Positions 1 to 64,000 of a stretch of 64,000 nt of DNA are shown piece by piece. The DNA lies in the NCBI RefSeq assembly GCF_013410345.1, contig NZ_JACCFJ010000001.1, positions 3,447,001 through 3,511,000 of the forward strand. The letters run 5' to 3'. Source of the DNA: Saccharopolyspora hordei (GTDB lineage Bacteria; Actinomycetota; Actinomycetes; Mycobacteriales; Pseudonocardiaceae). The notes beneath the pieces were generated by a model that had not been told where the DNA came from, made no database searches, and saw nothing but the letters and a program-made list of their open reading frames with translations. Every line of letters starts with the position of its first letter. Position 1 is the first letter of the stretch. Made by a program: the position numbers and the translations under genes.

Positions 1-1338
1 GAGTGCGACGACCCGTGGGTGCGCCAGATGGTCGTCGACCTGATGGTGTACCTGTTCTTCTGGGGTGACCACCAGGAGAGCGTCGCGCTGGGCGAGAGGG
101 CGATGAAGGCGTGGTCGGCGAAGCTGGAGGAGACCGACCCGCAGCTGCTCCAGGTCGCCGGACTGCTCGGCCCGTACCTGTGCACCTTGGGCCGCTACGC
201 GGAGGCAGCGGAGCTCAACCAGCGGACCCTGGCGCTGCGTCGGCAGGTCTCGGGGGACAACAGCGAGGAGACGTTGAGCGCGCAGCTCAGCGTCGCCTAC
301 GACCTCAAGGCCAAGGGCGACTACCTGCGCGCCCGGGAGCTGAACGAGGAGGTCTACCACAAGGCCAAGACGCTCTACGGCGAGGACGACCCGGTCACGC
401 TGAGCGCTGCGCACGACCTGGCCGTCACGCTGCGGTTGCTCGGGGAGTACCGGCGGGCGCGGGACCTGGGGGAGGTGACCCACCACCGGCAGGGCGTGGT
501 CCGCGGGTTCGACAGCCCGAACGCGGTGAACTCGCTCGGCGGGTACATCCTGGACCGCCTGGAGCTGGGCGACTACGCCTGGGCGCACGCCGAGCTGGAG
601 CGGTTGCTGGAGCGGTGCCAGAAGCTGTTCGGCAAGGACAAGGCGATCACCCTGTACCGCCAACACCGGTTGGCCATCGCCACCCGGAAGAACGGCGACC
701 ACCAGGGCGCGTTGAAGCTCTCGAGGCAGGCGCTGGAGCTGTACCGGTACCGCTACGGCGTCGACCACCCGAGCACCCTCGGCTGTGCCATCTCGCACTC
801 CATCGATCTGCGGCAGACCGGTGACCTCAAGGCGGCGCGCGAGCTCGGCGAGGACACCTTCAACCGGTACCGGCGCAGCCTCGGGGAGAACCACCCGCAC
901 ACGCTGGCGGCCGCGATCGACCTGGCGGTCACCTTGCGGCTGCTCGGGGAGGTGGGCAGCGCGCGGCAGCTCGACGAGCGTGCCGTCGAGCAGCTCCGCG
1001 CGCAGTTCGGCCCGGACCAGGCACACGCGGTGATCGCGACGATCAACCTGGCCAGTGACGTGGCCGCGCTGGGCGACATCGAGACAGCCCTGCAGCTGGG
1101 CAGGGAGGCGGCGCAGCGGGCGGAGCGGGTCTTCGGTGCCGACCACCCCACCACGATCGCGGCCGACCACAACGTCGTCCTGGACTTGCGTGCTGCGGGC
1201 GAGGGGGAGCAGGCCGAGGCCGAGCGCAGCGAGGTCCTCGCCCGCTTCCGCCGGGCGCTGGGCGAGAGCCACCCGGCGGTGGTGGCCGCGACCCGGGGCG
1301 TGCGGGCCAACTGCGACATCGACCCCGCGCCGCTGTGA
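1..1338 (+). CDS. fxsT: FxsT-like tetratricopeptide-repeat protein, C-terminal part (5' end outside window)
   Basis: The frame is open to the left edge (ECDDPW precedes the first in-window GTG at 19), so this is the C-terminal 445 residues of a longer protein. It consists almost wholly of 42-residue TPR-type repeats of the NB-ARC/TPR class; the phrases YGxDHPxTL, FGADHPTT and LGENHPHTLAAA recur, with SAYDLKAKGDY, AVTLRLLGEYRRA and AVTLRLLGEVGSA as helix A/B units. The lead-in ECDDPWVRQMVVDLMVYLFFWGD matches what I recall of FxSxx-COOH-system TPR proteins (FxsT), whose N-terminal part usually carries an NB-ARC ATPase. The convergent HExxH hydroxylase gene 20 bp away supports the FxsT assignment. 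Role in the cell is not established; a scaffold or signalling role is usually assumed. Confidence 0.8.
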   Translation, partial: ECDDPWVRQMVVDLMVYLFFWGDHQESVALGERAMKAWSAKLEETDPQLLQVAGLLGPYLCTLGRYAEAAELNQRTLALRRQVSGDNSEETLSAQLSVAYDLKAKGDYLRARELNEEVYHKAKTLYGEDDPVTLSAAHDLAVTLRLLGEYRRARDLGEVTHHRQGVVRGFDSPNAVNSLGGYILDRLELGDYAWAHAELERLLERCQKLFGKDKAITLYRQHRLAIATRKNGDHQGALKLSRQALELYRYRYGVDHPSTLGCAISHSIDLRQTGDLKAARELGEDTFNRYRRSLGENHPHTLAAAIDLAVTLRLLGEVGSARQLDERAVEQLRAQFGPDQAHAVIATINLASDVAALGDIETALQLGREAAQRAERVFGADHPTTIAADHNVVLDLRAAGEGEQAEAERSEVLARFRRALGESHPAVVAATRGVRANCDIDPAPL

Positions 1339-1357
1339 TCCCGGTGGCGGGCGTGGA

Positions 1358-3193
1358 TCAGGTCAGGAAGCGCCCGATCCAGTCGGCCAGCTCGTCCGGG
1401 GCGACCTCGCTGGTCGCCTCGGACCGGACCCGCCGGTGCACTGCCCGGACCAGTTCCGGGCAGCTCAGCAGTGCCCGCGCGGCCGCGTGCGCACCGAGCC
1501 CGGACAGGGCCAGGCCGAGCCCGATCCAGGAGGCCGGGCGGTCGGGGTCGGCGGCCAGTTCGGCGCGGTAACCGTCTGCGGCCTCGTCGAGCCGACCAGT
1601 GGCGTAGGCCAGGTCCGCCGGAGTGGCGTCGGGCACGTTCTGCCACGTCTCCTGCACGATTCCCGGCGCGTCCTCGAAGAACCTGAGCCGCACGAGGTCG
1701 AGCCGCGCCTGCGACCAGGGACCGTCGGAGACCGGGGTGGGTGCCCGGTCGTCGGTCACGCGGACACCGGTCAGGCGCCGGTGACCGGCCAGCCACGCGT
1801 CCGACACGGCCCGCACGGTTTCCGGGTCCGGGCGGACGTGCCGGATCCGCCAGCCGGCGTGGTGGTCGGTGACGAGCGCCCGGGCCTGCTCGGCGAGGTC
1901 GGCGGACACCGGTTCGTCCTGCCAGGGGCCGAGTTCGGCGGCGACGCCGTCGACGAACCGGCGCCCGGCATCGGTGAGCGCCGAGTCCTGCCGCAGGGCC
2001 TGCAGGGTCTCCCAGGTGCCGAGCCGCCAGTAGGCGAACTCGAACTCGGCGCGCCGGTTCTCCGGCGCCGGGCTCGCCTGCGCCAGCGCGCGCCAGAACA
2101 TCGTGACGCCGAAGAACGCGTAAACGCCTTGCAGCACACCGGCCACCGGCCGCGGGTCGTCGCGCCACGGGGTGTGGAAGCGCAACCGCGGGTCGTCCTC
2201 GCGCAGCCGGATGAAGTGCAGCAGTCCGCCCAGGCGGATGTGCTGGAACTCGTGGACGAGCATGGCGGCCAACTCGTACCCGTCGACCGGTCGGCTGACG
2301 ATGGCGCTGCCGAAGGCCTCGCCGGTGGAGGAGCTGGGCATGCGGAACGGCACGGCCGGGCGCGGCACCAGCGACTGCAGGCCGGCCCGCAGCGCCGGGG
2401 CCATCGCGGGGAGGTGCGTGCTGATCAGGCGCCAGGCATCGGCGAGCAACTCCCGCCAGGCGCGCACCTCCGCGTCGCTGAGCCGCTGCGGCAGGACCGG
2501 TTCGCGCAGGCCCCGATAGGGGTCGACGTCGTCCAGGTGCACCGAGAACGCCTGACCGCCGGACCGGACCGACACCTGCCGCAGCGGCCACCACCCCGGC
2601 GCCTCTGCGAACCGGTCTTCGGGCAGACGCACGCACGTGGCACCGCTGCGCACGTCGACGTTCGTGCCGTCGCTGCGCACCTCGGCGACCGAGAACGGTG
2701 CGTCCGCGGGCAGTCGGACCAGGCCGAGCGTCGGAAGGGCAGCACCGCCGTTCCACACCGGCACCGACGTCTCGAAAGGCAGGTTCGCGTGGATCGCCGC
2801 GGCCGCGGCGAGCGCGTGCACGTGGCCGACGTGCACCCACAACGGGCAGACCCCGGTCGTCTTGTGGTGGAGCAGGCGGGTGGTGTAGCCGGCCCAGCTA
2901 CCGGTGTAGGGGTGCGCGAGCATGCGGTCGAGCACTCGCGGCGCACGCGCCTGGACCCGGGCCAAGATCTCCCAGGCGTGTTCGGGGGACGGCAGCGGCC
3001 CGCACTGTTCCGGGGTCTTGGCGACCTCGTCGACCAGGCCGCGGAGCAGCAGCAGCCGACGGCTGCGCTCGGCGCGACGCAGCTGGCGCACCGTGCGCGC
3101 ACCGCCCGTGCTGCGGGCGATCTCGTCGAAGTCGGACCAGGAGAGGCGGTGTGGTGCGAAGCCTCCCGAGGCGTTCTCACTGCCGACGGGCAC
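1358..3193 (-). CDS. HExxH-motif peptide beta-hydroxylase (alpha-ketoglutarate-HExxH type) of an FxSxx RiPP locus
   Basis: The 611-residue protein carries the zinc/iron-type motif HEFQH at residues 314-318, preceded by DGYELAAMLV and followed by IRLGGLLHF, the signature of the HEXXH family found beside FxsA peptides. Members of this family have been shown to be Fe/alpha-ketoglutarate-dependent beta-hydroxylases of ribosomal peptides rather than proteases. The last ~100 residues (LAYATGRLDEAADGYRAELA, then SWIGLGLALSGLG) look like TPR repeats. The GTG start is set by GGAGGAGG five bases upstream. It lies 63 bp after the small peptide gene at 3257-3454 and in the same direction, so the two are probably one operon. 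No radical SAM maturase is visible, though one could lie left of the window. Confidence 0.8.
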   Translation of the reverse strand: MPVGSENASGGFAPHRLSWSDFDEIARSTGGARTVRQLRRAERSRRLLLLRGLVDEVAKTPEQCGPLPSPEHAWEILARVQARAPRVLDRMLAHPYTGSWAGYTTRLLHHKTTGVCPLWVHVGHVHALAAAAAIHANLPFETSVPVWNGGAALPTLGLVRLPADAPFSVAEVRSDGTNVDVRSGATCVRLPEDRFAEAPGWWPLRQVSVRSGGQAFSVHLDDVDPYRGLREPVLPQRLSDAEVRAWRELLADAWRLISTHLPAMAPALRAGLQSLVPRPAVPFRMPSSSTGEAFGSAIVSRPVDGYELAAMLVHEFQHIRLGGLLHFIRLREDDPRLRFHTPWRDDPRPVAGVLQGVYAFFGVTMFWRALAQASPAPENRRAEFEFAYWRLGTWETLQALRQDSALTDAGRRFVDGVAAELGPWQDEPVSADLAEQARALVTDHHAGWRIRHVRPDPETVRAVSDAWLAGHRRLTGVRVTDDRAPTPVSDGPWSQARLDLVRLRFFEDAPGIVQETWQNVPDATPADLAYATGRLDEAADGYRAELAADPDRPASWIGLGLALSGLGAHAAARALLSCPELVRAVHRRVRSEATSEVAPDELADWIGRFLT

Positions 3194-3256
3194 GGGTCCT
3201 CCTCCGGCGTACGGCGTTTCGCGAACCGGCAGGCACGCACAGCGCGCGGTGGTGCG

Positions 3257-3454
3257 TCAGTCCACTCGCTCGCCGCCTTCGCTGCTGCCGGACGGCGAAG
3301 TCATGCCGACGTCGGCGGTCTGCTGGACCACGTGCTGCAGTGAGCGGTGCAGTGCCCCGTCCTCGAGACTGCGCAGCTCCGGTAACGAGATCGCGCCGAG
3401 GTCGATGAGCTGTGATGCGACGCCGGGTTCGGCGTCGAGTGGAGAGAAAGTCAT
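3257..3454 (-). CDS. FxsA-like RiPP precursor peptide, variant without the FxSxx C-terminus
   Basis: A 65-residue peptide. Residues 17-37 contain LIDLGAISLPELRSLEDGAL followed by HRSLQHVV, which has the leader pattern of FxsA-type precursors (short beta strand, then LPELRSLEDxxL helix). Family members normally end in F-x-S-x-x; this one ends in SPSGSSEGGERVD, with no aromatic residue in the last 20 positions. Its position directly upstream of the HExxH hydroxylase gene supports a precursor role. A GAGGGAG element about 10 bases upstream of the ATG could serve for initiation. The mature core, if any, would be the Ser/Gly/Asp-rich tail. It could instead be a degenerated or leader-only copy. Confidence 0.65.
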   Translation of the reverse strand: MTFSPLDAEPGVASQLIDLGAISLPELRSLEDGALHRSLQHVVQQTADVGMTSPSGSSEGGERVD

Positions 3455-3501
3455 GATGACGACGGCTCCCTCGTGGTCGGCACGCGTTGGGTGAGCGCGT
3501 G

Positions 3502-3535
3502 TTCACATGATGTCTCCTCGCGCGAAGGATGTGAA
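3502..3535. promoter_or_regulatory. Inverted repeat TTCACAT-N20-ATGTGAA upstream of the FxsA-like gene
   Basis: TTCACAT at 3502-3508 and its exact complement ATGTGAA at 3529-3535 lie about 50 bp upstream of the precursor start. It is the only clear symmetry in the 256-bp gap 3455-3710, which otherwise holds no gene I can support. It may be an operator for the peptide/hydroxylase operon; no cognate regulator is visible. Confidence 0.35.
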
Positions 3536-3710
3536 GATCTCTGCCTTCCCGTGCCCCGTCGTGGTCACGCCACCGCACCAGCGGCAGCACGCTCGTTGCG
3601 CCGATGAGAGCCGTTCTCCTGGTCTGAACGGACGTCGCCACGCCGCGCCGGAACACCGGCTCGCGGTCGTCACGAGCCGAACTCCCGACCTCTGCGAGGA
3701 CTTGGCGGGT

Positions 3711-4310
3711 TCAGCGCGAGTCCTCGCCGGAAGCCTGCGCCTTCCACGCGGCGAGGAGGAGTTCGTAGGCGTCGACCACGACGTCGTCGGCGATCTCCTC
3801 CGGGGACAGCAGCTTCTGGACCATCAGGCCGTCCTCGAGGGCGTGCACGATGAGGCCGAGGAACGCCGGGTCGGCCGGTGGGTGCGGCAGCTGGGCGCTG
3901 ATGCCCGACGCGATGGCGTTGCGGGCGAGCCGCTCGCGCTCGGCGAGACGCGGGCGGAGCTCGGGGTTGCGCAGCACGTGCAGGACGAGTTCCAGGCGCA
4001 GCGCCAGCCACTGGTCGAGGTGTTCGGCGCGGTCGCGGTTGAACTGGCGCAGCGGCCCGAGCGTGCTGTGGTCGAGCGCGCGGACCTCGTCGAGCTCGCG
4101 CTGGGTCCGGCGCAGCAGCAGTTCGACGGCGATCTCGTGCTTGTCGGCGAAGTTGCCGTAGAACGCACCCCTGCTGTAGCCGGCGCGTTCGGCGATCTGC
4201 TCCACGGACGTCCCGCCGACGCCGCGTTCGGCGAACAGCTCCGCGGCCGCGTCGAGCAGTCGCTCGCGGGTCCGCTGCCGGCTCTGCTCCCGGGTGAGGC
4301 GCTCACTCAT
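3711..4310 (-). CDS. TetR/AcrR family transcriptional regulator
   Basis: A 199-residue repressor with an N-terminal TetR helix-turn-helix (RERLLDAAAELFAERGVGGTSVEQIAERAGYSRGAFYGNFADK in order, residues about 13-55) and an all-helical ligand-binding C-terminus. The ATG at 4310 places the HTH at the usual distance from the N-terminus. It is divergent from the amidase gene with a 42-bp gap that contains overlapping palindromes, so it most likely represses itself and the amidase. The inducer is unknown. Confidence 0.9.
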   Translation of the reverse strand: MSERLTREQSRQRTRERLLDAAAELFAERGVGGTSVEQIAERAGYSRGAFYGNFADKHEIAVELLLRRTQRELDEVRALDHSTLGPLRQFNRDRAEHLDQWLALRLELVLHVLRNPELRPRLAERERLARNAIASGISAQLPHPPADPAFLGLIVHALEDGLMVQKLLSPEEIADDVVVDAYELLLAAWKAQASGEDSR

Positions 4311-4319
4311 ATTCAGTAG

Positions 4320-4342
4320 TGTATCCGGATACAGGTCTGTAT
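4320..4342. promoter_or_regulatory. Overlapping palindromes: putative TetR operator between tetR and amidase
   Basis: TGTATCCGGATACA (4320-4333) is a perfect 14-bp palindrome. It overlaps a second one, ATACAG-GT-CTGTAT (4329-4342). Both lie in the 42-bp gap between the divergent TetR and amidase starts, an arrangement typical of autoregulating TetR proteins that bind as two dimers. Such symmetry is rare in DNA of this composition. Confidence 0.7.
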
Positions 4343-4352
4343 CTTCGCTCGG

Positions 4353-5756
4353 ATGTGGCACGAGGAGAGCGCGGCGGACCTGGCGAGGCTGGTGGCCTCG
4401 GGAGAGGTCAGCGCCGTCGAGGTGGTCGAGGCGCACCTGGCGCGGATCGAGGCGGTCAACCCCGCGGTGAACGCGGTGACCGCACTGCTCGCCGACGACG
4501 CGGTGGCCGCCGCCGAGGACGTCGACCGGCGGCGGGCCGCGGGGGAGCCGTTGGGGCCGCTGGCCGGGGTGCCGTTCACCGTGAAGGAGAACATCCACGT
4601 CGCCGGGTCGGCCACGACGATGGGCGTGCCCGCGCTGCGCGAGTTCGTGCCGTCGACGGACGCGCCACCGGTGCGCAGGTTGCGGGAGGCGGGCGCGATC
4701 CCGCTCGCCCGCACCAACCTCCCGGACCTGACGATCGCCGGCATGCACACCACGAGCACGCTGCACGGCGAGACCCGCAACCCCTGGGCACCGCACCGCC
4801 GCAGCCCGGGCGGCACCAGCGGTGGGGACGCGGTCGCCACGGCGACCGGGATGGTCCCGCTGGGGCTGGGCAACGACTCCGGTGGTTCGCTGCGCATCCC
4901 GGCGGCCTTCAACGGGGTCGCGTCGCTGAAGCCGAGCACCGGCCGCTACGCCGCGGACCACCGGTTGGGCGGGCAGGAACCGACGTTGGCCTCGCAGCTG
5001 TTCCCGGTGGACGGGCCGATCGCGCGGTCGGTCGCGGACCTGCGGCTGGTGCACCGGGTGCTCGCCGGTCACGACCCGGGAGACCCGCGGGCGGTGCCGG
5101 TGCCGCCCGAGCCGGCGCAGCCCGACCGGCTGGTGCGGGTCGGGCTCGCGGTCGACCCGTTCGGTCAGGGCGTGCACCCGTCGGTGCGGTCCGGGATCGA
5201 GGCGGCGGCGGACGCGCTGGTGGAGGCGGGCTACGTCGTCGAGGAGGTCGAGGTGCCCGCGCTGGAGGAGGCGCTGGAGGTCTACACAGGACTGATCAGC
5301 ACCGAGTTCTCGTTGTCCTGGCCTGCGATCCGCACCCTGCTCAGCGAGACCAGTCGCCGGCACGTGGAACTCACCATCGAGCGGCAGCCCCCGCTGGACC
5401 TGGCCGGGTACATCGAGGCGACCGCGCGCCGGCTCGGCGCGCAGCGCGCGTGGGCGAAGTTCTCCGCGCGGTACCCGCTGCTGCTCGGTCCCGTCTCGAC
5501 GGAGCTGCCACCGCCGCCGGAGGTGCCGACCGACCCCGACGAGCACGAGCGCGCGACCGCACCGGTGCGGTTGTGCACGGCCAGCACGCTGGTCGGGGTG
5601 CCCGCGGTCGCCGTCCCGGTGGGGGTGGACCACGGGCTCCCGCAGGGGGCCCAGATCATCGGCGCCACCTACCGGGAAGACCTCTGCCTCGCCGCGGCCG
5701 ACGCCGTCGAGCAGCGCCTCGGCGTGCTGACCCCGATCGACCCGGTCCAGGCTTGA
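4353..5756 (+). CDS. Amidase signature (AS) family amidohydrolase
   Basis: The 467-residue protein has the amidase-signature Ser-cisSer-Lys triad: lysine in GVPFTVKENIHV (about residue 76), the Gly/Ser loop GGTSGGDA (about residues 152-159) and the nucleophile in GNDSGGSLRIPAAFNG (about residues 171-186). The family hydrolyses carboxamides to acid and ammonia; substrate cannot be told from sequence, and GatA is unlikely because gatC/gatB are absent. The length is normal and no signal peptide is seen, so it should be cytoplasmic. It is divergent from and probably controlled by the TetR gene. Confidence 0.9.
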   Translation: MWHEESAADLARLVASGEVSAVEVVEAHLARIEAVNPAVNAVTALLADDAVAAAEDVDRRRAAGEPLGPLAGVPFTVKENIHVAGSATTMGVPALREFVPSTDAPPVRRLREAGAIPLARTNLPDLTIAGMHTTSTLHGETRNPWAPHRRSPGGTSGGDAVATATGMVPLGLGNDSGGSLRIPAAFNGVASLKPSTGRYAADHRLGGQEPTLASQLFPVDGPIARSVADLRLVHRVLAGHDPGDPRAVPVPPEPAQPDRLVRVGLAVDPFGQGVHPSVRSGIEAAADALVEAGYVVEEVEVPALEEALEVYTGLISTEFSLSWPAIRTLLSETSRRHVELTIERQPPLDLAGYIEATARRLGAQRAWAKFSARYPLLLGPVSTELPPPPEVPTDPDEHERATAPVRLCTASTLVGVPAVAVPVGVDHGLPQGAQIIGATYREDLCLAAADAVEQRLGVLTPIDPVQA

Positions 5757-5774
5757 CCCCGGACGCCGGTCGGA

Positions 5775-6614
5775 TCAGGCCTCGGGGAAGACGGGGCGCA
5801 GGACGTCGTCCGGCAGGCCGCGGCGCTTCCACTCCCTCGGGTAGCCGATCGAGACCTCCTCGAAGCGGACCCCGTCGTGGACGGTGGTGCGCGGGATGTG
5901 CAGGTGCCCGTAGACCACCGCCGCCGCGCGGTGCCGCAGGTGCCAGTCGGCGGTGCGCACCGTCCCGCACCACTGCGCGAACTCCGGGTACCACAGCACG
6001 TCGGTGGGCTCGCGCACCAGCGGCCAGTGGTTGACCAGCACCGTCGGCAGCTCCGGGTCGCACTCGGCCAGGCGGCGTTCGGTGAGCTCCACCCGCGCCC
6101 GGCACCACGCGTCGCGCGTCGGGTAGGGGTCGGGGTGCAGCAGGTACTCGTCCGTGCACACCACCCTCGCCCGGCGCGCGATCTCCAGCCCCTCCTCCTT
6201 CGTCGACGCGCCTTCCGGGAGGAACGTGTAGTCGTAGAGCACGAACAGCGGCGCGACGGTGACCGGACCGCCCCGGCCGGTCCACACCGGGAACTCGTCC
6301 TCCGGCGTGACGACGCCGAGTTCGCGGCAGCGCCGCACCAGTTCGAGGTAGCGGGCTTCGCCGCGCAGCTGGAGGGGATCCTTCGGGGTGGTCCACAGGT
6401 CGTGGTTGCCCGGTACCCACACGACCTTCGCGAACCGCTCGGCGAGCAGGCCGAGCGCCCACTCGATGTCGTCGGAGCGTTCGGCGACGTCCCCGACGAC
6501 CAGCAGCCAGTCCTGGTCGGTGCGGGGACGCAGGTCACGGACGATGTCGGCGTTCTCGGGCGTCGCGACGTGCAGGTCGCTGACGGCGAGCAGTTCACCG
6601 GTCGAGGGGCGCAT
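5775..6614 (-). CDS. Calcineurin-like metallophosphoesterase, PptH-like
   Basis: A 279-residue protein with all metallophosphoesterase motifs in order: SDLH (residues 11-14), GDVAE, PGNHDLWTT, NHWPL and YGHLHIPRT. The flanking text (SDLHVATPEN, FAKVVWVPGNHDLWTTPKDP, TADWHLRHRAAAVVYGHLH, FEEVSIGYPREW) closely resembles mycobacterial PptH (Rv2795c), which removes 4'-phosphopantetheine from carrier proteins. In mycobacteria pptH is next to the phosphopantetheinyl transferase gene pptT; no transferase gene is present here. The function is inferred from similarity recalled from memory. Confidence 0.8.
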   Translation of the reverse strand: MRPSTGELLAVSDLHVATPENADIVRDLRPRTDQDWLLVVGDVAERSDDIEWALGLLAERFAKVVWVPGNHDLWTTPKDPLQLRGEARYLELVRRCRELGVVTPEDEFPVWTGRGGPVTVAPLFVLYDYTFLPEGASTKEEGLEIARRARVVCTDEYLLHPDPYPTRDAWCRARVELTERRLAECDPELPTVLVNHWPLVREPTDVLWYPEFAQWCGTVRTADWHLRHRAAAVVYGHLHIPRTTVHDGVRFEEVSIGYPREWKRRGLPDDVLRPVFPEA

Positions 6615-7174
6615 GGGTCCGGACCGTATCCGATCTCGGCACCGCGCGGGAGCTGATCGCTCGTGCCCCCAGCTCAGGAGGCGACCGGGGAGGTGCGGTC
6701 CACCGGGGCCTGCGCGGCGACCCGTGTCCCGTCGGTCCGCACCGGCAGCGCGGCGGCCCGGTGCGCGACCGCGGGACCGAGCGCGCGGCGGTGAGGGAGA
6801 CTCGGTGGTCACCTCGCCCGGCGGGTGCGCCGCCCCGGTGCCGAGCTGCTCCACCCGGTCCGCCCAGCAGTGCTGGTCGTAGACCTGGGGAGCACCTGCG
6901 CGGGGAGGCCGCCGTGGTGCACCACGGCGGCGGCCCGCGGGAACAGCGCGTGGTTCCTCGAGCGGGTGCACGAGAACACCGCCGCCGAACTCACGCGCCT
7001 GCGCACCGGCTCGCTCGGCGAGGACCGAGCGTGCGGGCACCGGAGCAGTCGGTGAACGGGTCGGAGGAAGCGGGCACCGTCGCCGTGCAAGGTGAAGAAC
7101 CCAGCAGGTCCACCGGTGGGACGGGGGCTGCGCCCGCCAGGGCTGGTCAGGGCGCCCCTGGGGACGGGACCGGG
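6615..7174. other. 560-bp stretch without a supportable gene
   Basis: No frame here shows a recognisable domain plus a ribosome site. One plus-strand frame near 6825-7055 (ELLHPVRPAVLVVDLGSTCAG, then WFLERVHENTAAELTRLRTG) has mildly protein-like composition and could be the trace of a decayed gene, but no family can be named. Confidence 0.4.
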
Positions 7175-7360
7175 TCAGCGCGGGGCGGTCGCCTCGCTCG
7201 TCAGGGCCCCGCGCAGCAGCGCCGACCGGTAGGCGGCCAGTGACCTGTCGAGGCGGTCGCGGGCGGCCCGGGCCTCCCGCTCGTCGGAACCGATGCCGAT
7301 GTGCGCGCACACGGCCTTCGTCGCGCTCGTCCGGAGGTGCTGCTGGTCGACCTGGTCCAT
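7175..7360 (-). CDS. Small hypothetical helical protein
   Basis: A 61-residue frame (MDQVDQQHLRTSATKAVCAH, then EREARAARDRLDRSLAAYRSALLRGAL) with a charged, coiled-coil-like second half. An alternative ATG three codons upstream (7369) is possible. No family is recognised. It lies about 100 bp downstream of the aco operon in the same direction. Confidence 0.45.
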   Translation of the reverse strand: MDQVDQQHLRTSATKAVCAHIGIGSDEREARAARDRLDRSLAAYRSALLRGALTSEATAPR

Positions 7361-7458
7361 GCCTCGCATGGTCGCAGAAGCCCCGCGAGCGCCGACGACC
7401 GGCTGCCCCGAACGGCGCACGGCCGGGTGGCGCGAGGCACACCACCCGGCCGCCACCG

Positions 7459-8574
7459 CTAGCCGAGCACCGACTCGATCGCCTCGCGGGTCGCCGTCGG
7501 GGCCTCCATGTGCACCATGTGGCCCGCGCCCTCGACGACGCGCACCCGCACCCCGTCGCCGAACACCTCCGGGGCGGCCACCGGGACGACCTGGTCCTGG
7601 TCTCCCCACACCACCGCGGTGGGCACCGACACCCCGGCCAGCAGCGACGCGGTGTCGATGGCCTGCTTGTCGCCGTCCAGCAGCGTGCCGAGCAGCGTCC
7701 GCAGGCAGTCCTGGACGCCGTCGATGCGCTTGAACTTCAGCAGGTCGTCCACGAGCTGGCGGGTGACCTGCGACTCGTCGGCGAACAGCGCGCGCAGGTG
7801 CGGCTTGAGCTCCCGGCGGGTGCTCGCCGCGACGAACCCGCGCAGGTACTCGGCGTTGATCTCGGCACCGCAGCCCGCCGGGGCCACCAGGGTCAGGGAC
7901 CGGACCCGGTCGGGCTGCCGGGCCGCCGCGGCGGACACCACCGCACCGCCCAGCGAGTGGCCGACCAGGTGCGCCCGCTCGACGCCCAGCGCGTCCAGGA
8001 AACCGGTCACCGCGTCGGCCAGCACCTCGAGGCCGCCGTCACCGACGTCCTTGGTCGAGGCGCCGTGCCCCGGCAGGTCCAGGGCGTGCACGGTGCGGCC
8101 CGCGGCCAGCGGCTCCTGCACGAACAGCCAGGAGTCCTTGTCCCCGCCGAAGCCGTGGACCAGCACCACCACCTCCGGGCCGTCGCCCACCGTGGCGTAG
8201 GACAGGGTGCGACCGCCCACCTCGACCGTGCCGGTCGCGGGCCCGGTGGCCTCCACCACCTCGCCGCTGGCCAGCTGCTCCTCGGCCTCGGCGACCGCGG
8301 CCTGGACCTCGGCGTCGGGCACCTCGGCCGGGGCCACGATCGCGATCGTGCCGCCCACCGGGGCCGACCGCCCGGCGGGGACCACGATCCCGCGCAGCAC
8401 CCCTTGCTCTGAGGACTCCAGAGTGCCGGCGATCTTGTCGGTGTCGATCTCGGCCAGCTCGGTGCCCTCGGTGACCTCCTCGCCCTCGCTGACCAGCCAG
8501 TCGGTGATGGTGCCGCTGGTCATGGACAGGCCCCACTTGGGCATCGTGATCCGGCGGATCCGCTCGTCGGTCAT
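7459..8574 (-). CDS. acoC: Acetoin dehydrogenase E2 component: lipoyl domain fused to alpha/beta hydrolase
   Basis: The 371-residue protein starts with a lipoyl domain (MPKWGLSMTSGTITDWLV, lipoylated lysine in EIDTDKIAGTLES near residue 48). Residues ~120-371 form an alpha/beta-hydrolase fold with VLVHGFGGDKDSW, the nucleophile elbow GHSLGG, a late Asp (WGDQD) and His (GAGHMVHME). This fusion is the hallmark of AcoC, the dihydrolipoyl acetyltransferase of the acetoin-cleaving complex, rather than of pyruvate dehydrogenase E2, whose C-terminus is CAT-like. Its ATG starts 2 bp after the acoB stop. No E3 (lipoamide dehydrogenase) gene follows, so a genome-wide E3 is presumably used. Confidence 0.9.
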   Translation of the reverse strand: MTDERIRRITMPKWGLSMTSGTITDWLVSEGEEVTEGTELAEIDTDKIAGTLESSEQGVLRGIVVPAGRSAPVGGTIAIVAPAEVPDAEVQAAVAEAEEQLASGEVVEATGPATGTVEVGGRTLSYATVGDGPEVVVLVHGFGGDKDSWLFVQEPLAAGRTVHALDLPGHGASTKDVGDGGLEVLADAVTGFLDALGVERAHLVGHSLGGAVVSAAAARQPDRVRSLTLVAPAGCGAEINAEYLRGFVAASTRRELKPHLRALFADESQVTRQLVDDLLKFKRIDGVQDCLRTLLGTLLDGDKQAIDTASLLAGVSVPTAVVWGDQDQVVPVAAPEVFGDGVRVRVVEGAGHMVHMEAPTATREAIESVLG

Positions 8575-8576
8575 GC

Positions 8577-9590
8577 TCAGCGCTCCCAGCTCGTGACCTT
8601 CTTGACCGCGTTGACCACCTGCTGCGCGTCCGGGATGTAGAGGGACTCGAGCGCCTCGCTGAAGGGCACCGGGGTGTGCGGCGCGGTGACCATCTCGATC
8701 GGTGCGCGCAGGCTGCCGAACGCCTCCTTCGCCACCAGGGCGGCGACGTCGGTGGCGAGGTTGCAGCGCGGGGTCGCCTCGTCGACCACCACCAGGCGCC
8801 CGGTGCCCTCGACGCTCTCCAGGATGCTGTCGGTGTCCAGCGGGCTGGTGGTGCGCGGGTCGATGACCTCGCACTCCACCCCGGACTCGGCCAGCTGGTC
8901 GGCGGCTTCGGCGGCCACCGACACCATGCGCCCGAAGGCGACGATGGTGACGTCCCCGCCCTCGCGGACGAAACCGGCCTCGCCGAACGGGATCGCGTAG
9001 GGCTCCTCGGGCACCTCGCCGACGACGTCGTACATCGCCTTGTGCTCGCAGAAGATCACCGGGTCGTCGTCGCGGATCGCCTGGATCAGCAGGCCCTTCG
9101 CCTCGTACGGCGAGGACGGCAGGACGACCTTCAGGCCCGGGATGTGGGTGAAGATCGGGTACAGCGCCTGCGAGTGCTGGGCCGCGGCGTTGAGCCCCGC
9201 GCCGTACATGGTGCGGACGACGACCGGCGTGACCGCCTTGCCGCCGAACATGTACCGGAACTTGGCCGCCTGGTTGAAGATCTGGTCGAAGCACACCCCC
9301 ATGAAGTCGATGAACATCAGCTCCGCGACCGGCCGCAGGCCGCGCGTGGCCGCGCCGATCGCGGCGCCGATGAACGCCGATTCGCTGATCGGGGTGTCCA
9401 GGACCCGCCCGGGGAAGCGGTCGTAGAGGCCCTTGGTCACACCGAGCACACCGCCCCAGGCGTCCTGCTCACCGGGGGCACCCGCGCCACCGGCGTTGTC
9501 CTCGCCGAGGACGACGACGCTGCTGTCGCGTTCCATCTCCTGCACGAGCGCCTCGTTGAGCGCTTCCCGGTAGCTGATGCTGCGTGCCAT
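8577..9590 (-). CDS. acoB: Acetoin dehydrogenase E1 component, beta subunit (TPP-dependent)
   Basis: A 337-residue transketolase-like beta subunit: YREALNEALVQEMERD, VVVLGEDN, RVLDTPISESAFIGAAIGAA and PRTTSPLDTDSILESV are standard E1-beta blocks. With AcoA it forms the heterotetramer that decarboxylates or cleaves the 2-oxo/acetoin substrate with thiamine diphosphate. It could belong to a branched-chain or pyruvate complex by sequence alone; the presence of acoX and the hydrolase-type acoC makes acetoin the best call. It starts 15 bp after acoA. Confidence 0.9.
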   Translation of the reverse strand: MARSISYREALNEALVQEMERDSSVVVLGEDNAGGAGAPGEQDAWGGVLGVTKGLYDRFPGRVLDTPISESAFIGAAIGAATRGLRPVAELMFIDFMGVCFDQIFNQAAKFRYMFGGKAVTPVVVRTMYGAGLNAAAQHSQALYPIFTHIPGLKVVLPSSPYEAKGLLIQAIRDDDPVIFCEHKAMYDVVGEVPEEPYAIPFGEAGFVREGGDVTIVAFGRMVSVAAEAADQLAESGVECEVIDPRTTSPLDTDSILESVEGTGRLVVVDEATPRCNLATDVAALVAKEAFGSLRAPIEMVTAPHTPVPFSEALESLYIPDAQQVVNAVKKVTSWER

Positions 9591-9605
9591 GTGAACCTTC
9601 CCGTG

Positions 9606-10601
9606 TCAGTAGGAGATGTAGACGTCGGTTTCCAGGTCCTCGCGCGTGGGCAGGGGAGCCGCCAGCGCCGCTTCGACGGACTCGTCGATCAGGGCCGCCA
9701 CCTCCCGGTCGATCTCGTCGAGCTGGTCCCCGGTGAGCGCGCCCGAGGAGGTGACGCGGTCGCGGAACGCCTTCAGGCAGTCCTGCTGCTCGAGGGCGCG
9801 GGCCACCTCGTCGCCGCGGTAGGCCTGCTGGTCGCCCTCGAAGTGCCCGTAGTAGCGGGTGAACTTGACCTCGATGAGGGTCGGGCCGCCGCCGTTGCGG
9901 GCCCGCTCGATCGCCTCCCCGGCGACCTCGTGCACGGCGAAGAAGTCGAAGCCGTCGACGATGACGCCGGGCATGCCGAAGCCCGCGGCGCGGTCGGCGA
10001 TGTTGTCCGCCGCCACCGACCAGGTGGCCGCGGTGGCCTCGGCGTAGCCGTTGTTCTCCGCGACGAAGATCGCCGGCAGGTTCCACACCGAGGCGAGGTT
10101 GAGCGCCTCCAGCGTGGTGCCCTGGTTGCTGGCGCCGTCGCCGAAGAACGCCACGCCGACCCCGCCGGTGCCCTGCTGCTTGGCGGCCAGCGCGGTGCCG
10201 CAGATCAGCGGCGGGCCACCGCCGACGATGCCGTTGGCGCCGAGCATCCCCTTGCTGAGGTCGGCGATGTGCATCGAGCCGCCCTTGCCGCGGCACGACC
10301 CGGTCCGGCGGCCGTAGATCTCGGCCATCATCTCGCGGACGTCGACGCCCTTGGCGATGCAGTGCCCGTGACCGCGGTGGGTGCTGGCGATCGAGTCGCG
10401 GTCGTCGAGGTGCTGGCACACCCCGGTCGCCGAGGCCTCCTCCCCGGCGTAGAGGTGGACGAACCCGGGGATGTCGCCCTTGGCGAACTCCTGGTGGACC
10501 CGGTCCTCGAACGCGCGGATGGTGCGCATCGTGCGGTAGGCAGCGAGCAGGCCGGCCTCGTCCAAGTCCCCGGCCGGTTTCGCTGACACGGTCTCGGTCA
10601 T
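9606..10601 (-). CDS. acoA: Acetoin dehydrogenase E1 component, alpha subunit (TPP-dependent)
   Basis: A 331-residue E1-alpha subunit with the TPP-binding motif GDGASNQGTTLEALNLA...ENNGYA and the typical HRGHGHCIAKG and RTGSCRGKGGSMH segments. The ATG at 10601 is chosen because GGAGGAA sits seven bases upstream and the protein then begins MTETVSAKP; an upstream start would overlap acoX further. The start codon overlaps the acoX stop (TGATG), indicating translational coupling. Confidence 0.92.
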   Translation of the reverse strand: MTETVSAKPAGDLDEAGLLAAYRTMRTIRAFEDRVHQEFAKGDIPGFVHLYAGEEASATGVCQHLDDRDSIASTHRGHGHCIAKGVDVREMMAEIYGRRTGSCRGKGGSMHIADLSKGMLGANGIVGGGPPLICGTALAAKQQGTGGVGVAFFGDGASNQGTTLEALNLASVWNLPAIFVAENNGYAEATAATWSVAADNIADRAAGFGMPGVIVDGFDFFAVHEVAGEAIERARNGGGPTLIEVKFTRYYGHFEGDQQAYRGDEVARALEQQDCLKAFRDRVTSSGALTGDQLDEIDREVAALIDESVEAALAAPLPTREDLETDVYISY

Positions 10602-11746
10602 CAGTGGCTTCCTCCGTCGGTCGGTGGAACGCGCCACGCATCAACCCCGGTGGCGCCCTCGGGGACAGCGGTGGGCCCCGTGCGGAGCAGGCCGCGCGCG
10701 GCGGCGGCGTCGAGCACGGCCCGCACGTCGAGCACGCGCGGGCCTCGGTCGGTCAGCCGCACCGACACCGGATCACCCGGGCCGAACTCGCACTCGCGCT
10801 CGCCGTCCAGCGCGACCGTGCCCGCGGTGACGGCGCTGGTCGTCGGCGTGCCCAGGGGGAGGCGCTGCACGGCGGCGACGTCGAGGGCGGTGAGCTTGCC
10901 GGGCGTGATGGGGGCCAGCACGCGGTGCTGCGGGGTGCCGGAGCCCGCGAAGCGCACGGCCACCCCGTGCGGCTCGTCGCGCGTGGTCGGCAGCAGCTGC
11001 CCGGCGACGCTGGACAACCCGATCGCGTGGGGCTCGGCGAAGGCGCAGTACAGCTCGCGCAGCGTCTCGGGCTTCCACAGAGCCCGCGCGCCCACCCGCG
11101 TGCTCGCCGACACGCACACGTCGACCAGCGCCAGCTCGGCCACCGACCCGCACTGCACCTCGAGCGCCTTCGCCCGCCGCGTCGCGCTGCGCACGTCGAC
11201 GTCGCCGCGCGCCACCAGCGCCGCCGCGACACCGGCCACCGTGGCCTCCCACACCTGCGGGAAGGCGTTGTTCGTCCCGGTGCTCAGCGGCAGCAGCGGG
11301 GTCTCGCCGACCTCGCTCGCGGCGGCCCGGACCGTGCCGTCGCCGCCCAGCACCACGACCACACCCGCGCCCGCCTCGCGCATCCGCCGCACGAACTGCC
11401 GGGTGTCCTGGGCGGTCCCGGTGAGCCGGTCGAGCTCGCAGAAGGTCAGCTCCGGCCACTGCTCGTCGGCGGCGTGCTGCCGGGCCCCGCGCAGGACGCC
11501 GGCGGCGACGCCGAAGTCGTCGGTGGACACCAGCACCCGCCCGAGGCCCAGCGCACCGGCGGCGGCGACCATGCGCAGCACCATGTTCGCCTTCTCGGCG
11601 TTCGGGAACACCGACGCCTGCGCCACCACGCGCCGGATGTCCCGGCCGGAGAGCGGGTTGACGACCACCCCGATCGCCGGGTCCCGGCGCTGGACCGTGA
11701 TCGGTCGCCGGGGGTGGTGACCGTTGCCCGAGTCGCCCAGCTGCAC
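10601..11746 (-). CDS. acoX: AcoX family ATP-NAD kinase-like protein of acetoin operon
   Basis: A 381-residue protein with an NAD-kinase/diacylglycerol-kinase-like fold: GVVVNPLSGRDIRR near the N-terminus, then VVVVLGGDGTVRAAA and LPLSTGTNNAFP. AcoX proteins lead acetoin dehydrogenase operons in many bacteria; their exact role is unsettled. GTG at 11746 is preferred because GGGAGG lies five bases upstream; a GTG at 11770 would fall inside the 30-bp inverted repeat and lacks a ribosome site. Confidence 0.88.
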   Translation of the reverse strand: MQLGDSGNGHHPRRPITVQRRDPAIGVVVNPLSGRDIRRVVAQASVFPNAEKANMVLRMVAAAGALGLGRVLVSTDDFGVAAGVLRGARQHAADEQWPELTFCELDRLTGTAQDTRQFVRRMREAGAGVVVVLGGDGTVRAAASEVGETPLLPLSTGTNNAFPQVWEATVAGVAAALVARGDVDVRSATRRAKALEVQCGSVAELALVDVCVSASTRVGARALWKPETLRELYCAFAEPHAIGLSSVAGQLLPTTRDEPHGVAVRFAGSGTPQHRVLAPITPGKLTALDVAAVQRLPLGTPTTSAVTAGTVALDGERECEFGPGDPVSVRLTDRGPRVLDVRAVLDAAAARGLLRTGPTAVPEGATGVDAWRVPPTDGGSH

Positions 11747-11766
11747 GATCGCCTCCCTGCTGGTGG

Positions 11767-11796
11767 CCACGATGTGTAACCGGCGTCACATCGTGG
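11767..11796. promoter_or_regulatory. Perfect 10-bp inverted repeat in the aco operon leader
   Basis: CCACGATGTG (11767-11776) and CACATCGTGG (11787-11796) are exact complements separated by 10 bp, 21 bp upstream of the acoX start. The size and symmetry suit a dimeric repressor or activator. No regulator gene is adjacent. The remaining leader (11797-11909) holds nothing recognisable. Confidence 0.6.
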
Positions 11797-11909
11797 GTCC
11801 CTTCAGCAGAACCCGTGCGGTGTCGCGAGGCAAGGGTTGCAGGGGGTTGCAGCCCGATCGAACGGGCGAGGAGTCCCGGCTCAGCCTCCTCGGGACCGCG
11901 TGCGGCACC

Positions 11910-12314
11910 TCATCGGGTGAGCGGGGCGGGGCCGAGCAGGTCCCAGCGGTTGCCCGCCACGTCCCGGAAGACGGCGACCCGCCCGTACGGCTCAGTCCTC
12001 GGCCGGGTCACGAACTCCACGCCCGCCGCCACCATCCGGTCGAAGGCCTCGTCGAAGTCCTCCACCCGCAGGAAGAAGCCCGCCCGGCCGGCGACCTGGT
12101 CGCCGACCGCGGCCGCCTGCCGGTCACCGTCGGCGCGGGCGAGCAGCACTCCGGTGCCGCCGCCGGGCGGCCGGACCACGACCCACCGCTTCGGGCGGCC
12201 GTCCCCGGTCAGCGACGGGGAGTCCTCGACGAGCTCGAAGCCCAGCGCGCGCACGAAGAAGTCGATGGCCTCGTCGTAGTCGTCGACGACGATCGCGACC
12301 AGGTCGATGCGCAC
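11910..12314 (-). CDS. VOC (glyoxalase/bleomycin-resistance/dioxygenase) superfamily protein
   Basis: A 134-residue protein of two beta-alpha-beta-beta-beta modules: VAIVVDDYDEAIDFFVRALGFEL, then GFFLRVEDFDEAFDRMVAAG and YGRVAVFRDVAGNRWDLLGP. The closing Gly-Asn-Arg-Trp-Asp block is characteristic of glyoxalase-like VOC proteins. Substrate unknown. It is divergent from the FAD oxidoreductase, with a GTG start 78 bp away. Confidence 0.85.
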   Translation of the reverse strand: MRIDLVAIVVDDYDEAIDFFVRALGFELVEDSPSLTGDGRPKRWVVVRPPGGGTGVLLARADGDRQAAAVGDQVAGRAGFFLRVEDFDEAFDRMVAAGVEFVTRPRTEPYGRVAVFRDVAGNRWDLLGPAPLTR

Positions 12315-12392
12315 CGCTCCACGGTACCGGTCGCGCGCACGGTGTCCGCCGCGAGTCGCCGCCGGGGGAGCTCCAGCGCTACCGTCGGCCCG

Positions 12393-13817
12393 GTGAGCAC
12401 GGCGGTGGTGGTGGGCAGTGGCCCGAACGGGCTCGCCGCGGGCGTCGTCCTGGCCCGCGCCGGGGTCGAGGTCACCGTGCTGGAGGCCGCCGACGAGATC
12501 GGCGGCGGTGCCCGCACTGTCGAGGCGATCGTGCCGGGGCTGCGGCACGACCGGTGCTCGGCGATCCACCCGATGGCCGCCGCCTCACCCTTCCTGCGCG
12601 CGCTCGACCTGGGCCGGTACGGGCTGGAGTGGCGGCTGCCCGAGGTCGACTGCGCGCACCCGCTGGACGACGGCACCGCCGGGGTGCTGCACCGTTCGGT
12701 CGCGGAGACCGCCGCAGGCCTCGGTGCCGACGGGCCCCGCTGGTCGCGGCTGTTCGCCGGTCCCGCGGCGGGTTTCGACCGCCTCGCGGTGGACGTCCTC
12801 GGGCCGCTGCTGCGGGTCCCGCACCACCCGGTCCGGCTCGCCCGCTTCGGGGTGCCGGCGCTGCTCCCGGCCGCGGTGGTCGCGAAGGCCTTCACGGAGC
12901 AGCGGACGAAGGCGCTGTTCGCCGGGGTGGCCGCGCACGGCTTCCGCCCGCTGGGCCGCCCGCTGAGCGCCAGCATCGGACTGGGCATCCTGACCGCGGG
13001 GCACCGGTACGGCTGGGCCGTGCCCGCCGGTGGTTCCGGGGCGATCACCGGAGCGTTGGCCGCGCTGCTGCGCGACCTCGGCGGCCGCGTCGAGACCGGG
13101 GTGCGGGTGCGCAGGGCGGCGGACCTGCCGCGCGCGGACGTGACCGTGTTCGACCTCGCCCCGGCCGCTGTGGCCGACGTCCTGGGGGACCGGTTGCCCG
13201 CCCGGATCGCCCGCGCCTACCGGGGGTTCCGCCACGGTCCGGGTGCTTTCAAGGTGGACTTCGCGGTGGAGGGCGGCGTGCCGTGGACGGCCGGTGCGGC
13301 GCGCCGGGCGGGCACCGTCCACCTCGGCGGGACCTTCGCCGAGGTCGCCGCGGCCGAGCGCGCGGTCCACAGGGGACGGATGCCGGACCGGCCGTTCGTG
13401 CTCGTCGGCCAGCAGTACCTGGCCGACCCGCAGCGCTCGGTCGGCGACGTCCATCCACTGTGGAGCTACGCGCACGTGCCGCACGGGTGGGCCGGGGGCG
13501 CCACCGAAGCCGTCATCGCGCAGGTCGAACGCTTCGCGCCCGGTTTCCGGGACCGGGTCGTGGGCATCGCGGTGCGTTCCCCCGCGCAGATCGCCGAGGA
13601 CGACCCGAACTTCGTCGGTGGCGACATCATGACCGGCGCGAAGGACGTCCGGCAGCTGCTGTTCGGCCCGCGCGCCACGCTCACCCCCTACGACGTCGGG
13701 ATCCCCGGCCACTACCTCTGCTCGGCGGCCACCCCGCCCGGTCCCGGCGCGCACGGCATGTGCGGCGTGCACGCCGCGACCCGCGCCCTGGCGCACCTCC
13801 GCGAGCGCGGACGGTGA
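12393..13817 (+). CDS. Phytoene dehydrogenase-like FAD/NAD(P)-binding oxidoreductase
   Basis: The 474-residue protein opens with the dinucleotide fold VVVGSGPNGLAAGVVLARAG, followed by EAADEIGGGARTVE, as in the phytoene desaturase/PYROXD2 family. The C-terminal FAD closure is LCSAATPPGPGAHGMCGVHAA. The substrate is not predictable: family members desaturate carotenoids or oxidise other hydrophobic compounds. There is no neighbouring carotenoid gene; a phytoene synthase-like gene lies 38 kb away and is probably unrelated. The GTG start is chosen so that the Rossmann strand begins at residue 4. Confidence 0.82.
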   Translation: MSTAVVVGSGPNGLAAGVVLARAGVEVTVLEAADEIGGGARTVEAIVPGLRHDRCSAIHPMAAASPFLRALDLGRYGLEWRLPEVDCAHPLDDGTAGVLHRSVAETAAGLGADGPRWSRLFAGPAAGFDRLAVDVLGPLLRVPHHPVRLARFGVPALLPAAVVAKAFTEQRTKALFAGVAAHGFRPLGRPLSASIGLGILTAGHRYGWAVPAGGSGAITGALAALLRDLGGRVETGVRVRRAADLPRADVTVFDLAPAAVADVLGDRLPARIARAYRGFRHGPGAFKVDFAVEGGVPWTAGAARRAGTVHLGGTFAEVAAAERAVHRGRMPDRPFVLVGQQYLADPQRSVGDVHPLWSYAHVPHGWAGGATEAVIAQVERFAPGFRDRVVGIAVRSPAQIAEDDPNFVGGDIMTGAKDVRQLLFGPRATLTPYDVGIPGHYLCSAATPPGPGAHGMCGVHAATRALAHLRERGR

Positions 13818-13871
13818 GCCCCGGCGCCGAGCGTGAGACGTCCACTGTGGATCTGTTGCCGCGTGCCCGGG

Positions 13872-14411
13872 CTAGCCTCCCTGGGTCCGGCGGGCGGCCG
13901 CGTGCAGCCGGGCCTTGGCCGGGTCGGTGTGGCGCCCCCGCGCCCGGGCCTGCCGCGCACTGCCGGGCGCGTGGCGGACGAACAGGGTGACGGTCACGCT
14001 GTCGTGGAAGCCGCAGCGCTGCATCAGCTGGGCGGACGCGGTGTTGGCCTGCTCGACGTCGGTGATGACCCGCGTGGCGCCCGCGGCGAACAGCGCCGCG
14101 CACGACTCCTCCAGCAGCGTCCGCGCCAGCCCCCTGCCCCGGTGCTCGGGGGCGACCGCGAGCCACTCGAGGTAGCCCCAGTCCGTCTGGTCGTCGTAGG
14201 AGAGCGACCCGAGCGCGAAACCGGCCACCTGCCCGTCCGCCTCGGCGACCCAGCAGGCGTCCGGCTGGGCGTCCAGGTGCACCGCCACGCTGGACAGCGA
14301 CCACGAGGTGTAGGGCATCGCGGAGACGTCGAAGACCCGGTGCCCGAGCTCCAGCACCCCGGCGAGGTGCGCCAACCCCATCGGGACCAGCTGGACGTCC
14401 GGCTCACTCAT
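13872..14411 (-). CDS. GNAT family N-acetyltransferase
   Basis: A 179-residue acetyltransferase with the acetyl-CoA loop EWLAVAPEHRGRGLARTLLE and a terminal MQRCGFHDSVTVTLFVR strand. The last ~30 residues (ARQARARGRHTDPAKARLHA) are basic and probably disordered. Substrate unknown. It is divergent from the monooxygenase at 14554. Confidence 0.85.
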   Translation of the reverse strand: MSEPDVQLVPMGLAHLAGVLELGHRVFDVSAMPYTSWSLSSVAVHLDAQPDACWVAEADGQVAGFALGSLSYDDQTDWGYLEWLAVAPEHRGRGLARTLLEESCAALFAAGATRVITDVEQANTASAQLMQRCGFHDSVTVTLFVRHAPGSARQARARGRHTDPAKARLHAAARRTQGG

Positions 14412-14553
14412 GACTCGCCCATCCTGGTGCAGTGCCGGAGCCGACGCCACCGCACCCGTGATCGGGATCGCACGTGCCACCCCGGCTGCGAGCGGGGTGA
14501 TCGGCATCGGGGTAGAACGGGTCCGACACCGCAGCGTCAGGAGGAGGAAGCCG

Positions 14554-14886
14554 ATGATCTTCATCACCGCGAAGTTCCGGGTCAAGCCCGAGCACGCGGA
14601 CCGGTGGCCCGAGATCGCTCGCTCGTTCACCGAGGCCACCCGCAACGAACCCGGGTGCCTGTGGTTCGACTGGTCCCGCAGCCTCGAGGACCCGAACGAG
14701 TACGTCCTGGTGGAGGCCTTCCGCGACGGGGACGCCGGTGCCGCGCACGTCGGCTCCGACCACTTCAAGGCCGCGCAGCAGGAGCTGCCGCAGTACCTCG
14801 TGGAGACCCCGCGGGTGATCAACACGACGGTCCCGCAGGACGACTGGTCGCCGCTGGGCGAGATGGCGGTCCCGGAGAGCGACTGA
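14554..14886 (+). CDS. Putative quinol monooxygenase (ABM domain, YgiN-like)
   Basis: A 110-residue single ABM (antibiotic biosynthesis monooxygenase) domain: IFITAKFRVKPEHADRWPEI, then EPGCLWFDWSRSLEDPNEYVLVEAF and AHVGSDHFKAAQQELPQYL. The His in HVGSDHFK and the PGCL motif are typical. Cofactor-free oxidation of quinols or anthrones is the usual family activity. GGAGGAGG lies nine bases upstream of the ATG. A strong hairpin follows the stop. Confidence 0.85.
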   Translation: MIFITAKFRVKPEHADRWPEIARSFTEATRNEPGCLWFDWSRSLEDPNEYVLVEAFRDGDAGAAHVGSDHFKAAQQELPQYLVETPRVINTTVPQDDWSPLGEMAVPESD

Positions 14887-14894
14887 GCGCGCGC

Positions 14895-14922
14895 GGGCCC
14901 CGGCGCACCGCCGCCGGGGCCC
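14895..14922 (+). terminator. Terminator-like hairpin after the ABM monooxygenase
   Basis: GGGCCCCGGC (14895-14904) pairs perfectly with GCCGGGGCCC (14913-14922) across an 8-base loop, 8 bp after the stop. There is no T-run, as is common in actinomycetes. Confidence 0.6.
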
Positions 14923-14976
14923 GGACCCGGGAGCGCACGGCGTCCGTTGTGCGCCGGCACCGGCGCGACCTAGGTT

Positions 14977-15792
14977 GTGCCGGTGATCCTCCCCGCCCTC
15001 GTGCTGGTCGGGTTCGGCTGCCTGACCGGCGTGACCACGGTCCTGTTCGGGTTCGGCGGCGGCTTCGTCATCGTGCCGGTCGTGGACGTGGTCGTCTCCG
15101 CCGCGACGGGCGCCGACGCGATGCACACCGCGGTGGCCACCTCGACCGCGGTGATGGTCGTCAACGCCGCCACCGCCACGGTCGCGCAGGCCCGGTCCGG
15201 GCGCCTGCGCGCCGACCACCTCCGCCCGCTGCTCGTTCCCATCGCGGTCGGGGCCGTGCTCGGTGCCTTCGCCGCGACCTGGGCACCGGACACCGCGCTG
15301 CGCTGGCTGTTCATCGCCTACCTCGCGATCACGGTCCTCGACAGCGCGCTGCGCAGCGGGTTCCTCGACAACGCCCGGCGCCGCGCGGCAGGCGCCCGCC
15401 CGCTGGGCCCGGTCGCCTCGACGGCCGGCGGGGTCGGCATCGGGGCGATCGCCAGCTTCCTCGGCGTCGGCGGGAGCGTCCTCACCGTCCCGCTGCTGCG
15501 GCGCCGAGGCCTGCCCATGGCCGACGCCGCGGCGATGGCCAACCCGCTCAGCATCCCGGTCGCGGTCGCCGGAACGGCGGTGTACGCCCTGGCCGCGCCG
15601 ACCACCGCCCACCCGGGCCAGCTCGGCCACGTCAACGTCCTCGTCACGGCGGCGCTGCTGTGCGGCTCGCTGCCCACGATCGCGGTGGTCAAGCGCCTCG
15701 TCGGCCGCATCCCCGACCGCCTGCACGCGCTCGCCTACCTCGCCCTCCTGCTGCTCGTCCTGGTCACCATGCTCGTGACCGCCCTCAGCTGA
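14977..15792 (+). CDS. Sulfite exporter TauE/SafE family membrane protein
   Basis: A 271-residue hydrophobic protein with about eight membrane segments and the repeated TauE/SafE motif: FGFGGGFVIVPVV near residue 24 and IASFLGVGGSVLTVPLLRRRG near residue 165. Family members move sulfite, sulfoacetate or other organic anions. GTG at 14977 is used; a GTG at 14983 is equally possible. No sulfur genes are adjacent; the sulfonate module is 8 kb away. Confidence 0.85.
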   Translation: MPVILPALVLVGFGCLTGVTTVLFGFGGGFVIVPVVDVVVSAATGADAMHTAVATSTAVMVVNAATATVAQARSGRLRADHLRPLLVPIAVGAVLGAFAATWAPDTALRWLFIAYLAITVLDSALRSGFLDNARRRAAGARPLGPVASTAGGVGIGAIASFLGVGGSVLTVPLLRRRGLPMADAAAMANPLSIPVAVAGTAVYALAAPTTAHPGQLGHVNVLVTAALLCGSLPTIAVVKRLVGRIPDRLHALAYLALLLLVLVTMLVTALS

Positions 15793-15807
15793 CGCCCGGC
15801 CCGCGGC

Positions 15808-16770
15808 TCACCCCGGGCCGCGGGCTGCGTGGGCGAGCCGGGTGGCCAGGTCGCGGCAGCGGGCGCGGAAGTGCTCGGGCTTCTCGACGGTGAAGTCCGC
15901 GTCGAGGAAGGCGAGGTTGAGCACCAACCACTCGAAGGAGTCGACCCAGGTGGTGATCCGGCAGCGGTCGGTGCCCAGCGGCTCGATCGCGAGGTCGGCG
16001 AACTTGAGCGCGTCGGCGACCCGGTCCGCGGGGGCGTCGACGAGGACGACGGTGCGGTGCCGGGGTTCGGCGAGCTTGTCGCGCAGGTACTCCGCGGCGG
16101 ACTCGGCGGGCAGCGGGCGCGGGTCGAACCGGGTGCCGGGGACGGTGATGTCGCTGATCCGGTCGAGCCGGAAGGTGCGCCAGTCCGCCCGGTCCCGGTC
16201 CCACGCCAGCAGGTACCAGCGCAGGTGCAGGTGCACCTGGCGGTAGGGCTCGACCCGCCGCTGGGACGTGCTGCCGTCGCGGCTGGTGTAGCGGAAGGTG
16301 GCGTGCTCGTGCCGCGCCGCGGCGGCGGCCAGCGTGGCCAGCGCGTCGGCGCCGACCGGTGGGACGGCCTGCGCGGCGGCTTCGACCGTGGCGCGCACAG
16401 CGGTGGCGCGGGCCCGCAGCCGCTTCGGCAGCACCTGGTCGACCTTGCCGAAGGCGCGGTCGGCGGCCGACCCGATGCCGCCCGCGTCGGGCGCGCTGGC
16501 GGCCAGCACGCCGAGGCCGACCACGGTCGCCACCGCCTCCTCGTCGTCGAACACCATGGGCGGCAGGGCCTGGCCGGCGGCGAGCTGGTAGTAGCCGCCC
16601 GGGCCCGGCTGGGTCGTGACCGGGTAGCCGTAGTCGCGCAGTCGTTCCACGTCGCGCCGCAGCGTGCGCGGGCTGGTCTCCAGCCGTGCCGCCAGCTCCC
16701 GGCCGCTGAAGCGGCGGCCGGTCTGCAGGTGGGCCAGCAGCTCGAGCAGTCGCCGCGTCACATCGCTCAT
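15808..16770 (-). CDS. WYL-domain transcriptional regulator with N-terminal winged helix
   Basis: A 320-residue regulator: DeoR-type winged helix (RLLELLAHLQTGRRFSGREL, then SPRTLRRDVERLRDYGYPV) and a WYL domain (residues ~140-215, RRVEPYRQVHLHLRWYLLAWDRDR) with a C-terminal WCX extension. WYL proteins often sense nucleic acids or small ligands. It is divergent from the UvrA-like gene, 61 bp away, and could regulate it. Confidence 0.88.
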   Translation of the reverse strand: MSDVTRRLLELLAHLQTGRRFSGRELAARLETSPRTLRRDVERLRDYGYPVTTQPGPGGYYQLAAGQALPPMVFDDEEAVATVVGLGVLAASAPDAGGIGSAADRAFGKVDQVLPKRLRARATAVRATVEAAAQAVPPVGADALATLAAAAARHEHATFRYTSRDGSTSQRRVEPYRQVHLHLRWYLLAWDRDRADWRTFRLDRISDITVPGTRFDPRPLPAESAAEYLRDKLAEPRHRTVVLVDAPADRVADALKFADLAIEPLGTDRCRITTWVDSFEWLVLNLAFLDADFTVEKPEHFRARCRDLATRLAHAARGPG

Positions 16771-16831
16771 GCCTCCCATCATCGCCGGATCGCGGTCAGG
16801 ACCTGGCCGCATCCGTTCGTACCGTCGCGGC

Positions 16832-19073
16832 ATGAGTCGAACGATCCGCATCCGGGGCGCCCGCACCCACAACCTGAAGGCGCTCGACCTGGACCTGCCG
16901 CGCGGCGAGCTGGTCGTGTTCGCCGGGGTCTCCGGTTCGGGCAAGTCCTCCCTGGTCTTCGACACGATCGCGACCGAAGCCGGGTACCAGGTCAACGAGA
17001 ACTACCCGCCGTTCGTGCGCAACCGGCTGCCGCGGTGGAGCCGCCCGGACGCCGACGCGGTGGAAGGGCTGTCCCCGGTCGTGCTGGTCGACCAGAAGCG
17101 GCTCGGCGGGAACGCGCGGTCCACGGTCGGCACCGCCACCGACGCCTACACCTACCTGCGGCTGCTGTTCTCCCGGGTGAGCGAACCGCACGTCGGCGAG
17201 AGCAACCACTTCTCCTTCAACGACCCGGCCGGGATGTGCCCGACCTGCGCGGGACTGGGGGAGACGCTGACCACCGCCGTCGAACGCCTGCTGGACCTGG
17301 ACAAGTCGCTGGAGCAGGGCGCGGTCCTGCTGCCCGGGTTCGGCAAGGGCCAGTACTGGTACCGGCAGCACGCCGACACCGGCGCCTTCGACGTGACCAC
17401 CCCGCTGCGCGAGTGGCCCGCGGCCGACCGCGCGGCGCTGTTGCACCGCGAGGCGGCGATGCGGTGGTCCCGGCGGCTGCCGAAGGACTACGAGGGCGTG
17501 GTCGACCGGTTCGAGCGCGTCTACCTGCACACCGCCGACGAGCAGTCCGAGCGCAAGCGCGCCGTGGTGCGCCGGTTCACCCGCTCGGCCCGCTGCCCTG
17601 ACTGCGACGGTGAGCGGCTGCGCGAAGCGGCCCGCACCGCCCGCGTGCTCGGGCGCACCATCGGCGAGCTCCAGCCGCATGGAGATCGACGAGCTGGCCG
17701 CGGTCGTCGAGCAGGTGCGGGACCCGCGCGTCGCGCCGGTGGTGGCGGCGCTGTCGGACAAGCTCCGCGCGCTCATCGACGTCGGACTGGGGTACCTCTC
17801 GCTGGCGCGGCCCACGACGACCCTCTCGGGCGGCGAGTCGCAGCGCATCAAGACGGTCCGGCACCTGGGCAGCAGCCTGGTCGAGGTGGTGTACGTGTTC
17901 GACGAGCCGACCGCGGGCCTGCACCAGCACGACGTGCGGTCGCTGATCGGGCTGCTGGAGTCGTTGCGGGACAAGGGGAACACGCTGCTCGTCGTGGAGC
18001 ACGACCCGCAGGTGGTGCGCGCGGCGGACCGGATCGTCGAGCTCGGCCCCGGTGCGGGCAGCGCGGGCGGGCGGATCGTGTTCGAGGGCGGCTACGACGA
18101 GCTCGCGGTCGCCGACACGCCGACCGGGCGCGGCCTGCGGTCCCGGGCCCGGCAGCGCGAACCGCGGGTGCCGACGGGGAAGCTGCGCGTCGAGGGCGCC
18201 GACCGCAACAACCTCCGCGACCTGACCGTGGACGTGCCGACCGGCGTGCTCACCGTGCTCACCGGTGTCGCCGGGTCCGGCAAGTCCAGCCTCGCCGCGG
18301 AGTTCGTCGCCCAGCACCAGGCCACCGTCGTCGACCAGCGCCCGGTGAGCACCAACCGCCGCTCCTCACCGCTGACCTACTGCGGCATCGCGCCGGCGGT
18401 CCGCGCGCTGTTCGCGCGGCGCACCGGGACGAGCCCGGCGCTGTTCAGCGCGAACTCCGCGGGCGCCTGCCCGGTGTGCCAGGGCGCCGGGGTGGTCCAC
18501 ACCGGCCTGGCGTTCCTGGACGGGCAGGAGACGGTCTGCGAGGCCTGCGGCGGCCGCCGCTTCCGCGCCGAGGCCCTGGCGCACACCGTCGACGGGCTGT
18601 CCATCGCCGACGTCGACGACCTGACCGTGGCGGAGGCCGTGGACCGGCTGCCCGCCCCGGCGATCGGCCGCGCGCTCGGCCACCTGGTCGACGTGGGGCT
18701 GGGGTACCTGCGCCTCGGGCAGCCGCTGACCGACCTGTCTGGTGGGGAGTGCCAACGCCTGAAGATCGCCAAGGAGCTCTCCGCCGGGCAGCGGTCCACC
18801 TGCCACGTGCTCGACGAGCCGACCACCGGCCTGCACCGGTCCGACGTCGAGGTGCTGCTGCGGGTCCTGGACCGGCTGGTCGAGCGCGGCAGCACGGTGC
18901 TGGTCATCGAGCACGACCTGGAGGTGGTGCGCAGCGCGGACTGGGTGATCGACCTCGGTCCGGGGCCGGGTCGCCACGGCGGCCGCGTCGTGTTCTCGAG
19001 AAGCCCGCAGCAGCTGCTGGCCTGCGAGGAGTCGGCGACCGCGCGGGCGCTGCGGGCGTCGGTCAGCGCGTGA
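16832..19073 (+). pseudogene. UvrA-like ABC ATPase interrupted by a single-base frameshift near 17670
   Basis: The first ~280 codons (from ATG 16832) give GARTHNLKALDLDLPRG, Walker A GVSGSGKSS and zinc-type CPTC and CPDC pairs, then lose meaning after GRTIGEL. Coding resumes in the +1 frame at MEIDELAAVVEQV (17679) and continues with LSGGESQRIK, the second Walker A GVAGSGKSS, CPVC, LSGGECQRLK and VIEHDLEVV to 19073. Removing one C in the GAGCTCCAGCCG stretch (about 17667-17678) would restore a ~746-residue UvrA-like protein of the short class linked to damage tolerance or drug resistance. It is either a true inactivating mutation or a sequencing error. The last 11 bp overlap the convergent transglycosylase gene. 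Confidence 0.85.
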
Positions 19074-19686
19074 GCGCCTCGCCGGCCTTCGCCCAGTGGG
19101 CGCGCAACCTGTCCAGGTAGGACCGCGCCTGCGGGCCGGGGGTGGCGCCCCGCGCGACAGCGCGCATGGCGCCGGGGCCGGCGTTGTAGCCCAGCGCGAG
19201 CAGCTCGGCGGTGGTGTGGGCGCCGGAGCGCTCGTCCGGCAGGGACGCGGCGAGGTCGTGCAGGTACCAGGCCGCGGCCCGGATCGCCAGGTCGGGGTCG
19301 TCCGGGAGCTCCAGCCAGTCGCGGTCGGCGAAGCCGTGGGCGGACTTGACCTCGTCGAAGGCGGGCCGGTGCATGTTGGCCACACCCAGCGCGGCGTCCG
19401 GGTCGAGCCGCAGCCACGCGCGTTCGGCGTCCGGGTCGTGCGGCTTGTACGACTCGTTGTACAGGATCGCCATGAGCAGCTGCGGGTCGACGTCGGCTTC
19501 CCGCGCGCGGGCGAGGACCTGCGCGGCGAACCGGGCCGGGGCGTGGTCGGCCGCCTCCGCGGGGGTCGACGGCGGCTCGCTCGGCGCGGCCGGACCACCG
19601 CCGGCGTCGCGCACCGCGCCGCACCCCGTCGCCGCGGCCACGAGCGCGCACGCGACGACCCACCGCCACCCGGTCCTGCTCGTCAT
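19063..19686 (-). CDS. Lytic transglycosylase-like lipoprotein (SLT domain)
   Basis: A 207-residue exported protein. The N-terminus has a lipoprotein signal (WRWVVACALVAAATGC, lipobox Cys near residue 22), followed by a Pro/Ala linker. The SLT domain starts near residue 60: LLMAILYNES carries the catalytic Glu, with ALGVANMHRPAF and LLALGYNAGPGAM as the usual second and third motifs. It should act on peptidoglycan from the outer face of the membrane. Confidence 0.85.
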   Translation of the reverse strand: MTSRTGWRWVVACALVAAATGCGAVRDAGGGPAAPSEPPSTPAEAADHAPARFAAQVLARAREADVDPQLLMAILYNESYKPHDPDAERAWLRLDPDAALGVANMHRPAFDEVKSAHGFADRDWLELPDDPDLAIRAAAWYLHDLAASLPDERSGAHTTAELLALGYNAGPGAMRAVARGATPGPQARSYLDRLRAHWAKAGEALTR

Positions 19687-19761
19687 CCCGCCTCCTCACC
19701 GCGTGCGCACATCCCACCAGATCGCGGCGCCCGACGTGACGGGATCCCGCGACGGGCCCGG

Positions 19762-20466
19762 TCAGGACGCCACCAACGCCTCGACCACGTACGGCACCGC
19801 GGCGAGCAGCGCACCGACTCCGAGCACGGCGGTGTCCACCCGGGTCCACGGCGCCGGTTCGGCCCAGGTGCGCCGGTGGGCGCGGGCGAAGCCGCGGGCG
19901 TCCATCGCGATCGAGGCGCTGGTGGCCTCGCGCATGGTGGTGACCAGCAGCGCGAAGGTGACCGAGGCGGCGTGGCGGGCGCGGGAGACCGGCCCGCGCC
20001 CGGGGCCGAAGCCGCGTGACCGCCGGGCCCGCGAGAGGTGCTGCCAGGTCTGGCCGAGCTGCTCGAACCGCTGGAGCGCCGCGGCGAACGAGACCACGAA
20101 GCGGTGGGGCAGGCGCAGGCGCTGCCCGAGCTGGTCGGCCAGCGCCATCGGTTCGATGAGCGGAGCCACCGCCACCCCGGGCAGCGCCAGCACCACGATG
20201 CGCAGGCCCGCGGTGGCGGCGACGTCGAGCTGCCCGCCGCCGAGCAACCACGTCGAGTAGGCCACCGACAGCCCGCCCAGCACCACGGTGGCGAACCGCA
20301 GCGGGGGCCCGGAGCGCGCCGGGAGCACGACCAGCACGGCGAGCAGGTAGGCGCAGGCGGCGACCACCGCGGTGGTCAGCGACCGCACCCCCAGCGACGC
20401 GACCAGCGCCAGCAGCCCCAGCGCCACCAGCACCAGGGGGTTCGCCTTGGCGAGCACACCGGTCAT
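19762..20466 (-). CDS. ykoC: ECF transporter T component (YkoC-like) of HMP/thiamine transporter
   Basis: A 234-residue membrane protein with five to six hydrophobic segments and the coupling motif SRARRSRGFGPG (A-R-G type) in the cytoplasmic loop, as in EcfT proteins. It is the last gene of the riboswitch-controlled operon; its ATG overlaps the stop of the ATPase gene (ATGA). Confidence 0.85.
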   Translation of the reverse strand: MTGVLAKANPLVLVALGLLALVASLGVRSLTTAVVAACAYLLAVLVVLPARSGPPLRFATVVLGGLSVAYSTWLLGGGQLDVAATAGLRIVVLALPGVAVAPLIEPMALADQLGQRLRLPHRFVVSFAAALQRFEQLGQTWQHLSRARRSRGFGPGRGPVSRARHAASVTFALLVTTMREATSASIAMDARGFARAHRRTWAEPAPWTRVDTAVLGVGALLAAVPYVVEALVAS

Positions 20467-21899
20467 CGCGCCAGCACCCGCCCGCCGGCCAGCCGCGTCT
20501 CGCGGTCGGCGAGGTCGATCAGCACCGGGTCGTGGGTGGCGGCGGCCGCGGTGGCGCCGCCACGCGCGGCGGCGCGCAGCCACCCGGCGATGGTGGCCCA
20601 GGTGTGCCGGTCCTGCCCGACGGTCGGCTCGTCGAGCATCACCGCGCTGGGCCGGTGCGCGAGCGCCGCGGCGAGCGCGACCCGACGCTGCTCGCCACCG
20701 GAGAGCCGGTAGGGGTTGGCGTCGGCCAGCGCGCCCAGCCCGAGCACCTCCAGGACCGCCTCGACCTGCACGGCGGTGCCCAGCCGCTCGGCGGTGCGGG
20801 CGACCTCTCGCCGCACCGTGGTGGTGAGGAACCCGTGCTCCGGGTTCTGCGGCACCCACCCGACCGTCCGCGCCAGCTCGACGGACCGCATCCGGTGCAG
20901 GGGCACCGGGGTGCCGCTGACGCTGCCGCGGTCGGGGCGGACCAGGCCCGCCAGCGCCGCGAGGAGGGTGGACTTGCCCGCCCCGGACGGACCGGTGAGC
21001 GCCGAGACCTGCCCCGGCGGCACGGCGGCCGAGACGCCGTCGAGCGCCACCACCGAGGACGTGCCGCGCAGCCTGCGGGTGGTGAGGTCCACGCGCAGGT
21101 CGCGAGCCTCGAGGAGCGGGCCGGGGGAGTCCGGGGCCACCAGCTCCGCAGGCACGTCCACCGGTTCGGGCGCGGGCAGGCCCGGCATCCACACCCCGGC
21201 GCGGCCGAGCTCCTCGGCGAGCTCGGCGCGGCAGGTCGCGGGGTTCACGTCGTGGGTGACCCGGCCACCGGCGTCGAGCACGACCACGCGGTGGACGAGG
21301 TCGAGCCACGGGCCGATCCGGTGGTCGACGACGACCAGCGAGGCACCGGTGCCGGCCAGGACGTCGGCCACGGCCGCGCGCACCCGGTCGGCGCTGTCCG
21401 GGTCGAGCATGGAGGTCGGTTCGTCCAGCAGCAGCAACGAGGGCCGCAGCGCCAGGACGCCGGCGAGGGCGAGGCGTTGCAGCTCGCCGCCGGACAGCGC
21501 CGAGGTCGGCCGGTCGACCGGGTAGTCCAGCCCGACCAGGTCGAGGGCCTCCGCCACCCGGCGCCAGATCTCCTCGCGCGGCAGCCCGCTGTTCTCCGGG
21601 CCGAACGCGACGTCGCGGCCGATCCGGTCGGCGACCACCGCCGACCCGGGGTTCTGCAGCAGCAGGCCGATCTGGCCGTCGACCCGGACCTCGCCGCTGC
21701 GCTCGCCCGGCAGCGCGCCACCGAGCACCCCGGCCAGCGCGTGGACGACCGTCGACTTGCCCGCTCCGCTGGGACCGGCCAGCAGGATCCGCTCGCCCGG
21801 GCGGACGCGCAGGTCGAGGTCCTGGACGGCGGGCACGCGGCGCCCCAGCGGCCGCCAGCCGAAACCCCGCAGCTCCGCGCGCAGCTCCGAGGCGGTCAC
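20463..21899 (-). CDS. ykoD: ECF transporter ATPase with two fused ABC domains (YkoD-like)
   Basis: A 478-residue protein with two complete ATPase domains: Walker A GPSGAGKST near residues 42 and 302, signature LSGGELQRLALAG and LSGGEQRRVALAA, and Walker B LLLLDEPTSMLD and SAVMLDEPTVGQD. The fusion of both ECF ATPases into one chain is the YkoD pattern. GTG at 21899 overlaps the S-component stop. Confidence 0.88.
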   Translation of the reverse strand: MTASELRAELRGFGWRPLGRRVPAVQDLDLRVRPGERILLAGPSGAGKSTVVHALAGVLGGALPGERSGEVRVDGQIGLLLQNPGSAVVADRIGRDVAFGPENSGLPREEIWRRVAEALDLVGLDYPVDRPTSALSGGELQRLALAGVLALRPSLLLLDEPTSMLDPDSADRVRAAVADVLAGTGASLVVVDHRIGPWLDLVHRVVVLDAGGRVTHDVNPATCRAELAEELGRAGVWMPGLPAPEPVDVPAELVAPDSPGPLLEARDLRVDLTTRRLRGTSSVVALDGVSAAVPPGQVSALTGPSGAGKSTLLAALAGLVRPDRGSVSGTPVPLHRMRSVELARTVGWVPQNPEHGFLTTTVRREVARTAERLGTAVQVEAVLEVLGLGALADANPYRLSGGEQRRVALAAALAHRPSAVMLDEPTVGQDRHTWATIAGWLRAAARGGATAAAATHDPVLIDLADRETRLAGGRVLAR

Positions 21900-22495
21900 A
21901 CCGCCGTCCGCTCGTGGTGCTCCTGGCCCGGCCCGAACGCGTCCAGCGCCCCGGTCCCGGCCAGGCCGCGCACCAGCGCCCAGCCGCCGAGCCCGGCGAT
22001 GACCACGCCGGAGACGACGAAGAACCCGAGGTGGGCGAGCTGGTAGGGCAGCGCCCAGTCCGGGTAGTAGACCTGCCACTCGTAGACCGACTCGAACGCG
22101 GCGGCGACGGCGGCGCCCAGCGCGGCCACCACCAGGCCGAACCGCTTCCACAGGAACACGGCCAGCACCAGCTCGACGCCGAGGCCCTGCAAGCCCCCGG
22201 AGACCACGGTCGACAGCCCCCAGCTGTTGCCCAGCAGCGCCTCCACCGACGCGGCGACCAGCTCGGTCACCAGCGCCGCCCCGGGCTTGCGGACGACCAG
22301 CCCGCCGACCACGCCACCGAGCAGCCAGGCGCCCCCGAACAGGCCCGAGGTCGGCGGGAACGCGAACGCGGAGAGGGCGCTCAGCACCTGGTACAGCTGG
22401 GACCAGCCCCAGAACGCCACGCCGATCGCGACCCCGAGCATGGCCACGGTCACGACATCGATCGTCCGGTAGCGGAAAGCAGCATCGCGCGCCAC
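21896..22495 (-). CDS. ykoE: ECF transporter S component (YkoE-like), HMP/thiamine uptake
   Basis: A 199-residue membrane protein with about six hydrophobic helices (VVTVAMLGVAIGVAFWGW, FPPTSGLFGGAWLLGGVVGG, then KPGAALVTELVAASVEALLG). The pattern KPGAALxTExxAxxxExLLG is typical of YkoE, the substrate-binding subunit for the thiamine precursor hydroxymethylpyrimidine. The TPP riboswitch directly upstream supports a thiamine-related substrate. The GTG start is preceded by GGGAG, which is the 3' edge of the riboswitch. Confidence 0.9.
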   Translation of the reverse strand: MARDAAFRYRTIDVVTVAMLGVAIGVAFWGWSQLYQVLSALSAFAFPPTSGLFGGAWLLGGVVGGLVVRKPGAALVTELVAASVEALLGNSWGLSTVVSGGLQGLGVELVLAVFLWKRFGLVVAALGAAVAAAFESVYEWQVYYPDWALPYQLAHLGFFVVSGVVIAGLGGWALVRGLAGTGALDAFGPGQEHHERTAV

Positions 22496-22498
22496 TGG

Positions 22499-22590
22499 AA
22501 CTCCCTTCGCCGGTGCTAACCGGAGCAGGTTCGGAGGGTCTGCGGCTCACCCGCACTCTCAGCGCCCGTCACGGCGCTCCCCTGTCGTCG
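22499..22590 (-). ncRNA. TPP (THI element) riboswitch
   Basis: Read on the minus strand, the stretch has the conserved TPP aptamer blocks: GGGGAGCGCC, GGGCGCTGAGAGTGCGG, GCAGACCCTCCGAACCTG, CCGGTTAGCACCGGCG and AAGGGAG. CTGAGA and ACCCT/GAACCTG are the pyrimidine- and pyrophosphate-sensing cores. Its 3' arm contains the GGGAG that serves as Shine-Dalgarno sequence for ykoE, five bases before the GTG, so thiamine pyrophosphate should block translation initiation directly. Confidence 0.95.
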
Positions 22591-22799
22591 GCCACACAGC
22601 CTACCCTCCCGCCCGGCGGCGCTGCGCGCACCGGTCGCCTCTGCGCAGGGACGATGGGACCGCGAGACCACCCGCACCGGCCCCTCCGCGGTCAGCCGGG
22701 GAGGGGCTCGACGGGGGTTCGCGGCCTCCGGGACGACGGTCGCGGAGGAGCCGACGTCCGCAGTGGACGGTGGCGCTCAGCTCCTCGGCGACCGGAAGG

Positions 22800-24125
22800 T
22801 CAGGAGTCGGTGCGCGCCAGGTGCAGGTCGGCCGGGCGCACCGCCAGCGTCGCGCCCGCGCCGACGAGACCGGCGACCGCGAGGTACGTGCAGGCCCACC
22901 ACGGCGAACCGCCGAGCGCCAGCAGCGCGGTGATCACCATGGGGGTCAGGCCCGAGGCGTAGATGCCGGAGAACTGGTAGACGAAGGACATCCCGGTGTA
23001 GCGCAGCTGCACGGGCGCCAGCTGCGCGTACAGGGTGCCCTGCGGCGCGTAGAGCACCGCGTGCACCACACCCAGCACCAGCACGACCACCAGCCCGGCC
23101 AGCAGCGGGTCGCGGGTCTGGAAGGCCAGGAACGCGGGGAAGACCGACGCCGCGAACAGCGTCGCGCCGACGGCGTAGGTGCGCCGCGGGGTCCAGCGGT
23201 CGGCGTACCGGCCGAACACCGGCAGCAGCAGGGCCAGCACGATCGCCGCGGCCATCACGGCCACCAGCACGTCGGTGCGCGGCAGGCCGAGCGTCGTCGT
23301 CGCGTAGGACAGGAAGAACACCGCCCAGGTGTTGAAGGCCGCGCCCTCCGCCCAGCGGGACAGCACGCCGAGCAGGGTGTTGCGCCGGACCACGCGGTCG
23401 CGGAACAGGTCCAGGAACGGGGCGCGGGACGGTTCCCGCGCCGCACGCATCCGCTCGAAGGCCGGGGTCTCGGCCACCCGCAGCCGGATCACCAGGCCGA
23501 TGAACACCAGCACGATGCTGAGCCCGAACGCGATCCGCCAGCCGTAGCCGAGGAACTGCACGTCGTCGAGCACGTGGCCGAGCAGCGCGAACACCCCGGT
23601 TCCCAGGCCCAGACCGAGCGCCAGGCCGACCTGCGGCCAGGCGCCGTAGCGGGCCTGCTTGCCGGGCGGTGCGTACTCCACCGCCATGAGCACCGCGCCG
23701 GCCCACTCGCCGCCGATCGCCAGGCCCTGCACCACGCGCAGCAGCACCAGCAGCAGCGGTGCCAGCACGCCGATGTCGTCGTAGGTGGGCAGGGCGCCCA
23801 TCAGCGCCGTGGCGCCGCCCATGAGCAGCATCGTGGTGACCAGCGTGCGCTTGCGGCCGATGCGGTCGCCGATGTGTCCGAAGAGGACACCACCGAGCGG
23901 TCGCGCGACGAACCCGACGAAGAAGGTCGCGAACGCCAGCACGGTGGACACCGTCGGGTTGTCGGCGGGGAAGAACAGCTCGTCGAAGACCAGCCCGGCT
24001 GCGGTGCTGTAGAGGAAGAAGTCGTACCACTCGACGGTGGTGCCCATCAGGCTGGACACGATCACCGTGCGGACGTCCCGCGTCCGCGGGGTCCCGGGTG
24101 CCTCGACGTGCGTGCTCGCGGTCAT
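22800..24125 (-). CDS. MFS transporter, metabolite:H+ symporter (MHS) family; possible organosulfur importer
   Basis: A 441-residue 12-helix transporter with the MHS-family start GTTVEWYDFFLYSTAAGL, loop motif GHIGDRIGRKRTLV and GLAIGGEWAGAVLMAVEYAP. Members carry proline/betaine, shikimate, citrate and other acids with protons. AGGAGG lies seven bases before the ATG. A cysteine-type leader peptide lies 88 bp upstream on the same strand, and ssuD with its own such leader is 1.2 kb away in the opposite direction. I infer a role in uptake of a sulfonate or other organosulfur compound. No ssuABC genes are visible. Confidence 0.85.
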   Translation of the reverse strand: MTASTHVEAPGTPRTRDVRTVIVSSLMGTTVEWYDFFLYSTAAGLVFDELFFPADNPTVSTVLAFATFFVGFVARPLGGVLFGHIGDRIGRKRTLVTTMLLMGGATALMGALPTYDDIGVLAPLLLVLLRVVQGLAIGGEWAGAVLMAVEYAPPGKQARYGAWPQVGLALGLGLGTGVFALLGHVLDDVQFLGYGWRIAFGLSIVLVFIGLVIRLRVAETPAFERMRAAREPSRAPFLDLFRDRVVRRNTLLGVLSRWAEGAAFNTWAVFFLSYATTTLGLPRTDVLVAVMAAAIVLALLLPVFGRYADRWTPRRTYAVGATLFAASVFPAFLAFQTRDPLLAGLVVVLVLGVVHAVLYAPQGTLYAQLAPVQLRYTGMSFVYQFSGIYASGLTPMVITALLALGGSPWWACTYLAVAGLVGAGATLAVRPADLHLARTDS

Positions 24126-24213
24126 CTGCTGCCTCCTGCGGCGACGGCCGTGCCGGGCCACCGCGGCCGTGCGCCGGGGCGCGCTGCGGTGCCCGAGGTG
24201 TCCGGTTGCTGGG

Positions 24214-24294
24214 TCAGGAGCGCGAACAGGCCGCGGACGCCACGCGCAGCAGGTCCACGTGGGAGCGGCTGGTCAGCAACACCGGTCGGAGCAC
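24214..24294 (-). CDS. Cysteine-type leader peptide (26 aa) upstream of the MHS transporter
   Basis: GTG-initiated frame of 26 codons ending in SHVDLLRVASAACSRS. The pattern (S/R)-H-V-D-L-x-R-V-x-S-A-x-C-x near the C-terminus is the actinobacterial sulfur leader peptide placed before cysteine, sulfate and sulfonate genes, where ribosome stalling at Cys codons is thought to control the downstream operon. It sits in the 350-bp gap 24126-24475; between it and the transporter start, ACGGCCG (24144-24150) and CGGCCGT (24164-24170) can pair. Confidence 0.8.
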   Translation of the reverse strand: MLRPVLLTSRSHVDLLRVASAACSRS

Positions 24295-24475
24295 GCGGCG
24301 ACGCTATGGAGGTGATCGACGCGGTGTCAAGCAGCAGGACGCCGGTTCCAGGGGGTGGGACGCGGTCGTTGACCGCGGCGTGCCGCGCCATGATGCTCGG
24401 CGAGGCGCAGGAGGTGCGCTATCGGTCCTCTGTGGACGCACGGTCCACTGGGAGGCAGCGCGACAGGAGAAGGAC

Positions 24476-25135
24476 GTGAGCGAAGAACGGGACAGCGCAG
24501 CACTGCTCGACGGACCGCGGGGCGGTGCGGCCGTCCGCGCGGCGCAGGAGGTCGCGGCCGGCCGGGCCGTGGTGGTGCACGGCTGCGCCGACGGCGGCGG
24601 CGTCGTGTTCGCCGCGGCGCGAGCGGACGTCGAGCTGACGGCCTTCGCGGTGCGCTGCTCGTCGGGCTTCCTCTGCGTGGCGCTCTCCGGCGAGCGCTGC
24701 GACGAGCTCGTGCTCCCGCCCATGTCACCGAGGACCGGGCACCGCGGGCCGACCGCGTGCGTCACGGTGGACGCCAGCGCCGGGGTGAGCACCGGCATCT
24801 CCGCGGCGGACCGGGCCCGGACGGCGCGCCTGCTCGCCGCTCCGCACACCGCCCCCGAGGACTTCACCCGGCCAGGCCACGTCGTGCCGGTCGCGGTCGG
24901 CGATGCGGTGGGCGACCCGGCGCTGCTCGCCGAGGCGGCGTTCGCCCTGGTGGGGCTGTCCGGGCTCGCCCCGGCCGCGGTCTACGCCCACCTGGTCAGC
25001 CCGGTGGACCCGACCCGGATGGCCACCGACGACGAGCTGGAAGCCTTCGCGGTGAGCGAGGGGCTCGCCAGCGCCCCGGCGGACGGGATCGCCGCACTGC
25101 GGTCCGCAACGTGGGACGCCGCGACCGCTGGTTGA
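24476..25135 (+). CDS. RibB-like protein (DHBP synthase fold) lacking metal-binding and catalytic residues
   Basis: The 219-residue protein aligns over its full length with 3,4-dihydroxy-2-butanone-4-phosphate synthase: RCSSGFLCVALSGERCDEL, then TVDASAGVSTGISAADRARTARLL and RPGHVVPV. The acidic metal-binding loop DxEDRENEGD of true enzymes is replaced by HGCADGGG, the GGHTEA motif by PALLAEA, and the late CEL by AHL. It is thus unlikely to be an active RibB. There is no fused GTP cyclohydrolase II. It lies 32 bp before the ssuD leader peptide, next to an FMNH2-dependent enzyme, so a flavin-related or ligand-sensing role is imaginable but unproven. GTG start with AGGAGAAGG upstream. Confidence 0.78.
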   Translation: MSEERDSAALLDGPRGGAAVRAAQEVAAGRAVVVHGCADGGGVVFAAARADVELTAFAVRCSSGFLCVALSGERCDELVLPPMSPRTGHRGPTACVTVDASAGVSTGISAADRARTARLLAAPHTAPEDFTRPGHVVPVAVGDAVGDPALLAEAAFALVGLSGLAPAAVYAHLVSPVDPTRMATDDELEAFAVSEGLASAPADGIAALRSATWDAATAG

Positions 25136-25166
25136 CACCCGCGGTGCTGTTTGCTGCGATTGGTCC

Positions 25167-25244
25167 GTGCGAGCAGCGGCACTGTTCACCAAGCGCCGGC
25201 ACGTGGACTTCCACCGCGTGTCGGCGCAGGCGTGTCGCTCCTGA
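25167..25244 (+). CDS. Cysteine-type leader peptide (25 aa) upstream of ssuD
   Basis: GTG-initiated frame of 25 codons: it begins VRAAALFTK and ends RRHVDFHRVSAQACRS. It has the RRHVDxxRVxxxxCR signature of actinobacterial sulfur-operon leader peptides. The stop is 113 bp before ssuD, and a hairpin with a pyrimidine-rich tail follows 10 bp after the stop, giving a complete attenuator layout. Confidence 0.85.
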   Translation: MRAAALFTKRRHVDFHRVSAQACRS

Positions 25245-25254
25245 ACCAGATCTC

Positions 25255-25277
25255 ACCCGCCGGACCGCGCGGCGGGT
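25255..25277 (+). terminator. Attenuator-like hairpin between leader peptide and ssuD
   Basis: ACCCGCCG (25255-25262) pairs with CGGCGGGT (25270-25277) over a 7-base loop, followed by TCCCCTCTCTCGTC. It starts 10 bp after the leader stop codon, so a ribosome stalled or released at the leader end could affect its folding. Confidence 0.6.
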
Positions 25278-25357
25278 TCCCCTCTCTCGTCCACATCGGA
25301 CATGACGGGTGCACGACCGCTCGCCGCGGGTCGGCGCCGCTTCCCCTGGAGTGACTG

Positions 25358-26530
25358 ATGTCCTTGACGTTCCACTGGTTCCTGCCCACCTACGGCGACA
25401 GCCGCTACCTCGTCGGCGGTGGGCACGGCGTGGCCACCACCAACACCGCCTCGGGTTCCCGCCCGGCCACGCTGGCCTACCTCGGCCAGATCGCGCGCAG
25501 CGCCGAGCAGCTCGGGTTCGAAGGCGCGTTGACCCCCACCGGCGCGTGGTGCGAGGACGCCTGGCTGTCCACGGCGATGCTGACGGAGGTCACCGAGCGG
25601 CTCAAGTTCCTCATCGCGTTCCGGCCCGGGCTGCTGTCGCCGACGCTGGCCGCGCAGATGGCGGCGACATTCCAGCGCCACTCCGGCAAGCGCCTGCTGC
25701 TCAACGTGGTCACCGGCGGGGAGAGCGCCGAGCAGCGCGCCTACGGCGACTTCCTGGACAAGGACGCCCGCTACGCGCGCTGCGACGAGTTCCTGCACGT
25801 GGTGCGATCGCTGTGGCGCGGGGAGCGGGTCGACTTCAGCGGCACGCACGTCCACGTCGAGGGTGCCGAGCTCACCCGCACCCCGGACCCGGTGCCGACG
25901 GTGTACTTCGGCGGTTCCTCGCCCGCGGCCGGCACGGTGGCGGCCAAGCACGCCGACGTGTACCTGACCTGGGGCGAGCCGCCGCAGAAGGTCGCGGAGA
26001 AGGTTGAGTGGATCCGCGGGCTCGCCGCCGAGCAGGGCCGCACCCCGCGCTTCGGCATCCGGCTGCACGTGATCAGCCGCGACACCAGCGAGCAGGCCTG
26101 GGCCGAGGCGCAGCGGCTGCTGGACGCGCTGGACCCGGCGACCATCGCGCGGGTGCAGGAGGGCCTGAGCCGCAGCGAGTCCGAGGGCCAGCGGCGGATG
26201 CGGGAGCTGCACGGCGGCTCGACGGCCGACCTGGAGATCTACCCGAACCTGTGGGCGGGCGTCGGACTGGTCCGCGGCGGTGCCGGGACCGCGCTGGTCG
26301 GCAGCCACGCCGAGGTGGCCGAGCGGATCGAGGAGTACCACGCGCTGGGCATCGACGAGTTCGTGCTCTCCGGGCACCCGCACCTGGAGGAGGCGTACTG
26401 GTTCGGCGAGGGCGTGCTGCCGATCCTGGAGCGCAAGGGCCTGTGGCGGCACCCGGCGGGCGCGGTGGAGGCCGCCCCGGCCGGCATCCCGTTCGCCGAC
26501 GGGGCGCGGGAGCCCGCCGCGGCGTCCTGA
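25358..26530 (+). CDS. ssuD: FMNH2-dependent alkanesulfonate monooxygenase
   Basis: A 390-residue bacterial-luciferase-like monooxygenase that releases sulfite from alkanesulfonates. Diagnostic SsuD text includes LTFHWFLPTYGDSRYLVGG, RPGLLSPTLAAQMAATFQR, LLLNVVTGGE, VYFGGSSPAAGTVAAKHADV and YLTWGEPPQKV. The length matches the family (~380). It needs a flavin reductase (SsuE type), which is not visible nearby. It is preceded by a leader peptide and hairpin and followed by a terminator, so it appears to be a single-gene attenuated unit. Confidence 0.93.
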   Translation: MSLTFHWFLPTYGDSRYLVGGGHGVATTNTASGSRPATLAYLGQIARSAEQLGFEGALTPTGAWCEDAWLSTAMLTEVTERLKFLIAFRPGLLSPTLAAQMAATFQRHSGKRLLLNVVTGGESAEQRAYGDFLDKDARYARCDEFLHVVRSLWRGERVDFSGTHVHVEGAELTRTPDPVPTVYFGGSSPAAGTVAAKHADVYLTWGEPPQKVAEKVEWIRGLAAEQGRTPRFGIRLHVISRDTSEQAWAEAQRLLDALDPATIARVQEGLSRSESEGQRRMRELHGGSTADLEIYPNLWAGVGLVRGGAGTALVGSHAEVAERIEEYHALGIDEFVLSGHPHLEEAYWFGEGVLPILERKGLWRHPAGAVEAAPAGIPFADGAREPAAAS

Positions 26531-26540
26531 CCGTTCTCCG

Positions 26541-26569
26541 GCGACCGCGGGCTCCCCGCTCGCGGTCGC
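26541..26569 (+). terminator. Terminator-like hairpin after ssuD
   Basis: GCGACCGCG (26541-26549) and CGCGGTCGC (26561-26569) form a perfect 9-bp stem 11 bp after the ssuD stop, followed by TTCCGTCC. Confidence 0.65.
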
Positions 26570-26634
26570 TTCCGTCCGAAGTGGACGGTTCGGCCCCGGC
26601 GGCACCGGACCACCGGGAGAAGGGGGAAGGGGTT

Positions 26635-26674
26635 GTGGGCGCGCTGCCGGGCCCCACACCGGTCGCGCGCCCAC
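26635..26674 (-). terminator. Long GC stem downstream of the HTD2-like gene
   Basis: GTGGGCGCGC (26635-26644) pairs with GCGCGCCCAC (26665-26674) around a 20-base loop, 15 bp beyond the stop of the minus-strand hydratase gene. With the ssuD hairpin it insulates the two convergent units. Confidence 0.5.
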
Positions 26675-26688
26675 GACCCGCGAGCGGG

Positions 26689-27534
26689 CTAGCCGCGGAA
26701 GGTGATCTGCGCGGTGGCCATGACGGTGTCCGGCGCGGTGCGCACCGCCATGGCCCCGTCGGGGCCGCCGGTCACCAGCACCGGGTCGCCGACGAAGACC
26801 GGACGGCGCAACCGGTAGTCGAGCCCGGCGATCGTGAGCTCGGGCGCCCGGTGACGAGCGAGCTCGGTCATCAGCAGCACCAGCAGCGGCCCGTGCACCA
26901 CCAGTCCGGGGTAGCGCTCCACCTCGCGCGCGTAGGGCGCGTCGTAGTGGATGCGGTGCGCGTTCGCGGTCAGCGCGCTGAACCGGAACAGCCGGACCGG
27001 GTCGCCGGTGAAGGCCCGCTGCCACGGCGCGTCGGAGGACGGGGTCTCGGTGGGGCGCGCGGCGTCCGGGTCCTTGGCCGAGCTCTCCCCGCTGCGGTAG
27101 ACGTAGTCCTGCTCCTCGACCACCCGCAGCTCGCCGTCCTGCCGGTACTCCTGGCGGACCGTCACGAACGCCATCTCGCCGGAACGGCCCTGCTTGACCA
27201 CGACGCCCCCCAGCGACGAGGTGCGCTCGGCGGGCACGCCCAGCCGCAGGGGAGCGGTGACGGTGAGCCGTCCACCGGCGAACATCCGCCGCCGGTCGGG
27301 GATCGGCGGCAGGAACCGGCCGTCGGTCGGGTGCCCGTCCGCGCCGAGCTCGCTGTGCCCCGGCCACTGCAGGAAGTGCACCCAGTGCCACAGCGGGGGC
27401 AGCACGTCGCCGGGTGCGTCCGCCTCCAGCACCGCGGCCAGCGCGCGCGACGGCTCCGCGGTCAGCGCGTCGGTCTCGACCAGCGGCTCCGGCCGCCACT
27501 CCCGCAGGTGGGTCTGCAGTCCCTGCTCCGCCAT
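26689..27534 (-). CDS. MaoC/HTD2-family acyl-CoA hydratase (mesaconyl-C4-CoA hydratase-like)
   Basis: A 281-residue protein of the HTD2 type, two hot-dog halves in one chain. Recognisable pieces are LPPLWHWVHFLQWPGHSELG and GHPTDGRFLPPIPDRRRMFA in the first half, then FRFSALTANAHRIHYDAPYA and YPGLVVHGPLLVLLMTELAR in the second; the latter contains the catalytic Asp/His region of R-hydratases. Family members hydrate mesaconyl-C4-CoA or related acyl-CoAs. It is divergent from the MmgE/PrpD gene and shares a repeated upstream box with it. Confidence 0.82.
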   Translation of the reverse strand: MAEQGLQTHLREWRPEPLVETDALTAEPSRALAAVLEADAPGDVLPPLWHWVHFLQWPGHSELGADGHPTDGRFLPPIPDRRRMFAGGRLTVTAPLRLGVPAERTSSLGGVVVKQGRSGEMAFVTVRQEYRQDGELRVVEEQDYVYRSGESSAKDPDAARPTETPSSDAPWQRAFTGDPVRLFRFSALTANAHRIHYDAPYAREVERYPGLVVHGPLLVLLMTELARHRAPELTIAGLDYRLRRPVFVGDPVLVTGGPDGAMAVRTAPDTVMATAQITFRG

Positions 27535-27556
27535 GCCCGGCTGCTCCGTTCCGCTG

Positions 27557-27572
27557 ATTGGGCCGTACAAAC
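27557..27572. promoter_or_regulatory. Repeat box 1, ATTGGGCCGTACAAAC, 22 bp upstream of the HTD2-like gene
   Basis: Matches the box at 27679-27694 in 15 of 16 positions and has the same orientation. It sits where a regulator would block or activate the minus-strand promoter. The GntR/UTRA gene at 30285 is the nearest candidate regulator. Confidence 0.6.
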
Positions 27573-27678
27573 TCGTGCCAGTCTCGACGCGGAACCCGGT
27601 GCCGTCAATGCGCTCGGTGCGAGGATCCCGCGCACGCGGCGGTTCTGGTCCGGACGGGCGGTCTTGACCGCGCAGCGC

Positions 27679-27694
27679 ATTTGGCCGTACAAAC
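27679..27694. promoter_or_regulatory. Repeat box 2, ATTTGGCCGTACAAAC, 45 bp upstream of the MmgE/PrpD gene
   Basis: Second copy of the GGCCGTACAAAC box, 122 bp from the first, in front of the plus-strand operon. The two copies in one divergent promoter region indicate a shared regulator. Confidence 0.6.
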
Positions 27695-27739
27695 GGTGCG
27701 GACAGCTCAGCGGCGCCCCGCGCTGGCGGAAAGGTTCCC

Positions 27740-28930
27740 ATGGCATCCATCGCCGAAGCCCTCGCGAACTGGGCGGCGGATCTCGAACCCGGCCCCGACG
27801 ACCTGGCGCTGGCCCAGCGCTCGCTGCTCGACACCGCCGCGGTCGCGCTGGCCGCGCGCGGTGACCCGCTGGCCGGGATCGCCGCCGGACTGCCCGACGC
27901 GGCCCGCTGGGCGGCCGTCGGGCACGTGCTCGACTTCGACGACTTGCACGTCGACTCCACCACCCACATCAGCGTGGTCACCGTGCCCGCGGTGCTGGCC
28001 GTCGGCGGTGACGCCCGGGCCTACCTGGCGGGAGCCGGCGTGATGGCCCGCCTCGGCACCGCCCTCGGCTGGTCGCACTACTCGGCCGGCTGGCACGCGA
28101 CCTGCACGGCCGGAGCGCCCGCCGCGGCGGTGGCGGCCGGGACCGCGTGGGGACTGCCCGCCGAACGGCTGGCGACCGCGATGGCGCTCGCGGTCCCGGC
28201 GGCCGGTGGCGTGCAGAACGCGTTCGGCACGCACGGCAAGTCCCTCCAGGTCGGCTTCGCCGCGCAGGCCGGGGTGCGGGCCGCGCAGCTGGCGCGTGCC
28301 GGGGCCACCGCCGACCCCGCGGCGCTGGACGCCTGGCTGGAGCTGGTCGGCGGCAGCGGCGAGCTGGACCTGTCCGGCCCCGCTGTGCCCGGAGGCCTGG
28401 CGATCAAGGTCTACCCCTGCTGCTACGCGATGCAGCGGCCGATCGCCGCGCTGCGCGAGGTCCGCCACCAGGTCCGCGGCCCGGTGCGGGCCGTGCGGGT
28501 GCGCACCCCGGAGGCGACGGTGAAACCGCTGATCCACGACCGGCCCACCACCGGCCTGGAGGGCAAGTTCAGCCTCCCGTACGCGGTCGCGACCGCGCTG
28601 CTGGACGACTACCCGGACTTCGCCGCCTTCACCGACGAGGCCGTGCGCCGGACCGAGGCGCAGGCGCTGCTCCGCCAGGTGCGGCTGGAGCACACGCCCG
28701 GCGCGGACGGCCTGCTGACCGGCGAGGTCGACATCGAGGTGGAGCACGACGGCCCGACGCTGCACGTGCGGCTGGCCCAGCCGCCGGGCGCGCCGTCCCG
28801 CCCACCGACCGACGCCGAGCTGGGCGAGAAGTTCGCCGCCTGCGGCGCGGACGTGCCCGACCTGCTGGCCGACGCCGACTGGGCGTCGGTCCGCGACCTG
28901 CTGCGCAGGACCTTCCCCCGCGCCACCTGA
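27740..28930 (+). CDS. MmgE/PrpD family protein
   Basis: A 396-residue protein with the MmgE/PrpD pattern: LAQRSLLDTAAVALAARGDP, HVLDFDDLHVDSTTHISVVT, GWHATCTAGAPAAAVAAG, AFGTHGKSLQVGFAAQAGV and IKVYPCCYAMQRPI. The family includes 2-methylcitrate dehydratase and cis-aconitate decarboxylase (itaconate synthesis), so a tricarboxylate or dicarboxylate substrate is likely. It is followed 93 bp later by the acyl-CoA dehydrogenase and GntR genes in the same direction. Confidence 0.88.
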   Translation: MASIAEALANWAADLEPGPDDLALAQRSLLDTAAVALAARGDPLAGIAAGLPDAARWAAVGHVLDFDDLHVDSTTHISVVTVPAVLAVGGDARAYLAGAGVMARLGTALGWSHYSAGWHATCTAGAPAAAVAAGTAWGLPAERLATAMALAVPAAGGVQNAFGTHGKSLQVGFAAQAGVRAAQLARAGATADPAALDAWLELVGGSGELDLSGPAVPGGLAIKVYPCCYAMQRPIAALREVRHQVRGPVRAVRVRTPEATVKPLIHDRPTTGLEGKFSLPYAVATALLDDYPDFAAFTDEAVRRTEAQALLRQVRLEHTPGADGLLTGEVDIEVEHDGPTLHVRLAQPPGAPSRPPTDAELGEKFAACGADVPDLLADADWASVRDLLRRTFPRAT

Positions 28931-29023
28931 CCACCGGCGCCCGCAGGTTCCGCGGTGGCGAGGGGGATCGGACCACCCACCGGAGCCGCGGACCGGGGCC
29001 CGACAGAACGGGAGCACAACGCA

Positions 29024-30190
29024 GTGAGCACACTGGACATCCTCAGCGCCGACGAGAAGCTCGCCGTGGAGACGGTGCGCGACTTCGTCGACAAGTCCGT
29101 CAAACCGGTGGTGCAGGAGCTCGAGCACACCAACACCTACCCGGAGTCCCTCATCGAGCAGATGAAGGAGCTGGGCGTCTTCGGCCTGGCCATCCCCGAG
29201 GAGTACGGCGGCACCCCGGTCTCCACGCCCTGCTACGTGCTCATCGTCGAGGAGCTGGCCCGTGGCTGGATGAGCCTGGCCGGGGCGATGGGCGGCCACA
29301 CCGTGGTGTCCAAGCTGCTGCTGGGCTTCGGCACCGAGGAGCAGAAGCGCCGCTACCTGCCGAAGATGGCCACCGGCGAGATCCGCGCGACGATGGCGCT
29401 GACCGAACCCGGCGGCGGGTCGGACCTGCAGGCCATGACCACGACGGCCCGCCGCGACGGCGACGAGTACGTCGTCAACGGCGCCAAGACCTGGATCACC
29501 AACGCCCGCCGGTCCCAGGTCATCGCCCTGCTGTGCAAGACCGACCCGGACGCCGAGCCCGCGCACAAGGGCATCTCGATCCTGCTGGTCGAGCACGGCC
29601 CCGGCCTGACGGTCTCCCGCGACCTGCCCAAGCTCGGCTACAAGGGCGTGGAGAGCTGCGAGCTGCACTTCGCCGACCACCGGGTGCCCGCCGGCTCCCT
29701 GCTCGGCGGGGTGGAGGGCAAGGGCTTCGCGCAGATGATGAAGGGCCTGGAGACCGGCCGCATCCAGGTCGCCTCCCGCGCGCTGGGCGTGGGCATGGCC
29801 GCGCTGCAGGACGCGCTGCGCTACGCCCAGGAGCGGGAGAGCTTCGGCAAGCCCATCTGGAAGCACCAGTCGGTGGGCAACTACCTGGCGGACATGGCCA
29901 CCAAGCTCACCGCCGCCCGGCAGCTGACCCTGCACGCGGCACGGGAGTTCGACGCCGGGCGCCGGGTGGACATGGAAGCGGGCATGGCCAAGCTGTTCGC
30001 CTCGGAGGTCGCCATGGAGATCGCGCTCAACGCGGTGCGCATCCACGGCGGGTACGGCTACTCCACGGAGTTCGACGTGGAGCGCTACTTCCGCGACGCC
30101 CCGCTGATGATCGTCGGCGAGGGCACCAACGAGATCCAGCGCAACGTCATCGCCGCCCAGCTCGTCAAGCGCGGCGGCCTCGACGCCTGA
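29024..30190 (+). CDS. Acyl-CoA dehydrogenase family protein
   Basis: A 388-residue FAD-dependent dehydrogenase with all family blocks: MALTEPGGGSDLQAM, NGAKTWITNA, YAQERESFGKPIWKHQSV and ILNAVRIHGGYGY-type text (ALNAVRIHGGYGYSTEFDVE) followed by YFRDAPLMIVGEGTNEIQRN, with the catalytic Glu in the EGTNEIQ stretch. The substrate may be a short branched or dicarboxylic acyl-CoA given the neighbours. GTG start with GGGAG ten bases upstream. Confidence 0.92.
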   Translation: MSTLDILSADEKLAVETVRDFVDKSVKPVVQELEHTNTYPESLIEQMKELGVFGLAIPEEYGGTPVSTPCYVLIVEELARGWMSLAGAMGGHTVVSKLLLGFGTEEQKRRYLPKMATGEIRATMALTEPGGGSDLQAMTTTARRDGDEYVVNGAKTWITNARRSQVIALLCKTDPDAEPAHKGISILLVEHGPGLTVSRDLPKLGYKGVESCELHFADHRVPAGSLLGGVEGKGFAQMMKGLETGRIQVASRALGVGMAALQDALRYAQERESFGKPIWKHQSVGNYLADMATKLTAARQLTLHAAREFDAGRRVDMEAGMAKLFASEVAMEIALNAVRIHGGYGYSTEFDVERYFRDAPLMIVGEGTNEIQRNVIAAQLVKRGGLDA

Positions 30191-30284
30191 CGCGCACCAC
30201 CTCCTGCGGGGCAGGGGGCCTCTCGGCGTCGGGGCCGGTCGTGGTTCCGCTACGGTCGGGGTCGAGCAGCTGGGAGGTGGTGAC

Positions 30285-31034
30285 GTGGCGCCGCGGGCGG
30301 ACGGCAGGGAGAGCGCGTACCTGCGGCTGGCGCGCGAGTTGCGGTCGGCGATCCTGCAGCACGACTACCCGGAGGGCAAGCGCCTGCCCACCGAGGCCGA
30401 GCTCGCCCGCACCCACCGCGTCAGCCGGCAGACGGTGCGCCGCGCCTTCCAGGACCTCGTCGCCGACGGCATGGTCTACCGCATCCCGGGCCGTGGCACC
30501 TTCGCGGCGCCGCGCGAGGAGCAGTACCTGCGGCAGTTCGGCTCCATCGATGACCTGATGGGGCTGTCCATCGACACCACGATGCAGCTGCTCACCCCGC
30601 TGCACCGCAAGGTCGACGTCGACGCCGCCGGGCGGCTCCGGCTGGCCGCCGACCGGGTGCACGTGCTGGAGTTCCTGCGCCTGCACGACGACGTGCCGTT
30701 CTGCCTGACCACGGTGTTCCTGCCGCCCGAGGTGGGCAAGCTGCTCGAGTCGGTGCCCGAGCTGACCGAGGCCGGCGCGCGCAGCCGGGCCACCATCATC
30801 GGGCTGCTCGACGACCGGCTCACCGACCCGATCGCCGAGGCCGAGCAGAGCATCACGGTCGGCACCGCCACCCCCGAGGTCGCCGAGCGGCTCGGCTGCG
30901 AACCGCACCGCGCGCTGCTGCGCATCGACCGCATGTACCAGTCCACCACCGGGCAGCCCGTGGAGCTGGCCGTCAGCCACTTCCTGCCGGAGCACTACTC
31001 CTACCGGGTCCGCCTGCGCCGCAACGTCCGCTGA
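30285..31034 (+). CDS. GntR family transcriptional regulator (HutC/UTRA type)
   Basis: The 249-residue protein has an N-terminal winged helix (AYLRLARELRSAILQHDYPE, then LPTEAELARTHRVSRQTVRRAFQDLVADGM) and a UTRA effector domain ending EPHRALLRIDRMYQSTTGQP, VELAVSHFLPEHYSYR. It follows the MmgE/PrpD and acyl-CoA dehydrogenase genes and probably controls that cluster through the GGCCGTACAAAC boxes. Confidence 0.9.
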   Translation: MAPRADGRESAYLRLARELRSAILQHDYPEGKRLPTEAELARTHRVSRQTVRRAFQDLVADGMVYRIPGRGTFAAPREEQYLRQFGSIDDLMGLSIDTTMQLLTPLHRKVDVDAAGRLRLAADRVHVLEFLRLHDDVPFCLTTVFLPPEVGKLLESVPELTEAGARSRATIIGLLDDRLTDPIAEAEQSITVGTATPEVAERLGCEPHRALLRIDRMYQSTTGQPVELAVSHFLPEHYSYRVRLRRNVR

Positions 31035-31038
31035 CCGC

Positions 31039-32379
31039 TCAGCTCGCGTCGCCGGCGGCCACCTCGCCCGGGTCGGCCGGACGGTCCGGCGAGCGCACCG
31101 GGATCATCGTCACCAGCCCGACCACCAGGATCAGCACGATGCCGCCCATCCCGGCGCGCTGGCTGCCGAAGAGGGTGATGAAACCGCTGAAGGCCAGCGG
31201 TCCCAGGAAGCTCACCGCGCGCCCGGTGGTGGCGTAGAGCCCGAACACCTCGCCCTCCTTGCCGGGCGTGGCGATGCGCGCCAGGAACGTCCGGCTGGCC
31301 GACTGGGTCGGGCCGAGGAAGATCGCCAGCGTCAGCCCGCACACCCAGAACGCGGCCTTGCCCGACGGCAGCACCAGCAGCAGGCAGCCCACCACCACCA
31401 GGCCGAACAACGCGGCGACGATGACCGCCTTCGGCCCGAACCGGTCGTCGGCCCGACCGCCGAGGAAGGCGCCGAGCCCGGCCACCAGGTTGGCCGAGAT
31501 GGCGAAGACGACCACCTCGCTGGGGCCGAAGCCGAAGGTGCCCGCCGCGATCACCCCGCCGAAGGTGAAGATGGCCGCGAGCCCGTCGCGGTAGATCGCG
31601 CTGGCCACCAGGAACCCGAGCGTGCGCCGCTCCTCGCGCCACATCCACGCCAGCCGCTTGCCGAGCACGACGTAGCTGCTGATCAGGGCGGCCCGCACCG
31701 GTTCGCCCGAGGACGGCGCCTCGGGCACGAAGAAGAACAGCGGCAGCGCGAACACCGCGAACCACGCCGCGGCGAACAGCGCGACGGCGCGGATGTTCAG
31801 CCCCTCGTCCGCGGTCACCCCGAACAGGCCGACGTCGGGCTGCACGAACCCGATCAGCACGACCACCAGCGCGATGAGCCCGCCGAAGTAGCCCATGCCC
31901 CAACCGAACCCGGAGATGCGCCCGATCGTCGCCGGGGTGGAGACCTGCAGCAGCATCGCGTTGTAGTTCACCGTGGCGAACTCGGCGAACACGCTGGCGA
32001 TGGCCAGCAGCACCAAGCCCAGCACCAGGTACGACGCGTCGTCCTGCACGAAGAACAACCCCGCGGTGCAGGTGATGACCAGGGCGGTGTGCACGGCCAG
32101 CCACATCTTCCGCCGCCCGCCCGCGTCGCTGCGCTGACCGGTCACCGGAGCCACCAGCGCGATGCACACCCCGGCGACGGTGAGCGCCACGCCGAGCGCC
32201 TGCGAACCGCTCTCCGGGTCGGGCGCGACGCTCTCGGTCAGGTACACGGTGAACACGAAGGTCAAGATCACGGTGTTGAACGCCGAGGAACCCCAGTCCC
32301 ACAGCGCCCAGCTGATCACCGCCCGCGCGCCACGATGGACCGCCGGCGGAGCACCAGGAGCACCCGTAGACACAGCCAC
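31039..32379 (-). CDS. MFS transporter, UMF1/Atg22-like family
   Basis: A 446-residue, roughly 12-helix protein. SWALWDWGSSAFNTVILTFVF is the diagnostic opening of the UMF1 family (related to vacuole effluxer Atg22), followed by QRSDAGGRRKMWL and PTQSASRTFLARI. The substrate in bacteria is unknown. The start is uncertain: GTG at 32379 or 32373 are both without a clear ribosome site. It converges on the GntR gene with a 4-bp gap. Confidence 0.82.
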   Translation of the reverse strand: MAVSTGAPGAPPAVHRGARAVISWALWDWGSSAFNTVILTFVFTVYLTESVAPDPESGSQALGVALTVAGVCIALVAPVTGQRSDAGGRRKMWLAVHTALVITCTAGLFFVQDDASYLVLGLVLLAIASVFAEFATVNYNAMLLQVSTPATIGRISGFGWGMGYFGGLIALVVVLIGFVQPDVGLFGVTADEGLNIRAVALFAAAWFAVFALPLFFFVPEAPSSGEPVRAALISSYVVLGKRLAWMWREERRTLGFLVASAIYRDGLAAIFTFGGVIAAGTFGFGPSEVVVFAISANLVAGLGAFLGGRADDRFGPKAVIVAALFGLVVVGCLLLVLPSGKAAFWVCGLTLAIFLGPTQSASRTFLARIATPGKEGEVFGLYATTGRAVSFLGPLAFSGFITLFGSQRAGMGGIVLILVVGLVTMIPVRSPDRPADPGEVAAGDAS

Positions 32380-32479
32380 GCCAGGATCACACCAGGCCGC
32401 CTGCGGTCCAGCCAGTCGAAACCGCCCCGTCCGAGCGGCGCCACCCCCACCGGGCGACCCGGGCGCGCTGCTGCTGGTG

Positions 32480-33691
32480 TCAGGGGTGGGTGGCCGCGGC
32501 CTGCTTCCAGGACTCACCGCGTCGCCGGGCCCGCCACCACCGCAGCCCGGTCGCGGACAGCCGCAGCGCCTCGCGCGCCGCGCGGTTCTGCGCCAGCCGG
32601 TGCGCCTGGTACCGCCAGGGCGGTTGCAGCCCGCTGCGCGAGGACATCGCGTAGCAGAAGTCCACCGCGTTCCGGTCGGTGTAGCGGTCGACGTTCTCGA
32701 ACCAGGCCATGCTGGTGCGCGCGGCGGCCTGCACCACGCGCATCGCGGCGTGCCCCTCGCCGTCGTACTCCTTGAGCGCGTGGTCCAGCTGCTCGTGCTC
32801 CTGCAGCTTCTCGGCGAGCACCACGGCGTCGATCATCGCCAGCCGGGTCCCCGAACCGATGGTGAAGTGCGTGGTGTGCGCGGCGTCGCCGACCAGCACC
32901 GCGTTGTCGTGCCGCCAGGTCTGGTTGTAGACCTGCGTGAAGCGCTGCCAGGACGCGGGCTTGCCGCGGGCCGAGCTGATCAACGCGTGCCCGGCCAGGT
33001 GCTCGTCGAAGACCTCTTCGAGCAGCCGGGTGGTCGCCGCGTCGTCGAATTCGTCGAAGCCCAGCGCGCGCCAGGTCCGCTCCTGGCACTCGACGATGAA
33101 GGTGCTGACCCCGGCGGCCGACGGGTAGGCGTGGAACCAGACCCACCCCTGCGGGGTCTGCTCGAAGCCGAAGGTGAACTTGTCGAACATCCGGGTGGTG
33201 CCCAGCCAGAGGTAGGGGTTGTCGCCCTGGTCCAGCTGGGTGCCGAACTCGTCGGCCATGCGCTGCCGGGTCCGGCTGTTCGCGCCGTCGGCGACGACCA
33301 CCAGGTCGGCGTCGTCGAACTCGGCGAGGTCCTCGGCCGTCCGCTCGTACTGCACGTCCACGCCGAGGTCGGTGGCGCGCTGGGCGAGGACGTCCAGCAG
33401 CGTGGCGCGGTTGACGCTGTAGCCGTACCCGTTGAGGTAGGCGCGCTGGCCGTGGATCGCCACGACCTGCTCCTGCCAGACCGTCGAGGCGGCGCGGACG
33501 CGCTGCGCGCTCTCCCGGTCGTTGATGTAGAGCGCGTCCAGCAGGTCGTCCCAGTACACGACGCCCCAGCCGTAGGTGGCGCCGGGCGGGTCGCGCTCGA
33601 CGACGGTGATCTCGTGCCCAGCGTCCCGCAGCTTCGCGGAGATGGCGAAGTAGAGACCGGCGGGTCCGGCCCCGATGCACACGATCTTCAT
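32480..33691 (-). CDS. FAD-dependent monooxygenase, salicylyl/anthraniloyl-CoA hydroxylase-like
   Basis: The 403-residue flavoprotein begins KIVCIGAGPAGLYFAISAKL, has WGVVYWDDLLDAL after the first strand, and the second FAD motif VLVGDAAHTTHFTIGSGTRLAM. The overall pattern (WGVV, then HFxxGxGTrLAxxDAxxLxxxL) resembles the N-terminal hydroxylase domain of salicylyl-CoA 5-hydroxylase and anthraniloyl-CoA monooxygenase. Here that domain stands alone, without the C-terminal oxidoreductase domain of the bifunctional enzymes. The substrate is probably an aryl-CoA. Confidence 0.78.
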   Translation of the reverse strand: MKIVCIGAGPAGLYFAISAKLRDAGHEITVVERDPPGATYGWGVVYWDDLLDALYINDRESAQRVRAASTVWQEQVVAIHGQRAYLNGYGYSVNRATLLDVLAQRATDLGVDVQYERTAEDLAEFDDADLVVVADGANSRTRQRMADEFGTQLDQGDNPYLWLGTTRMFDKFTFGFEQTPQGWVWFHAYPSAAGVSTFIVECQERTWRALGFDEFDDAATTRLLEEVFDEHLAGHALISSARGKPASWQRFTQVYNQTWRHDNAVLVGDAAHTTHFTIGSGTRLAMIDAVVLAEKLQEHEQLDHALKEYDGEGHAAMRVVQAAARTSMAWFENVDRYTDRNAVDFCYAMSSRSGLQPPWRYQAHRLAQNRAAREALRLSATGLRWWRARRRGESWKQAAATHP

Positions 33692-33792
33692 GCGGACTCC
33701 ACGACGGACGGCGGACGACTCCTCGTGTCATACCCCGCCGGATGGCCCGTCGAACCTGACCGACTGCTCTTGCGCGCCGGGCCGGTCCGCAC

Positions 33793-34755
33793 TCAGCCCG
33801 CGCTGCGGGCGCGCACGGTCCCGAGTTGGGTGAGGTGCAGGCTGGTGCCGGTGAACTTCTGCGACACCGCGTGCAGGACCTCGACCATCGCCGCGGCGGC
33901 CGGGGTGGGGGTGCGGCCGGCCGGGCGCGCCAGCAGGATCCGCCGAGTCGGCGCGGGCACGTCGGTGGCGAAGGAGACCAGTCGCACGTCGTGGCGCCGG
34001 TTGGTCAGGGCCAGCCGCGGGGCGATGGCGATGCCCAGCCCGGCGGCGACCATCGCCTGCGCCTCCTGGTAGTCGTGCGACTCGTAGGAGATGCGCGGCT
34101 CGAAACCGGCGAGGCGGCAGCTGCGGCGGAGGACCTCGGCGACGGGGTGGTTGTCCGCGCGGATGATCCACTGGTGCTCGGCCAGGTCGGCCAGCTCGAT
34201 CGTCTTCTCCTCCAGCAGTTCGGAGTTGGCCGGCACGACGAGCACCGTCGGGTCGTCGAGCAGGTGGTCGACGACCAGCGAGGTGTCGTCGACCCGGTTC
34301 CACTCGTAGTCCCACAGCATCGCCAGCTCCACCTCCCCGGTGTGCAGCATGTCGACGAGTTCGGCGAACAGCGCCGAGCGCACCGTGGTGCGGATGCCGG
34401 GGTGCTTGCGGGAGAAGCGGGTCAGCGCCAGCGGCAGCAGCGAGGCGCTGGCGGTGGGGAACGAACCGAGCCGCAGCGTGCCACGGTCCACTGTGGCCAG
34501 CGACTTCAGGTCCGCTTGTGCGGCACGCAGTTCGCGCCGGATGGCGCGTCCGCGTTCGACCAGCGCTCGCCCGGCGTCGGTGAGCTGCACCCCGCGCGGC
34601 AGCCGGTGCAGCAACGGCTGGCCGACCTCGGACTCCAACCTGGACACCTGCTGGGAAGCCGCGGACGGCGTGATCATCAGTGCCTCGGCGGCGGCGGTCA
34701 GCGAGCCGCGCTCGGCGGCCTCCACCAGCACCAGCATCCGTCTCACGTCGAGCAC
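33793..34755 (-). CDS. LysR family transcriptional regulator
   Basis: A 320-residue regulator: winged HTH in VLVEAAERGSLTAAAEALMI, then TPSAASQQVSRLESEVGQPL, and a periplasmic-binding-like effector domain. GTG at 34755 is fixed by AGGAGG seven bases upstream. It is divergent from prpF-matC (121-bp gap) and is their likely regulator. The gap contains TTAGCAGTGCTTAA, a T-N12-A type LysR half-site. Confidence 0.88.
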   Translation of the reverse strand: MLDVRRMLVLVEAAERGSLTAAAEALMITPSAASQQVSRLESEVGQPLLHRLPRGVQLTDAGRALVERGRAIRRELRAAQADLKSLATVDRGTLRLGSFPTASASLLPLALTRFSRKHPGIRTTVRSALFAELVDMLHTGEVELAMLWDYEWNRVDDTSLVVDHLLDDPTVLVVPANSELLEEKTIELADLAEHQWIIRADNHPVAEVLRRSCRLAGFEPRISYESHDYQEAQAMVAAGLGIAIAPRLALTNRRHDVRLVSFATDVPAPTRRILLARPAGRTPTPAAAAMVEVLHAVSQKFTGTSLHLTQLGTVRARSAG

Positions 34756-34876
34756 CCGAACGCCTCCTGGACACGAGCTGTTAGCAGTGCTTAAGTCACG
34801 GTAAGAACTTGGACATTGTACTGAATCCTCCGCGCCGCCAGGGTGAACGCCGAGCAGATCCAGGGAGGAGGAACGG

Positions 34877-35992
34877 GTGCACGTACCCGCAACACTGGTG
34901 CGCGGTGGCACCAGCAAGTGCTGGCTGTTCGACCACGCGGCACTGCCCGCCACGGTGGACACCGCGCGGGAGCTGGAGGACCTGCTGGTCAACGCTTACG
35001 GGGCCGCCGATCCGGTCCAGCTCGACGGGGTCGGCGGCGCGACCCCGACCACGTCCAAGGCGGCGGTGGTCCGCGCTTCGGACACCCCGGGCATCGACGT
35101 CGACTACCTGTTCGGACAGGTCGGCATCGGCGTCCGGCGCGTGGAGTGGGGCAGCAACTGCGGCAACTGCGCCACCGCCATCGCACTGTGGGCGGTGGCC
35201 CGCGGTTTCGTCCCGGTGACCGGTGACCGCACCCGCGTGGTGCTGCGCAACACCAACACGGGCGCGGTGCTGGAGGCCGAGGTCGACACGACCGGCGGTC
35301 GGGTGCACGAGTTCGGCACCCGGACCGTGCCCGGCACCCGGGCCGGGGGAGTGGCCGTGGGGCTGACCTTCCTGGACCCGGCCGGACGCACCACCGGCTC
35401 GGTCACCCCGACCGGTCGGGTCGTCGACGACCTCATCGTCGCCGGGCGGCCCGCGGCGGCCACCATGGTCGACGCGGGCGCGCCGATGGTGCTGCTGGAC
35501 GCGGCCGGGCTCGGCCGCACCGCCGCCGAGCCGCTCGCGGAGGTGCGCGGTCTCGTGGCACCGCTGCGCGCGGCCCGGCACGCGGCATCGCGGCGGATGG
35601 GGCTCTCCCGCCCCGGTGACGCCCCCGATGACGCGGTGCCCAAGGTCGGCATCGTCGGTCCGCCGGTCGCCTACCGGACCTCGCTGGGCGACGAGGTCGC
35701 CGCCGGCGACTACGACGTCTCGGTGCGGATGCTGTCGATGAACGCCCCGCACCCGGCCATCGGCCTGACCTCCGCAGTCGGGATCGCGGTCGCGGCGATG
35801 CTGGACGGGTCGGTGGTGCGCGCGGTCTCGACCGCGACCGGGCCGGCGGTGCGGATCGGGACCCCGGCCGGGGTCGTCGCGGTCTCGTGCAGCGAGCTCG
35901 CCGGGTCGCTGCCCCGCCGGGTCACGGTGGAACGCGCCGCCCGCATCCTCTGCGAGGCCGAACTCCTGGTGCCCGACCCGCTCCCCGCCTAG
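34877..35992 (+). CDS. prpF: PrpF family isomerase
   Basis: A 371-residue PrpF protein (diaminopimelate-epimerase-like fold): TLVRGGTSKCWLFDHAALP, DGVGGATPTTSKAAVV with the conserved lysine, SNCGNCATAIALWAV with the active-site cysteine, and RMLSMNAPHPAIGLTSAVGI. The family isomerises trans-aconitate, 4-oxalomesaconate or methylaconitate. It is followed 32 bp later by a dicarboxylate carrier, suggesting an unsaturated di- or tricarboxylate as substrate. GGAGGAGG precedes the GTG start. Confidence 0.87.
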   Translation: MHVPATLVRGGTSKCWLFDHAALPATVDTARELEDLLVNAYGAADPVQLDGVGGATPTTSKAAVVRASDTPGIDVDYLFGQVGIGVRRVEWGSNCGNCATAIALWAVARGFVPVTGDRTRVVLRNTNTGAVLEAEVDTTGGRVHEFGTRTVPGTRAGGVAVGLTFLDPAGRTTGSVTPTGRVVDDLIVAGRPAAATMVDAGAPMVLLDAAGLGRTAAEPLAEVRGLVAPLRAARHAASRRMGLSRPGDAPDDAVPKVGIVGPPVAYRTSLGDEVAAGDYDVSVRMLSMNAPHPAIGLTSAVGIAVAAMLDGSVVRAVSTATGPAVRIGTPAGVVAVSCSELAGSLPRRVTVERAARILCEAELLVPDPLPA

Positions 35993-36024
35993 CCTTCCCC
36001 GAACACACACCACAGAGGACAACG

Positions 36025-37269
36025 ATGTCTGCTGACATGATCTCCATCGGCGCCCTGGGCGTCATGTTCGTGGTCGCCACCGTGCTGCCGATCAACATCG
36101 GCATCCTCGCGTTCATCGGCGCCTTCGTCGTCGGGACCGCCTCGCTCGGGCTCTCCGAGGAGGAGATCTTCGAGGGGTTCCCCGTCTCGCTGTTCGTGAC
36201 GATCGTCGGTGTCACGTACCTGTTCTCGGTCGCCCAGCGCAACGGCACCATCGACCTGCTGGTCCGGGCGGGGGTCACGCTGGTGCGGGGCAGGGCCGCA
36301 CTGGTCCCGTGGGTGCTGTTCGCGATCGCCGCCGTGCTGACCGCGTTCGGCACCTTCACCCCGGCGGCGGTCGCGCTGCTGGCCCCGGTCGGCATGAACT
36401 TCGCGCACCGCTTCGGCATCAGCCAGCTCATGGTCGGCATGATGGTGATCAGCGGCGCGCACGCCGGGGCGTTCTCCCCGATCGCGGTCTCCGGCGCCCT
36501 GGTGCTGGGCATGGTCGACCAGACCCCGCTCGAGGTGGCACCGGCCGCGCTGTTCCTGGCCAGCTTCGGGTTCAACGTCCTGGTGTCGCTGCTGACCTTC
36601 GTCCTGCTGGGCGGGCCCCGCCGGGGTGGCACCACTGCCGGGGGAGAGGCCGAGCCGGGCGGTGCGTCGCGGCTGACCTGGCGGCAGGCGCTCACGGTGG
36701 TGGCGCTGGCCGGGCTGGTCGTGGGCGCCCTGGTGTTCCACCTGGAGATCGGGTTCCTCGCGCTGCTGGCGGCCACCGCGCTGACCCTGGTCGACGTGAA
36801 GAACCAGGCCAAGGCGGTCGACGGCATCAGCTGGTCGACGATCCTGCTGGTGGCCGGCATGGTGACCTACGTCGGGATCCTGGAGAAGGCGGGCACGGTC
36901 GACGCCGTCTCGCAGGGCGCCGCGGGCATGGGCGCACCGCTGTTCGTGGCGCTGCTGCTGTGCTTCGTGGTGGCCATCGTCTCGGCGTTCGCCTCCTCGA
37001 CGGCGATCCTGACCGCGATCATCCCGATCGCCGTCCCGCTGCTGCTGGCCAGCCACCTCAGCGCGGCGGGACTGGTCGCCGCGCTGGCGATCTCCACGAC
37101 CATCGTGGACACCTCGCCGTTCTCCACCAACGGAGCGCTGGTCCTCAGCAACGCCAGGGACGTGGACCGTGACCGCTTCTACCGGCAGATCGTGGGCTAC
37201 ACCGCCGGGCTCGTCGGCGCCGGACCGGTGCTGGCGTGGGGCTTCCTGGTGCTGCCCGGCGCGGTGTGA
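36025..37269 (+). CDS. Dicarboxylate carrier, MatC-type SLC13/ion transporter
   Basis: A 414-residue, about 10- to 12-helix carrier. The N-terminal block GALGVMFVVATVLPINIGIL, AFIGAFVVGTASLGLS is the MatC (malonate carrier) N-terminal signature, and SAFASSTAILTAIIPIAVPL plus ISTTIVDTSPFSTNGALVL are SLC13-type hairpin motifs. Operon with prpF. It probably imports the dicarboxylate or tricarboxylate that PrpF acts on. Confidence 0.85.
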   Translation: MSADMISIGALGVMFVVATVLPINIGILAFIGAFVVGTASLGLSEEEIFEGFPVSLFVTIVGVTYLFSVAQRNGTIDLLVRAGVTLVRGRAALVPWVLFAIAAVLTAFGTFTPAAVALLAPVGMNFAHRFGISQLMVGMMVISGAHAGAFSPIAVSGALVLGMVDQTPLEVAPAALFLASFGFNVLVSLLTFVLLGGPRRGGTTAGGEAEPGGASRLTWRQALTVVALAGLVVGALVFHLEIGFLALLAATALTLVDVKNQAKAVDGISWSTILLVAGMVTYVGILEKAGTVDAVSQGAAGMGAPLFVALLLCFVVAIVSAFASSTAILTAIIPIAVPLLLASHLSAAGLVAALAISTTIVDTSPFSTNGALVLSNARDVDRDRFYRQIVGYTAGLVGAGPVLAWGFLVLPGAV

Positions 37270-37279
37270 GGCCGGCGCG

Positions 37280-38047
37280 TCAGCGGAGGTAGACCCGGTC
37301 CGGGTCGACGTCCTCGCGCAGCAGCCGGAGCTCGGCCTCGGTGGGCGGTTCGACGGTGGTCAGCTCGTCGGCCACCGCCAGGTCCCACCCGGTGGCGGCG
37401 CGGACCTGCTCCACCGTCACGCCGGGGTGGGTGGCGACCAGGCGCAGCTCCTCGCCGGCGCCGTCGCGGGCCAGGATGCCGAGGTCGGTGATCACCCGGG
37501 TGACTCCCGCCCCGCGCGGCCGGATCCCGTCGCGCAGCGCGCGGTCCGGGCCGGGCGAGGTGCAGAAGTCGAGCTCGGCGACGAGCGAGCGCGGGTCGTG
37601 CCGGCGCATCACCACGAACACCTCGCGGGAGTTGGCCATCACCTCCATCGCGCCGCCCGAGCCGGGCAGCCGCACCTTCGGCGCGTGCCAGTCACCGATC
37701 ACCGAGGAGTTCAGGTTGCCCCAGCGGTCGATCTGCGCGGCCCCGAGGAAGCCGACGTCGATGCGACCGCCCTGCAGCACGTACCCGAACAGCGCCGGCA
37801 TCGACAGCACCGCCTCGGACCCGGTGATGAGCACCGAGTCGGCGATGGTCTCCGGCAGGTGCGTGGGGTGCGCGCCGCACACGCCCGACTCGTAGACGAT
37901 CTCGATGTCCGGTGCGACGGTCCGCTGCGCCAGCGACACCGCCAAGGTGGGCAGCCCGATCCCGGCGAACACGGTGTTCTTGCCGACCAGTTCGCGGGAG
38001 GCCACCGCGGCGAGCAGTTCGGACGACGTGATCGCTCCGGCGTTCAT
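37280..38047 (-). CDS. CoA-transferase beta subunit
   Basis: A 255-residue family I CoA-transferase beta subunit: GKNTVFAGIGLPTLAVSLAQ, IEIVYESGVCGAHP with the expected catalytic Glu region, QGGRIDVGFLGAAQID and GNLNSSVIG. It resembles GctB/IpdB-type proteins. GGAGGAG lies five bases before the ATG. It is co-transcribed with the alpha subunit 20 bp upstream. Confidence 0.88.
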   Translation of the reverse strand: MNAGAITSSELLAAVASRELVGKNTVFAGIGLPTLAVSLAQRTVAPDIEIVYESGVCGAHPTHLPETIADSVLITGSEAVLSMPALFGYVLQGGRIDVGFLGAAQIDRWGNLNSSVIGDWHAPKVRLPGSGGAMEVMANSREVFVVMRRHDPRSLVAELDFCTSPGPDRALRDGIRPRGAGVTRVITDLGILARDGAGEELRLVATHPGVTVEQVRAATGWDLAVADELTTVEPPTEAELRLLREDVDPDRVYLR

Positions 38048-38067
38048 CTGCACTCCTCCTGCCGGCG

Positions 38068-39033
38068 TCACAGCCGACGCCCGTAGTTGACCGGCTCGCT
38101 CCACGCCTCGCCGACCGCCAGCCGCTGCCGGGTCTCGGCGCCGAGCTTGGCCAGGTACTCGGCGTGGTCGGCGGTGCCCCGGACCCACTCGTCGAGCCAC
38201 CGCTGGAGCCGGTCCGGATCCTTGCTGATGTGCGACCAGGCGCGGTAGAACTCACCGTCCCGGTCGTAGTAGCCCTGCACGAACGCCGGGTGCGCGCCGC
38301 CCGGGCACTCCACCACCGCGTCGACCGCGTGCGCGGGGATGACCGTGCGGTTCGGGTCGGAGCGGACCACCTCGTCGGCCACCACCTCCTCGACCACGAC
38401 GATTGCGGTCCGCGCCGCGTAGACCGCCTCCGCCTGGATGCCGGTCAGGCCCCAGACCTGGGTGTTGCCGGCCCGGTCCGCGCGCTGCGCGTGCACGATC
38501 GTGACGTCCGGGTTCAGCGGCGGCACCACGTAGACCTGCTCCGGCTCGCCGTCCGGACCGGGGTAGGGCGAGGTGACCTTGCGGATGTCGGGGTTGACCG
38601 CCGGCACGTCGCTGCCCGCGTAGGAGCGCAGCGGGTAGAACGGCAGCCGCTGTGCCCCGGCCAGGTAGCGGCAGATCATCCCGTAGTGGCTGTACTCCTC
38701 GTACTCCAGCGGCTCGGGCTGCCCGGTCTCGATGCGGCGGCGCAGCTCGCCGAGCGAGCCCGCGGTGGAGTTGCCGACGAACGACGACACCAGCTTGCGC
38801 ACGCAGCCGCCGGCGATCAGCTGGTCGGTGACGATGTCGGCGGTCATCCGGGCGATCGTGAGGTCCTTGCGGCCCTGCCGGATGATCTCGTGCCCGGCGG
38901 CCGTGGGGATCAGGTGCGTGAAGCCCTCCAGCGCGACCGTCGCTCCGTCGGTGACGTGGGTGGCGATCGCCTCCCGCATCGTCGTGGTCTTGTCCGCCCT
39001 GCGGGGGTCCGCCTCGGCGACCGGGTCGTGCAT
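38068..39033 (-). CDS. CoA-transferase alpha subunit
   Basis: A 321-residue alpha subunit (GctA/IpdA-like): DGATVALEGFTHLIPTAAGH, LTIARMTADIVTDQLIAGGC, FVGNSTAGSLGELRRRIE and ADRAGNTQVWGLTG. It activates an acid by CoA exchange or, in the Ipd subgroup, acts as a ring hydrolase; the neighbours favour acid activation. It is divergent from the LysR gene at 39166, with a 21-bp operator-like site in the 132-bp gap. Confidence 0.88.
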   Translation of the reverse strand: MHDPVAEADPRRADKTTTMREAIATHVTDGATVALEGFTHLIPTAAGHEIIRQGRKDLTIARMTADIVTDQLIAGGCVRKLVSSFVGNSTAGSLGELRRRIETGQPEPLEYEEYSHYGMICRYLAGAQRLPFYPLRSYAGSDVPAVNPDIRKVTSPYPGPDGEPEQVYVVPPLNPDVTIVHAQRADRAGNTQVWGLTGIQAEAVYAARTAIVVVEEVVADEVVRSDPNRTVIPAHAVDAVVECPGGAHPAFVQGYYDRDGEFYRAWSHISKDPDRLQRWLDEWVRGTADHAEYLAKLGAETRQRLAVGEAWSEPVNYGRRL

Positions 39034-39094
39034 CGTCGGGCTCCTCGGTGTTCGATTCGGAGATCGGCTTCACATTGCCAGTCCGAATTGATAG

Positions 39095-39115
39095 CTGTCC
39101 AATACTGGATCGGTG
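39095..39115. promoter_or_regulatory. 21-bp putative LysR site, copy 1 (CoA-transferase/lysR divergent promoter)
   Basis: Starts CTGTCCAATACTGG and ends ATCGGTG. An exact reverse-complement copy lies at 40100-40120 on the other side of the lysR gene. The inner CCAATACTGG is nearly palindromic. Its location between two divergent starts marks it as the probable binding site of the LysR protein encoded at 39166. Confidence 0.72.
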
Positions 39116-39119
39116 TCGG

Positions 39120-39138
39120 ATCAAGACCGATGCTTGAT
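39120..39138. promoter_or_regulatory. Inverted repeat ATCAAG-N7-CTTGAT just upstream of lysR
   Basis: ATCAAG (39120-39125) and CTTGAT (39133-39138) are exact complements, 27 bp before the LysR GTG start and 5 bp from the 21-bp site. It could be the activation or autoregulation half of the same operator. Confidence 0.45.
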
Positions 39139-39165
39139 GGATCGACTGGGAACTCGAGGTCCGCC

Positions 39166-40077
39166 GTGGAGCTTCGCCACCTGACCGCCTTCATCGCGGT
39201 CGCCGAGGAACTGCACTTCGGCCGCGCCGCCAAGCGGCTGCAGATGGCTCAGCCGCCGCTGAGCCAGCAGATCCGCCAGCTCGAACGCGAGCTCGGCGTG
39301 CAGCTCTTCGAACGCAACACCAGGTCGGTGCGGCTGACCAACGCGGGGGAGTCGTTGTTGGAACCGGCCCGCACGGTGCTCGAGGACGTCGACACCGCGG
39401 TGCGGGCGGCCAAGGCGGCCGGCCGCGGCGAGTACGGGCGGGTCACCGTCGGTTTCGCCGGGGCCTCCAGCCACGAGTCGCTGCCGCTGCTGACCCGCGC
39501 GGTCCGCGCCGCGCACCCGGGGCTGGAGCTGGTGATGCGCGGGCAGACCTACGCCAACGTCGCGCTGGCCAAGGTCGCCGACGGCTCGCTCGACCTCGGC
39601 TTCGTCCGGTTGCCGGTCAACCAGCCCGGTGTGCGGACGCGGGTGATCGAGGTGGAGGAGCTGATCTGCGCGCTGCCCACCGACCACCCGCTGGCCCGGC
39701 AGGAGCGCATCCGGATCGAGCAGCTGGCCGACGAGCCGTTCGTCAGCTTCCCGGCCAACGCCGGCTCCACCCTGCGCGACGCGCTGGTCAAGGCGTGCGT
39801 GTCGGCCGGGTTCAACCCGCGCGTCGTCCAGGAGGCGCCGGACTCCTACACGATCCTCGCGCTCGTGGCCGCGGGCGTCGGCGTCACCCTCACCCTGACC
39901 TCCTGCCAGCACATCCAGCAGACCGGCCTGGTCTACCGCCCGCTCGCGGGCGACCCGATCCGGATGCACGCCGCGCTGGCCTGGCGCGCGGACAACACCT
40001 CCGCGGCGTTGCGCACCGTGCTGGAGATCGCCGAGGAGGCCCTGCCCACCCCGACGGGGCTGAAGAACGCCGATTGA
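39166..40077 (+). CDS. LysR family transcriptional regulator of the CoA-transferase/MHS pair
   Basis: A 303-residue LysR protein: ELRHLTAFIAVAEELHFGRA, AKRLQMAQPPLSQQIRQLER in the HTH, LFERNTRSVRLTNAG in the wing, then a BenM/CatR-like effector domain (VGFAGASSHESLPLLTRAVR). The resemblance to aromatic-acid regulators is general. It is flanked on both sides by the same 21-bp site, which suggests that it controls both the divergent CoA-transferase and the downstream transporter. Confidence 0.9.
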   Translation: MELRHLTAFIAVAEELHFGRAAKRLQMAQPPLSQQIRQLERELGVQLFERNTRSVRLTNAGESLLEPARTVLEDVDTAVRAAKAAGRGEYGRVTVGFAGASSHESLPLLTRAVRAAHPGLELVMRGQTYANVALAKVADGSLDLGFVRLPVNQPGVRTRVIEVEELICALPTDHPLARQERIRIEQLADEPFVSFPANAGSTLRDALVKACVSAGFNPRVVQEAPDSYTILALVAAGVGVTLTLTSCQHIQQTGLVYRPLAGDPIRMHAALAWRADNTSAALRTVLEIAEEALPTPTGLKNAD

Positions 40078-40099
40078 GTCCTCCAGCGTCTTGCTGTCG

Positions 40100-40120
40100 C
40101 ACCGATCCAGTATTGGACAG
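40100..40120. promoter_or_regulatory. 21-bp putative LysR site, copy 2 (MHS transporter promoter)
   Basis: Exact reverse complement of 39095-39115: begins CACCGATCCAGTATTGG and ends ACAG. It lies 90 bp upstream of the MHS transporter start and 22 bp after the lysR stop. Confidence 0.72.
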
Positions 40121-40210
40121 TCTTGGTGCGGAGTGACACCGTTGCACCCCATCACACCTCGGGTGGTGAGCGCGTCGGCTCACCGGCACCGGAGCTTCAA
40201 GGGAGAACGC

Positions 40211-41542
40211 ATGGGTGCGATCAGTGCGCGCGAGCGGAGCCGCACGGCCAACCGCGCCGGGATCGGGGCCTTCATCGGCTCGACGATCGAGTGGTTCGAC
40301 TTCTACATCTACGGCACGGCGTCGGCCTTGGTGTTCGACAAGGTCTTCTTCCCCGAGCTCGACGGTGCCGTCGGGACGCTCGTGGCGTTCGCGACGTTCT
40401 GGATCGGCTTCCTCGCCCGCCCGCTGGGCGGCGTCGTCTTCGGCCACATCGGCGACCGGCTGGGGCGGAAGAAGACGCTGGTCATCACGCTGCTGATGAT
40501 GGGCGTCTCCACCACCCTGATCGGCGTGCTGCCCGGCTACGCCCAGATCGGGGCGTGGGCGCCGGTCCTGCTGGTGCTCATCCGCATGGTGCAGGGCATC
40601 GGCCTGGGCGGGGAGTGGGGCGGTTCGGTGCTCATCGCCTCCGAGCACGCGCCCAAGGGCAAGTCCATCCTCTACGGGGCCTTCGCCCAGCAGGGCTCGC
40701 CGGTCGGCAACACGCTGAGCACGGTGAGCTTCCTGGCCATCAGCCAGCTGCCGGACGAGGCGTTCCTGGGCTGGGGCTGGCGCATCCCGTTCCTGGCCTC
40801 CGCGCTGCTGGTGGTGGTCGGCCTGTTCATCCGGCTGCGGGTCACCGAGTCGCCTGCGATGGCCCACCTGATCGAGCGCAAGGCGGTCGCCAAGCTGCCG
40901 ATCTGGGAGATCGTGCGCTCGCACCCGACGCTGCTGGTGCTCGGCATCGGCGCCTGCACGATCGGCCTGTCGGCCACCTACTTCAAGACGACCTTCGCGC
41001 TGTCCTGGGCCACCAGCGAACTGGACTTCGACAAGAGCTCGTTCCTGACCATCATCCTGGTCGCCAACATCGTGCAGATCCTCGTGCAGCCCTTCGGCGC
41101 GGTCATCGCCACCGCGATGCGCAGCTGGTCCCGCGCGGTGACGATCATGCTGCTGCCCGAGGTGGTCCTGCTGCCGCTGATGTTCGTGCTCATCAGCACC
41201 AACGACTACGTCCTGGCGATGGTCGGCGTGGCCATCGCGACGGTCCCGCACTGCCTGTACTACGCGGCGCTGGCGGGGATGCTGGCCAGCCGGTTCCCGG
41301 CGCAGGTCCGCTACACCGGCATCTCGCTGTGCTACCAGCTGTGCGGCACGATCCTCGGCGGGACCACGCCGATCGTGGGGCAGTTCCTGCTGAACCAGAC
41401 CGGCTCGATCGCGGCGGTGATCGGGTACGCGATCTTCCAGGTGCTGCTGACCCTGGGCTGCATGCTGGTGCTGCTGCGCCGCCCGAACCACGACGACCGC
41501 GCGCAGGCCGAGGGCCCGCGCGCCGAAGCCGTCCCGGCCTGA
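40211..41542 (+). CDS. MFS transporter, metabolite:H+ symporter (MHS/ShiA-like)
   Basis: A 443-residue 12-helix symporter: GSTIEWFDFYIYGTASALVF, GHIGDRLGRKKTLVITLL, VQGIGLGGEWGGSVLIASEH and YTGISLCYQLCGTILGGTTP are family marks. AAGGGAG precedes the ATG. By its shared 21-bp operator it is grouped with the CoA-transferase, so it probably imports the acid that the transferase activates. It is followed by a strong terminator. Confidence 0.9.
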   Translation: MGAISARERSRTANRAGIGAFIGSTIEWFDFYIYGTASALVFDKVFFPELDGAVGTLVAFATFWIGFLARPLGGVVFGHIGDRLGRKKTLVITLLMMGVSTTLIGVLPGYAQIGAWAPVLLVLIRMVQGIGLGGEWGGSVLIASEHAPKGKSILYGAFAQQGSPVGNTLSTVSFLAISQLPDEAFLGWGWRIPFLASALLVVVGLFIRLRVTESPAMAHLIERKAVAKLPIWEIVRSHPTLLVLGIGACTIGLSATYFKTTFALSWATSELDFDKSSFLTIILVANIVQILVQPFGAVIATAMRSWSRAVTIMLLPEVVLLPLMFVLISTNDYVLAMVGVAIATVPHCLYYAALAGMLASRFPAQVRYTGISLCYQLCGTILGGTTPIVGQFLLNQTGSIAAVIGYAIFQVLLTLGCMLVLLRRPNHDDRAQAEGPRAEAVPA

Positions 41543-41549
41543 CCCGAGC

Positions 41550-41583
41550 GGGTGCGGCTCCTCGGCCGCGGGGAGCCGCACCC
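41550..41583. terminator. Strong bidirectional hairpin after the MHS transporter
   Basis: GGGTGCGGCTCC (41550-41561) pairs perfectly with GGAGCCGCACCC (41572-41583), loop of 10, 8 bp after the stop. Confidence 0.7.
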
Positions 41584-41591
41584 CGATCGCG

Positions 41592-41705
41592 TCAGGCGCC
41601 TTCGGCATCGGGCCGGGCGCGGATCGCGAGGAAGCCCGTCGGGGCGATGTGCTCGTACTGGGCTCCCCGGCCCACCGCGTCCCGCGTGGTGCTGGTCGTG
41701 GCGGA
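41592..41705 (-). pseudogene. Possible C-terminal gene remnant
   Basis: A minus-strand frame ends with GRGAQYEHIAPTGFLAIRAR, PDAEGA and a TGA at 41592-41594. The text looks like a genuine protein C-terminus and is placed just where the bidirectional hairpin at 41550-41583 would terminate it. Upstream (41706-41772) the frame becomes low-complexity, so any gene here has been truncated, perhaps where rluA now ends. The family is not recognised. Confidence 0.3.
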
Positions 41706-41772
41706 ACGGGCAGCTCGAGGCCGGGCTCCCGCCTCGCCGTCTCCGGTCTGATGTGGACGGAGCGTCGCGCGG

Positions 41773-42717
41773 TCAGCGCACCGCTTGCTCTGTCCGCTCG
41801 TCGTGCCGGCCGGTCCAGCTGCCCAGCGTCCGGCGGGACTCGAAGCGCCGTCGCCGGCCGGTGATCGGGTCGGTGAACTCCAGGACCGTGGCCAGCAGCT
41901 GCAGCGGGGAGCTGAAGTCGTCGGCGGCCCGGGCGCGGACCACGGGGTACAGGTCGTCGCCGAGGATCGGCACGCCCAGCCGGTTCATGTGCACCCGCAG
42001 CTGGTGGGTGCGGCCGGTCCGCGGTAGCAGCCGGTAGCGGCCGAGCCCGCCGCGGTGTTCCACCAGCTCGACGCGGGTCTCGCTGTTGGGCTCGCCCGGC
42101 ACTTCCTCGGCGCGCAGCACGCCGCGCTGCTTGCGGATCCGGCTGCGCACCGTGCGGGGGAGCTCGAGGTCGGGGTCGACACGGGCGACGGCCTCGTACT
42201 CCTTGTGCACCGACCGGTCGTGGAACAGGGACTGGTAGGCGCCCCGGTGCTCCGGGGTGATCACGAACATGACCAGCCCCGCGGTCAGCCGGTCCAGCCG
42301 GTGCGCGGGGCTGAGCTGCGGGAGGTCGAGCTCGCGCCGCAACCGGACCAGCGCGGTCTCCACGACGTGCCCGCCGCGCGGGGTGGTGGCCAGGAAGTGC
42401 GGCTTGTCCACCACCAGCAGGTGCTCGTCGCGGTGCAGCACGTCGACCGCGAACGGCACCGGCGTCTCCACCGGCAGGTCGCGGTGGAACCAGACGAACG
42501 CGCCCGGGACGAACGGCGAGTCGAGGGTCAGCGGGCCGTCGGTGGAGACGATCCGCCCGCTGGACAGCATCGCGTCGATGCGGTCGGGGGAGAGCTTGGG
42601 GATCCGGTCGACGAGGTGGTCGCGGACGGTGCGCCAGCGCCCGTCGAGGGGCAACCGCATCCGGACCGGGTCCACGCCGTGCCGCTGCGGCAGCGGCGAG
42701 CTGGGCTTGCGTCGCAT
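41773..42717 (-). CDS. RluA family pseudouridine synthase
   Basis: A 314-residue protein with the RluA catalytic motif SPAHRLDRLTAGLVMF (catalytic Asp in HRLDR, near residue 140), the preceding LLVVDKPHFLATTP and the closing RTGRTHQLRVHMNRLGVPILGDD. An N-terminal S4-like part (VRDHLVDRIPKLSPDRIDAM) is present. The RNA target cannot be assigned. Confidence 0.9.
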   Translation of the reverse strand: MRRKPSSPLPQRHGVDPVRMRLPLDGRWRTVRDHLVDRIPKLSPDRIDAMLSSGRIVSTDGPLTLDSPFVPGAFVWFHRDLPVETPVPFAVDVLHRDEHLLVVDKPHFLATTPRGGHVVETALVRLRRELDLPQLSPAHRLDRLTAGLVMFVITPEHRGAYQSLFHDRSVHKEYEAVARVDPDLELPRTVRSRIRKQRGVLRAEEVPGEPNSETRVELVEHRGGLGRYRLLPRTGRTHQLRVHMNRLGVPILGDDLYPVVRARAADDFSSPLQLLATVLEFTDPITGRRRRFESRRTLGSWTGRHDERTEQAVR

Positions 42718-42740
42718 CGCGCCACCAGCCTAGCCGGTGG

Positions 42741-43223
42741 TCACAGGGCGAGCTTGAAGCCCTCGTGGGAGGCGGTGAAACCGAGCCGCTCGTAGAACCG
42801 GTGCGCCTCCGGACGCTGCTTGTCGCTGGTCAGCTGCACCAGGGCGCACCCGCGACGGCGCGCTTCGCTGAGGCACCAGCGGACCATCGCACCGCCGAGG
42901 CCGTGGCCGCGGTGCTGCTCGTGCACCCGCACCGCCTCGATCTGGGCCCGCAGCGCGCCACGGCGGGACAGGCCCGGCAGGAACGTCAGCTGCACCGTCC
43001 CCACGACGTGGTCACCGCAGGTGGCGGCCACCAGCAGGTGCGCCGGGTCGGCGTCGATGGCCGCGAACGCCGCCCGGTACGGTGCCAGGTCCGCGGCCGA
43101 CTCCCGTGTTGCCCCGAGCGGGTCGTCGGCCAGCAGGTCCACGATCCCGGGCAGGTCCGCGCTGGTCGCCCGGCGCAGCTGGTAGGTGGCCGGTCCGAGG
43201 GACACCGTCGCGAGCACGTTCAC
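42741..43223 (-). CDS. GNAT family N-acetyltransferase
   Basis: A 160-residue GNAT: YQLRRATSADLPGIVDLLAD, GTVQLTFLPGLSRRGALRAQ, IEAVRVHEQHRGHGLGGAMV (acetyl-CoA loop) and AHRFYERLGFTASHEGFKL. The GTG at 43223 lies five bases after GGAGG; GTG at 43235 is a less likely start. Substrate unknown. Confidence 0.85.
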   Translation of the reverse strand: MNVLATVSLGPATYQLRRATSADLPGIVDLLADDPLGATRESAADLAPYRAAFAAIDADPAHLLVAATCGDHVVGTVQLTFLPGLSRRGALRAQIEAVRVHEQHRGHGLGGAMVRWCLSEARRRGCALVQLTSDKQRPEAHRFYERLGFTASHEGFKLAL

Positions 43224-43335
43224 CACGACCTCCACTGTGGAACGTCGAGACCGGCCCGGCGGGGCGGGGGTCGGTGGCGGGTCCCGGCGCGGACGTTGGC
43301 ATGATCACGGCGATCCTAGCCGGGAGGAGGCGGTC

Positions 43336-44493
43336 ATGGCGGAGGTGGCCACGCGCAAGCCGGTCGCCGCGCGGCTGGCGGTGGCCGCGCTGTTCCTGGT
43401 CAACGGGGCGAGCTTCGCCAGCGTGGTGCCCCGCTACCCGGAACTGCAGGACTCGCTGGGTCTGTCGAACGCCCCGCTGGGGGCCGCGATCGCGGCGTTC
43501 CCGTGCGGCGCCCTGGCGGCCGGTCTGCTGGCCGGTCCGCTGCTGGCCCGGTGGCGCTCGGCGGACGTCGCGGTGTGGTGCTCGGTGCTGCTCGCCGCGG
43601 ACCTCGTCGCGATCGGCCTCGCCGCGCACTGGTGGCAGCTGGCCGGGGCGCTGTTCGTGGCCGGCGCGATGGACGCGGTGGTCGACGTGGCGATGAACGC
43701 CCACGGACTGCGGGTCCAGCGGGCCTACGGCCGGTCCATCGTGAACTCCTTCCACGGCCTGTGGAGCGTCGGTGCGATCGTCGGCGGCCTGGGCGGTTCG
43801 CTGGCCGCGGGTGTGGCCGCGCCGCTGCCGCTGCACTTCGGGGTGGCCGCCGCGGTGCTCGGCGCCGTGGCCGTCGCCAGCCGGTTCTTCCTGCTGCCCG
43901 GCCCGGACGACAACGCGCACCGGGGGACCGCCCGCGTCCGCCCGGGAGCGCGCGCGTTGCTCGCGCTGCTGGCGCTCGGCGCCCTGTGCGGGGCGAGCGC
44001 GCTGGTCGAGGACACCGCTGCGTCGTGGGGCGCGATCTACCTGCGGGACTCGCTCGGCGCCGCGGCCGCGCTGTCCGGTGCGGTGTTCGTCGCGCTGCAG
44101 GCGGCCCAGACCGTCGGACGGCTCACCGGCGACCGGCTGGTGGACCGCTTCGGCGCCCGCGCCGTCGCGCGAGCCGGGGGCGCGCTGGTGGTCGTCGCCG
44201 TGGGCGGCGCGCTGCTGTGGCCGTCGATCCCGACCGCGGTCATCGGCTTCGCCCTGGCCGGGTGGGGGATCGCCACCGTCATCCCGGCCGGGTTCACCGC
44301 GGCGGACGCGGTGCCGGGCCTCCCGCCGGGTGCGGGACTGGCCGTGGTCGGCTGGCTCTACCGGCTCTTCGTGCTCGTCGGTCCACCGCTCGTCGGGCTG
44401 CTCGCGGACGCGGTGAGCCTGCGGCTCGGCCTGGTCGTGGTGCCGGTCGCGGGAGCGGTCGTCGTGGTGCTGGCCGGGCGGCTGCGGCGCTGA
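43336..44493 (+). CDS. MFS transporter (sugar/drug efflux-like)
   Basis: A 385-residue, 12-helix protein of the YbjJ/fucose-permease-like branch: LFLVNGASFASVVPRYPELQ, DVAMNAHGLRVQRAYGRSIV, NSFHGLWSVGAIVGGLGGSL and AIYLRDSLGAAAALSGAVFV. The motif MNxHGxxVxxxxGRxxxxxFHGxxS is typical. Substrate unknown. GGGAGGAGG precedes the ATG. Confidence 0.85.
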   Translation: MAEVATRKPVAARLAVAALFLVNGASFASVVPRYPELQDSLGLSNAPLGAAIAAFPCGALAAGLLAGPLLARWRSADVAVWCSVLLAADLVAIGLAAHWWQLAGALFVAGAMDAVVDVAMNAHGLRVQRAYGRSIVNSFHGLWSVGAIVGGLGGSLAAGVAAPLPLHFGVAAAVLGAVAVASRFFLLPGPDDNAHRGTARVRPGARALLALLALGALCGASALVEDTAASWGAIYLRDSLGAAAALSGAVFVALQAAQTVGRLTGDRLVDRFGARAVARAGGALVVVAVGGALLWPSIPTAVIGFALAGWGIATVIPAGFTAADAVPGLPPGAGLAVVGWLYRLFVLVGPPLVGLLADAVSLRLGLVVVPVAGAVVVVLAGRLRR

Positions 44494-44501
44494 CCGCGGC
44501 G

Positions 44502-44669
44502 TCAGCCGAGGAGCTTGGCGAAGAACCAGCCGATCCGGCTGACCTTGCGCACCCGCGGGTTGCCGGCCACCCCGTGGATCTCCCACTGCTGCCCGCAGAC
44601 ATCGCAGCGCCACAGTCCGATCCGGCTGGTGTCAGGTTCGCACGGGTGCCCTCGACGCCCTCTCCGCAT
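44502..44669 (-). CDS. Small zinc-ribbon-like protein
   Basis: A 55-residue frame with HPCEPDTSRIGLWRCDVCGQ, QWEIHG: a His/Cys plus CxxC arrangement that could bind zinc. A start at GTG 44693 (63 aa) is possible. It converges on the MFS gene with an 8-bp gap. Confidence 0.6.
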   Translation of the reverse strand: MRRGRRGHPCEPDTSRIGLWRCDVCGQQWEIHGVAGNPRVRKVSRIGWFFAKLLG

Positions 44670-44810
44670 GTCTCGATCCCACCACAACTGCACGCCACCG
44701 TGGTGCGGCCCACAGCGGGCGAATCGGGTGAAACCATGACTTTTGGCCTTACACAGCGTGCACGACTGCGCCGTACCGTCATCGTCGGTGACTCGGAGAG
44801 GGGATGTTGA

Positions 44811-44984
44811 GTGACTGCGCGAGAACTGGTCGACGAGATGGAACGCCGCTGGGAAGAGCTGATCGCCCTGCGAGCGAGTCCGGACATGTACGGCAGCGAG
44901 AGCCTCGACGGCCAGCTGGCCGAACTCGAACTGTGGTTGCTCCGCGCGCAGCGCATGGTGACGGGAGGGGTCCGAGCCGCATGA
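44811..44984 (+). CDS. Small hypothetical helical protein
   Basis: A 57-residue frame (VTARELVDEMERRWEELIAL, then GSESLDGQLAELELWLLRAQ) made of amphipathic helix, with AGAGGGG upstream of the GTG. It lies 59 bp before the tautomerase gene in the same direction. No family is recognised. Confidence 0.6.
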   Translation: MTARELVDEMERRWEELIALRASPDMYGSESLDGQLAELELWLLRAQRMVTGGVRAA

Positions 44985-45043
44985 GTGGCGTCCGAATCAG
45001 CTGAATCGTCCCGCGCAGCGGGGGAGTGCGGAGGAGCGGTCCG

Positions 45044-45262
45044 ATGCCGTTCATCGACATCAAGGTCATCGCCGGGGCGTTCAGCGACGAGGAGAAGCAG
45101 CGCTTGGTCGAGAGCGTCTCCGAAGCGGTCATCGCGATCGAGGGGGAAGGGTTGCGACCGGTCACGCACGTCGTGGTCACCGAGACGCCCAGCGGGGCGT
45201 GGGCGATCGGCGGCAACGCGGTCACCGCGGAGGACGTGCGGGCGAAGCGGGCCGCGGGCTGA
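45044..45262 (+). CDS. 4-oxalocrotonate tautomerase family protein
   Basis: A 72-residue tautomerase. MPFIDIKVIAGAFSDEEKQR places the catalytic Pro right after the initiator Met, and the conserved VVVTETPSGAWAIGG follows. GGAGGAG eight bases upstream fixes the start; an earlier start would bury the proline. Tautomerase on a small keto-acid is the family role. Confidence 0.87.
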   Translation: MPFIDIKVIAGAFSDEEKQRLVESVSEAVIAIEGEGLRPVTHVVVTETPSGAWAIGGNAVTAEDVRAKRAAG

Positions 45263-45270
45263 CCGGTGCC

Positions 45271-46722
45271 TCACCGGTCCGGATGGCCGGTGCAGGGGTC
45301 CTGGCAGGCGTGGTTGAGGCCGGGCAGGCAGTAGGTGTCCACGCGTTCCGCGCGGCCCACGGTGAGCCAGGCCAGGACCCCGCCCGCCGCGCACAGGCCC
45401 GCCGAGATGAGCAGCGCCGTGCCGAACCCGGGCCCCAGCGGCGCGCCGGCGCCGGTGCGGGACAGCCCGGAGACCACCGGCAGCACCGCCACCGCGAGCA
45501 GCCCGGCCAGGCGGGACACCGCGTTGTTCACCCCGGAGGCGACCCCGGCGTTGTCCTCGGTCACCGAGGCCAGCACCGCCGAGGTCAACGGGGCCACGGT
45601 CAGCGACAGGCCGAGGCCGAACACCAGCACCCCGGGCAGCACGCCGGAGGCGTAGCCGGCGCCGGGGACCGCGCGGGTCAGCAGCACCAGGCCCGCCGCG
45701 CACACTACCGGGCCGACGGTCATCGGCAGCCGCGGACCGGTGCGCTGCGCGACCGCGCCCACCCGGCCGGACAGCAGCAGCATGATGACGGTGATCGGCA
45801 GCGTCGCGATGCCCGCCGCGAGCGCGCTGTAGCCCATGGACTGCTGCAGCTGCAGCGACAGCAGGAACAGCGCCCCGCTCAGCGCGGCGTACACCGTCAG
45901 CGTGGTCAGGTTGGCGCCGGTGAACTGCGCCGAGCGGAACAGCGACAGCGGCAGCAGCGGGCTCGGGTGGCGCCGCTCGATCAGCGGGAAGGCGACCAGC
46001 CCCGCCACGCCGATGACGGCGGCGGCGGCCGCCAGCGGGGTCCAGCCCGCCGCCGGGGCCTCGATGAGCGCGAACACCGCCCCGGCCAGCCCGGCGGTCA
46101 CCGCCAGCGCGCCCAGCACGTCCGGCCGGCCCACCGCCTGCGGGTTGCGGGACTCCGGGACGTGCCGCAGCGCCAGCAGCGCCGCCACCGCGATGGGCAC
46201 GTTGATGACGAACACCGAGCGCCAGGACACCGCGTCCACCAACCACCCGCCGACGAACGGGCCGAGCGCCGAGGACACCCCGGTCAGCCCGGCCCACCGG
46301 CCCACGGCCTCACCGCGGTCGTCGTGCCGGATCGAGGAGTTGATCAGCGCCAGGCTCCCCGGCACCAGCAGCGCCCCGCCCACGCCCTGCAGCAGCCGCG
46401 CCACCACGAGCGCCTCACCGGTCGGCGCGAGACCGCACCCCAGTGAGGCGGCGGTGAACAGCACCAGCCCGATGACGTACACCCGGCGGCGGCCGTAGCG
46501 GTCGCCGAGCGCCCCGCCGAGCAGCAGCAGCGCGCTGAGGGTGAGCAGGTAGGCGTCCAGCACCCACTGCAGCACGCTGAGCCCGCCCCCGACCTCGCGG
46601 CCGATCGCGGGCAGCGCGACGTTGACGACCGACCCGTCCAGGAACGCCACCCCGGAACCGAGGATGGTGGCGACGAGGATCCAACGCCCCGACCGCGAGC
46701 GCAGCGGCGCAGCAGTGCTCAT
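45271..46722 (-). CDS. DHA2 family multidrug efflux MFS transporter
   Basis: A 483-residue, 14-helix transporter of the EmrB/QacA group: ATILGSGVAFLDGSVVNVAL, LQWVLDAYLLTLSALLLLGG, GDRYGRRRVYVIGL, VARLLQGVGGALLVPGSLAL (motif C-type GPxxGGWLV follows at FVGGWLVDAVSWRSVF). It exports hydrophobic drugs or metabolites. The C-terminal 25 residues contain several Cys/His residues (YCLPGLNHACQDPCTGH), an unusual metal-binding-like tail. Confidence 0.9.
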   Translation of the reverse strand: MSTAAPLRSRSGRWILVATILGSGVAFLDGSVVNVALPAIGREVGGGLSVLQWVLDAYLLTLSALLLLGGALGDRYGRRRVYVIGLVLFTAASLGCGLAPTGEALVVARLLQGVGGALLVPGSLALINSSIRHDDRGEAVGRWAGLTGVSSALGPFVGGWLVDAVSWRSVFVINVPIAVAALLALRHVPESRNPQAVGRPDVLGALAVTAGLAGAVFALIEAPAAGWTPLAAAAAVIGVAGLVAFPLIERRHPSPLLPLSLFRSAQFTGANLTTLTVYAALSGALFLLSLQLQQSMGYSALAAGIATLPITVIMLLLSGRVGAVAQRTGPRLPMTVGPVVCAAGLVLLTRAVPGAGYASGVLPGVLVFGLGLSLTVAPLTSAVLASVTEDNAGVASGVNNAVSRLAGLLAVAVLPVVSGLSRTGAGAPLGPGFGTALLISAGLCAAGGVLAWLTVGRAERVDTYCLPGLNHACQDPCTGHPDR

Positions 46723-46779
46723 CCGCCGACGATAGGCCGAGCCGGGCGCCGGCTCAGTGCGGACCGGCGCCCCGGCGCG

Positions 46780-47727
46780 TCACGAGCCGACCCGCTCCTG
46801 CGCGGCGACCTGCGGCACGGCGAGGCCGTCGGCGGGCAGCTGCGAGGCCTTCGCCTCCGGCGCGTAGCGGTGCAGCAGGTCCAGCCCGATCCGCGCGCGG
46901 CGGACCCGTTCCCGGCCCAGCGCCACGGCGGTGGGCGTCAGGTGGGTGCCGCTGGGGTAGATGTTCGGGGCGTTGCGCAGGCCGAACTTGACGTACACCG
47001 GGGCCGCCACCCGCACGATCTCGGCGATCTCGAAGTGCCGGACGAAACCGCCCATGTCGTCCGGCGCCTCCACGTAGACGTCCAGCGGCAGGTCGGTCGC
47101 GGCGCGGATCGCGGCCAGCTGCCCGATGCTCAGGTCGGTGGGCACGTTGTAGGTGTCGGCGCCGAGGTCCTCGGCGAGGCGCACCGCGGCCGGGTTCGCC
47201 AGTCCCATCTGGACGCTGATCTTGAACTGCAGGTCCGGCGGCAGGTCGCCTGCTTCGCGCATCGCCGAGGCGACCTTGAGCACCCCGAGGTCGGTGATCA
47301 GCACGCTGCGGACGCCCGCTTCCGCGGTCCGCCTGATGTCCTCCAGCACGTGCACCAGCTGCTCGGTGCCGCGCGCCTGCGCGGCCACCGGCCCACCGCC
47401 CGCGGCCACGGCCATCGGGCTGGTGTCCCACCCGGCGACCGGGCGGGCGAACAGGCTCAGCTCCACCGAGCGGGCCGCGGCGGTGCCGGCCATGGTCCGC
47501 AGTTCCGCGTCGGTGAGCAGCATGCCACCGCTGCCCTGCGAGATGCGGTGCACGACGACCTGGCGGGCTTCGGCCTCGGCGAGCACGGCGTCGAGCACCT
47601 CAGGTCCTTCGGTGCTCGGGATCTCCACCCGGTACTGCGCACCGTCCGGGAACCGCTTCGTGCTGGTGGTCGGGGCATCGGTGTCCGGCAGGCCTTGGGA
47701 CCGCAGGAACTCGCGTGTCTGGCGCAC
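46780..47727 (-). CDS. U32 family peptidase-like protein
   Basis: A 315-residue TIM-barrel-like protein: GVRSVLITDLGVLKVASAMR, LQFKISVQMGLANPAAVRLA, LGADTYNVPTDLSIGQLAAI and LPLDVYVEAPDDMGGFVRHF. This is the U32 collagenase-like family, although the usual cysteine cluster of the RlhA/TrhP type is absent. The GTG start is supported by GGAG seven bases upstream. It is divergent from the IclR gene. Confidence 0.78.
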   Translation of the reverse strand: MRQTREFLRSQGLPDTDAPTTSTKRFPDGAQYRVEIPSTEGPEVLDAVLAEAEARQVVVHRISQGSGGMLLTDAELRTMAGTAAARSVELSLFARPVAGWDTSPMAVAAGGGPVAAQARGTEQLVHVLEDIRRTAEAGVRSVLITDLGVLKVASAMREAGDLPPDLQFKISVQMGLANPAAVRLAEDLGADTYNVPTDLSIGQLAAIRAATDLPLDVYVEAPDDMGGFVRHFEIAEIVRVAAPVYVKFGLRNAPNIYPSGTHLTPTAVALGRERVRRARIGLDLLHRYAPEAKASQLPADGLAVPQVAAQERVGS

Positions 47728-47755
47728 TCTTCCGCTCCGTTCGAGATGCCAAACA

Positions 47756-47837
47756 ATGTTCGGGAGATCGTATGTTCGGTGTCGGCGGCCGGTCAAGCGG
47801 AGGCGAGCACCGTGGTCGGTATCGGGTACGATGTTCG
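47756..47837. promoter_or_regulatory. Three ATGTTCG repeats in the U32/IclR divergent region
   Basis: ATGTTCG occurs at 47756-47762, 47772-47778 and 47831-47837, all in the same orientation, the first two 16 bp apart. They lie in the intergenic region of the U32 and IclR genes and are candidate IclR binding sites. Confidence 0.45.
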
Positions 47838-47881
47838 AAATACCGGTCATCGGAACGGGCGGTAGGGGAGGAGCACCAGCG

Positions 47882-48649
47882 GTGGCACGAGCGGTACCTG
47901 CGGTGGAACGGGCATTCGACGTCCTGGAGCTGTTCCTGGACGCCCCCGAGCTCAGCGCGCCGGAGATCACCGCGCAGCTCGGCCTCCCGCGCACCACGGT
48001 GCACGAACTGGTCGGCACCCTCAGCGAACGCGGCTACCTGATGCCCGCGGGGCGCGGCAGCAACAAGTTCCGGCTCGGGGTGCGCGGGTTCCAGCTCGGC
48101 TCGGCCTACGCCGAACGCCTCGACCTGGCGCGGGAAGGCCAGCTGGTCGCGGAGGAGATCGCCGAGCGCTGCCAGGAGACGGTGCACGTCGGCGTCCGCG
48201 AAGGCACCGAGGTGCTGTACGTGGCCAAGGTGGACAGCAGCCACCCGGTCCGCATGGTCTCCGCGGTGGGCCGGCGCCTGCCCGCGCACTGCACCGCGGT
48301 CGGCAAGGCGCTGCTGTCCGCGCTGTCCCGCGAGGAGGTCGACGAGCTCTACGGCAACCGCCGGCTCAAGGCGATGACCGAGCACAGCATCACCACCCGC
48401 AAGGCGTTGCGCGCCGAGCTCGACCAGATCGCCGAGGACGGGGTGGCCCGGGAGTACTGCGAGTCCAACGAAGCGGTGGCGTGCGTGGCCTCCCCGGTGC
48501 GCGACCACACGGGCGCGGTCGTGGCCGCGATCAGCATCGCGGTGCCCATCCTGCGGTGGAACGAGGAGACCGAAGCGGCCCTGCGGGACCTGGTCCGCGA
48601 GGGCGCGAGCGACCTCTCCGAGCGCCTGGGCCACACCGGGAACAGCTGA
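47882..48649 (+). CDS. IclR family transcriptional regulator
   Basis: A 255-residue regulator: winged helix in AVERAFDVLELFLDAPELSA, PEITAQLGLPRTTVHELVGT and an IclR effector domain (AHCTAVGKALLSALSREEVD, YCESNEAVACVASPVRDHTG, AISIAVPILRW). GTG at 47882 follows GGAGGAG. An ATG at 47831 is in frame but lacks a ribosome site and overlaps the third ATGTTCG repeat. It probably controls the U32 gene and itself. Confidence 0.9.
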   Translation: MARAVPAVERAFDVLELFLDAPELSAPEITAQLGLPRTTVHELVGTLSERGYLMPAGRGSNKFRLGVRGFQLGSAYAERLDLAREGQLVAEEIAERCQETVHVGVREGTEVLYVAKVDSSHPVRMVSAVGRRLPAHCTAVGKALLSALSREEVDELYGNRRLKAMTEHSITTRKALRAELDQIAEDGVAREYCESNEAVACVASPVRDHTGAVVAAISIAVPILRWNEETEAALRDLVREGASDLSERLGHTGNS

Positions 48650-48664
48650 GGCGCGCGCCGGCGG

Positions 48665-49093
48665 TCAGTGCCGGACGATGACGACCGGGCACTTGGCGTG
48701 CACGGCGCAGCGCTGGCTGACCGACCCCAGCAGCGCTCCGTAGAAGCTGCCGTGCCCGCGGCTGCCGACCACCAGCAGCTCGGCCTGCTCCGAGGCGTCC
48801 AGCAGCGCTTGGGCGGCGTGCCCGTGGACGAGCAGGCGCTCGATCGGCACCGGCGGGAGGTCGGCCTCGCCCTGGATCTGCTCGACGGTGTCGTCCAGCG
48901 CCTTGCGCGCGGCGTCCTCGAAGTCGTCGGGCGGCATCGGCCCGCCCTCCCAGCTGTAGAACGCCGGGAACTCCCAGGCCCCGACCGCGCGCACGGTGGA
49001 CCCGGTGAGCGCGGCTTGCTTCACCGCCCACCGCAGCGCGCACGCGGCCGGTTCCGACCCGTCCACGCCGACGACGATCGTGCGTTCGCTCAT
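48665..49093 (-). CDS. Universal stress protein (UspA family)
   Basis: A 142-residue single Usp domain: TIVVGVDGSEPAACALRWAV at the N-terminus and the ATP-binding signature VVGSRGHGSFYGALLGSVSQ, CPVVIVR at the C-terminus (G-2x-G-9x-G-S pattern). Nucleotide-binding stress protein. Confidence 0.92.
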   Translation of the reverse strand: MSERTIVVGVDGSEPAACALRWAVKQAALTGSTVRAVGAWEFPAFYSWEGGPMPPDDFEDAARKALDDTVEQIQGEADLPPVPIERLLVHGHAAQALLDASEQAELLVVGSRGHGSFYGALLGSVSQRCAVHAKCPVVIVRH

Positions 49094-49109
49094 GGCACCA
49101 GCCCTCCAG

Positions 49110-49931
49110 TCAGCTCCGGGCCTGCTCGACGAGCTCGTCGCTCAGCGCGCGCAACCGGGCCCGGGCCTGCTCGTCGTAGGCCTGGTCCAGCGCCCGGCAC
49201 GCGCGTGTCCCATGGAAGTACTCGCCGGTGGTCGCGTCCAGACCGGGACCGGTGATCAGGTGCATCACCGCCTCGGCGCCCTCGCTCACCGTGCTCACCG
49301 GGCTGACTCCGGCCTCGCGGACCATCGCGGTGTTCATGTAGGTCGCCGGGTGCACGGCGTTGACCGTCACGCCGCTGCCGTCGAGCTCCGCGGCCAGGTC
49401 GACGGTGGACATGATCTGCGCCAGCTTGCTCTGCGCGTAGGCCCGCGTGCCCAGGTAGTCGTGGGCGAGCATCGGGTCGTCGAAGTCGATCGAGTGCTGG
49501 CCGGCCGAGGCGACGTTGACCACGCGGGACGGGGCGGAGGCCCGCAGCAGCGGGAGCAGCAGCCGGGTCAGGTGGTACCCGGCGAGGTAGTTGACGGCGA
49601 AGCGCAGCTCCACGCCGTCCGCGCTGAGCTCGCGCTGGGCGCCCGGCGGCCCGGAGCCGATGCCGGCGTTGTTGACGAGCACGTCCAGCCGGTCCGTGCA
49701 CCGCCGGACCTCGTCGGCCAGCTGCGCGACCTGGCGCAGCTCGGAGAGGTCGGCGACGAGCGCGGTGTGCTCCTCGGAACCGGTCGCGGCCACCAGCTCG
49801 GCCCGGACCGCCTCCGCGCGTTCCGCGCTGCGGCCGTGCACGAGCACCCGGTGCCCGCATGCCGCGACCCGGTCCGCGAGCTCCCTGCCCAGACCGCTGG
49901 TCGCGCCGGTGATCAAGACGGTTCGCTGCAC
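49110..49931 (-). CDS. Short-chain dehydrogenase/reductase
   Basis: A 273-residue SDR with TVLITGATSGLGRELADRVA (TGxxxGxG), LVNNAGIGSG, catalytic SVAS-type VNVASAGQHS and YAQSK (YxxxK). Closest in pattern to retinol-dehydrogenase/WWOX-like SDRs. GTG start with GGAGGGG upstream. It shares direction with the Usp gene 16 bp away. Confidence 0.9.
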   Translation of the reverse strand: MQRTVLITGATSGLGRELADRVAACGHRVLVHGRSAERAEAVRAELVAATGSEEHTALVADLSELRQVAQLADEVRRCTDRLDVLVNNAGIGSGPPGAQRELSADGVELRFAVNYLAGYHLTRLLLPLLRASAPSRVVNVASAGQHSIDFDDPMLAHDYLGTRAYAQSKLAQIMSTVDLAAELDGSGVTVNAVHPATYMNTAMVREAGVSPVSTVSEGAEAVMHLITGPGLDATTGEYFHGTRACRALDQAYDEQARARLRALSDELVEQARS

Positions 49932-50197
49932 GTGGACCCCTCCGCTCGATGATTACCCCCAGTGTCGGACCGGGGGCCGCGGTTGTCATGCCCCGCCTGC
50001 GCGTGGTGCCCGGACTACCCCCGTCAGGTGTGACACGAAAGGGTTGTGTTCTGCGAAAACCAGTGTGACTCGTGGGTGGCAGGAGACGGAGAGGTGCGGT
50101 CCCTACCCGGCTGGGTGCTTGTGACTCAGCGTAATGCGCGATACACCTGGGACAACTGTGGCGAGGACCACCCGACCGACCGCCGAGGTGAGCGATC

Positions 50198-51364
50198 ATG
50201 ACCCCAGCCGGGGAGAACACCACCGGACGCTATCTGGTGCTGCTGGAAGACAACGCGACGATCATCGGAACCCGCGAGCTGTCCCGGCTCACCGGCATCC
50301 GGTGCGCCAACACGGCCGATGCGGCGGGGGCCGCGCCCGGTGAGCTGTTCCGCAGCGCCGGCGGCATCGTGCTGCACGACCTCGGCGTGGCGCTGGTCAG
50401 CGCGGACGAGGACCAGTTCGCCTCGTTGCAGCGCGCGGCGGGCACCGGGCCGATCGCGCGCGTGGAAGCGGAGCGGAGGGTGTTCGCCATCGGCGAGCCG
50501 TCGAGCTCCGCCGAGGACGGCGAAGCCACCTGGGGCCTGCAGGCGGTGCGCGCCAACCGCAGCGCGCCCACCGGCAAGGACGTGCGGGTCGCGGTGCTCG
50601 ACACCGGCGTGGACCTGGAGCACCCGGACCTCGCCGGCCGCGACATCGTGACCGGCTCCTTCGTGGAGGGGCAGGAGGTCCAGGACGGGCACGGGCACGG
50701 CACGCACGTGATCGGCACCGCCTGCGGCCCCCGCACCTCCACGGAGGGCCCGGGCTACGGCATCGCCTCGGAGGCCAGCATCTACGCGGGCAAGGTCCTC
50801 GGCGACGACGGCACGGGCACCGACGGCGGCATCCTGTCCGGCATCCAGTGGGCCATCTCCAACAGCTGCGCGGTGGTGTCCATGTCGCTGGGCGCGCCCA
50901 CCGAACCGGGCACGCCGTACTCCGACGCGTTCGAGAAGGTCGCGCAACGGGCGATGGAGCGCGGCACGTTGATCATCGCCGCCGCGGGCAACGAGAGCCA
51001 GCGGTCGGCCGGCACCATCGCGCCGGTCGGGCACCCGGCGAACTGCCCGTCGATCATGGCCATCGGTGCGGTGGACTCGCAGCTGCAGATCGCCGACTTC
51101 TCCTCCGGCACGGTCGACGAGATCGGGCAGGTGGACCTGGTCGGGCCCGGCGTCGACGTCTACTCCAGCTGGCCGGGTGCCGAGCGCTACCGCAAGCTCA
51201 GCGGCACCAGCATGGCCACCCCGCACGTCTCCGGGGTGGCGGCGCTGTACGCCCAGCAGTACGCGGAGCGGGCGTGGGGCCTGTGGGCCCGGCTGTCGCA
51301 GGCGGCGCGCCGCCTGCCGCTGCCCGCCACCGACATCGGCGCCGGGCTGGTCCAGGCGCCGTGA
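50198..51364 (+). CDS. Subtilisin-like S8 family serine protease without signal peptide
   Basis: The 388-residue protease has the full triad: Asp135 in VAVLDTGVD, His167 in GHGTHVIG, Ser338 in SGTSMATPH, with oxyanion Asn265 in AAGNES. Residues 1-95 form a separate domain (GRYLVLLEDNATIIGTRELS, LHDLGVALVSADEDQFASLQ) resembling an I9-type propeptide, but no signal sequence precedes it, so it should be cytoplasmic or leave by another route. The gap 49932-50197 upstream has no gene. GAGGTGA precedes the ATG. Confidence 0.9.
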   Translation: MTPAGENTTGRYLVLLEDNATIIGTRELSRLTGIRCANTADAAGAAPGELFRSAGGIVLHDLGVALVSADEDQFASLQRAAGTGPIARVEAERRVFAIGEPSSSAEDGEATWGLQAVRANRSAPTGKDVRVAVLDTGVDLEHPDLAGRDIVTGSFVEGQEVQDGHGHGTHVIGTACGPRTSTEGPGYGIASEASIYAGKVLGDDGTGTDGGILSGIQWAISNSCAVVSMSLGAPTEPGTPYSDAFEKVAQRAMERGTLIIAAAGNESQRSAGTIAPVGHPANCPSIMAIGAVDSQLQIADFSSGTVDEIGQVDLVGPGVDVYSSWPGAERYRKLSGTSMATPHVSGVAALYAQQYAERAWGLWARLSQAARRLPLPATDIGAGLVQAP

Positions 51365-51370
51365 CCAGCG

Positions 51371-51405
51371 CCCGCCCGGCCCGTTCCTCCCGCGGGCCGG
51401 GCGGG
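51371..51405. terminator. 13-bp bidirectional terminator hairpin
   Basis: CCCGCCCGGCCCG (51371-51383) and CGGGCCGGGCGGG (51393-51405) are exact complements with a 9-base loop, between the convergent protease and 107-aa genes. Confidence 0.72.
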
Positions 51406-51407
51406 GC

Positions 51408-51731
51408 TCACTCCCGGTCGTGGATGGCCTGGGCGGCGACGCGCGTGCAGTTGCCCAGGTCCTCGGCGGCCGCGGCCGCCTGGTCGAGCGCGACGTGCGC
51501 CGCGGAGGGCTCGGTGGTGTTCGGCTGCTTGCAGGCCGAGGCCAGGCCGTCCAGCTGGCGGGCCAGCCGCGCGCTGGCCGCCGTGATGGCCAGCAGCGCC
51601 TCGCGCGCTTCCTCGATCGCCTCCGGCGAGGTCGTCAGGACCCGGGCACTGCGCTCCAACGCACGGCCCGGTTCGTCGAACAGCTCCGACGTGGTCCTGA
51701 CGTCACGCCCGCGCGGAGTTCCGCTGCTCAT
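51408..51731 (-). CDS. Hypothetical Ala-rich helical protein
   Basis: A 107-residue, nearly all-helical protein (ERSARVLTTSPEAIEEAREA, LLAITAASARLARQLDGLAS, ALDQAAAAAEDLGNCTRVAA) with two cysteines. No family recognised. It may form a helical bundle. Confidence 0.65.
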   Translation of the reverse strand: MSSGTPRGRDVRTTSELFDEPGRALERSARVLTTSPEAIEEAREALLAITAASARLARQLDGLASACKQPNTTEPSAAHVALDQAAAAAEDLGNCTRVAAQAIHDRE

Positions 51732-51826
51732 CTGGTCGCTCCCCACAGCGTCCGGGAACCGGCCCGGTGCTCGACCGGACCGGAGCTCACCCGTCCCGGC
51801 TTCCCCGATCCGGAGATCCTCATGCC

Positions 51827-52795
51827 TCAGTGGGGAGTGCGGAAGCTCACCGCGACCACCGCGCCGACCGCTGCCGCCGCGACGCCGAACCGGCGGGGGC
51901 CGGACACCGCCACGCGGCGGCGGAACACGTCGTAGCCCGACTCCACGACGCGGTCCAGGATCTCGCCGTAGAGCGTGAACGCGGTCCGCACGCACGGGCG
52001 GGACCGGGGTGCGAGCAGCGCGATGCCGGGCTCCGCGCTCCGGTAGAGCGCCCGGGTGCGCGCGACCTGGTCGGCCAGCGCCTGGCGCACCCGGCGGTCG
52101 GGGCGACCGGTGCGACGGCACCACGCCAGCCGCTCGCGGTCCACGCCGAACGCGGCCAGCTCGTCCAGCGGCAGGTAGACCCGCCCGCGGTCGAGGTCCT
52201 CGGCGACGTCGCGCAAGAAGTTCGTCAGCTGGAACGCCTTGCCCAGCTCGGCGGCGTAGGGGGCGGCGTCGGCGGCGGGGCACACCGTGCCGAACACCGG
52301 CAGCAGCTGCAGCCCGATGACCGCGGCCGACCCGTGCACGTAGGCGTCCAGCGCGGCGCGGGTGGGGTAGTCGCGGACGGTCAGGTCCATCCGCATCGAC
52401 GCCATGAAGTCGGTGAACAGCGCGGGGTCGATGCCGTGCCGCGTGGTGGTGTCGACGAGCGCGGCGAGGACCGGGTGCTCGCTGCGCCCGGAGCGCAGGC
52501 CGGCCCGCAGCTCGCCGTCGAGCTCGTCGACCGCCCGCCGGCGCTCGGCCACGCTGCGCGGACCGGTGTCGTCGACGATGTCGTCGACCCACCGGGCGAA
52601 CCCGTACAGCGCGTGCACGGAGGGGCGCTGGGCCGGGGTCAGCAGGCGGGTGGCGAGGAAGTAGGTGCGGCCGTGCTGCGCGTTGAGCGCCCGGCACCGC
52701 CGGTAGGCGGCCCGCAGGTGCGTCGGGATGCGGGCGGCGTCGAGCTCGCGGCGCACTGCCGCCGACGCCCTGCTGCCCGTGTCCACGCCGGTCAT
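51827..52795 (-). CDS. crtB: Squalene/phytoene synthase family protein
   Basis: A 322-residue prenyl-condensing enzyme with both Asp-rich motifs: [15 protein letters not shown] (near residues 63-77) and [20 protein letters not shown] (near residues 180-200). It condenses two prenyl diphosphates head-to-head to phytoene or squalene. No crtE, crtI or shc is adjacent, so the product is open. ATG at 52795 is used; a GTG one codon upstream is possible. Confidence 0.87.
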
Positions 52796-52899
52796 CACAG
52801 CACACGGCGTGCGCGGGCGTGCGCACGGTGGCCGCCCGCGGTGAACCCCGTCACTCAGGACGTCCGATGAGGACGGTCGTCCGCCGTGCCCCCGGGACC

Positions 52900-53541
52900 T
52901 CACCGGTCGAGCCCGCTCTCGGCGATGGCCTCGTCCAGCCCGTCGAGCAGCACGACCCCGAGCGTGTTCGCGACCGATCCGGTCGCCAGCTCGGTGCGCA
53001 ACCGCCGCGCCAGGGACCGGACGCGGTCGGTGTCCGGGGTCTGCTGCTGGGCGGCGTCGCGGAGCTCGCGGGCGGTCGCCTCGATCTCCACGGTGTCGCC
53101 GTAGCGGGCGTGCACCGTGGGCAGGGTCAGCAGCACCACCCTCGCCACCCGGGTCAGCCCGGAGCAGTCGACGCGTCGCGGCGCGGTCTCCACCGACGAC
53201 CGGGCGCGCGGCACGGCGTTCTCGGGCGGGTCGTCGAGCACCGCCACCGAGTTCGACCGCGCCCACGACGAGATGTCCCCACCGTGCCGGCCGGCGCAGA
53301 TCAACCCGGAGCCGGTGAGCCCGGCCCGCGCCGGGGCGCCCCGGTGCCCGACCCCGCTGGTGGCGACCAGGTCGCGCTCCCGCAGCTCCTCCACCACGTC
53401 GGCCAGCTCGCTCCACGACGGCTGGACCGCGGCGGCCTTCGCCGCCGGGCTGTCGAAGAAGTCCGCGACCTCCGGCCGGAACCGGTGGTCCTCGTAGAGG
53501 TACCGCAGGAAGGCGCGAGCGATCGAGTCGAGCCGGGACAC
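52900..53541 (-). CDS. Hypothetical protein with possible N-terminal winged helix
   Basis: A 213-residue protein. Residues ~1-75 ([55 protein letters not shown]) fit a winged-helix pattern; the rest ([20 protein letters not shown]) is helical and unassigned. GTG start with GGAGG six bases upstream. Confidence 0.6.
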
Positions 53542-53971
53542 AGTCGCCTCCAAGTGGGTGCTCGTTCGCGGAACCCGGGCGAGGGGGAGGGAAGTGCCGC
53601 GGCACGGTCGGACCGGCGGTCGGCGCGTCACGTCACCCCGCGAGTGCCTGCGCTGTCCCCAGTCCAGCGGATCCACCGCGGCGACCGCGGGCCTGGAATC
53701 GGCCACGACCCCACGAAGGGTAAGCGGGGGGCGGGCGAGATCGCAGGGGACTTTCGTCACCCACAGGCTGGTTCCCGCACCACGCGGGGATTTCCGCGCA
53801 CCGCCGGCCGCGCGCGGGCGGGGACCGCCGGCCGCGACCACCCCGGCCACGGCCGGCGGCCGACGCGGGGGGATCCCCTCTGCGTCCCGCCCGCGTGTGG
53901 GTGCTCCAGAACACCCACGTGGTCGAGACCCACCGGGTCGGCGGGCGTGACGCGAGTCGGTGGGAGCTCTT
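53542..53971. other. 430-bp gap without a supportable gene; hairpin near paaR end
   Basis: No coding frame with a ribosome site is seen. GTGGGTG (53897-53903) pairs with CACCCAC (53912-53918) across an 8-base loop, 54 bp beyond the paaR stop, and may terminate the paaI-paaK-paaR transcript. Confidence 0.45.
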
Positions 53972-54592
53972 TCAGGACGGGTCCGGCGACCCGGTGCGGA
54001 GGCCGTCGAAGGCGATCTTGGTCACCGCGTCGGCGACCTGCTCGGCGCGCAACCCGCGGCTCGGCTTGTACCACTCGATGATCGAGTTCACCATGCCGAA
54101 CAGCAGACGCGTGGTCAGCGACGGGTCGACGTCGGGCCGGATGCTGCCCTCGGCCTCGGCCTGCTTGACCAGGTCGCTGACCATGAGGTCGAACTCGCGG
54201 CGGCGGGCCAGCGCCTGGCGCTCGACGCGGGTGTTGCCGCGCACCCGCAGCAGCAGCGTGACGAACGGCAGCTCGGCCACCAGCACCTCGATGCTGCGGC
54301 GCACGACGTGCTCGAGCCGGTCGATGGCCCGGCCGGTGGTGGAGGCCTCCTCCTCGAGGACGGCGAACAGCGCGTCCAGCGCCCGGTTGACGCTCAGCCG
54401 CAGCAGCTCGTCCTTGCCGGAGACGTGGTAGTAGATCGCCGACTTGGTGATGCCGAGGCGCTGCGCGAGGACCTCCATGCTGGTGCCCTCGTACCCGCGT
54501 TCGTTGAACACGCGCACCGAGACGTCCAGCAGCCTGCCGAGGTCGTAGCCCGGTCGACCTCGGCGGTTCCCCCGCGCAGCGCTTCCAGCCAT
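53972..54592 (-). CDS. paaR: TetR family regulator of phenylacetate degradation
   Basis: A 206-residue TetR protein: LLDVSVRVFNERGYEGTSME, VLAQRLGITKSAIYYHVSGK, DELLRLSVNRALDALF and a C-terminal MVNSIIEWYKPSRGLRAEQV, as in actinobacterial PaaR. It follows paaK with a 37-bp gap and is probably autoregulated through a motif at 54617-54631. Phenylacetyl-CoA is the usual inducer. Confidence 0.88.
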   Translation of the reverse strand: MAGSAARGNRRGRPGYDLGRLLDVSVRVFNERGYEGTSMEVLAQRLGITKSAIYYHVSGKDELLRLSVNRALDALFAVLEEEASTTGRAIDRLEHVVRRSIEVLVAELPFVTLLLRVRGNTRVERQALARRREFDLMVSDLVKQAEAEGSIRPDVDPSLTTRLLFGMVNSIIEWYKPSRGLRAEQVADAVTKIAFDGLRTGSPDPS

Positions 54593-54616
54593 GATCCGAG
54601 TATCGCAGTCGGCTCG

Positions 54617-54631
54617 ACCGGACGTTCGGTC
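54617..54631. promoter_or_regulatory. Putative PaaR site upstream of paaR
   Basis: ACCGGACGTTCGGTC matches the sites at 56430-56444 and 56567-56581 (consensus ACYGACYGTTCRTTC) in 11 of 15 positions and lies 25 bp upstream of the paaR start, overlapping the paaK stop. Confidence 0.5.
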
Positions 54632-55970
54632 AGGACCGCCGCCGGTCGACGACGCGCCGCAGCTTGCCCACCGAGCGCTCCAGCGTGTCCGGGTCCTCCA
54701 CGGCGACCTCGGTGCTGATCCCGACGCCGTCCTTGATCGCTCGCGCCAGCTCGGCGGCGGCCGCCTCCCGGCGGGGCGCGGGGCAGTCGGCCCGAGCCTC
54801 CACCCGCACCGTCATCCGGTCCATCCGCCCCTCCTTGGTGAGCACCAGCTGGAAGTGCGGGGAGAGCCCCTCGGTGCGCAGCACGAGCTCCTCGATCTGG
54901 GTGGGGTAGACGTTCACGCCGCGCAGGATGATCATGTCGTCGCTGCGGCCGGTGATCTTGGCGATCCGCCGCATCGGCCGCGCGGTGCCCGGCAGCAGCC
55001 GGGTCAGGTCGCGGGTGCGGTAGCGGATGATCGGCATGGCCTCCTTGGTCAGCGAGGTGAACACCAGCTCGCCCTCGCTGCCGTCGGGCAGCACCTCCTC
55101 GGTGAACGGGTCGATCACCTCGGGGTAGAAGTGGTCCTCCCAGATGTGCGGGCCGTCCTTGGTCTCCACGCACTCGTTGGCGACCCCCGGGCCCATCACC
55201 TCGGACAGCCCGTAGATGTCGACCGCGTCCAGGTCCAGCCGCTCCTCGATCTCCTGGCGCATCTGCTCGGTCCAGGGCTCGGCGCCGAGCACGGCGGTGC
55301 GCAGCGAGGTGCTGCGCGGGTCCACACCCTGCCGCTCGAACTCGTCGATGAGGGTGAGCAGGTAGGACGGCGTGACCATGATGATCTCGGGCTGGAAGTC
55401 CTGGATGATCTGCACCTGGCGGGCGGTCATGCCGCCGGAGGCGGGGATGACCGTGCAGCCCAGCCGCTCGGCGCCGTAGTGCGCGCCGAGCCCGCCGGTG
55501 AACAGCCCGTAGCCGTAGGCGACGTGCACCCGGTGCCCGGGCCGGGCGCCCGCCGCGCGCAGCGAGCGCGCCACCAGGTCCGCCCAGGTCCGCAGGTCCC
55601 CGTCGGTGTAGCCGACCACCGTCGGCGTGCCGGTGGTGCCGCTGGAGGCGTGCAGCCGGCGGACCTGGTCCAGCGGGACCGCGAACATCCCGTACGGGTA
55701 GTTCTCCCGCAGGTCCTGCTTGGTGGTGTGCGGGAACTTCGCCAGGTCGGCGAGGCTGCGGCAGTCCTCCGGCCGGACCCCGGCGCGGTCGAACTTCTCC
55801 CGGTACAGCGGCACGTTCTCGTAGGCGTGCCGCAGCGTCCACTGCAGCCGTTCCAGCTGCACCGCGGCCAGCTCGTCGGCCGAGTACCGCTCCGCCGGGT
55901 CGAGCTCGGCCGGGGACGGCGCGGTGCCGAGCCGGCGTGGTGCGGAGTGCGCCTCGGTGGTCGCGGTCAT
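54630..55970 (-). CDS. paaK: Phenylacetate-CoA ligase
   Basis: A 446-residue acyl-adenylating enzyme: HASSGTTGTPTVVGYTDGDL is the AMP-binding P-loop, VDIYGLSEVMGPGVANECVE and DMIILRGVNVYPTQIEELVL are standard PaaK blocks, and VGKLRRVVDRR at the C-terminus carries the catalytic lysine. It activates phenylacetate to phenylacetyl-CoA, the first step of the pathway. Start overlaps the paaI stop by 4 bp. Confidence 0.93.
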   Translation of the reverse strand: MTATTEAHSAPRRLGTAPSPAELDPAERYSADELAAVQLERLQWTLRHAYENVPLYREKFDRAGVRPEDCRSLADLAKFPHTTKQDLRENYPYGMFAVPLDQVRRLHASSGTTGTPTVVGYTDGDLRTWADLVARSLRAAGARPGHRVHVAYGYGLFTGGLGAHYGAERLGCTVIPASGGMTARQVQIIQDFQPEIIMVTPSYLLTLIDEFERQGVDPRSTSLRTAVLGAEPWTEQMRQEIEERLDLDAVDIYGLSEVMGPGVANECVETKDGPHIWEDHFYPEVIDPFTEEVLPDGSEGELVFTSLTKEAMPIIRYRTRDLTRLLPGTARPMRRIAKITGRSDDMIILRGVNVYPTQIEELVLRTEGLSPHFQLVLTKEGRMDRMTVRVEARADCPAPRREAAAAELARAIKDGVGISTEVAVEDPDTLERSVGKLRRVVDRRRS

Positions 55971-56410
55971 CGCAGTCCTCCCTCGGACTCGCTGGTCGGT
56001 GCTGCGCCGATCGATCGGCTGTGCCCGCGGAACTCGGCGATCAGCTCCTCGCCGCGGTGCACGGAGACGTCGTAGATGCCGCTGCGCCCGTAGCGGGTGC
56101 GCTCCACCGCGCGGGCAACGAGCTCGTCGCCGAGCCGCGCCGGGCGGACGAAGGTGATGTCCGCGCGAGCCGCGACGGTGGTCGGGCCGTGGCTGTTGCA
56201 GGCACAGGCGAAGGTCGTGTCGGCCAGCAGGAAGATGTAGCCGCCGTGGGCGATCCCGTGGCCGTTGACCATCGTCTCGGTGATCGTCATCCGGGCGCGG
56301 GCGGTGCCGCTGCCGACGTCGAGCAGTTCGATGCCCAGCGCCTGTGACGCGCGGTCGTCGTCGAACATCGCCTGGGCCGGGTCGCGCCTCGTCGCGCTGG
56401 GTTCCTGCAC
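55967..56410 (-). CDS. paaI: Acyl-CoA thioesterase PaaI
   Basis: A 147-residue hot-dog thioesterase: VNGHGIAHGGYIFLLADTTF, ACACNSHG with the catalytic region, and ADITFVRPARLGDELVARAV. It relieves CoA sequestration by hydrolysing phenylacetyl-CoA epoxide-type dead-end esters. First gene of the minus-strand paa operon; GTG start. Confidence 0.9.
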   Translation of the reverse strand: MQEPSATRRDPAQAMFDDDRASQALGIELLDVGSGTARARMTITETMVNGHGIAHGGYIFLLADTTFACACNSHGPTTVAARADITFVRPARLGDELVARAVERTRYGRSGIYDVSVHRGEELIAEFRGHSRSIGAAPTSESEGGLR

Positions 56411-56429
56411 TCTGCACCGCCTCGGGACT

Positions 56430-56444
56430 GAACGAACAGTCAGT
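56430..56444. promoter_or_regulatory. Putative PaaR operator, paaI side
   Basis: GAACGAACAGTCAGT, reverse complement ACTGACTGTTCGTTC, matches the site at 56567-56581 except for three transitions. It lies 20 bp upstream of the paaI start. Confidence 0.6.
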
Positions 56445-56566
56445 CATTAATCCCGCCCGGCACGGGCCTGTCAAGAGCGACCGCCCGATGCGGCGTTCCT
56501 GGTTCGGTCAAGGCCGATTCCGCTGCTGCGGGGCTTCTGCGCGACGGGCGACCGTGCTACTTTCCC

Positions 56567-56581
56567 GAATGAACGGTCGGT
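56567..56581. promoter_or_regulatory. Putative PaaR operator, paaZ side
   Basis: GAATGAACGGTCGGT, reverse complement ACCGACCGTTCATTC, lies 49 bp upstream of the paaZ start. With the paaI-side copy it would let one repressor control both arms of the divergent cluster. Confidence 0.6.
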
Positions 56582-56630
56582 AAAACAATCGCGGCACCGG
56601 CGGTGTCCGGGCTGGAGGAGGTCGGGGTGC

Positions 56631-58673
56631 ATGGCTGCCCTGCGGAGCTACGTCAACGGTGACTGGCACACACCGACAGAGGACGGCGTACCGCTGCACG
56701 ACGCGGTGACCGGCGAGGAGGTCGCCCGGGTCTCTTCCGCGGGCGTCGACATGGCCGCGGCGCTGGAGCACGGCCGCACCCGCGGCGGTCCGGCGCTGGC
56801 GGAGCTGACCTTCCACCAGCGCGCCGCGCTGCTGAAGAGCCTCGCCTCCTACCTGCGCGAGCACCGGGACGAGCTCTACGCCCTGTCGGCGCGCACCGGC
56901 GCGACGCTCGGCGACTCCAAGTTCGACGTCGACGGCGGGATCGGCGTGCTGTTCGGCTACTCCAGCAAGGGGCGCCGCGAGCTGCCCAACAGCACCGTCT
57001 ACGTCGACGGTGCGGTGGAGCCGCTGGGCAAGGGCGGCACCTTCGTCGGCCAGCACGTCTGCACCCCGCTGCGCGGCGTCGCGGTGCAGATCAACGCCTT
57101 CAACTTCCCGGTGTGGGGTCCGCTGGAGAAGTTCGCCCCCGCGTTCCTGGCCGGCGTGCCCAGCCTGGTCAAGCCGGCCAGCCAGACCGCCTACCTCACC
57201 CACCGGCTGGTGGAGCTGATGATCGGCTCCGGGCTGCTGCCCGAGGGATCGCTGCAGCTGGTCTGCGGCAGCGTGGGCGACCTGTTCGAGCACCTCACCG
57301 ACCAGGACCTGGTGTCGTTCACCGGCTCGGCGGCCACCGGGCAGCGGCTGCGCACGCACCCGGTGGTGGCGGCGAACTCGGTGCGGTTCAACGTCGAGGC
57401 GGACTCGCTGAACTGCTCGGTCCTCGGCCCCGACGCCGAACCCGGCAGCGCCGAGTTCGACCTGTTCGTCAAGCAGCTGGTCACCGAGATGACGGTCAAG
57501 GCGGGGCAGAAGTGCACCGCCATCCGCCGGGCCCTGGTCCCGGCCGCCCGCGTGGACGACGTGATCGCCGCGGCCAAGGCACGGTTGGAGGAGGTCGTGG
57601 TGGGCAACCCGGCCAACCCCGAGGTGCGGATGGGCGCGCTGGCCAGCCTGGAGCAGCGCGAAGAGGTCCGGCGTTCGCTCAAGGCGCTGCTGGAGGCCGG
57701 GACCCTCGTGCACGGCGACCCCGACCACGTCGACGTCGTCGACGCGGACCCGGAGCGCGGCGCGTTCCTGTCCCCGCTGCTGGTCCGCTGCGACGACCCC
57801 GACCAGCCGCAGCCGCACGAGGTGGAGGCGTTCGGCCCGGTCAGCACGGTGATGCCCTACGACAGCACCGAGCACGCCGTCGAGCTGGCGCGGCGCGGCA
57901 AGGGCAGCCTCGCCGGGTCCGTGGTCACCGCAGACCGGGAGTTCGCCCGCGAGGTGGTGCTGGGCGCGGCGTCCCGGCACGGCCGGATGCTCGTGCTCAA
58001 CAGCGACGACGCCGCGGAGAGCACCGGGCACGGCTCGCCGCTGCCCGCGCTGGTGCACGGCGGCCCCGGCCGGGCTGGCGGCGGCGAGGAGATGGGCGGC
58101 GTGCGCGGCGTGCTGCACCACATGCAGCGGACCGCGGTGCAGGCCGACCCGGCGACGCTGACCGCGATCACCGGCCAGTGGGTGCCCGGCAGCCCGCGCA
58201 CCACCACCGACGTGCACCCGTTCCGCAAGCACCTGGAGGACCTGCGCATCGGCGACACGGTCGTCGCCGGGCCGCGCCGGGTGACCGAGGAGGACGTGGC
58301 GCACTTCGCCGAGTTCACCGGGGACACCTTCTACGCCCACACCGACGAGGAAGCCGCCCGGGCCAACCCGTTCTTCGACGGCAAGGTCGCGCACGGCTAC
58401 CTGGTGGTGTCCTTCGCCGCGGGCCTGTTCGTCGACCCGGACCCGGGCCCGGTGCTGGCCAACTACGGGCTGGAGAACCTGCGGTTCCTCACGCCCACCT
58501 ACCCCGGCGACGAGCTCACCGTGACCATGACCGCCAAGCAGATCACGCCCCGGGTCGGCGCCGAGCACGGCGAGGTCCGCTGGGACGTGGACGTCACCAA
58601 CCAGGACGGTGCCTCGGTGGCCAAGTACGACGTGCTCACCCTGGTCGCGAAGCGACCGGAGAACCAGGAGTGA
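56631..58673 (+). CDS. paaZ: Bifunctional oxepin-CoA hydrolase / aldehyde dehydrogenase PaaZ
   Basis: A 680-residue two-domain enzyme. The N-terminal aldehyde dehydrogenase (residues ~1-520) has [30 protein letters not shown] and [12 protein letters not shown] with the catalytic Cys. The C-terminal MaoC-type R-hydratase (~540-680) has [20 protein letters not shown] and [20 protein letters not shown]. The hydratase opens oxepin-CoA and the dehydrogenase oxidises the semialdehyde. First gene of the plus-strand operon. Confidence 0.95.
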
Positions 58674-58675
58674 CC

Positions 58676-59647
58676 ATGACGACCACGGTGCAGTCCGAGC
58701 AGCTCGGCGAGGACGAGCTGCAGCGGCACTTCGACGAGCGGATCGCCCAGGACCAGCGCATCGAACCGCGCGACTGGATGCCGGAGGGCTACCGCAAGAC
58801 CCTGGTGCGCCAGATCGCGCAGCACGCGCACTCCGAGATCATCGGCATGCAGCCGGAGGGCAACTGGCTGACCAGGGCGCCGAGCCTGCGGCGCAAGGCG
58901 ATCCTACTGGCCAAGGTGCAGGACGAGGCCGGGCACGGCCTCTACCTGTACTCCGCCGCCGAGACGCTCGGCGTGGACCGGGCTGAGCTGACCGAGAAGC
59001 TGCTGGAGCGGCGGCAGAAGTACTCGTCGATCTTCAACTACCCGACGCTGACCTTCGCCGACATCGGGGTGATCGGCTGGCTGGTCGACGGCGCGGCGAT
59101 CTGCAACCAGGTCCCGCTGTGCCGCAGCTCCTTCGGGCCGTACGCGCGGGCGATGGTGCGCATCTGCAAGGAGGAGTCGTTCCACCAGCGGCAGGGCTAC
59201 GAGCTGCTGATGACGATGATGCGCGGCACCGAGGAGCAGCGGCGGATGGTGCAGGACGCCACCGACCGGTGGTGGTGGCCGTCGCTGATGATGTTCGGTC
59301 CGCCCGACGAGGACTCGCCCAACACCCAGCAGTCCATGGCGTGGCGCATCAAGCGGCACACCAACGACGAGCTGCGGCAGAAGTTCGTGGACATGACGGT
59401 CCCGCAGGCCGAGGCGCTCGGCGTCACGCTGCCCGACCCCGAGCTGCGCTGGAACCCCGAGCGCGGCCACTACGACTTCGGTGAGCCCGACTGGTCGGAG
59501 CTCAAGCGGGTGATCAGCGGTGGCGGGCCGTGCAACGAGCAGCGGCTGGCCCGGCGGCGGGCCGCGCACGAGGAAGGGCGGTGGGTGCGCGAAGCGGCGG
59601 CCGCCCACGCCGCCAAGCACGCCGCACGCGAGGAGGTCGCGCGATGA
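58676..59647 (+). CDS. paaA: Phenylacetyl-CoA epoxidase catalytic subunit A
   Basis: A 323-residue diiron oxygenase subunit: [40 protein letters not shown] (iron ligands in DEAGH), [16 protein letters not shown] (second ligand set). Together with PaaC it forms the core of the epoxidase. ATG starts 2 bp after the paaZ stop. Confidence 0.95.
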
Positions 59648-59955
59648 GTCCGGACGCCGAGGGGGGCGCGCCGCGCCCCTCGTGGCCGCTGTTCGAGGTC
59701 TTCGTCCGCGGCAAGCGGGGGCTCAACCACGTGCACGTGGGGTCGCTGCACGCCCCGGACGAGCAGATGGCGCTGCACAACGCGCGGAACCTGTACACCC
59801 GCCGCAACGAGGGCGTGAGCATCTGGGTGGTGCGGGCGGACGCGATCACCGCCTCCAGCCCCGACGAGAAGGACCCGTTCTTCGCACCCAGCGGGGACAA
59901 GGTGTACCGGCACCCGACGTTCTACCGGATCCCCGACGACGTCCCGCACATGTGA
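59644..59955 (+). CDS. paaB: Phenylacetyl-CoA epoxidase subunit B
   Basis: A 103-residue Paa[41 protein letters not shown] and [19 protein letters not shown] are near-invariant in the family. Its function in the epoxidase complex is bridging/structural. The start overlaps the paaA stop by 4 bp. Confidence 0.95.
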
Positions 59956-59965
59956 GGTCGACCCG

Positions 59966-60850
59966 ATGTCGTTCGACAACGCCTACGAGGCGCTGACCAC
60001 CGCCGAGGGCGAGTCCCGCTGGGCCTTCGGCACCGGCTTCGACGATCCGCTGTCCGGTGTGGACACCACGCTGCCGGACGGCGTGGACGGCGCGGAGTTC
60101 GGCCGCTACCTGATGATGCTCGGCGACGACGCGCTCATCGCCGCGCAGCGGCTGATCGAGTGGGTCACCCGCGCACCGGAGCTGGAGGACGAGCTGGCGC
60201 TGGCCAACATCGCGCTGGACCTGCTCGGGCAGGCCCGGCTGCTGCTGTCCCGCGCCGGCCAGGCCGACGGCACCGGGCGCGGGGAGGACGAGCTGGCCTA
60301 CTTCCGCGACGAGCGGGAGTTCCGCAACGTGCGGCTGGTCGAGACGCCCAACGGCGACTTCGGGCACACCACCGCCCGGCTGCTGGTGTTCTCCACCTGG
60401 CGGCTGGCGCTGTTCACCCGGCTCGCCGACTCCCGCGACCCGGTGCTGGCCGCGATCGCGGCCAAGGGCGTCAAGGAGCTGGCCTACCACCGCGACTACG
60501 CGGCGCAGTGGACGGTGCGGCTCGGCGACGGCACCGAGGAGTCGCACGCCCGCGTGCAGCGGGGGCTGGACGAGGTGTGGCCGCTGGTCGGCGAGCTGTT
60601 CGTCCCGCACCAGACCGAGCTGCGGATGGCCGAGGCCGGTGTCGGCGTCGACCCGGCGCAGGTGCGCGCCGAGTTCGACGAGGTGGTCGACCAGGTCTGC
60701 GCGGCCGCGACGCTGCAGCGCCCGGACACCCCGCCGCTGGCCGGGGTCGGCGGGCGCGGCGGCCGCGACGGCATCCACACCGAGCACCTCGGCTACCTGC
60801 TGGCGGAGATGCAGAGCCTCGCCCGAGCGCACCCGGAGGCGACGTGGTGA
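59966..60850 (+). CDS. paaC: Phenylacetyl-CoA epoxidase structural subunit C
   Basis: A 294-residue ferritin-like subunit (PaaC): YLMMLGDDALIAAQRLIEWV, LANIALDLLGQARLLLSRAG, FGHTTARLLVFSTWRLALFT and KELAYHRDYAAQWTVRLGDG. It binds PaaA and the substrate CoA but lacks the diiron site. 10 bp after paaB. Confidence 0.93.
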   Translation: MSFDNAYEALTTAEGESRWAFGTGFDDPLSGVDTTLPDGVDGAEFGRYLMMLGDDALIAAQRLIEWVTRAPELEDELALANIALDLLGQARLLLSRAGQADGTGRGEDELAYFRDEREFRNVRLVETPNGDFGHTTARLLVFSTWRLALFTRLADSRDPVLAAIAAKGVKELAYHRDYAAQWTVRLGDGTEESHARVQRGLDEVWPLVGELFVPHQTELRMAEAGVGVDPAQVRAEFDEVVDQVCAAATLQRPDTPPLAGVGGRGGRDGIHTEHLGYLLAEMQSLARAHPEATW

Positions 60851-61362
60851 CGAGCACGCGATGCGACCTCGAGCGCGCCCGCGCGGTCGCCGAGTCGGTC
60901 ACCGACCCGGAACTGCCGGTGCTGACGCTGGCCGACCTCGGGGTGCTGCGCGACGTCGAGCTGACCGCGGACGGCGGGGTGGTCGTGTCGATCACCCCGA
61001 CCTACTCGGGCTGCCCGGCGATGCGCGAGATGCGCAGCGACCTGACGGACCGGCTGCACGAGGCCGGGTTCGCCGAGGTCGAGGTGCGGACGGTGCTGGA
61101 CCCGCCGTGGACCACGGACTGGATCAGCGAGGCCGGGCGGCGCAAGCTCGCCGACTACGGCATCTCCCCGCCCGGGGCCGCCCCGCGCCGGCCCGCCGGT
61201 CCGGTGCCGCTGACGCTGGCCCCGCCGCGCCCGCAGGCCCGCTGCCCCCGGTGCGGGTCTCCGGACACCGAGCGGGTGGCGCAGTTCAGCTCGACCGCGT
61301 GCAAGGCGTTGCACCGGTGCCGCGCGTGCCACGAACCCTTCGAGCACATCAAGGAGATCTGA
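60847..61362 (+). CDS. paaD: Phenylacetate degradation protein PaaD (Fe-S/MIP18-like)
   Basis: A 171-residue protein with an N-terminal MIP18/DUF59 domain (AESVTDPELPVLTLADLGVL, TPTYSGCPAMREMRSDLT) and a C-terminal zinc-ribbon-like CPRCGSPDT...CRACHEPFEHIKEI. It probably assists metal-centre assembly of PaaA. GTG overlaps the paaC stop. Confidence 0.92.
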   Translation: MTSTRCDLERARAVAESVTDPELPVLTLADLGVLRDVELTADGGVVVSITPTYSGCPAMREMRSDLTDRLHEAGFAEVEVRTVLDPPWTTDWISEAGRRKLADYGISPPGAAPRRPAGPVPLTLAPPRPQARCPRCGSPDTERVAQFSSTACKALHRCRACHEPFEHIKEI

Positions 61363-62466
61363 GTGGTCACTCCCGCCCCCGTCGACGCCCCGGTCGAGGG
61401 CCGCCGCCGTCGCACCGAGTTCCACCCGCTGCGGGTCAGCGCGGTGGAGCGGCTGTGCGAGGACGCGGTCGCGGTGAGCTTCGACGTCCCCCCGGACCTG
61501 GCCGAGGAGTTCGCCTTCCGGCCCGGGCAGTCCCTGACGCTGCGGCGGTTCGTCGACGGCCGCGAGGAGCGCCGGTCGTACTCGATCTGCGCGCCCCGCG
61601 GAGCGGCGCCGCGCATCGGGGTGCGCCTGGTGCCCGGTGGGCTGTTCTCCAGCTGGCTGGTGCGGGAGGTCCGGCCCGGCGACGAGGTCGAGGTGCTGCC
61701 GCCCACCGGCGGTTTCACCGCGGACCTGAGCGCGGACGAGCGGCACGTGTGCCTCGCGGCCGGCTCGGGGATCACCCCGGTGCTGTCCATCGCGGCCAGC
61801 GTGCTGCGCGACACCGAGGGCACGGTCACGCTGCTCTACGGCAACCGCCGCAGCGACACCGTGATGTTCGCCGACGAGCTGGCCGACCTGAAGGACCGCT
61901 ACCCGGCCAGGCTGGAGCTGGTGCACGTGCTCTCCCGGGAGCCGCGGGAGTCCGAGCTGTTCACCGGCCGGCTGGACGCGGAGAAGGTCCGGGCGCTGCT
62001 GTCCACGGTGGTCGACCCCGGCGCGGTGGACCAGTGGTGGTTGTGCGGGCCGTTCGGGATGGTCACCAGCGCGCGGGAGGTGCTGCGGGACAGCGGGGTG
62101 GCCGCCGAGCGCATCCACCAGGAGCTGTTCTACGTCGAGGACACCCCACCGGAGCCGGCCCGCCACGAGGAACCGACGCTCGAGGGCCCGACCAGCGACG
62201 TCACGGTGGTGCTCGACGGGCGGTCCACCCCGATGACCCTGCCGCGCGACGTGCCGGTCCTGGACGCCGCCCAGCGCGTCCGCCCGGACCTGCCGTTCGC
62301 GTGCAAGGGCGGCGTGTGCGGCACCTGCCGCGCCAAGGTCACCTGCGGGTCGGTCCGGATGCGCCGCAACTTCGCCCTGGAGGAGTCCGAGGTGGAGCAG
62401 GGCTTCGTGCTCACCTGCCAGTCCCTGCCCACCAGCGACGAGGTCACGGTCGACTTCGACGCCTGA
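61363..62466 (+). CDS. paaE: Phenylacetyl-CoA epoxidase reductase PaaE
   Basis: A 367-residue reductase: FAD-binding RRSYSICAPRGAAPRIGVRL, NAD-binding LAAGSGITPVLSIAASVLRD, GPFGMV, and a C-terminal plant-type 2Fe-2S domain with FACKGGVCGTCRAKVTCGSV and LTCQSLP. It feeds electrons from NADPH to the PaaAC diiron centre. GTG directly follows the paaD stop. Confidence 0.95.
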   Translation: MVTPAPVDAPVEGRRRRTEFHPLRVSAVERLCEDAVAVSFDVPPDLAEEFAFRPGQSLTLRRFVDGREERRSYSICAPRGAAPRIGVRLVPGGLFSSWLVREVRPGDEVEVLPPTGGFTADLSADERHVCLAAGSGITPVLSIAASVLRDTEGTVTLLYGNRRSDTVMFADELADLKDRYPARLELVHVLSREPRESELFTGRLDAEKVRALLSTVVDPGAVDQWWLCGPFGMVTSAREVLRDSGVAAERIHQELFYVEDTPPEPARHEEPTLEGPTSDVTVVLDGRSTPMTLPRDVPVLDAAQRVRPDLPFACKGGVCGTCRAKVTCGSVRMRRNFALEESEVEQGFVLTCQSLPTSDEVTVDFDA

Positions 62467-62505
62467 CCGGCGGCGCCGCGCCCGGCGCGGCGGCGCCGGT
62501 CAGGC
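62461..62505. terminator. Very strong bidirectional hairpin at the paaE stop
   Basis: Outer arms GCCTGACCGGCG (62461-62472) and CGCCGGTCAGGC (62494-62505) pair perfectly; after one mismatch CGCCGCG (62474-62480) and CGCGGCG (62486-62492) continue the stem to a 5-base loop. The left arm includes the paaE stop codon. It separates paaE and ku. Confidence 0.8.
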
Positions 62506-62518
62506 GCGGGCGCGGCGC

Positions 62519-63487
62519 TCAGGAGGCCTTCTCGCGGCGGCGACCGCCGGTGGGCTTCTCGGTGGTCGCGTCGGCGATGGCGCGTTCCAGGTCGGCGCGC
62601 TTCATCTTGGACCGGCCCTTGATGCCGAGCTCCTTGGCGCGGTCGTCGAGCTCGTGCTTGCTCAGGTCGGACAGGTCCGCGCCGCCGCTCGCCTTCCGCG
62701 GGCCGCGGCCCCTGCGGGCCTCGTCGACGCTGCGCCGCAGCGCCTCGGTGAGGTCGATGACGTCGGTCGGCTGCGGCGGGGCCTCCGCGGCCGCCACCTC
62801 GCCGCCGCGGGCCTTCTCCGCGAGCAGCTCCTCCACCCGGGCGGTGTAGGTGTCCTCGTACTCCTCGGGGTCCCACGGGCCGCTCATCGACTCGATGATC
62901 GTGGTGGCCATCTGCAGCTCCTTCTCCGACGGAGCCGCCTGCTCGGGCTGGTCGCCGATGATGTCGGCGGGGTCGCGGATCTCGTCGGCGAAGTACAGCG
63001 TGTTCAGTGCCAGCACGTCGGTGTCGGCGCGCACCGCGGTCAGGTACTGCTTGCCCCGCAGCACGAAGGTCGCGATGCCGGCCCGCCCGGTGTCCTGCAT
63101 GGCCCGGCGCAGCAGGTTGTACGGCCGGAAGTGCTCTCTGCTGTTGGGCGCCAGCCAGTAGGTCTTCTGGAAGTGCACCGGGTCGATCTCGGCGAGGTCG
63201 ACGAAGGTGGTGATGTCGATGGTGCGCGAGCGGCCCGGCGCGATCTCGTCCAGTTCGGACTGCTCGACGGTGATGACGCCGCCGTCGTGCTCGCGGCCCT
63301 TGACGATGTCGTCGTAGCCGACTTCCTCGCCGGTGCGCTCGTTGACCCGCTTGTACCGGATCCGGTCGGTGGTGCCGCGCTGGTACTGGTGGAACTGCAC
63401 GGTGTGGTCCTCGGTCGCGGCGTAGAGGCCGACCGGGATGGTCACCAGGCCGAAGTTGATCGAACCGGTCCAGATCTTGCGCGGCAT
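62519..63487 (-). CDS. ku: Non-homologous end-joining DNA-binding protein Ku
   Basis: A 322-residue bacterial Ku: PRKIWTGSINFGLVTIPVGL at the N-terminus, KRVNERTGEEVGYDDIVKG, RTIDITTFVDLAEIDPVHFQ, KTYWLAPNSREHFRPYNLLR. It has a lysine/arginine-rich C-terminal extension with an HeH/SAP-like helical pair (SDLSKHELDDRAKELGIKGR). It binds DNA ends and recruits LigD, which is not in the window. GGGAGG precedes the ATG. Confidence 0.93.
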   Translation of the reverse strand: MPRKIWTGSINFGLVTIPVGLYAATEDHTVQFHQYQRGTTDRIRYKRVNERTGEEVGYDDIVKGREHDGGVITVEQSELDEIAPGRSRTIDITTFVDLAEIDPVHFQKTYWLAPNSREHFRPYNLLRRAMQDTGRAGIATFVLRGKQYLTAVRADTDVLALNTLYFADEIRDPADIIGDQPEQAAPSEKELQMATTIIESMSGPWDPEEYEDTYTARVEELLAEKARGGEVAAAEAPPQPTDVIDLTEALRRSVDEARRGRGPRKASGGADLSDLSKHELDDRAKELGIKGRSKMKRADLERAIADATTEKPTGGRRREKAS

Positions 63488-63571
63488 GGCAGCCTCCCAT
63501 CGCCCTGCCTCCACGATGCGGTCGCGGCGGCAAGATCGCAGCACTCACCTGGTCGCCCCGGTGGGCCCCGG

Positions 63572-64000
63572 TCAGCGCGGGACGACCCGGTGGGTGCCGT
63601 CCGCGAGCCGCTCGGTCCGGCCCTCGCGGGCGAGCAGTTCGAGCAGCGGGACCGCCACGCGCCGCGAGGTGCCCAGCGCGCGCCGGGCCTGGCTGAGCGT
63701 GAACGGCTCGGGCAGCGTGGCGAGCCGGTCGAGCGCCGCCTGCTCGGCGCCGGGCAGCAGCACCAGGCCGGGGGCCACCCGCAGCAGGTGGCCGGTGCGC
63801 GCGGCGGCGGCCAGCTCGCGGTCCCCGAGGCCCAGGTCGCGCAGCTCCTCGGCGGTGGGCGCCTGGAAGGGACGGTCGCGCAGCGCGTCGCGGACGGCGG
63901 ACACCGCGCGGTGGACGTGCTCGGGCAGGTCCGGGCGGTGCAGGCGCAGCCGACCGCCCCGCACCGCGATCCCGGCGGTGTCGGCGACCTCCGCCACCAG
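63572..64000 (-). CDS. selB: SelB-like selenocysteine elongation factor, C-terminal part (continues past window)
   Basis: The frame is open to the right edge; 142 codons are seen. The last winged-helix text FTLSQARRALGTSRRVAVPL, LELLAREGRTERLADGTHRV matches the SECIS-binding C-terminal winged helix of SelB, with another winged helix upstream (ELAAAARTGHLLRVAPGLVL). The GTPase domains must lie beyond 64000. Its presence suggests selenocysteine use; selA, selD and tRNA-Sec are not in the window. Confidence 0.85.
   Translation of the reverse strand: MVAEVADTAGIAVRGGRLRLHRPDLPEHVHRAVSAVRDALRDRPFQAPTAEELRDLGLGDRELAAAARTGHLLRVAPGLVLLPGAEQAALDRLATLPEPFTLSQARRALGTSRRVAVPLLELLAREGRTERLADGTHRVVPR

Follow-up and report, generated by a model that had tools for sequence, protein, structure and literature searches.

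A candidate sulfonate-scavenging module in Saccharopolyspora hordei: an MHS-type symporter and SsuD, each behind a cysteine-type leader peptide

Layout of the locus

The window (the whole 64,000-nucleotide stretch of the Saccharopolyspora hordei genome that was analyzed) contains a transporter gene and an ssuD gene on opposite strands, each preceded by a short leader ORF and a predicted promoter.

22800..24125, minus strand: MFS transporter of the MHS type (similar to metabolite:H+ symporters), 441 aa, beginning with ATG at 24125
24126..24137, minus strand: Shine-Dalgarno region of the transporter, AGGAGGCAGCAG, letters read directly
24214..24294, minus strand: leader peptide 1, 26 aa, GTG start, upstream of the transporter
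24226..24228, minus strand: UGU cysteine codon of leader 1 (TGT in 14/14 genus MHS leaders)
24301..24330, minus strand: predicted promoter of leader 1 (TTGACA 24325-24330, 18-nt spacer, TAGCGT 24301-24306; 6 nt ahead of the GTG)
24476..25135, plus strand: DHBP synthase (ribB-like), 219 aa, between both leaders
25132..25160, plus strand: predicted promoter of leader 2 (TTGACA 25132-25137, 17-nt spacer, TGCGAT 25155-25160; 6 nt ahead of the GTG)
25167..25244, plus strand: leader peptide 2, 25 aa, GTG start, upstream of ssuD
25233..25235, plus strand: UGU cysteine codon of leader 2 (TGT in 14/14 genus ssuD leaders)
25358..26530, plus strand: SsuD type A (FMNH2-dependent alkanesulfonate monooxygenase-like), 390 aa

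Both leaders lie exactly where the initial annotation of this DNA had placed them, match the H-V-D-x-x-R-V-x-x-x-x-C core that it described and stand, as it stated, ahead of the genes for an MFS transporter of the MHS type and a luciferase-like monooxygenase of the SsuD type, respectively. They are free-standing short ORFs, with stops 88 and 113 nt ahead of the MHS and ssuD starts. The transporter start that had been proposed, GTG 24161, is better replaced by ATG 24125, with AGGAGG at 24132-24137. The orthologues start at the same position (ATG; GTG in L083), and the Shine-Dalgarno sequence is GGAGGCA in 11 of the 14 genus sequences and GGAGACA in the other 3.

The DHBP synthase gene, absent from the initial annotation, matches PF00926 (132.2 bits, over the cut-off) and TIGR00506 (84.9 bits, below the cut-off); two of the 13 relatives (L076, L082) likewise carry it between the leaders. 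The sole Rfam match in the window at the gathering threshold is a TPP riboswitch at 22500-22585.

The leader peptides and their cysteine codon

Leader 1 matches the NCBIfam model NF042934 (‘putative leader peptide') with 32.6 bits, over the cut-off of 27, and leader 2 with 19.4 bits, under it (whole-genome E-values 2.4e-6 and 0.033). Six of 14 unrelated control genomes also yield matches to this model at E<=1, though never over the cut-off, so that leader 2 is identified by its position and conservation and not by its score. The bare nucleotide pattern of the leader matches the genome 100 times and its reversed control 73 times, and is weak evidence by itself. The initial annotation had made its proposal depend on conservation of the leader frames in relatives, and both leaders are in place at all 13 same-genus orthologous loci. 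The amino acids of the HVD..RV core are kept among the leaders, while the codons vary.

This genome contains 15 matches to NF042934 at E<=1, 7 of them over the cut-off; one of the 15 leaders (L005) has no in-frame ATG, GTG or TTG start. Besides the two leaders of the window, 9 of the 13 others precede genes with a known sulfur role (DUF4395 + rhodanese, TauE, SsuC, MetY-type sulfhydrylase, SsuA, cysteine dioxygenase and SsuE) or a merely plausible one (a nitrite/sulfite reductase-type protein and an NtaA/DmoA-type monooxygenase). The remaining four precede genes without an evident sulfur role, namely, a truncated amino-acid permease, a DctA-like symporter, a winged-helix regulator and an unassigned protein, and therefore, the leader by itself is weaker evidence of such a role.

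The canonical leader cysteine is encoded by UGU in 14 of the 15 own-genome leaders, compared with 18 of 327 background cysteine codons, and in 23 of 24 leaders of eight other actinobacterial genomes, against a background of 8/85. Among the 88 leaders of the fetched loci, 14 have TGC at this site, all from one genus. This bias suggests sensing of charged tRNA-Cys. Upstream of the genus MHS leaders, TTGAC is present in 14/14 and TAGCGT in 9/14 sequences; the TTGAC element is also found upstream of the genus ssuD leaders and begins 35–37 nt ahead of the leader start codon in 8 of the 15 own-genome leaders. A generic sigma-70 scan called neither of the predicted leader promoters. With the promoter only 6 nt ahead of the GTG, the transcripts are predicted to be leaderless. 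The new elements here are the UGU bias at the key leader cysteine and a promoter spacing suggestive of leaderless transcripts.

The spacers are rich in C and poor in G (C minus G is 0.157 and 0.190, whereas 130 control regions give 0.018), and no intrinsic terminator was found in 24100-25400. Sequestration of the Shine-Dalgarno sequence by the leader was considered, given that when the 14 genus MHS leaders were each folded singly, codons 4–9 seemed to pair with the ribosome site in most cases. This scheme was not adopted: when synonymous codons were shuffled, leaders were swapped from one genome to another or the stretch under a stalled ribosome was masked, it gained no support for ssuD, where the pairing was no better than chance, and gained weak support for MHS. 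Simulating a stall at the cysteine did not free the Shine-Dalgarno region. A hairpin built from the codons for HV and RV, which might explain the conserved core, was also considered and not adopted because the second Val is encoded by GTC in several own-genome leaders and is replaced by Gln in L008, L009 and L011.

The transporter clade and its linkage to SsuD

The transporter is over the cut-off for Pfam MFS_1 (130.4 bits). Its AlphaFold model (mean pLDDT 88.8) yields MFS-type transporters as the best Foldseek matches; these are general MFS relatives, and the fold search is uninformative on the substrate. The comparison set consists of 59 MHS-type members that form the clade of this transporter, with W258 and T364 as typical residues, and 37 transporters outside it. 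The initial annotation had suggested looking for the HVDxxRV leader ahead of MHS homologues in related genomes: a leader lies directly upstream of 30 of the 59 clade members and, in 6 more, ahead of an ssuD-MHS gene pair. SsuD adjoins 43 of the 59, in four gene orders, 22 of them being close same-strand pairs in either order. Overall, 50 of the 59 have SsuD, SfnG or a leader of their own, compared with 0/37 outside the clade. The nine clade members with none of these nearby (six of the nine neighborhoods were read) include three from Nocardia, three from Mycolicibacterium, one from Rhodococcus and one from Streptomyces (flank partly masked).

The SsuD of the window falls under the cut-offs of NF001939 (479.6 bits, cut-off 510) and TIGR03565 (462.4, cut-off 518.2) and is over that of Bac_luciferase (255). 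Its matches to PDB 7jv3 and 1nqk have E-values of about 2e-116. Of the residues that we take to form the active site of SsuD (C54, R226, H228, R297 and Y331), the regions of the Cys, both Arg and the His match in the alignment, and the Tyr of SGYPHLEEAY is replaced by His.

Among the genomes of the family, SsuD type A is present in 43 of the 44 that have the transporter clade, compared with 16 of the 253 others, where the type boundary of 70% was set after the list was seen and neighbors lie at 69%. Either SsuD type is present in 44/44 and 127/253, respectively. The compared genomes are related, and the Fisher values for this co-occurrence overstate independence. In two same-genus genomes that have SsuD type A and no clade transporter, SsuC and SsuA lie beside it (in L211, SsuB too). 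This genome has two further SsuD-like genes, both next to SsuA homologues; the window SsuD has the symporter. The earlier statement that ssuABC is missing nearby holds within the window, where tblastn (E-value 1e-5), run with a single query each for SsuA, SsuC and SsuB, matched only ATPase domains in ORF 20463-22556, read as an ECF-type transporter.

Beside the conservation of the leader, the SsuD linkage in four gene orders and the co-occurrence constitute a separate argument for a sulfonate-type substrate. The initial prediction that this symporter imports a sulfonate or another organosulfur compound is thereby supported. This transporter probably imports sulfonates and is turned on at low cysteine, given that it and SsuD each stand behind a cysteine leader and that the pairing is kept across gene orders in relatives.

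A proposed mechanism, its alternatives and known systems

From what the sequence comparison shows, namely, conserved leaders with their UGU codon, the spacing of the promoters and the linkage of MHS to SsuD, we infer the import, its substrate, the cysteine response and the damping step as follows. The symporter would import a small sulfonate, the best guess being an alkanesulfonate such as methanesulfonate, and SsuD, with FMNH2, would cleave the C-S bond to release sulfite for cysteine synthesis. Each gene has a separate predicted promoter and a separate leader peptide; transcription is predicted to begin at the leader GTG, and a ribosome would translate the leader. When charged tRNA-Cys is scarce, the ribosome would stall at the single UGU near the leader end and the downstream gene would be expressed; under ample cysteine, it would complete the leader and expression would be damped, possibly via Rho acting on the C-rich, G-poor spacer. 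We consider it likely that the two genes form a sulfonate-scavenging module under leader-based cysteine control. The broader proposition, that this MHS clade is a dedicated proton-coupled sulfonate importer replacing SsuABC in several actinobacterial genera, and that the whole HVD-leader sulfur regulon senses cysteine via a single rare UGU at a fixed site of a leaderless ORF, appears evenly balanced.

The symporter might, alternatively, move a sulfur compound that is not a substrate of SsuD (a sulfate ester, a betaine-like sulfur compound or cystine), or export a product, for example sulfite, and be merely co-regulated with ssuD. This is compatible with the own-genome leaders that precede TauE-type, amino-acid-permease-type and DctA-like transporters, and with the transporters of L096, L097, L104, L106 and L132, which have a leader and no SsuD within the fetched flank (G066, the genome of L096, has SsuD type A about 21 kb from the transporter). 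Nevertheless, the prevalence of SsuD beside the clade members, often in close same-strand pairs, and in 43 of the 44 genomes with the clade makes this alternative unlikely. That the symporter serves another metabolite, shikimate-like or a dicarboxylate, with an accidental location beside ssuD, is highly improbable: the best equivalog-type NCBIfam match is indeed the shikimate transporter (322 bits, cut-off 538) and MHS-type matches at E<=1e-60 number 22 in the genome, but the window transporter alone among these 22 stands behind one of the 15 leaders, and its pairing with SsuD is conserved through rearranged gene orders.

It is rather unlikely that the leader acts through its conserved nascent peptide, or through an RNA motif of UGU and a following pyrimidine, instead of charged tRNA-Cys. 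Retention of the core at the amino acid level despite varying codons fits such an action, as does the pyrimidine that follows the canonical codon in 38 of 39 leaders, but two genus MHS leaders (L076, L079) have G after UGU. Furthermore, the third base of the canonical codon contrasts sharply with the surrounding third positions, which are GC-rich, the other cysteine codons are mostly TGC (32/33 in leaders of the fetched loci and 4/6 in own-genome leaders, although only 31/47 in the phylum set, which includes poly-Cys runs), and the neighboring regulon genes serve sulfur supply.

Under the scheme with cysteine control of a sulfonate importer, the transporter clade, which sequence models alone would call shikimate-like, gains a testable substrate class, and a second route of sulfonate import beside the ABC systems is suggested. 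The fixed UGU provides a concrete hypothesis for the ‘putative leader peptide' family, in that one synonymous change should alter cysteine control, and the leader could serve as a genome-wide marker for sulfur-scavenging genes without an assigned role.

A literature search, with most subscription papers outside its scope, found nothing on the HVDLLRV core, an MHS-type sulfonate importer or the UGU bias in these leaders. In the available text of PMC8632094, UGC dominates in the cysS leader of Rhodobacterales, which counts against the generality of UGU; that of PMC7661421, on Gordonia and sulfonates, describes induction of an ABC sulfonate protein and does not contain the words symporter or MFS.

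Among the closest known systems is NF042934 (cis_reg_atten), likewise an HVDL..RV....C peptide upstream of sulfur genes; the protein model leaves out the UGU codon, the promoter spacing and the targets, and places leader 2 under its cut-off. TIGR00883 (MHS family) is the best NCBIfam match of the transporter, with the EWYDFF motif and the MFS fold in common, although its score of 367.6 bits is under the curated cut-off of 443.45. The usual functions of MHS family members involve shikimate, ketoglutarate, citrate and betaine.

Cysteine-responsive attenuation through polycysteine leaderless short ORFs has been described in mycobacteria (Canestrari et al. 2020, as mentioned in PMC9094748 and PMC13236596). 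As far as these mentions go, such ORFs resemble the window leaders in being short and upstream of sulfur genes; they are leaderless, as the promoter spacing predicts for the window transcripts, and differ in having a run of Cys, in contrast to one Cys codon and another peptide core in each window leader, and in their targets, which for the window is a sulfonate module. The sfnG/sfnB dimethylsulfone pathway is related through SfnG, which adjoins the module in the clusters of 6 of the 13 genus relatives and was not found in the sequence flanking the window locus; in L213, a leader, SfnG, SfnB, SsuE and SsuD type A occur together (SfnG, SfnB and SsuE over their cut-offs). With the SsuABC-SsuD systems, the module shares a monooxygenase of the SsuD type, which matches solved structures of SsuD and of the MsuD type at E about 1e-116 although it scores under the equivalog cut-off; those systems employ an ABC importer, whereas the partner of the window SsuD is an MFS symporter.

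Layout of the locus and conservation of its leaders

The MHS-type transporter and the SsuD-type monooxygenase are divergently oriented, each behind its own leader:

22800-24125, minus strand: MHS-type MFS transporter (profile matches and sequence reading)
24214-24294, minus strand: leader 1, 26 amino acids, upstream of the MHS-type transporter
24476-25135, plus strand: single-domain, ribB-like DHBP synthase, upstream of leader 2
25167-25244, plus strand: leader 2, 25 amino acids, upstream of ssuD
25358-26530, plus strand: SsuD-type monooxygenase

For the transporter, ATG 24125 is a better start than GTG 24161: the orthologues in the genus begin there, and AGGAGG precedes it.

Leader 1 matches the NCBIfam model NF042934 (‘putative leader peptide') with 32.6 bits, over the cut-off of 27, and leader 2 with 19.4 bits, under it. 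The S. hordei genome contains 15 matches at E<=1 (9 at E<=0.001, 7 over the cut-off); at E<=1, the model also matches in 6 of the 14 control genomes, always under the cut-off, so the weakest of the 15 leaders rest on the genes downstream. L005, one of these matches, lacks any in-frame ATG, GTG or TTG. The bare motif shared by the two leaders, pointed out in the initial annotation, is not rare in the genome and says little by itself. At the sequence level, it is conservation within the genus that decides for genuine leaders: the transporter is present at at least 80% identity in 14 of the 22 genomes, S. hordei included, and all 13 relatives retain both leader frames and the divergent MHS/ssuD order. 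At 56-57% identity, the genus has two further copies (L089, L090), both without a leader and without ssuD.

The ribB-like gene adjoins ssuD in the window and in 2 of the 13 relatives (L076, L082), and could provide extra flavin for SsuD; a perfect inverted repeat, GTGGAC-GCACG-GTCCAC (24432-24448), lies just before it and is a possible operator. Directly ahead of a small membrane-protein gene (21896-22495) and of ATPase domains that resemble, by eye, an ECF-type thiamin importer lies a TPP riboswitch (RF00059, 56.2 bits; 22500-22585, minus strand).

A transporter clade associated with SsuD

Loci were drawn from two sources: of the 44 family-level matches outside the genus, 40 were fetched, and named genomes supplied 80 loci, of which 40 entered the tree of 96 transporters. 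Every linked copy falls in a single clade of 59 (SH-aLRT 99, quick method); linked copies occur in, among others, Streptomyces, Rhodococcus, Mycobacterium and a Modestobacter genome bin. SsuD is found within the fetched flank of 43 of the 59 members, in four gene orders (16 divergent, 15 ssuD before MHS, 7 MHS before ssuD, 5 convergent). If SfnG and a leader of the transporter's own are counted as well, 50 members are linked; the other nine show none of these in the flank (six neighbourhoods were read, and the flank of L133 is partly masked). Outside the clade, none of the 37 tree rows has SsuD, SfnG or an own leader, two of these loci being shorter than 4 kb.

The association extends to whole genomes. 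Among 297 family genomes, SsuD at E<=1e-140 is present in 171, and type A, i.e. SsuD with at least 70% identity to that of the window, in 59 (this line was set after the list was seen; the next ones are at 69%). Of the 44 genomes with a clade transporter, 43 also encode type A, compared with 16 of the 253 others (counted by hand from genome listings and the tree), and in two of these 16 (G155, G249) the count overlooked an MHS gene adjoining ssuD (L228, L224). SsuD of either type occurs in 44 of 44 genomes with the clade transporter and in 127 of the 253 others.

In the two genomes of the genus that have type A SsuD and lack the clade transporter, ABC genes adjoin ssuD: one locus (L211) consists of SsuE, SsuD-A, SsuC, SsuB, SsuA and a second SsuD, and in the other (L212), SsuC and SsuA precede SsuD-A. 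S. hordei has two more SsuD-like genes (435 and 221 bits, against a cut-off of 518), both located next to SsuA homologues and behind leaders. The symporter thus seems, from gene neighbourhoods, to replace the ABC importer as the partner of SsuD. In several other genera, a leader is followed by SfnG, acyl-CoA-dehydrogenase-type genes and SsuE, with SsuD-A last in the run; in one such locus (L213), SfnG, SfnB and SsuE each exceed the family cut-off.

Leader targets, cysteine codon and expression control

Apart from the two in the window, 9 of the 13 leaders in the S. hordei genome stand before genes with a known sulfur role (DUF4395 with rhodanese, TauE, SsuC-like permease, O-acetylhomoserine/serine sulfhydrylase, SsuA, cysteine dioxygenase, SsuE) or a plausible one (nitrite/sulfite reductase-type protein, NtaA/DmoA-type monooxygenase). 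The genes behind the remaining four encode a truncated amino-acid permease, a DctA-like symporter, a winged-helix regulator and an unassigned protein, so a leader suggests a sulfur role for the gene behind it and does not prove it. The winged-helix regulator (leader L012, G000:C1 3918682-3918738) is a candidate sulfur regulator. Leader L011 (G000:C1 2040554-2040610) lies upstream of a protein of at least 467 amino acids whose N-terminus looks like that of a secreted protein; it matched nothing in Pfam (E<=1e-5) or NCBIfam (E<=1e-8).

At the canonical cysteine, TGT is used by all 14 MHS and all 14 ssuD leaders of the genus, by 14 of the 15 S. hordei leaders and by 23 of 24 in a phylum set, which comes from eight other actinobacterial genomes and represents the loci that scored best among 149 sampled genomes. 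TGT accounts for 18 of 327 background cysteine codons from S. hordei ORFs and for 8 of 85 from the phylum loci. Other leader cysteines are encoded by TGC in 32 of 33 cases in the fetched loci, 4 of 6 in S. hordei and 31 of 47 in the phylum set, where poly-Cys runs occur. NF042934 being a protein model, the search does not select the codon, and the bias cannot be attributed to model selection. Contrary to the TGT rule, 14 of the 88 leaders of the fetched loci, all from one genus, have TGC at the canonical site. In that lineage (genus g42; L110, L115, L120-L123, L224), both leaders of each locus carry TGC, not TGT, which makes it a natural experiment on the canonical codon. A pyrimidine directly follows the canonical codon in 38 of the 39 S. 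hordei and phylum leaders, which may point to decoding being influenced by the RNA or by codon context. If a single tRNA-Cys reads both cysteine codons, UGU is probably preferred because it is decoded more slowly. A theoretical study (PMC1183508) has attenuator sensitivity set by synonymous codon choice.

TTGAC starts 35-37 nt upstream of the leader start codon in 8 of the 15 S. hordei and 5 of the 24 phylum leaders (counts without a shuffled control). Both predicted promoters in the window end 6 nt upstream of the leader GTG, which makes leaderless transcripts likely. The spacers behind the leaders are C-rich and G-poor, with a mean C minus G within the genus of 0.224 for MHS and 0.182 for ssuD; the 15 S. 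hordei leaders average 0.157 and the 24 from the phylum 0.190, compared with 0.018 for 130 control upstream regions. A scan for intrinsic terminators found none. Both observations fit, and do not prove, Rho-dependent damping, which would act on the spacer downstream of the leader; for the cys leaders of mycobacteria, a 2005 paper offers this as a weak prediction (PMC1262725). The idea that the leader sequesters the ribosome site was also tested and was not supported.

Substrate and known systems

The initial annotation had the symporter import a sulfonate or another organosulfur compound. In alignment, the window SsuD resembles solved MsuD-type and SsuD sequences equally, and SfnG lies within the cluster in 6 of the 13 genus relatives, so that methanesulfonate or a short alkanesulfonate would be a tentative best guess. 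Type A SsuD has His in place of the Tyr of SGYPHLEEAY in solved SsuD and MsuD, which we take to be Tyr331 of SsuD; both relatives whose complete sequence was read (L076, L083) have the same His.

The literature searches turned up neither an MHS clade under leader control that partners SsuD nor a fixed UGU codon in these leaders; the leader peptide family and the SsuD enzyme themselves are already known.
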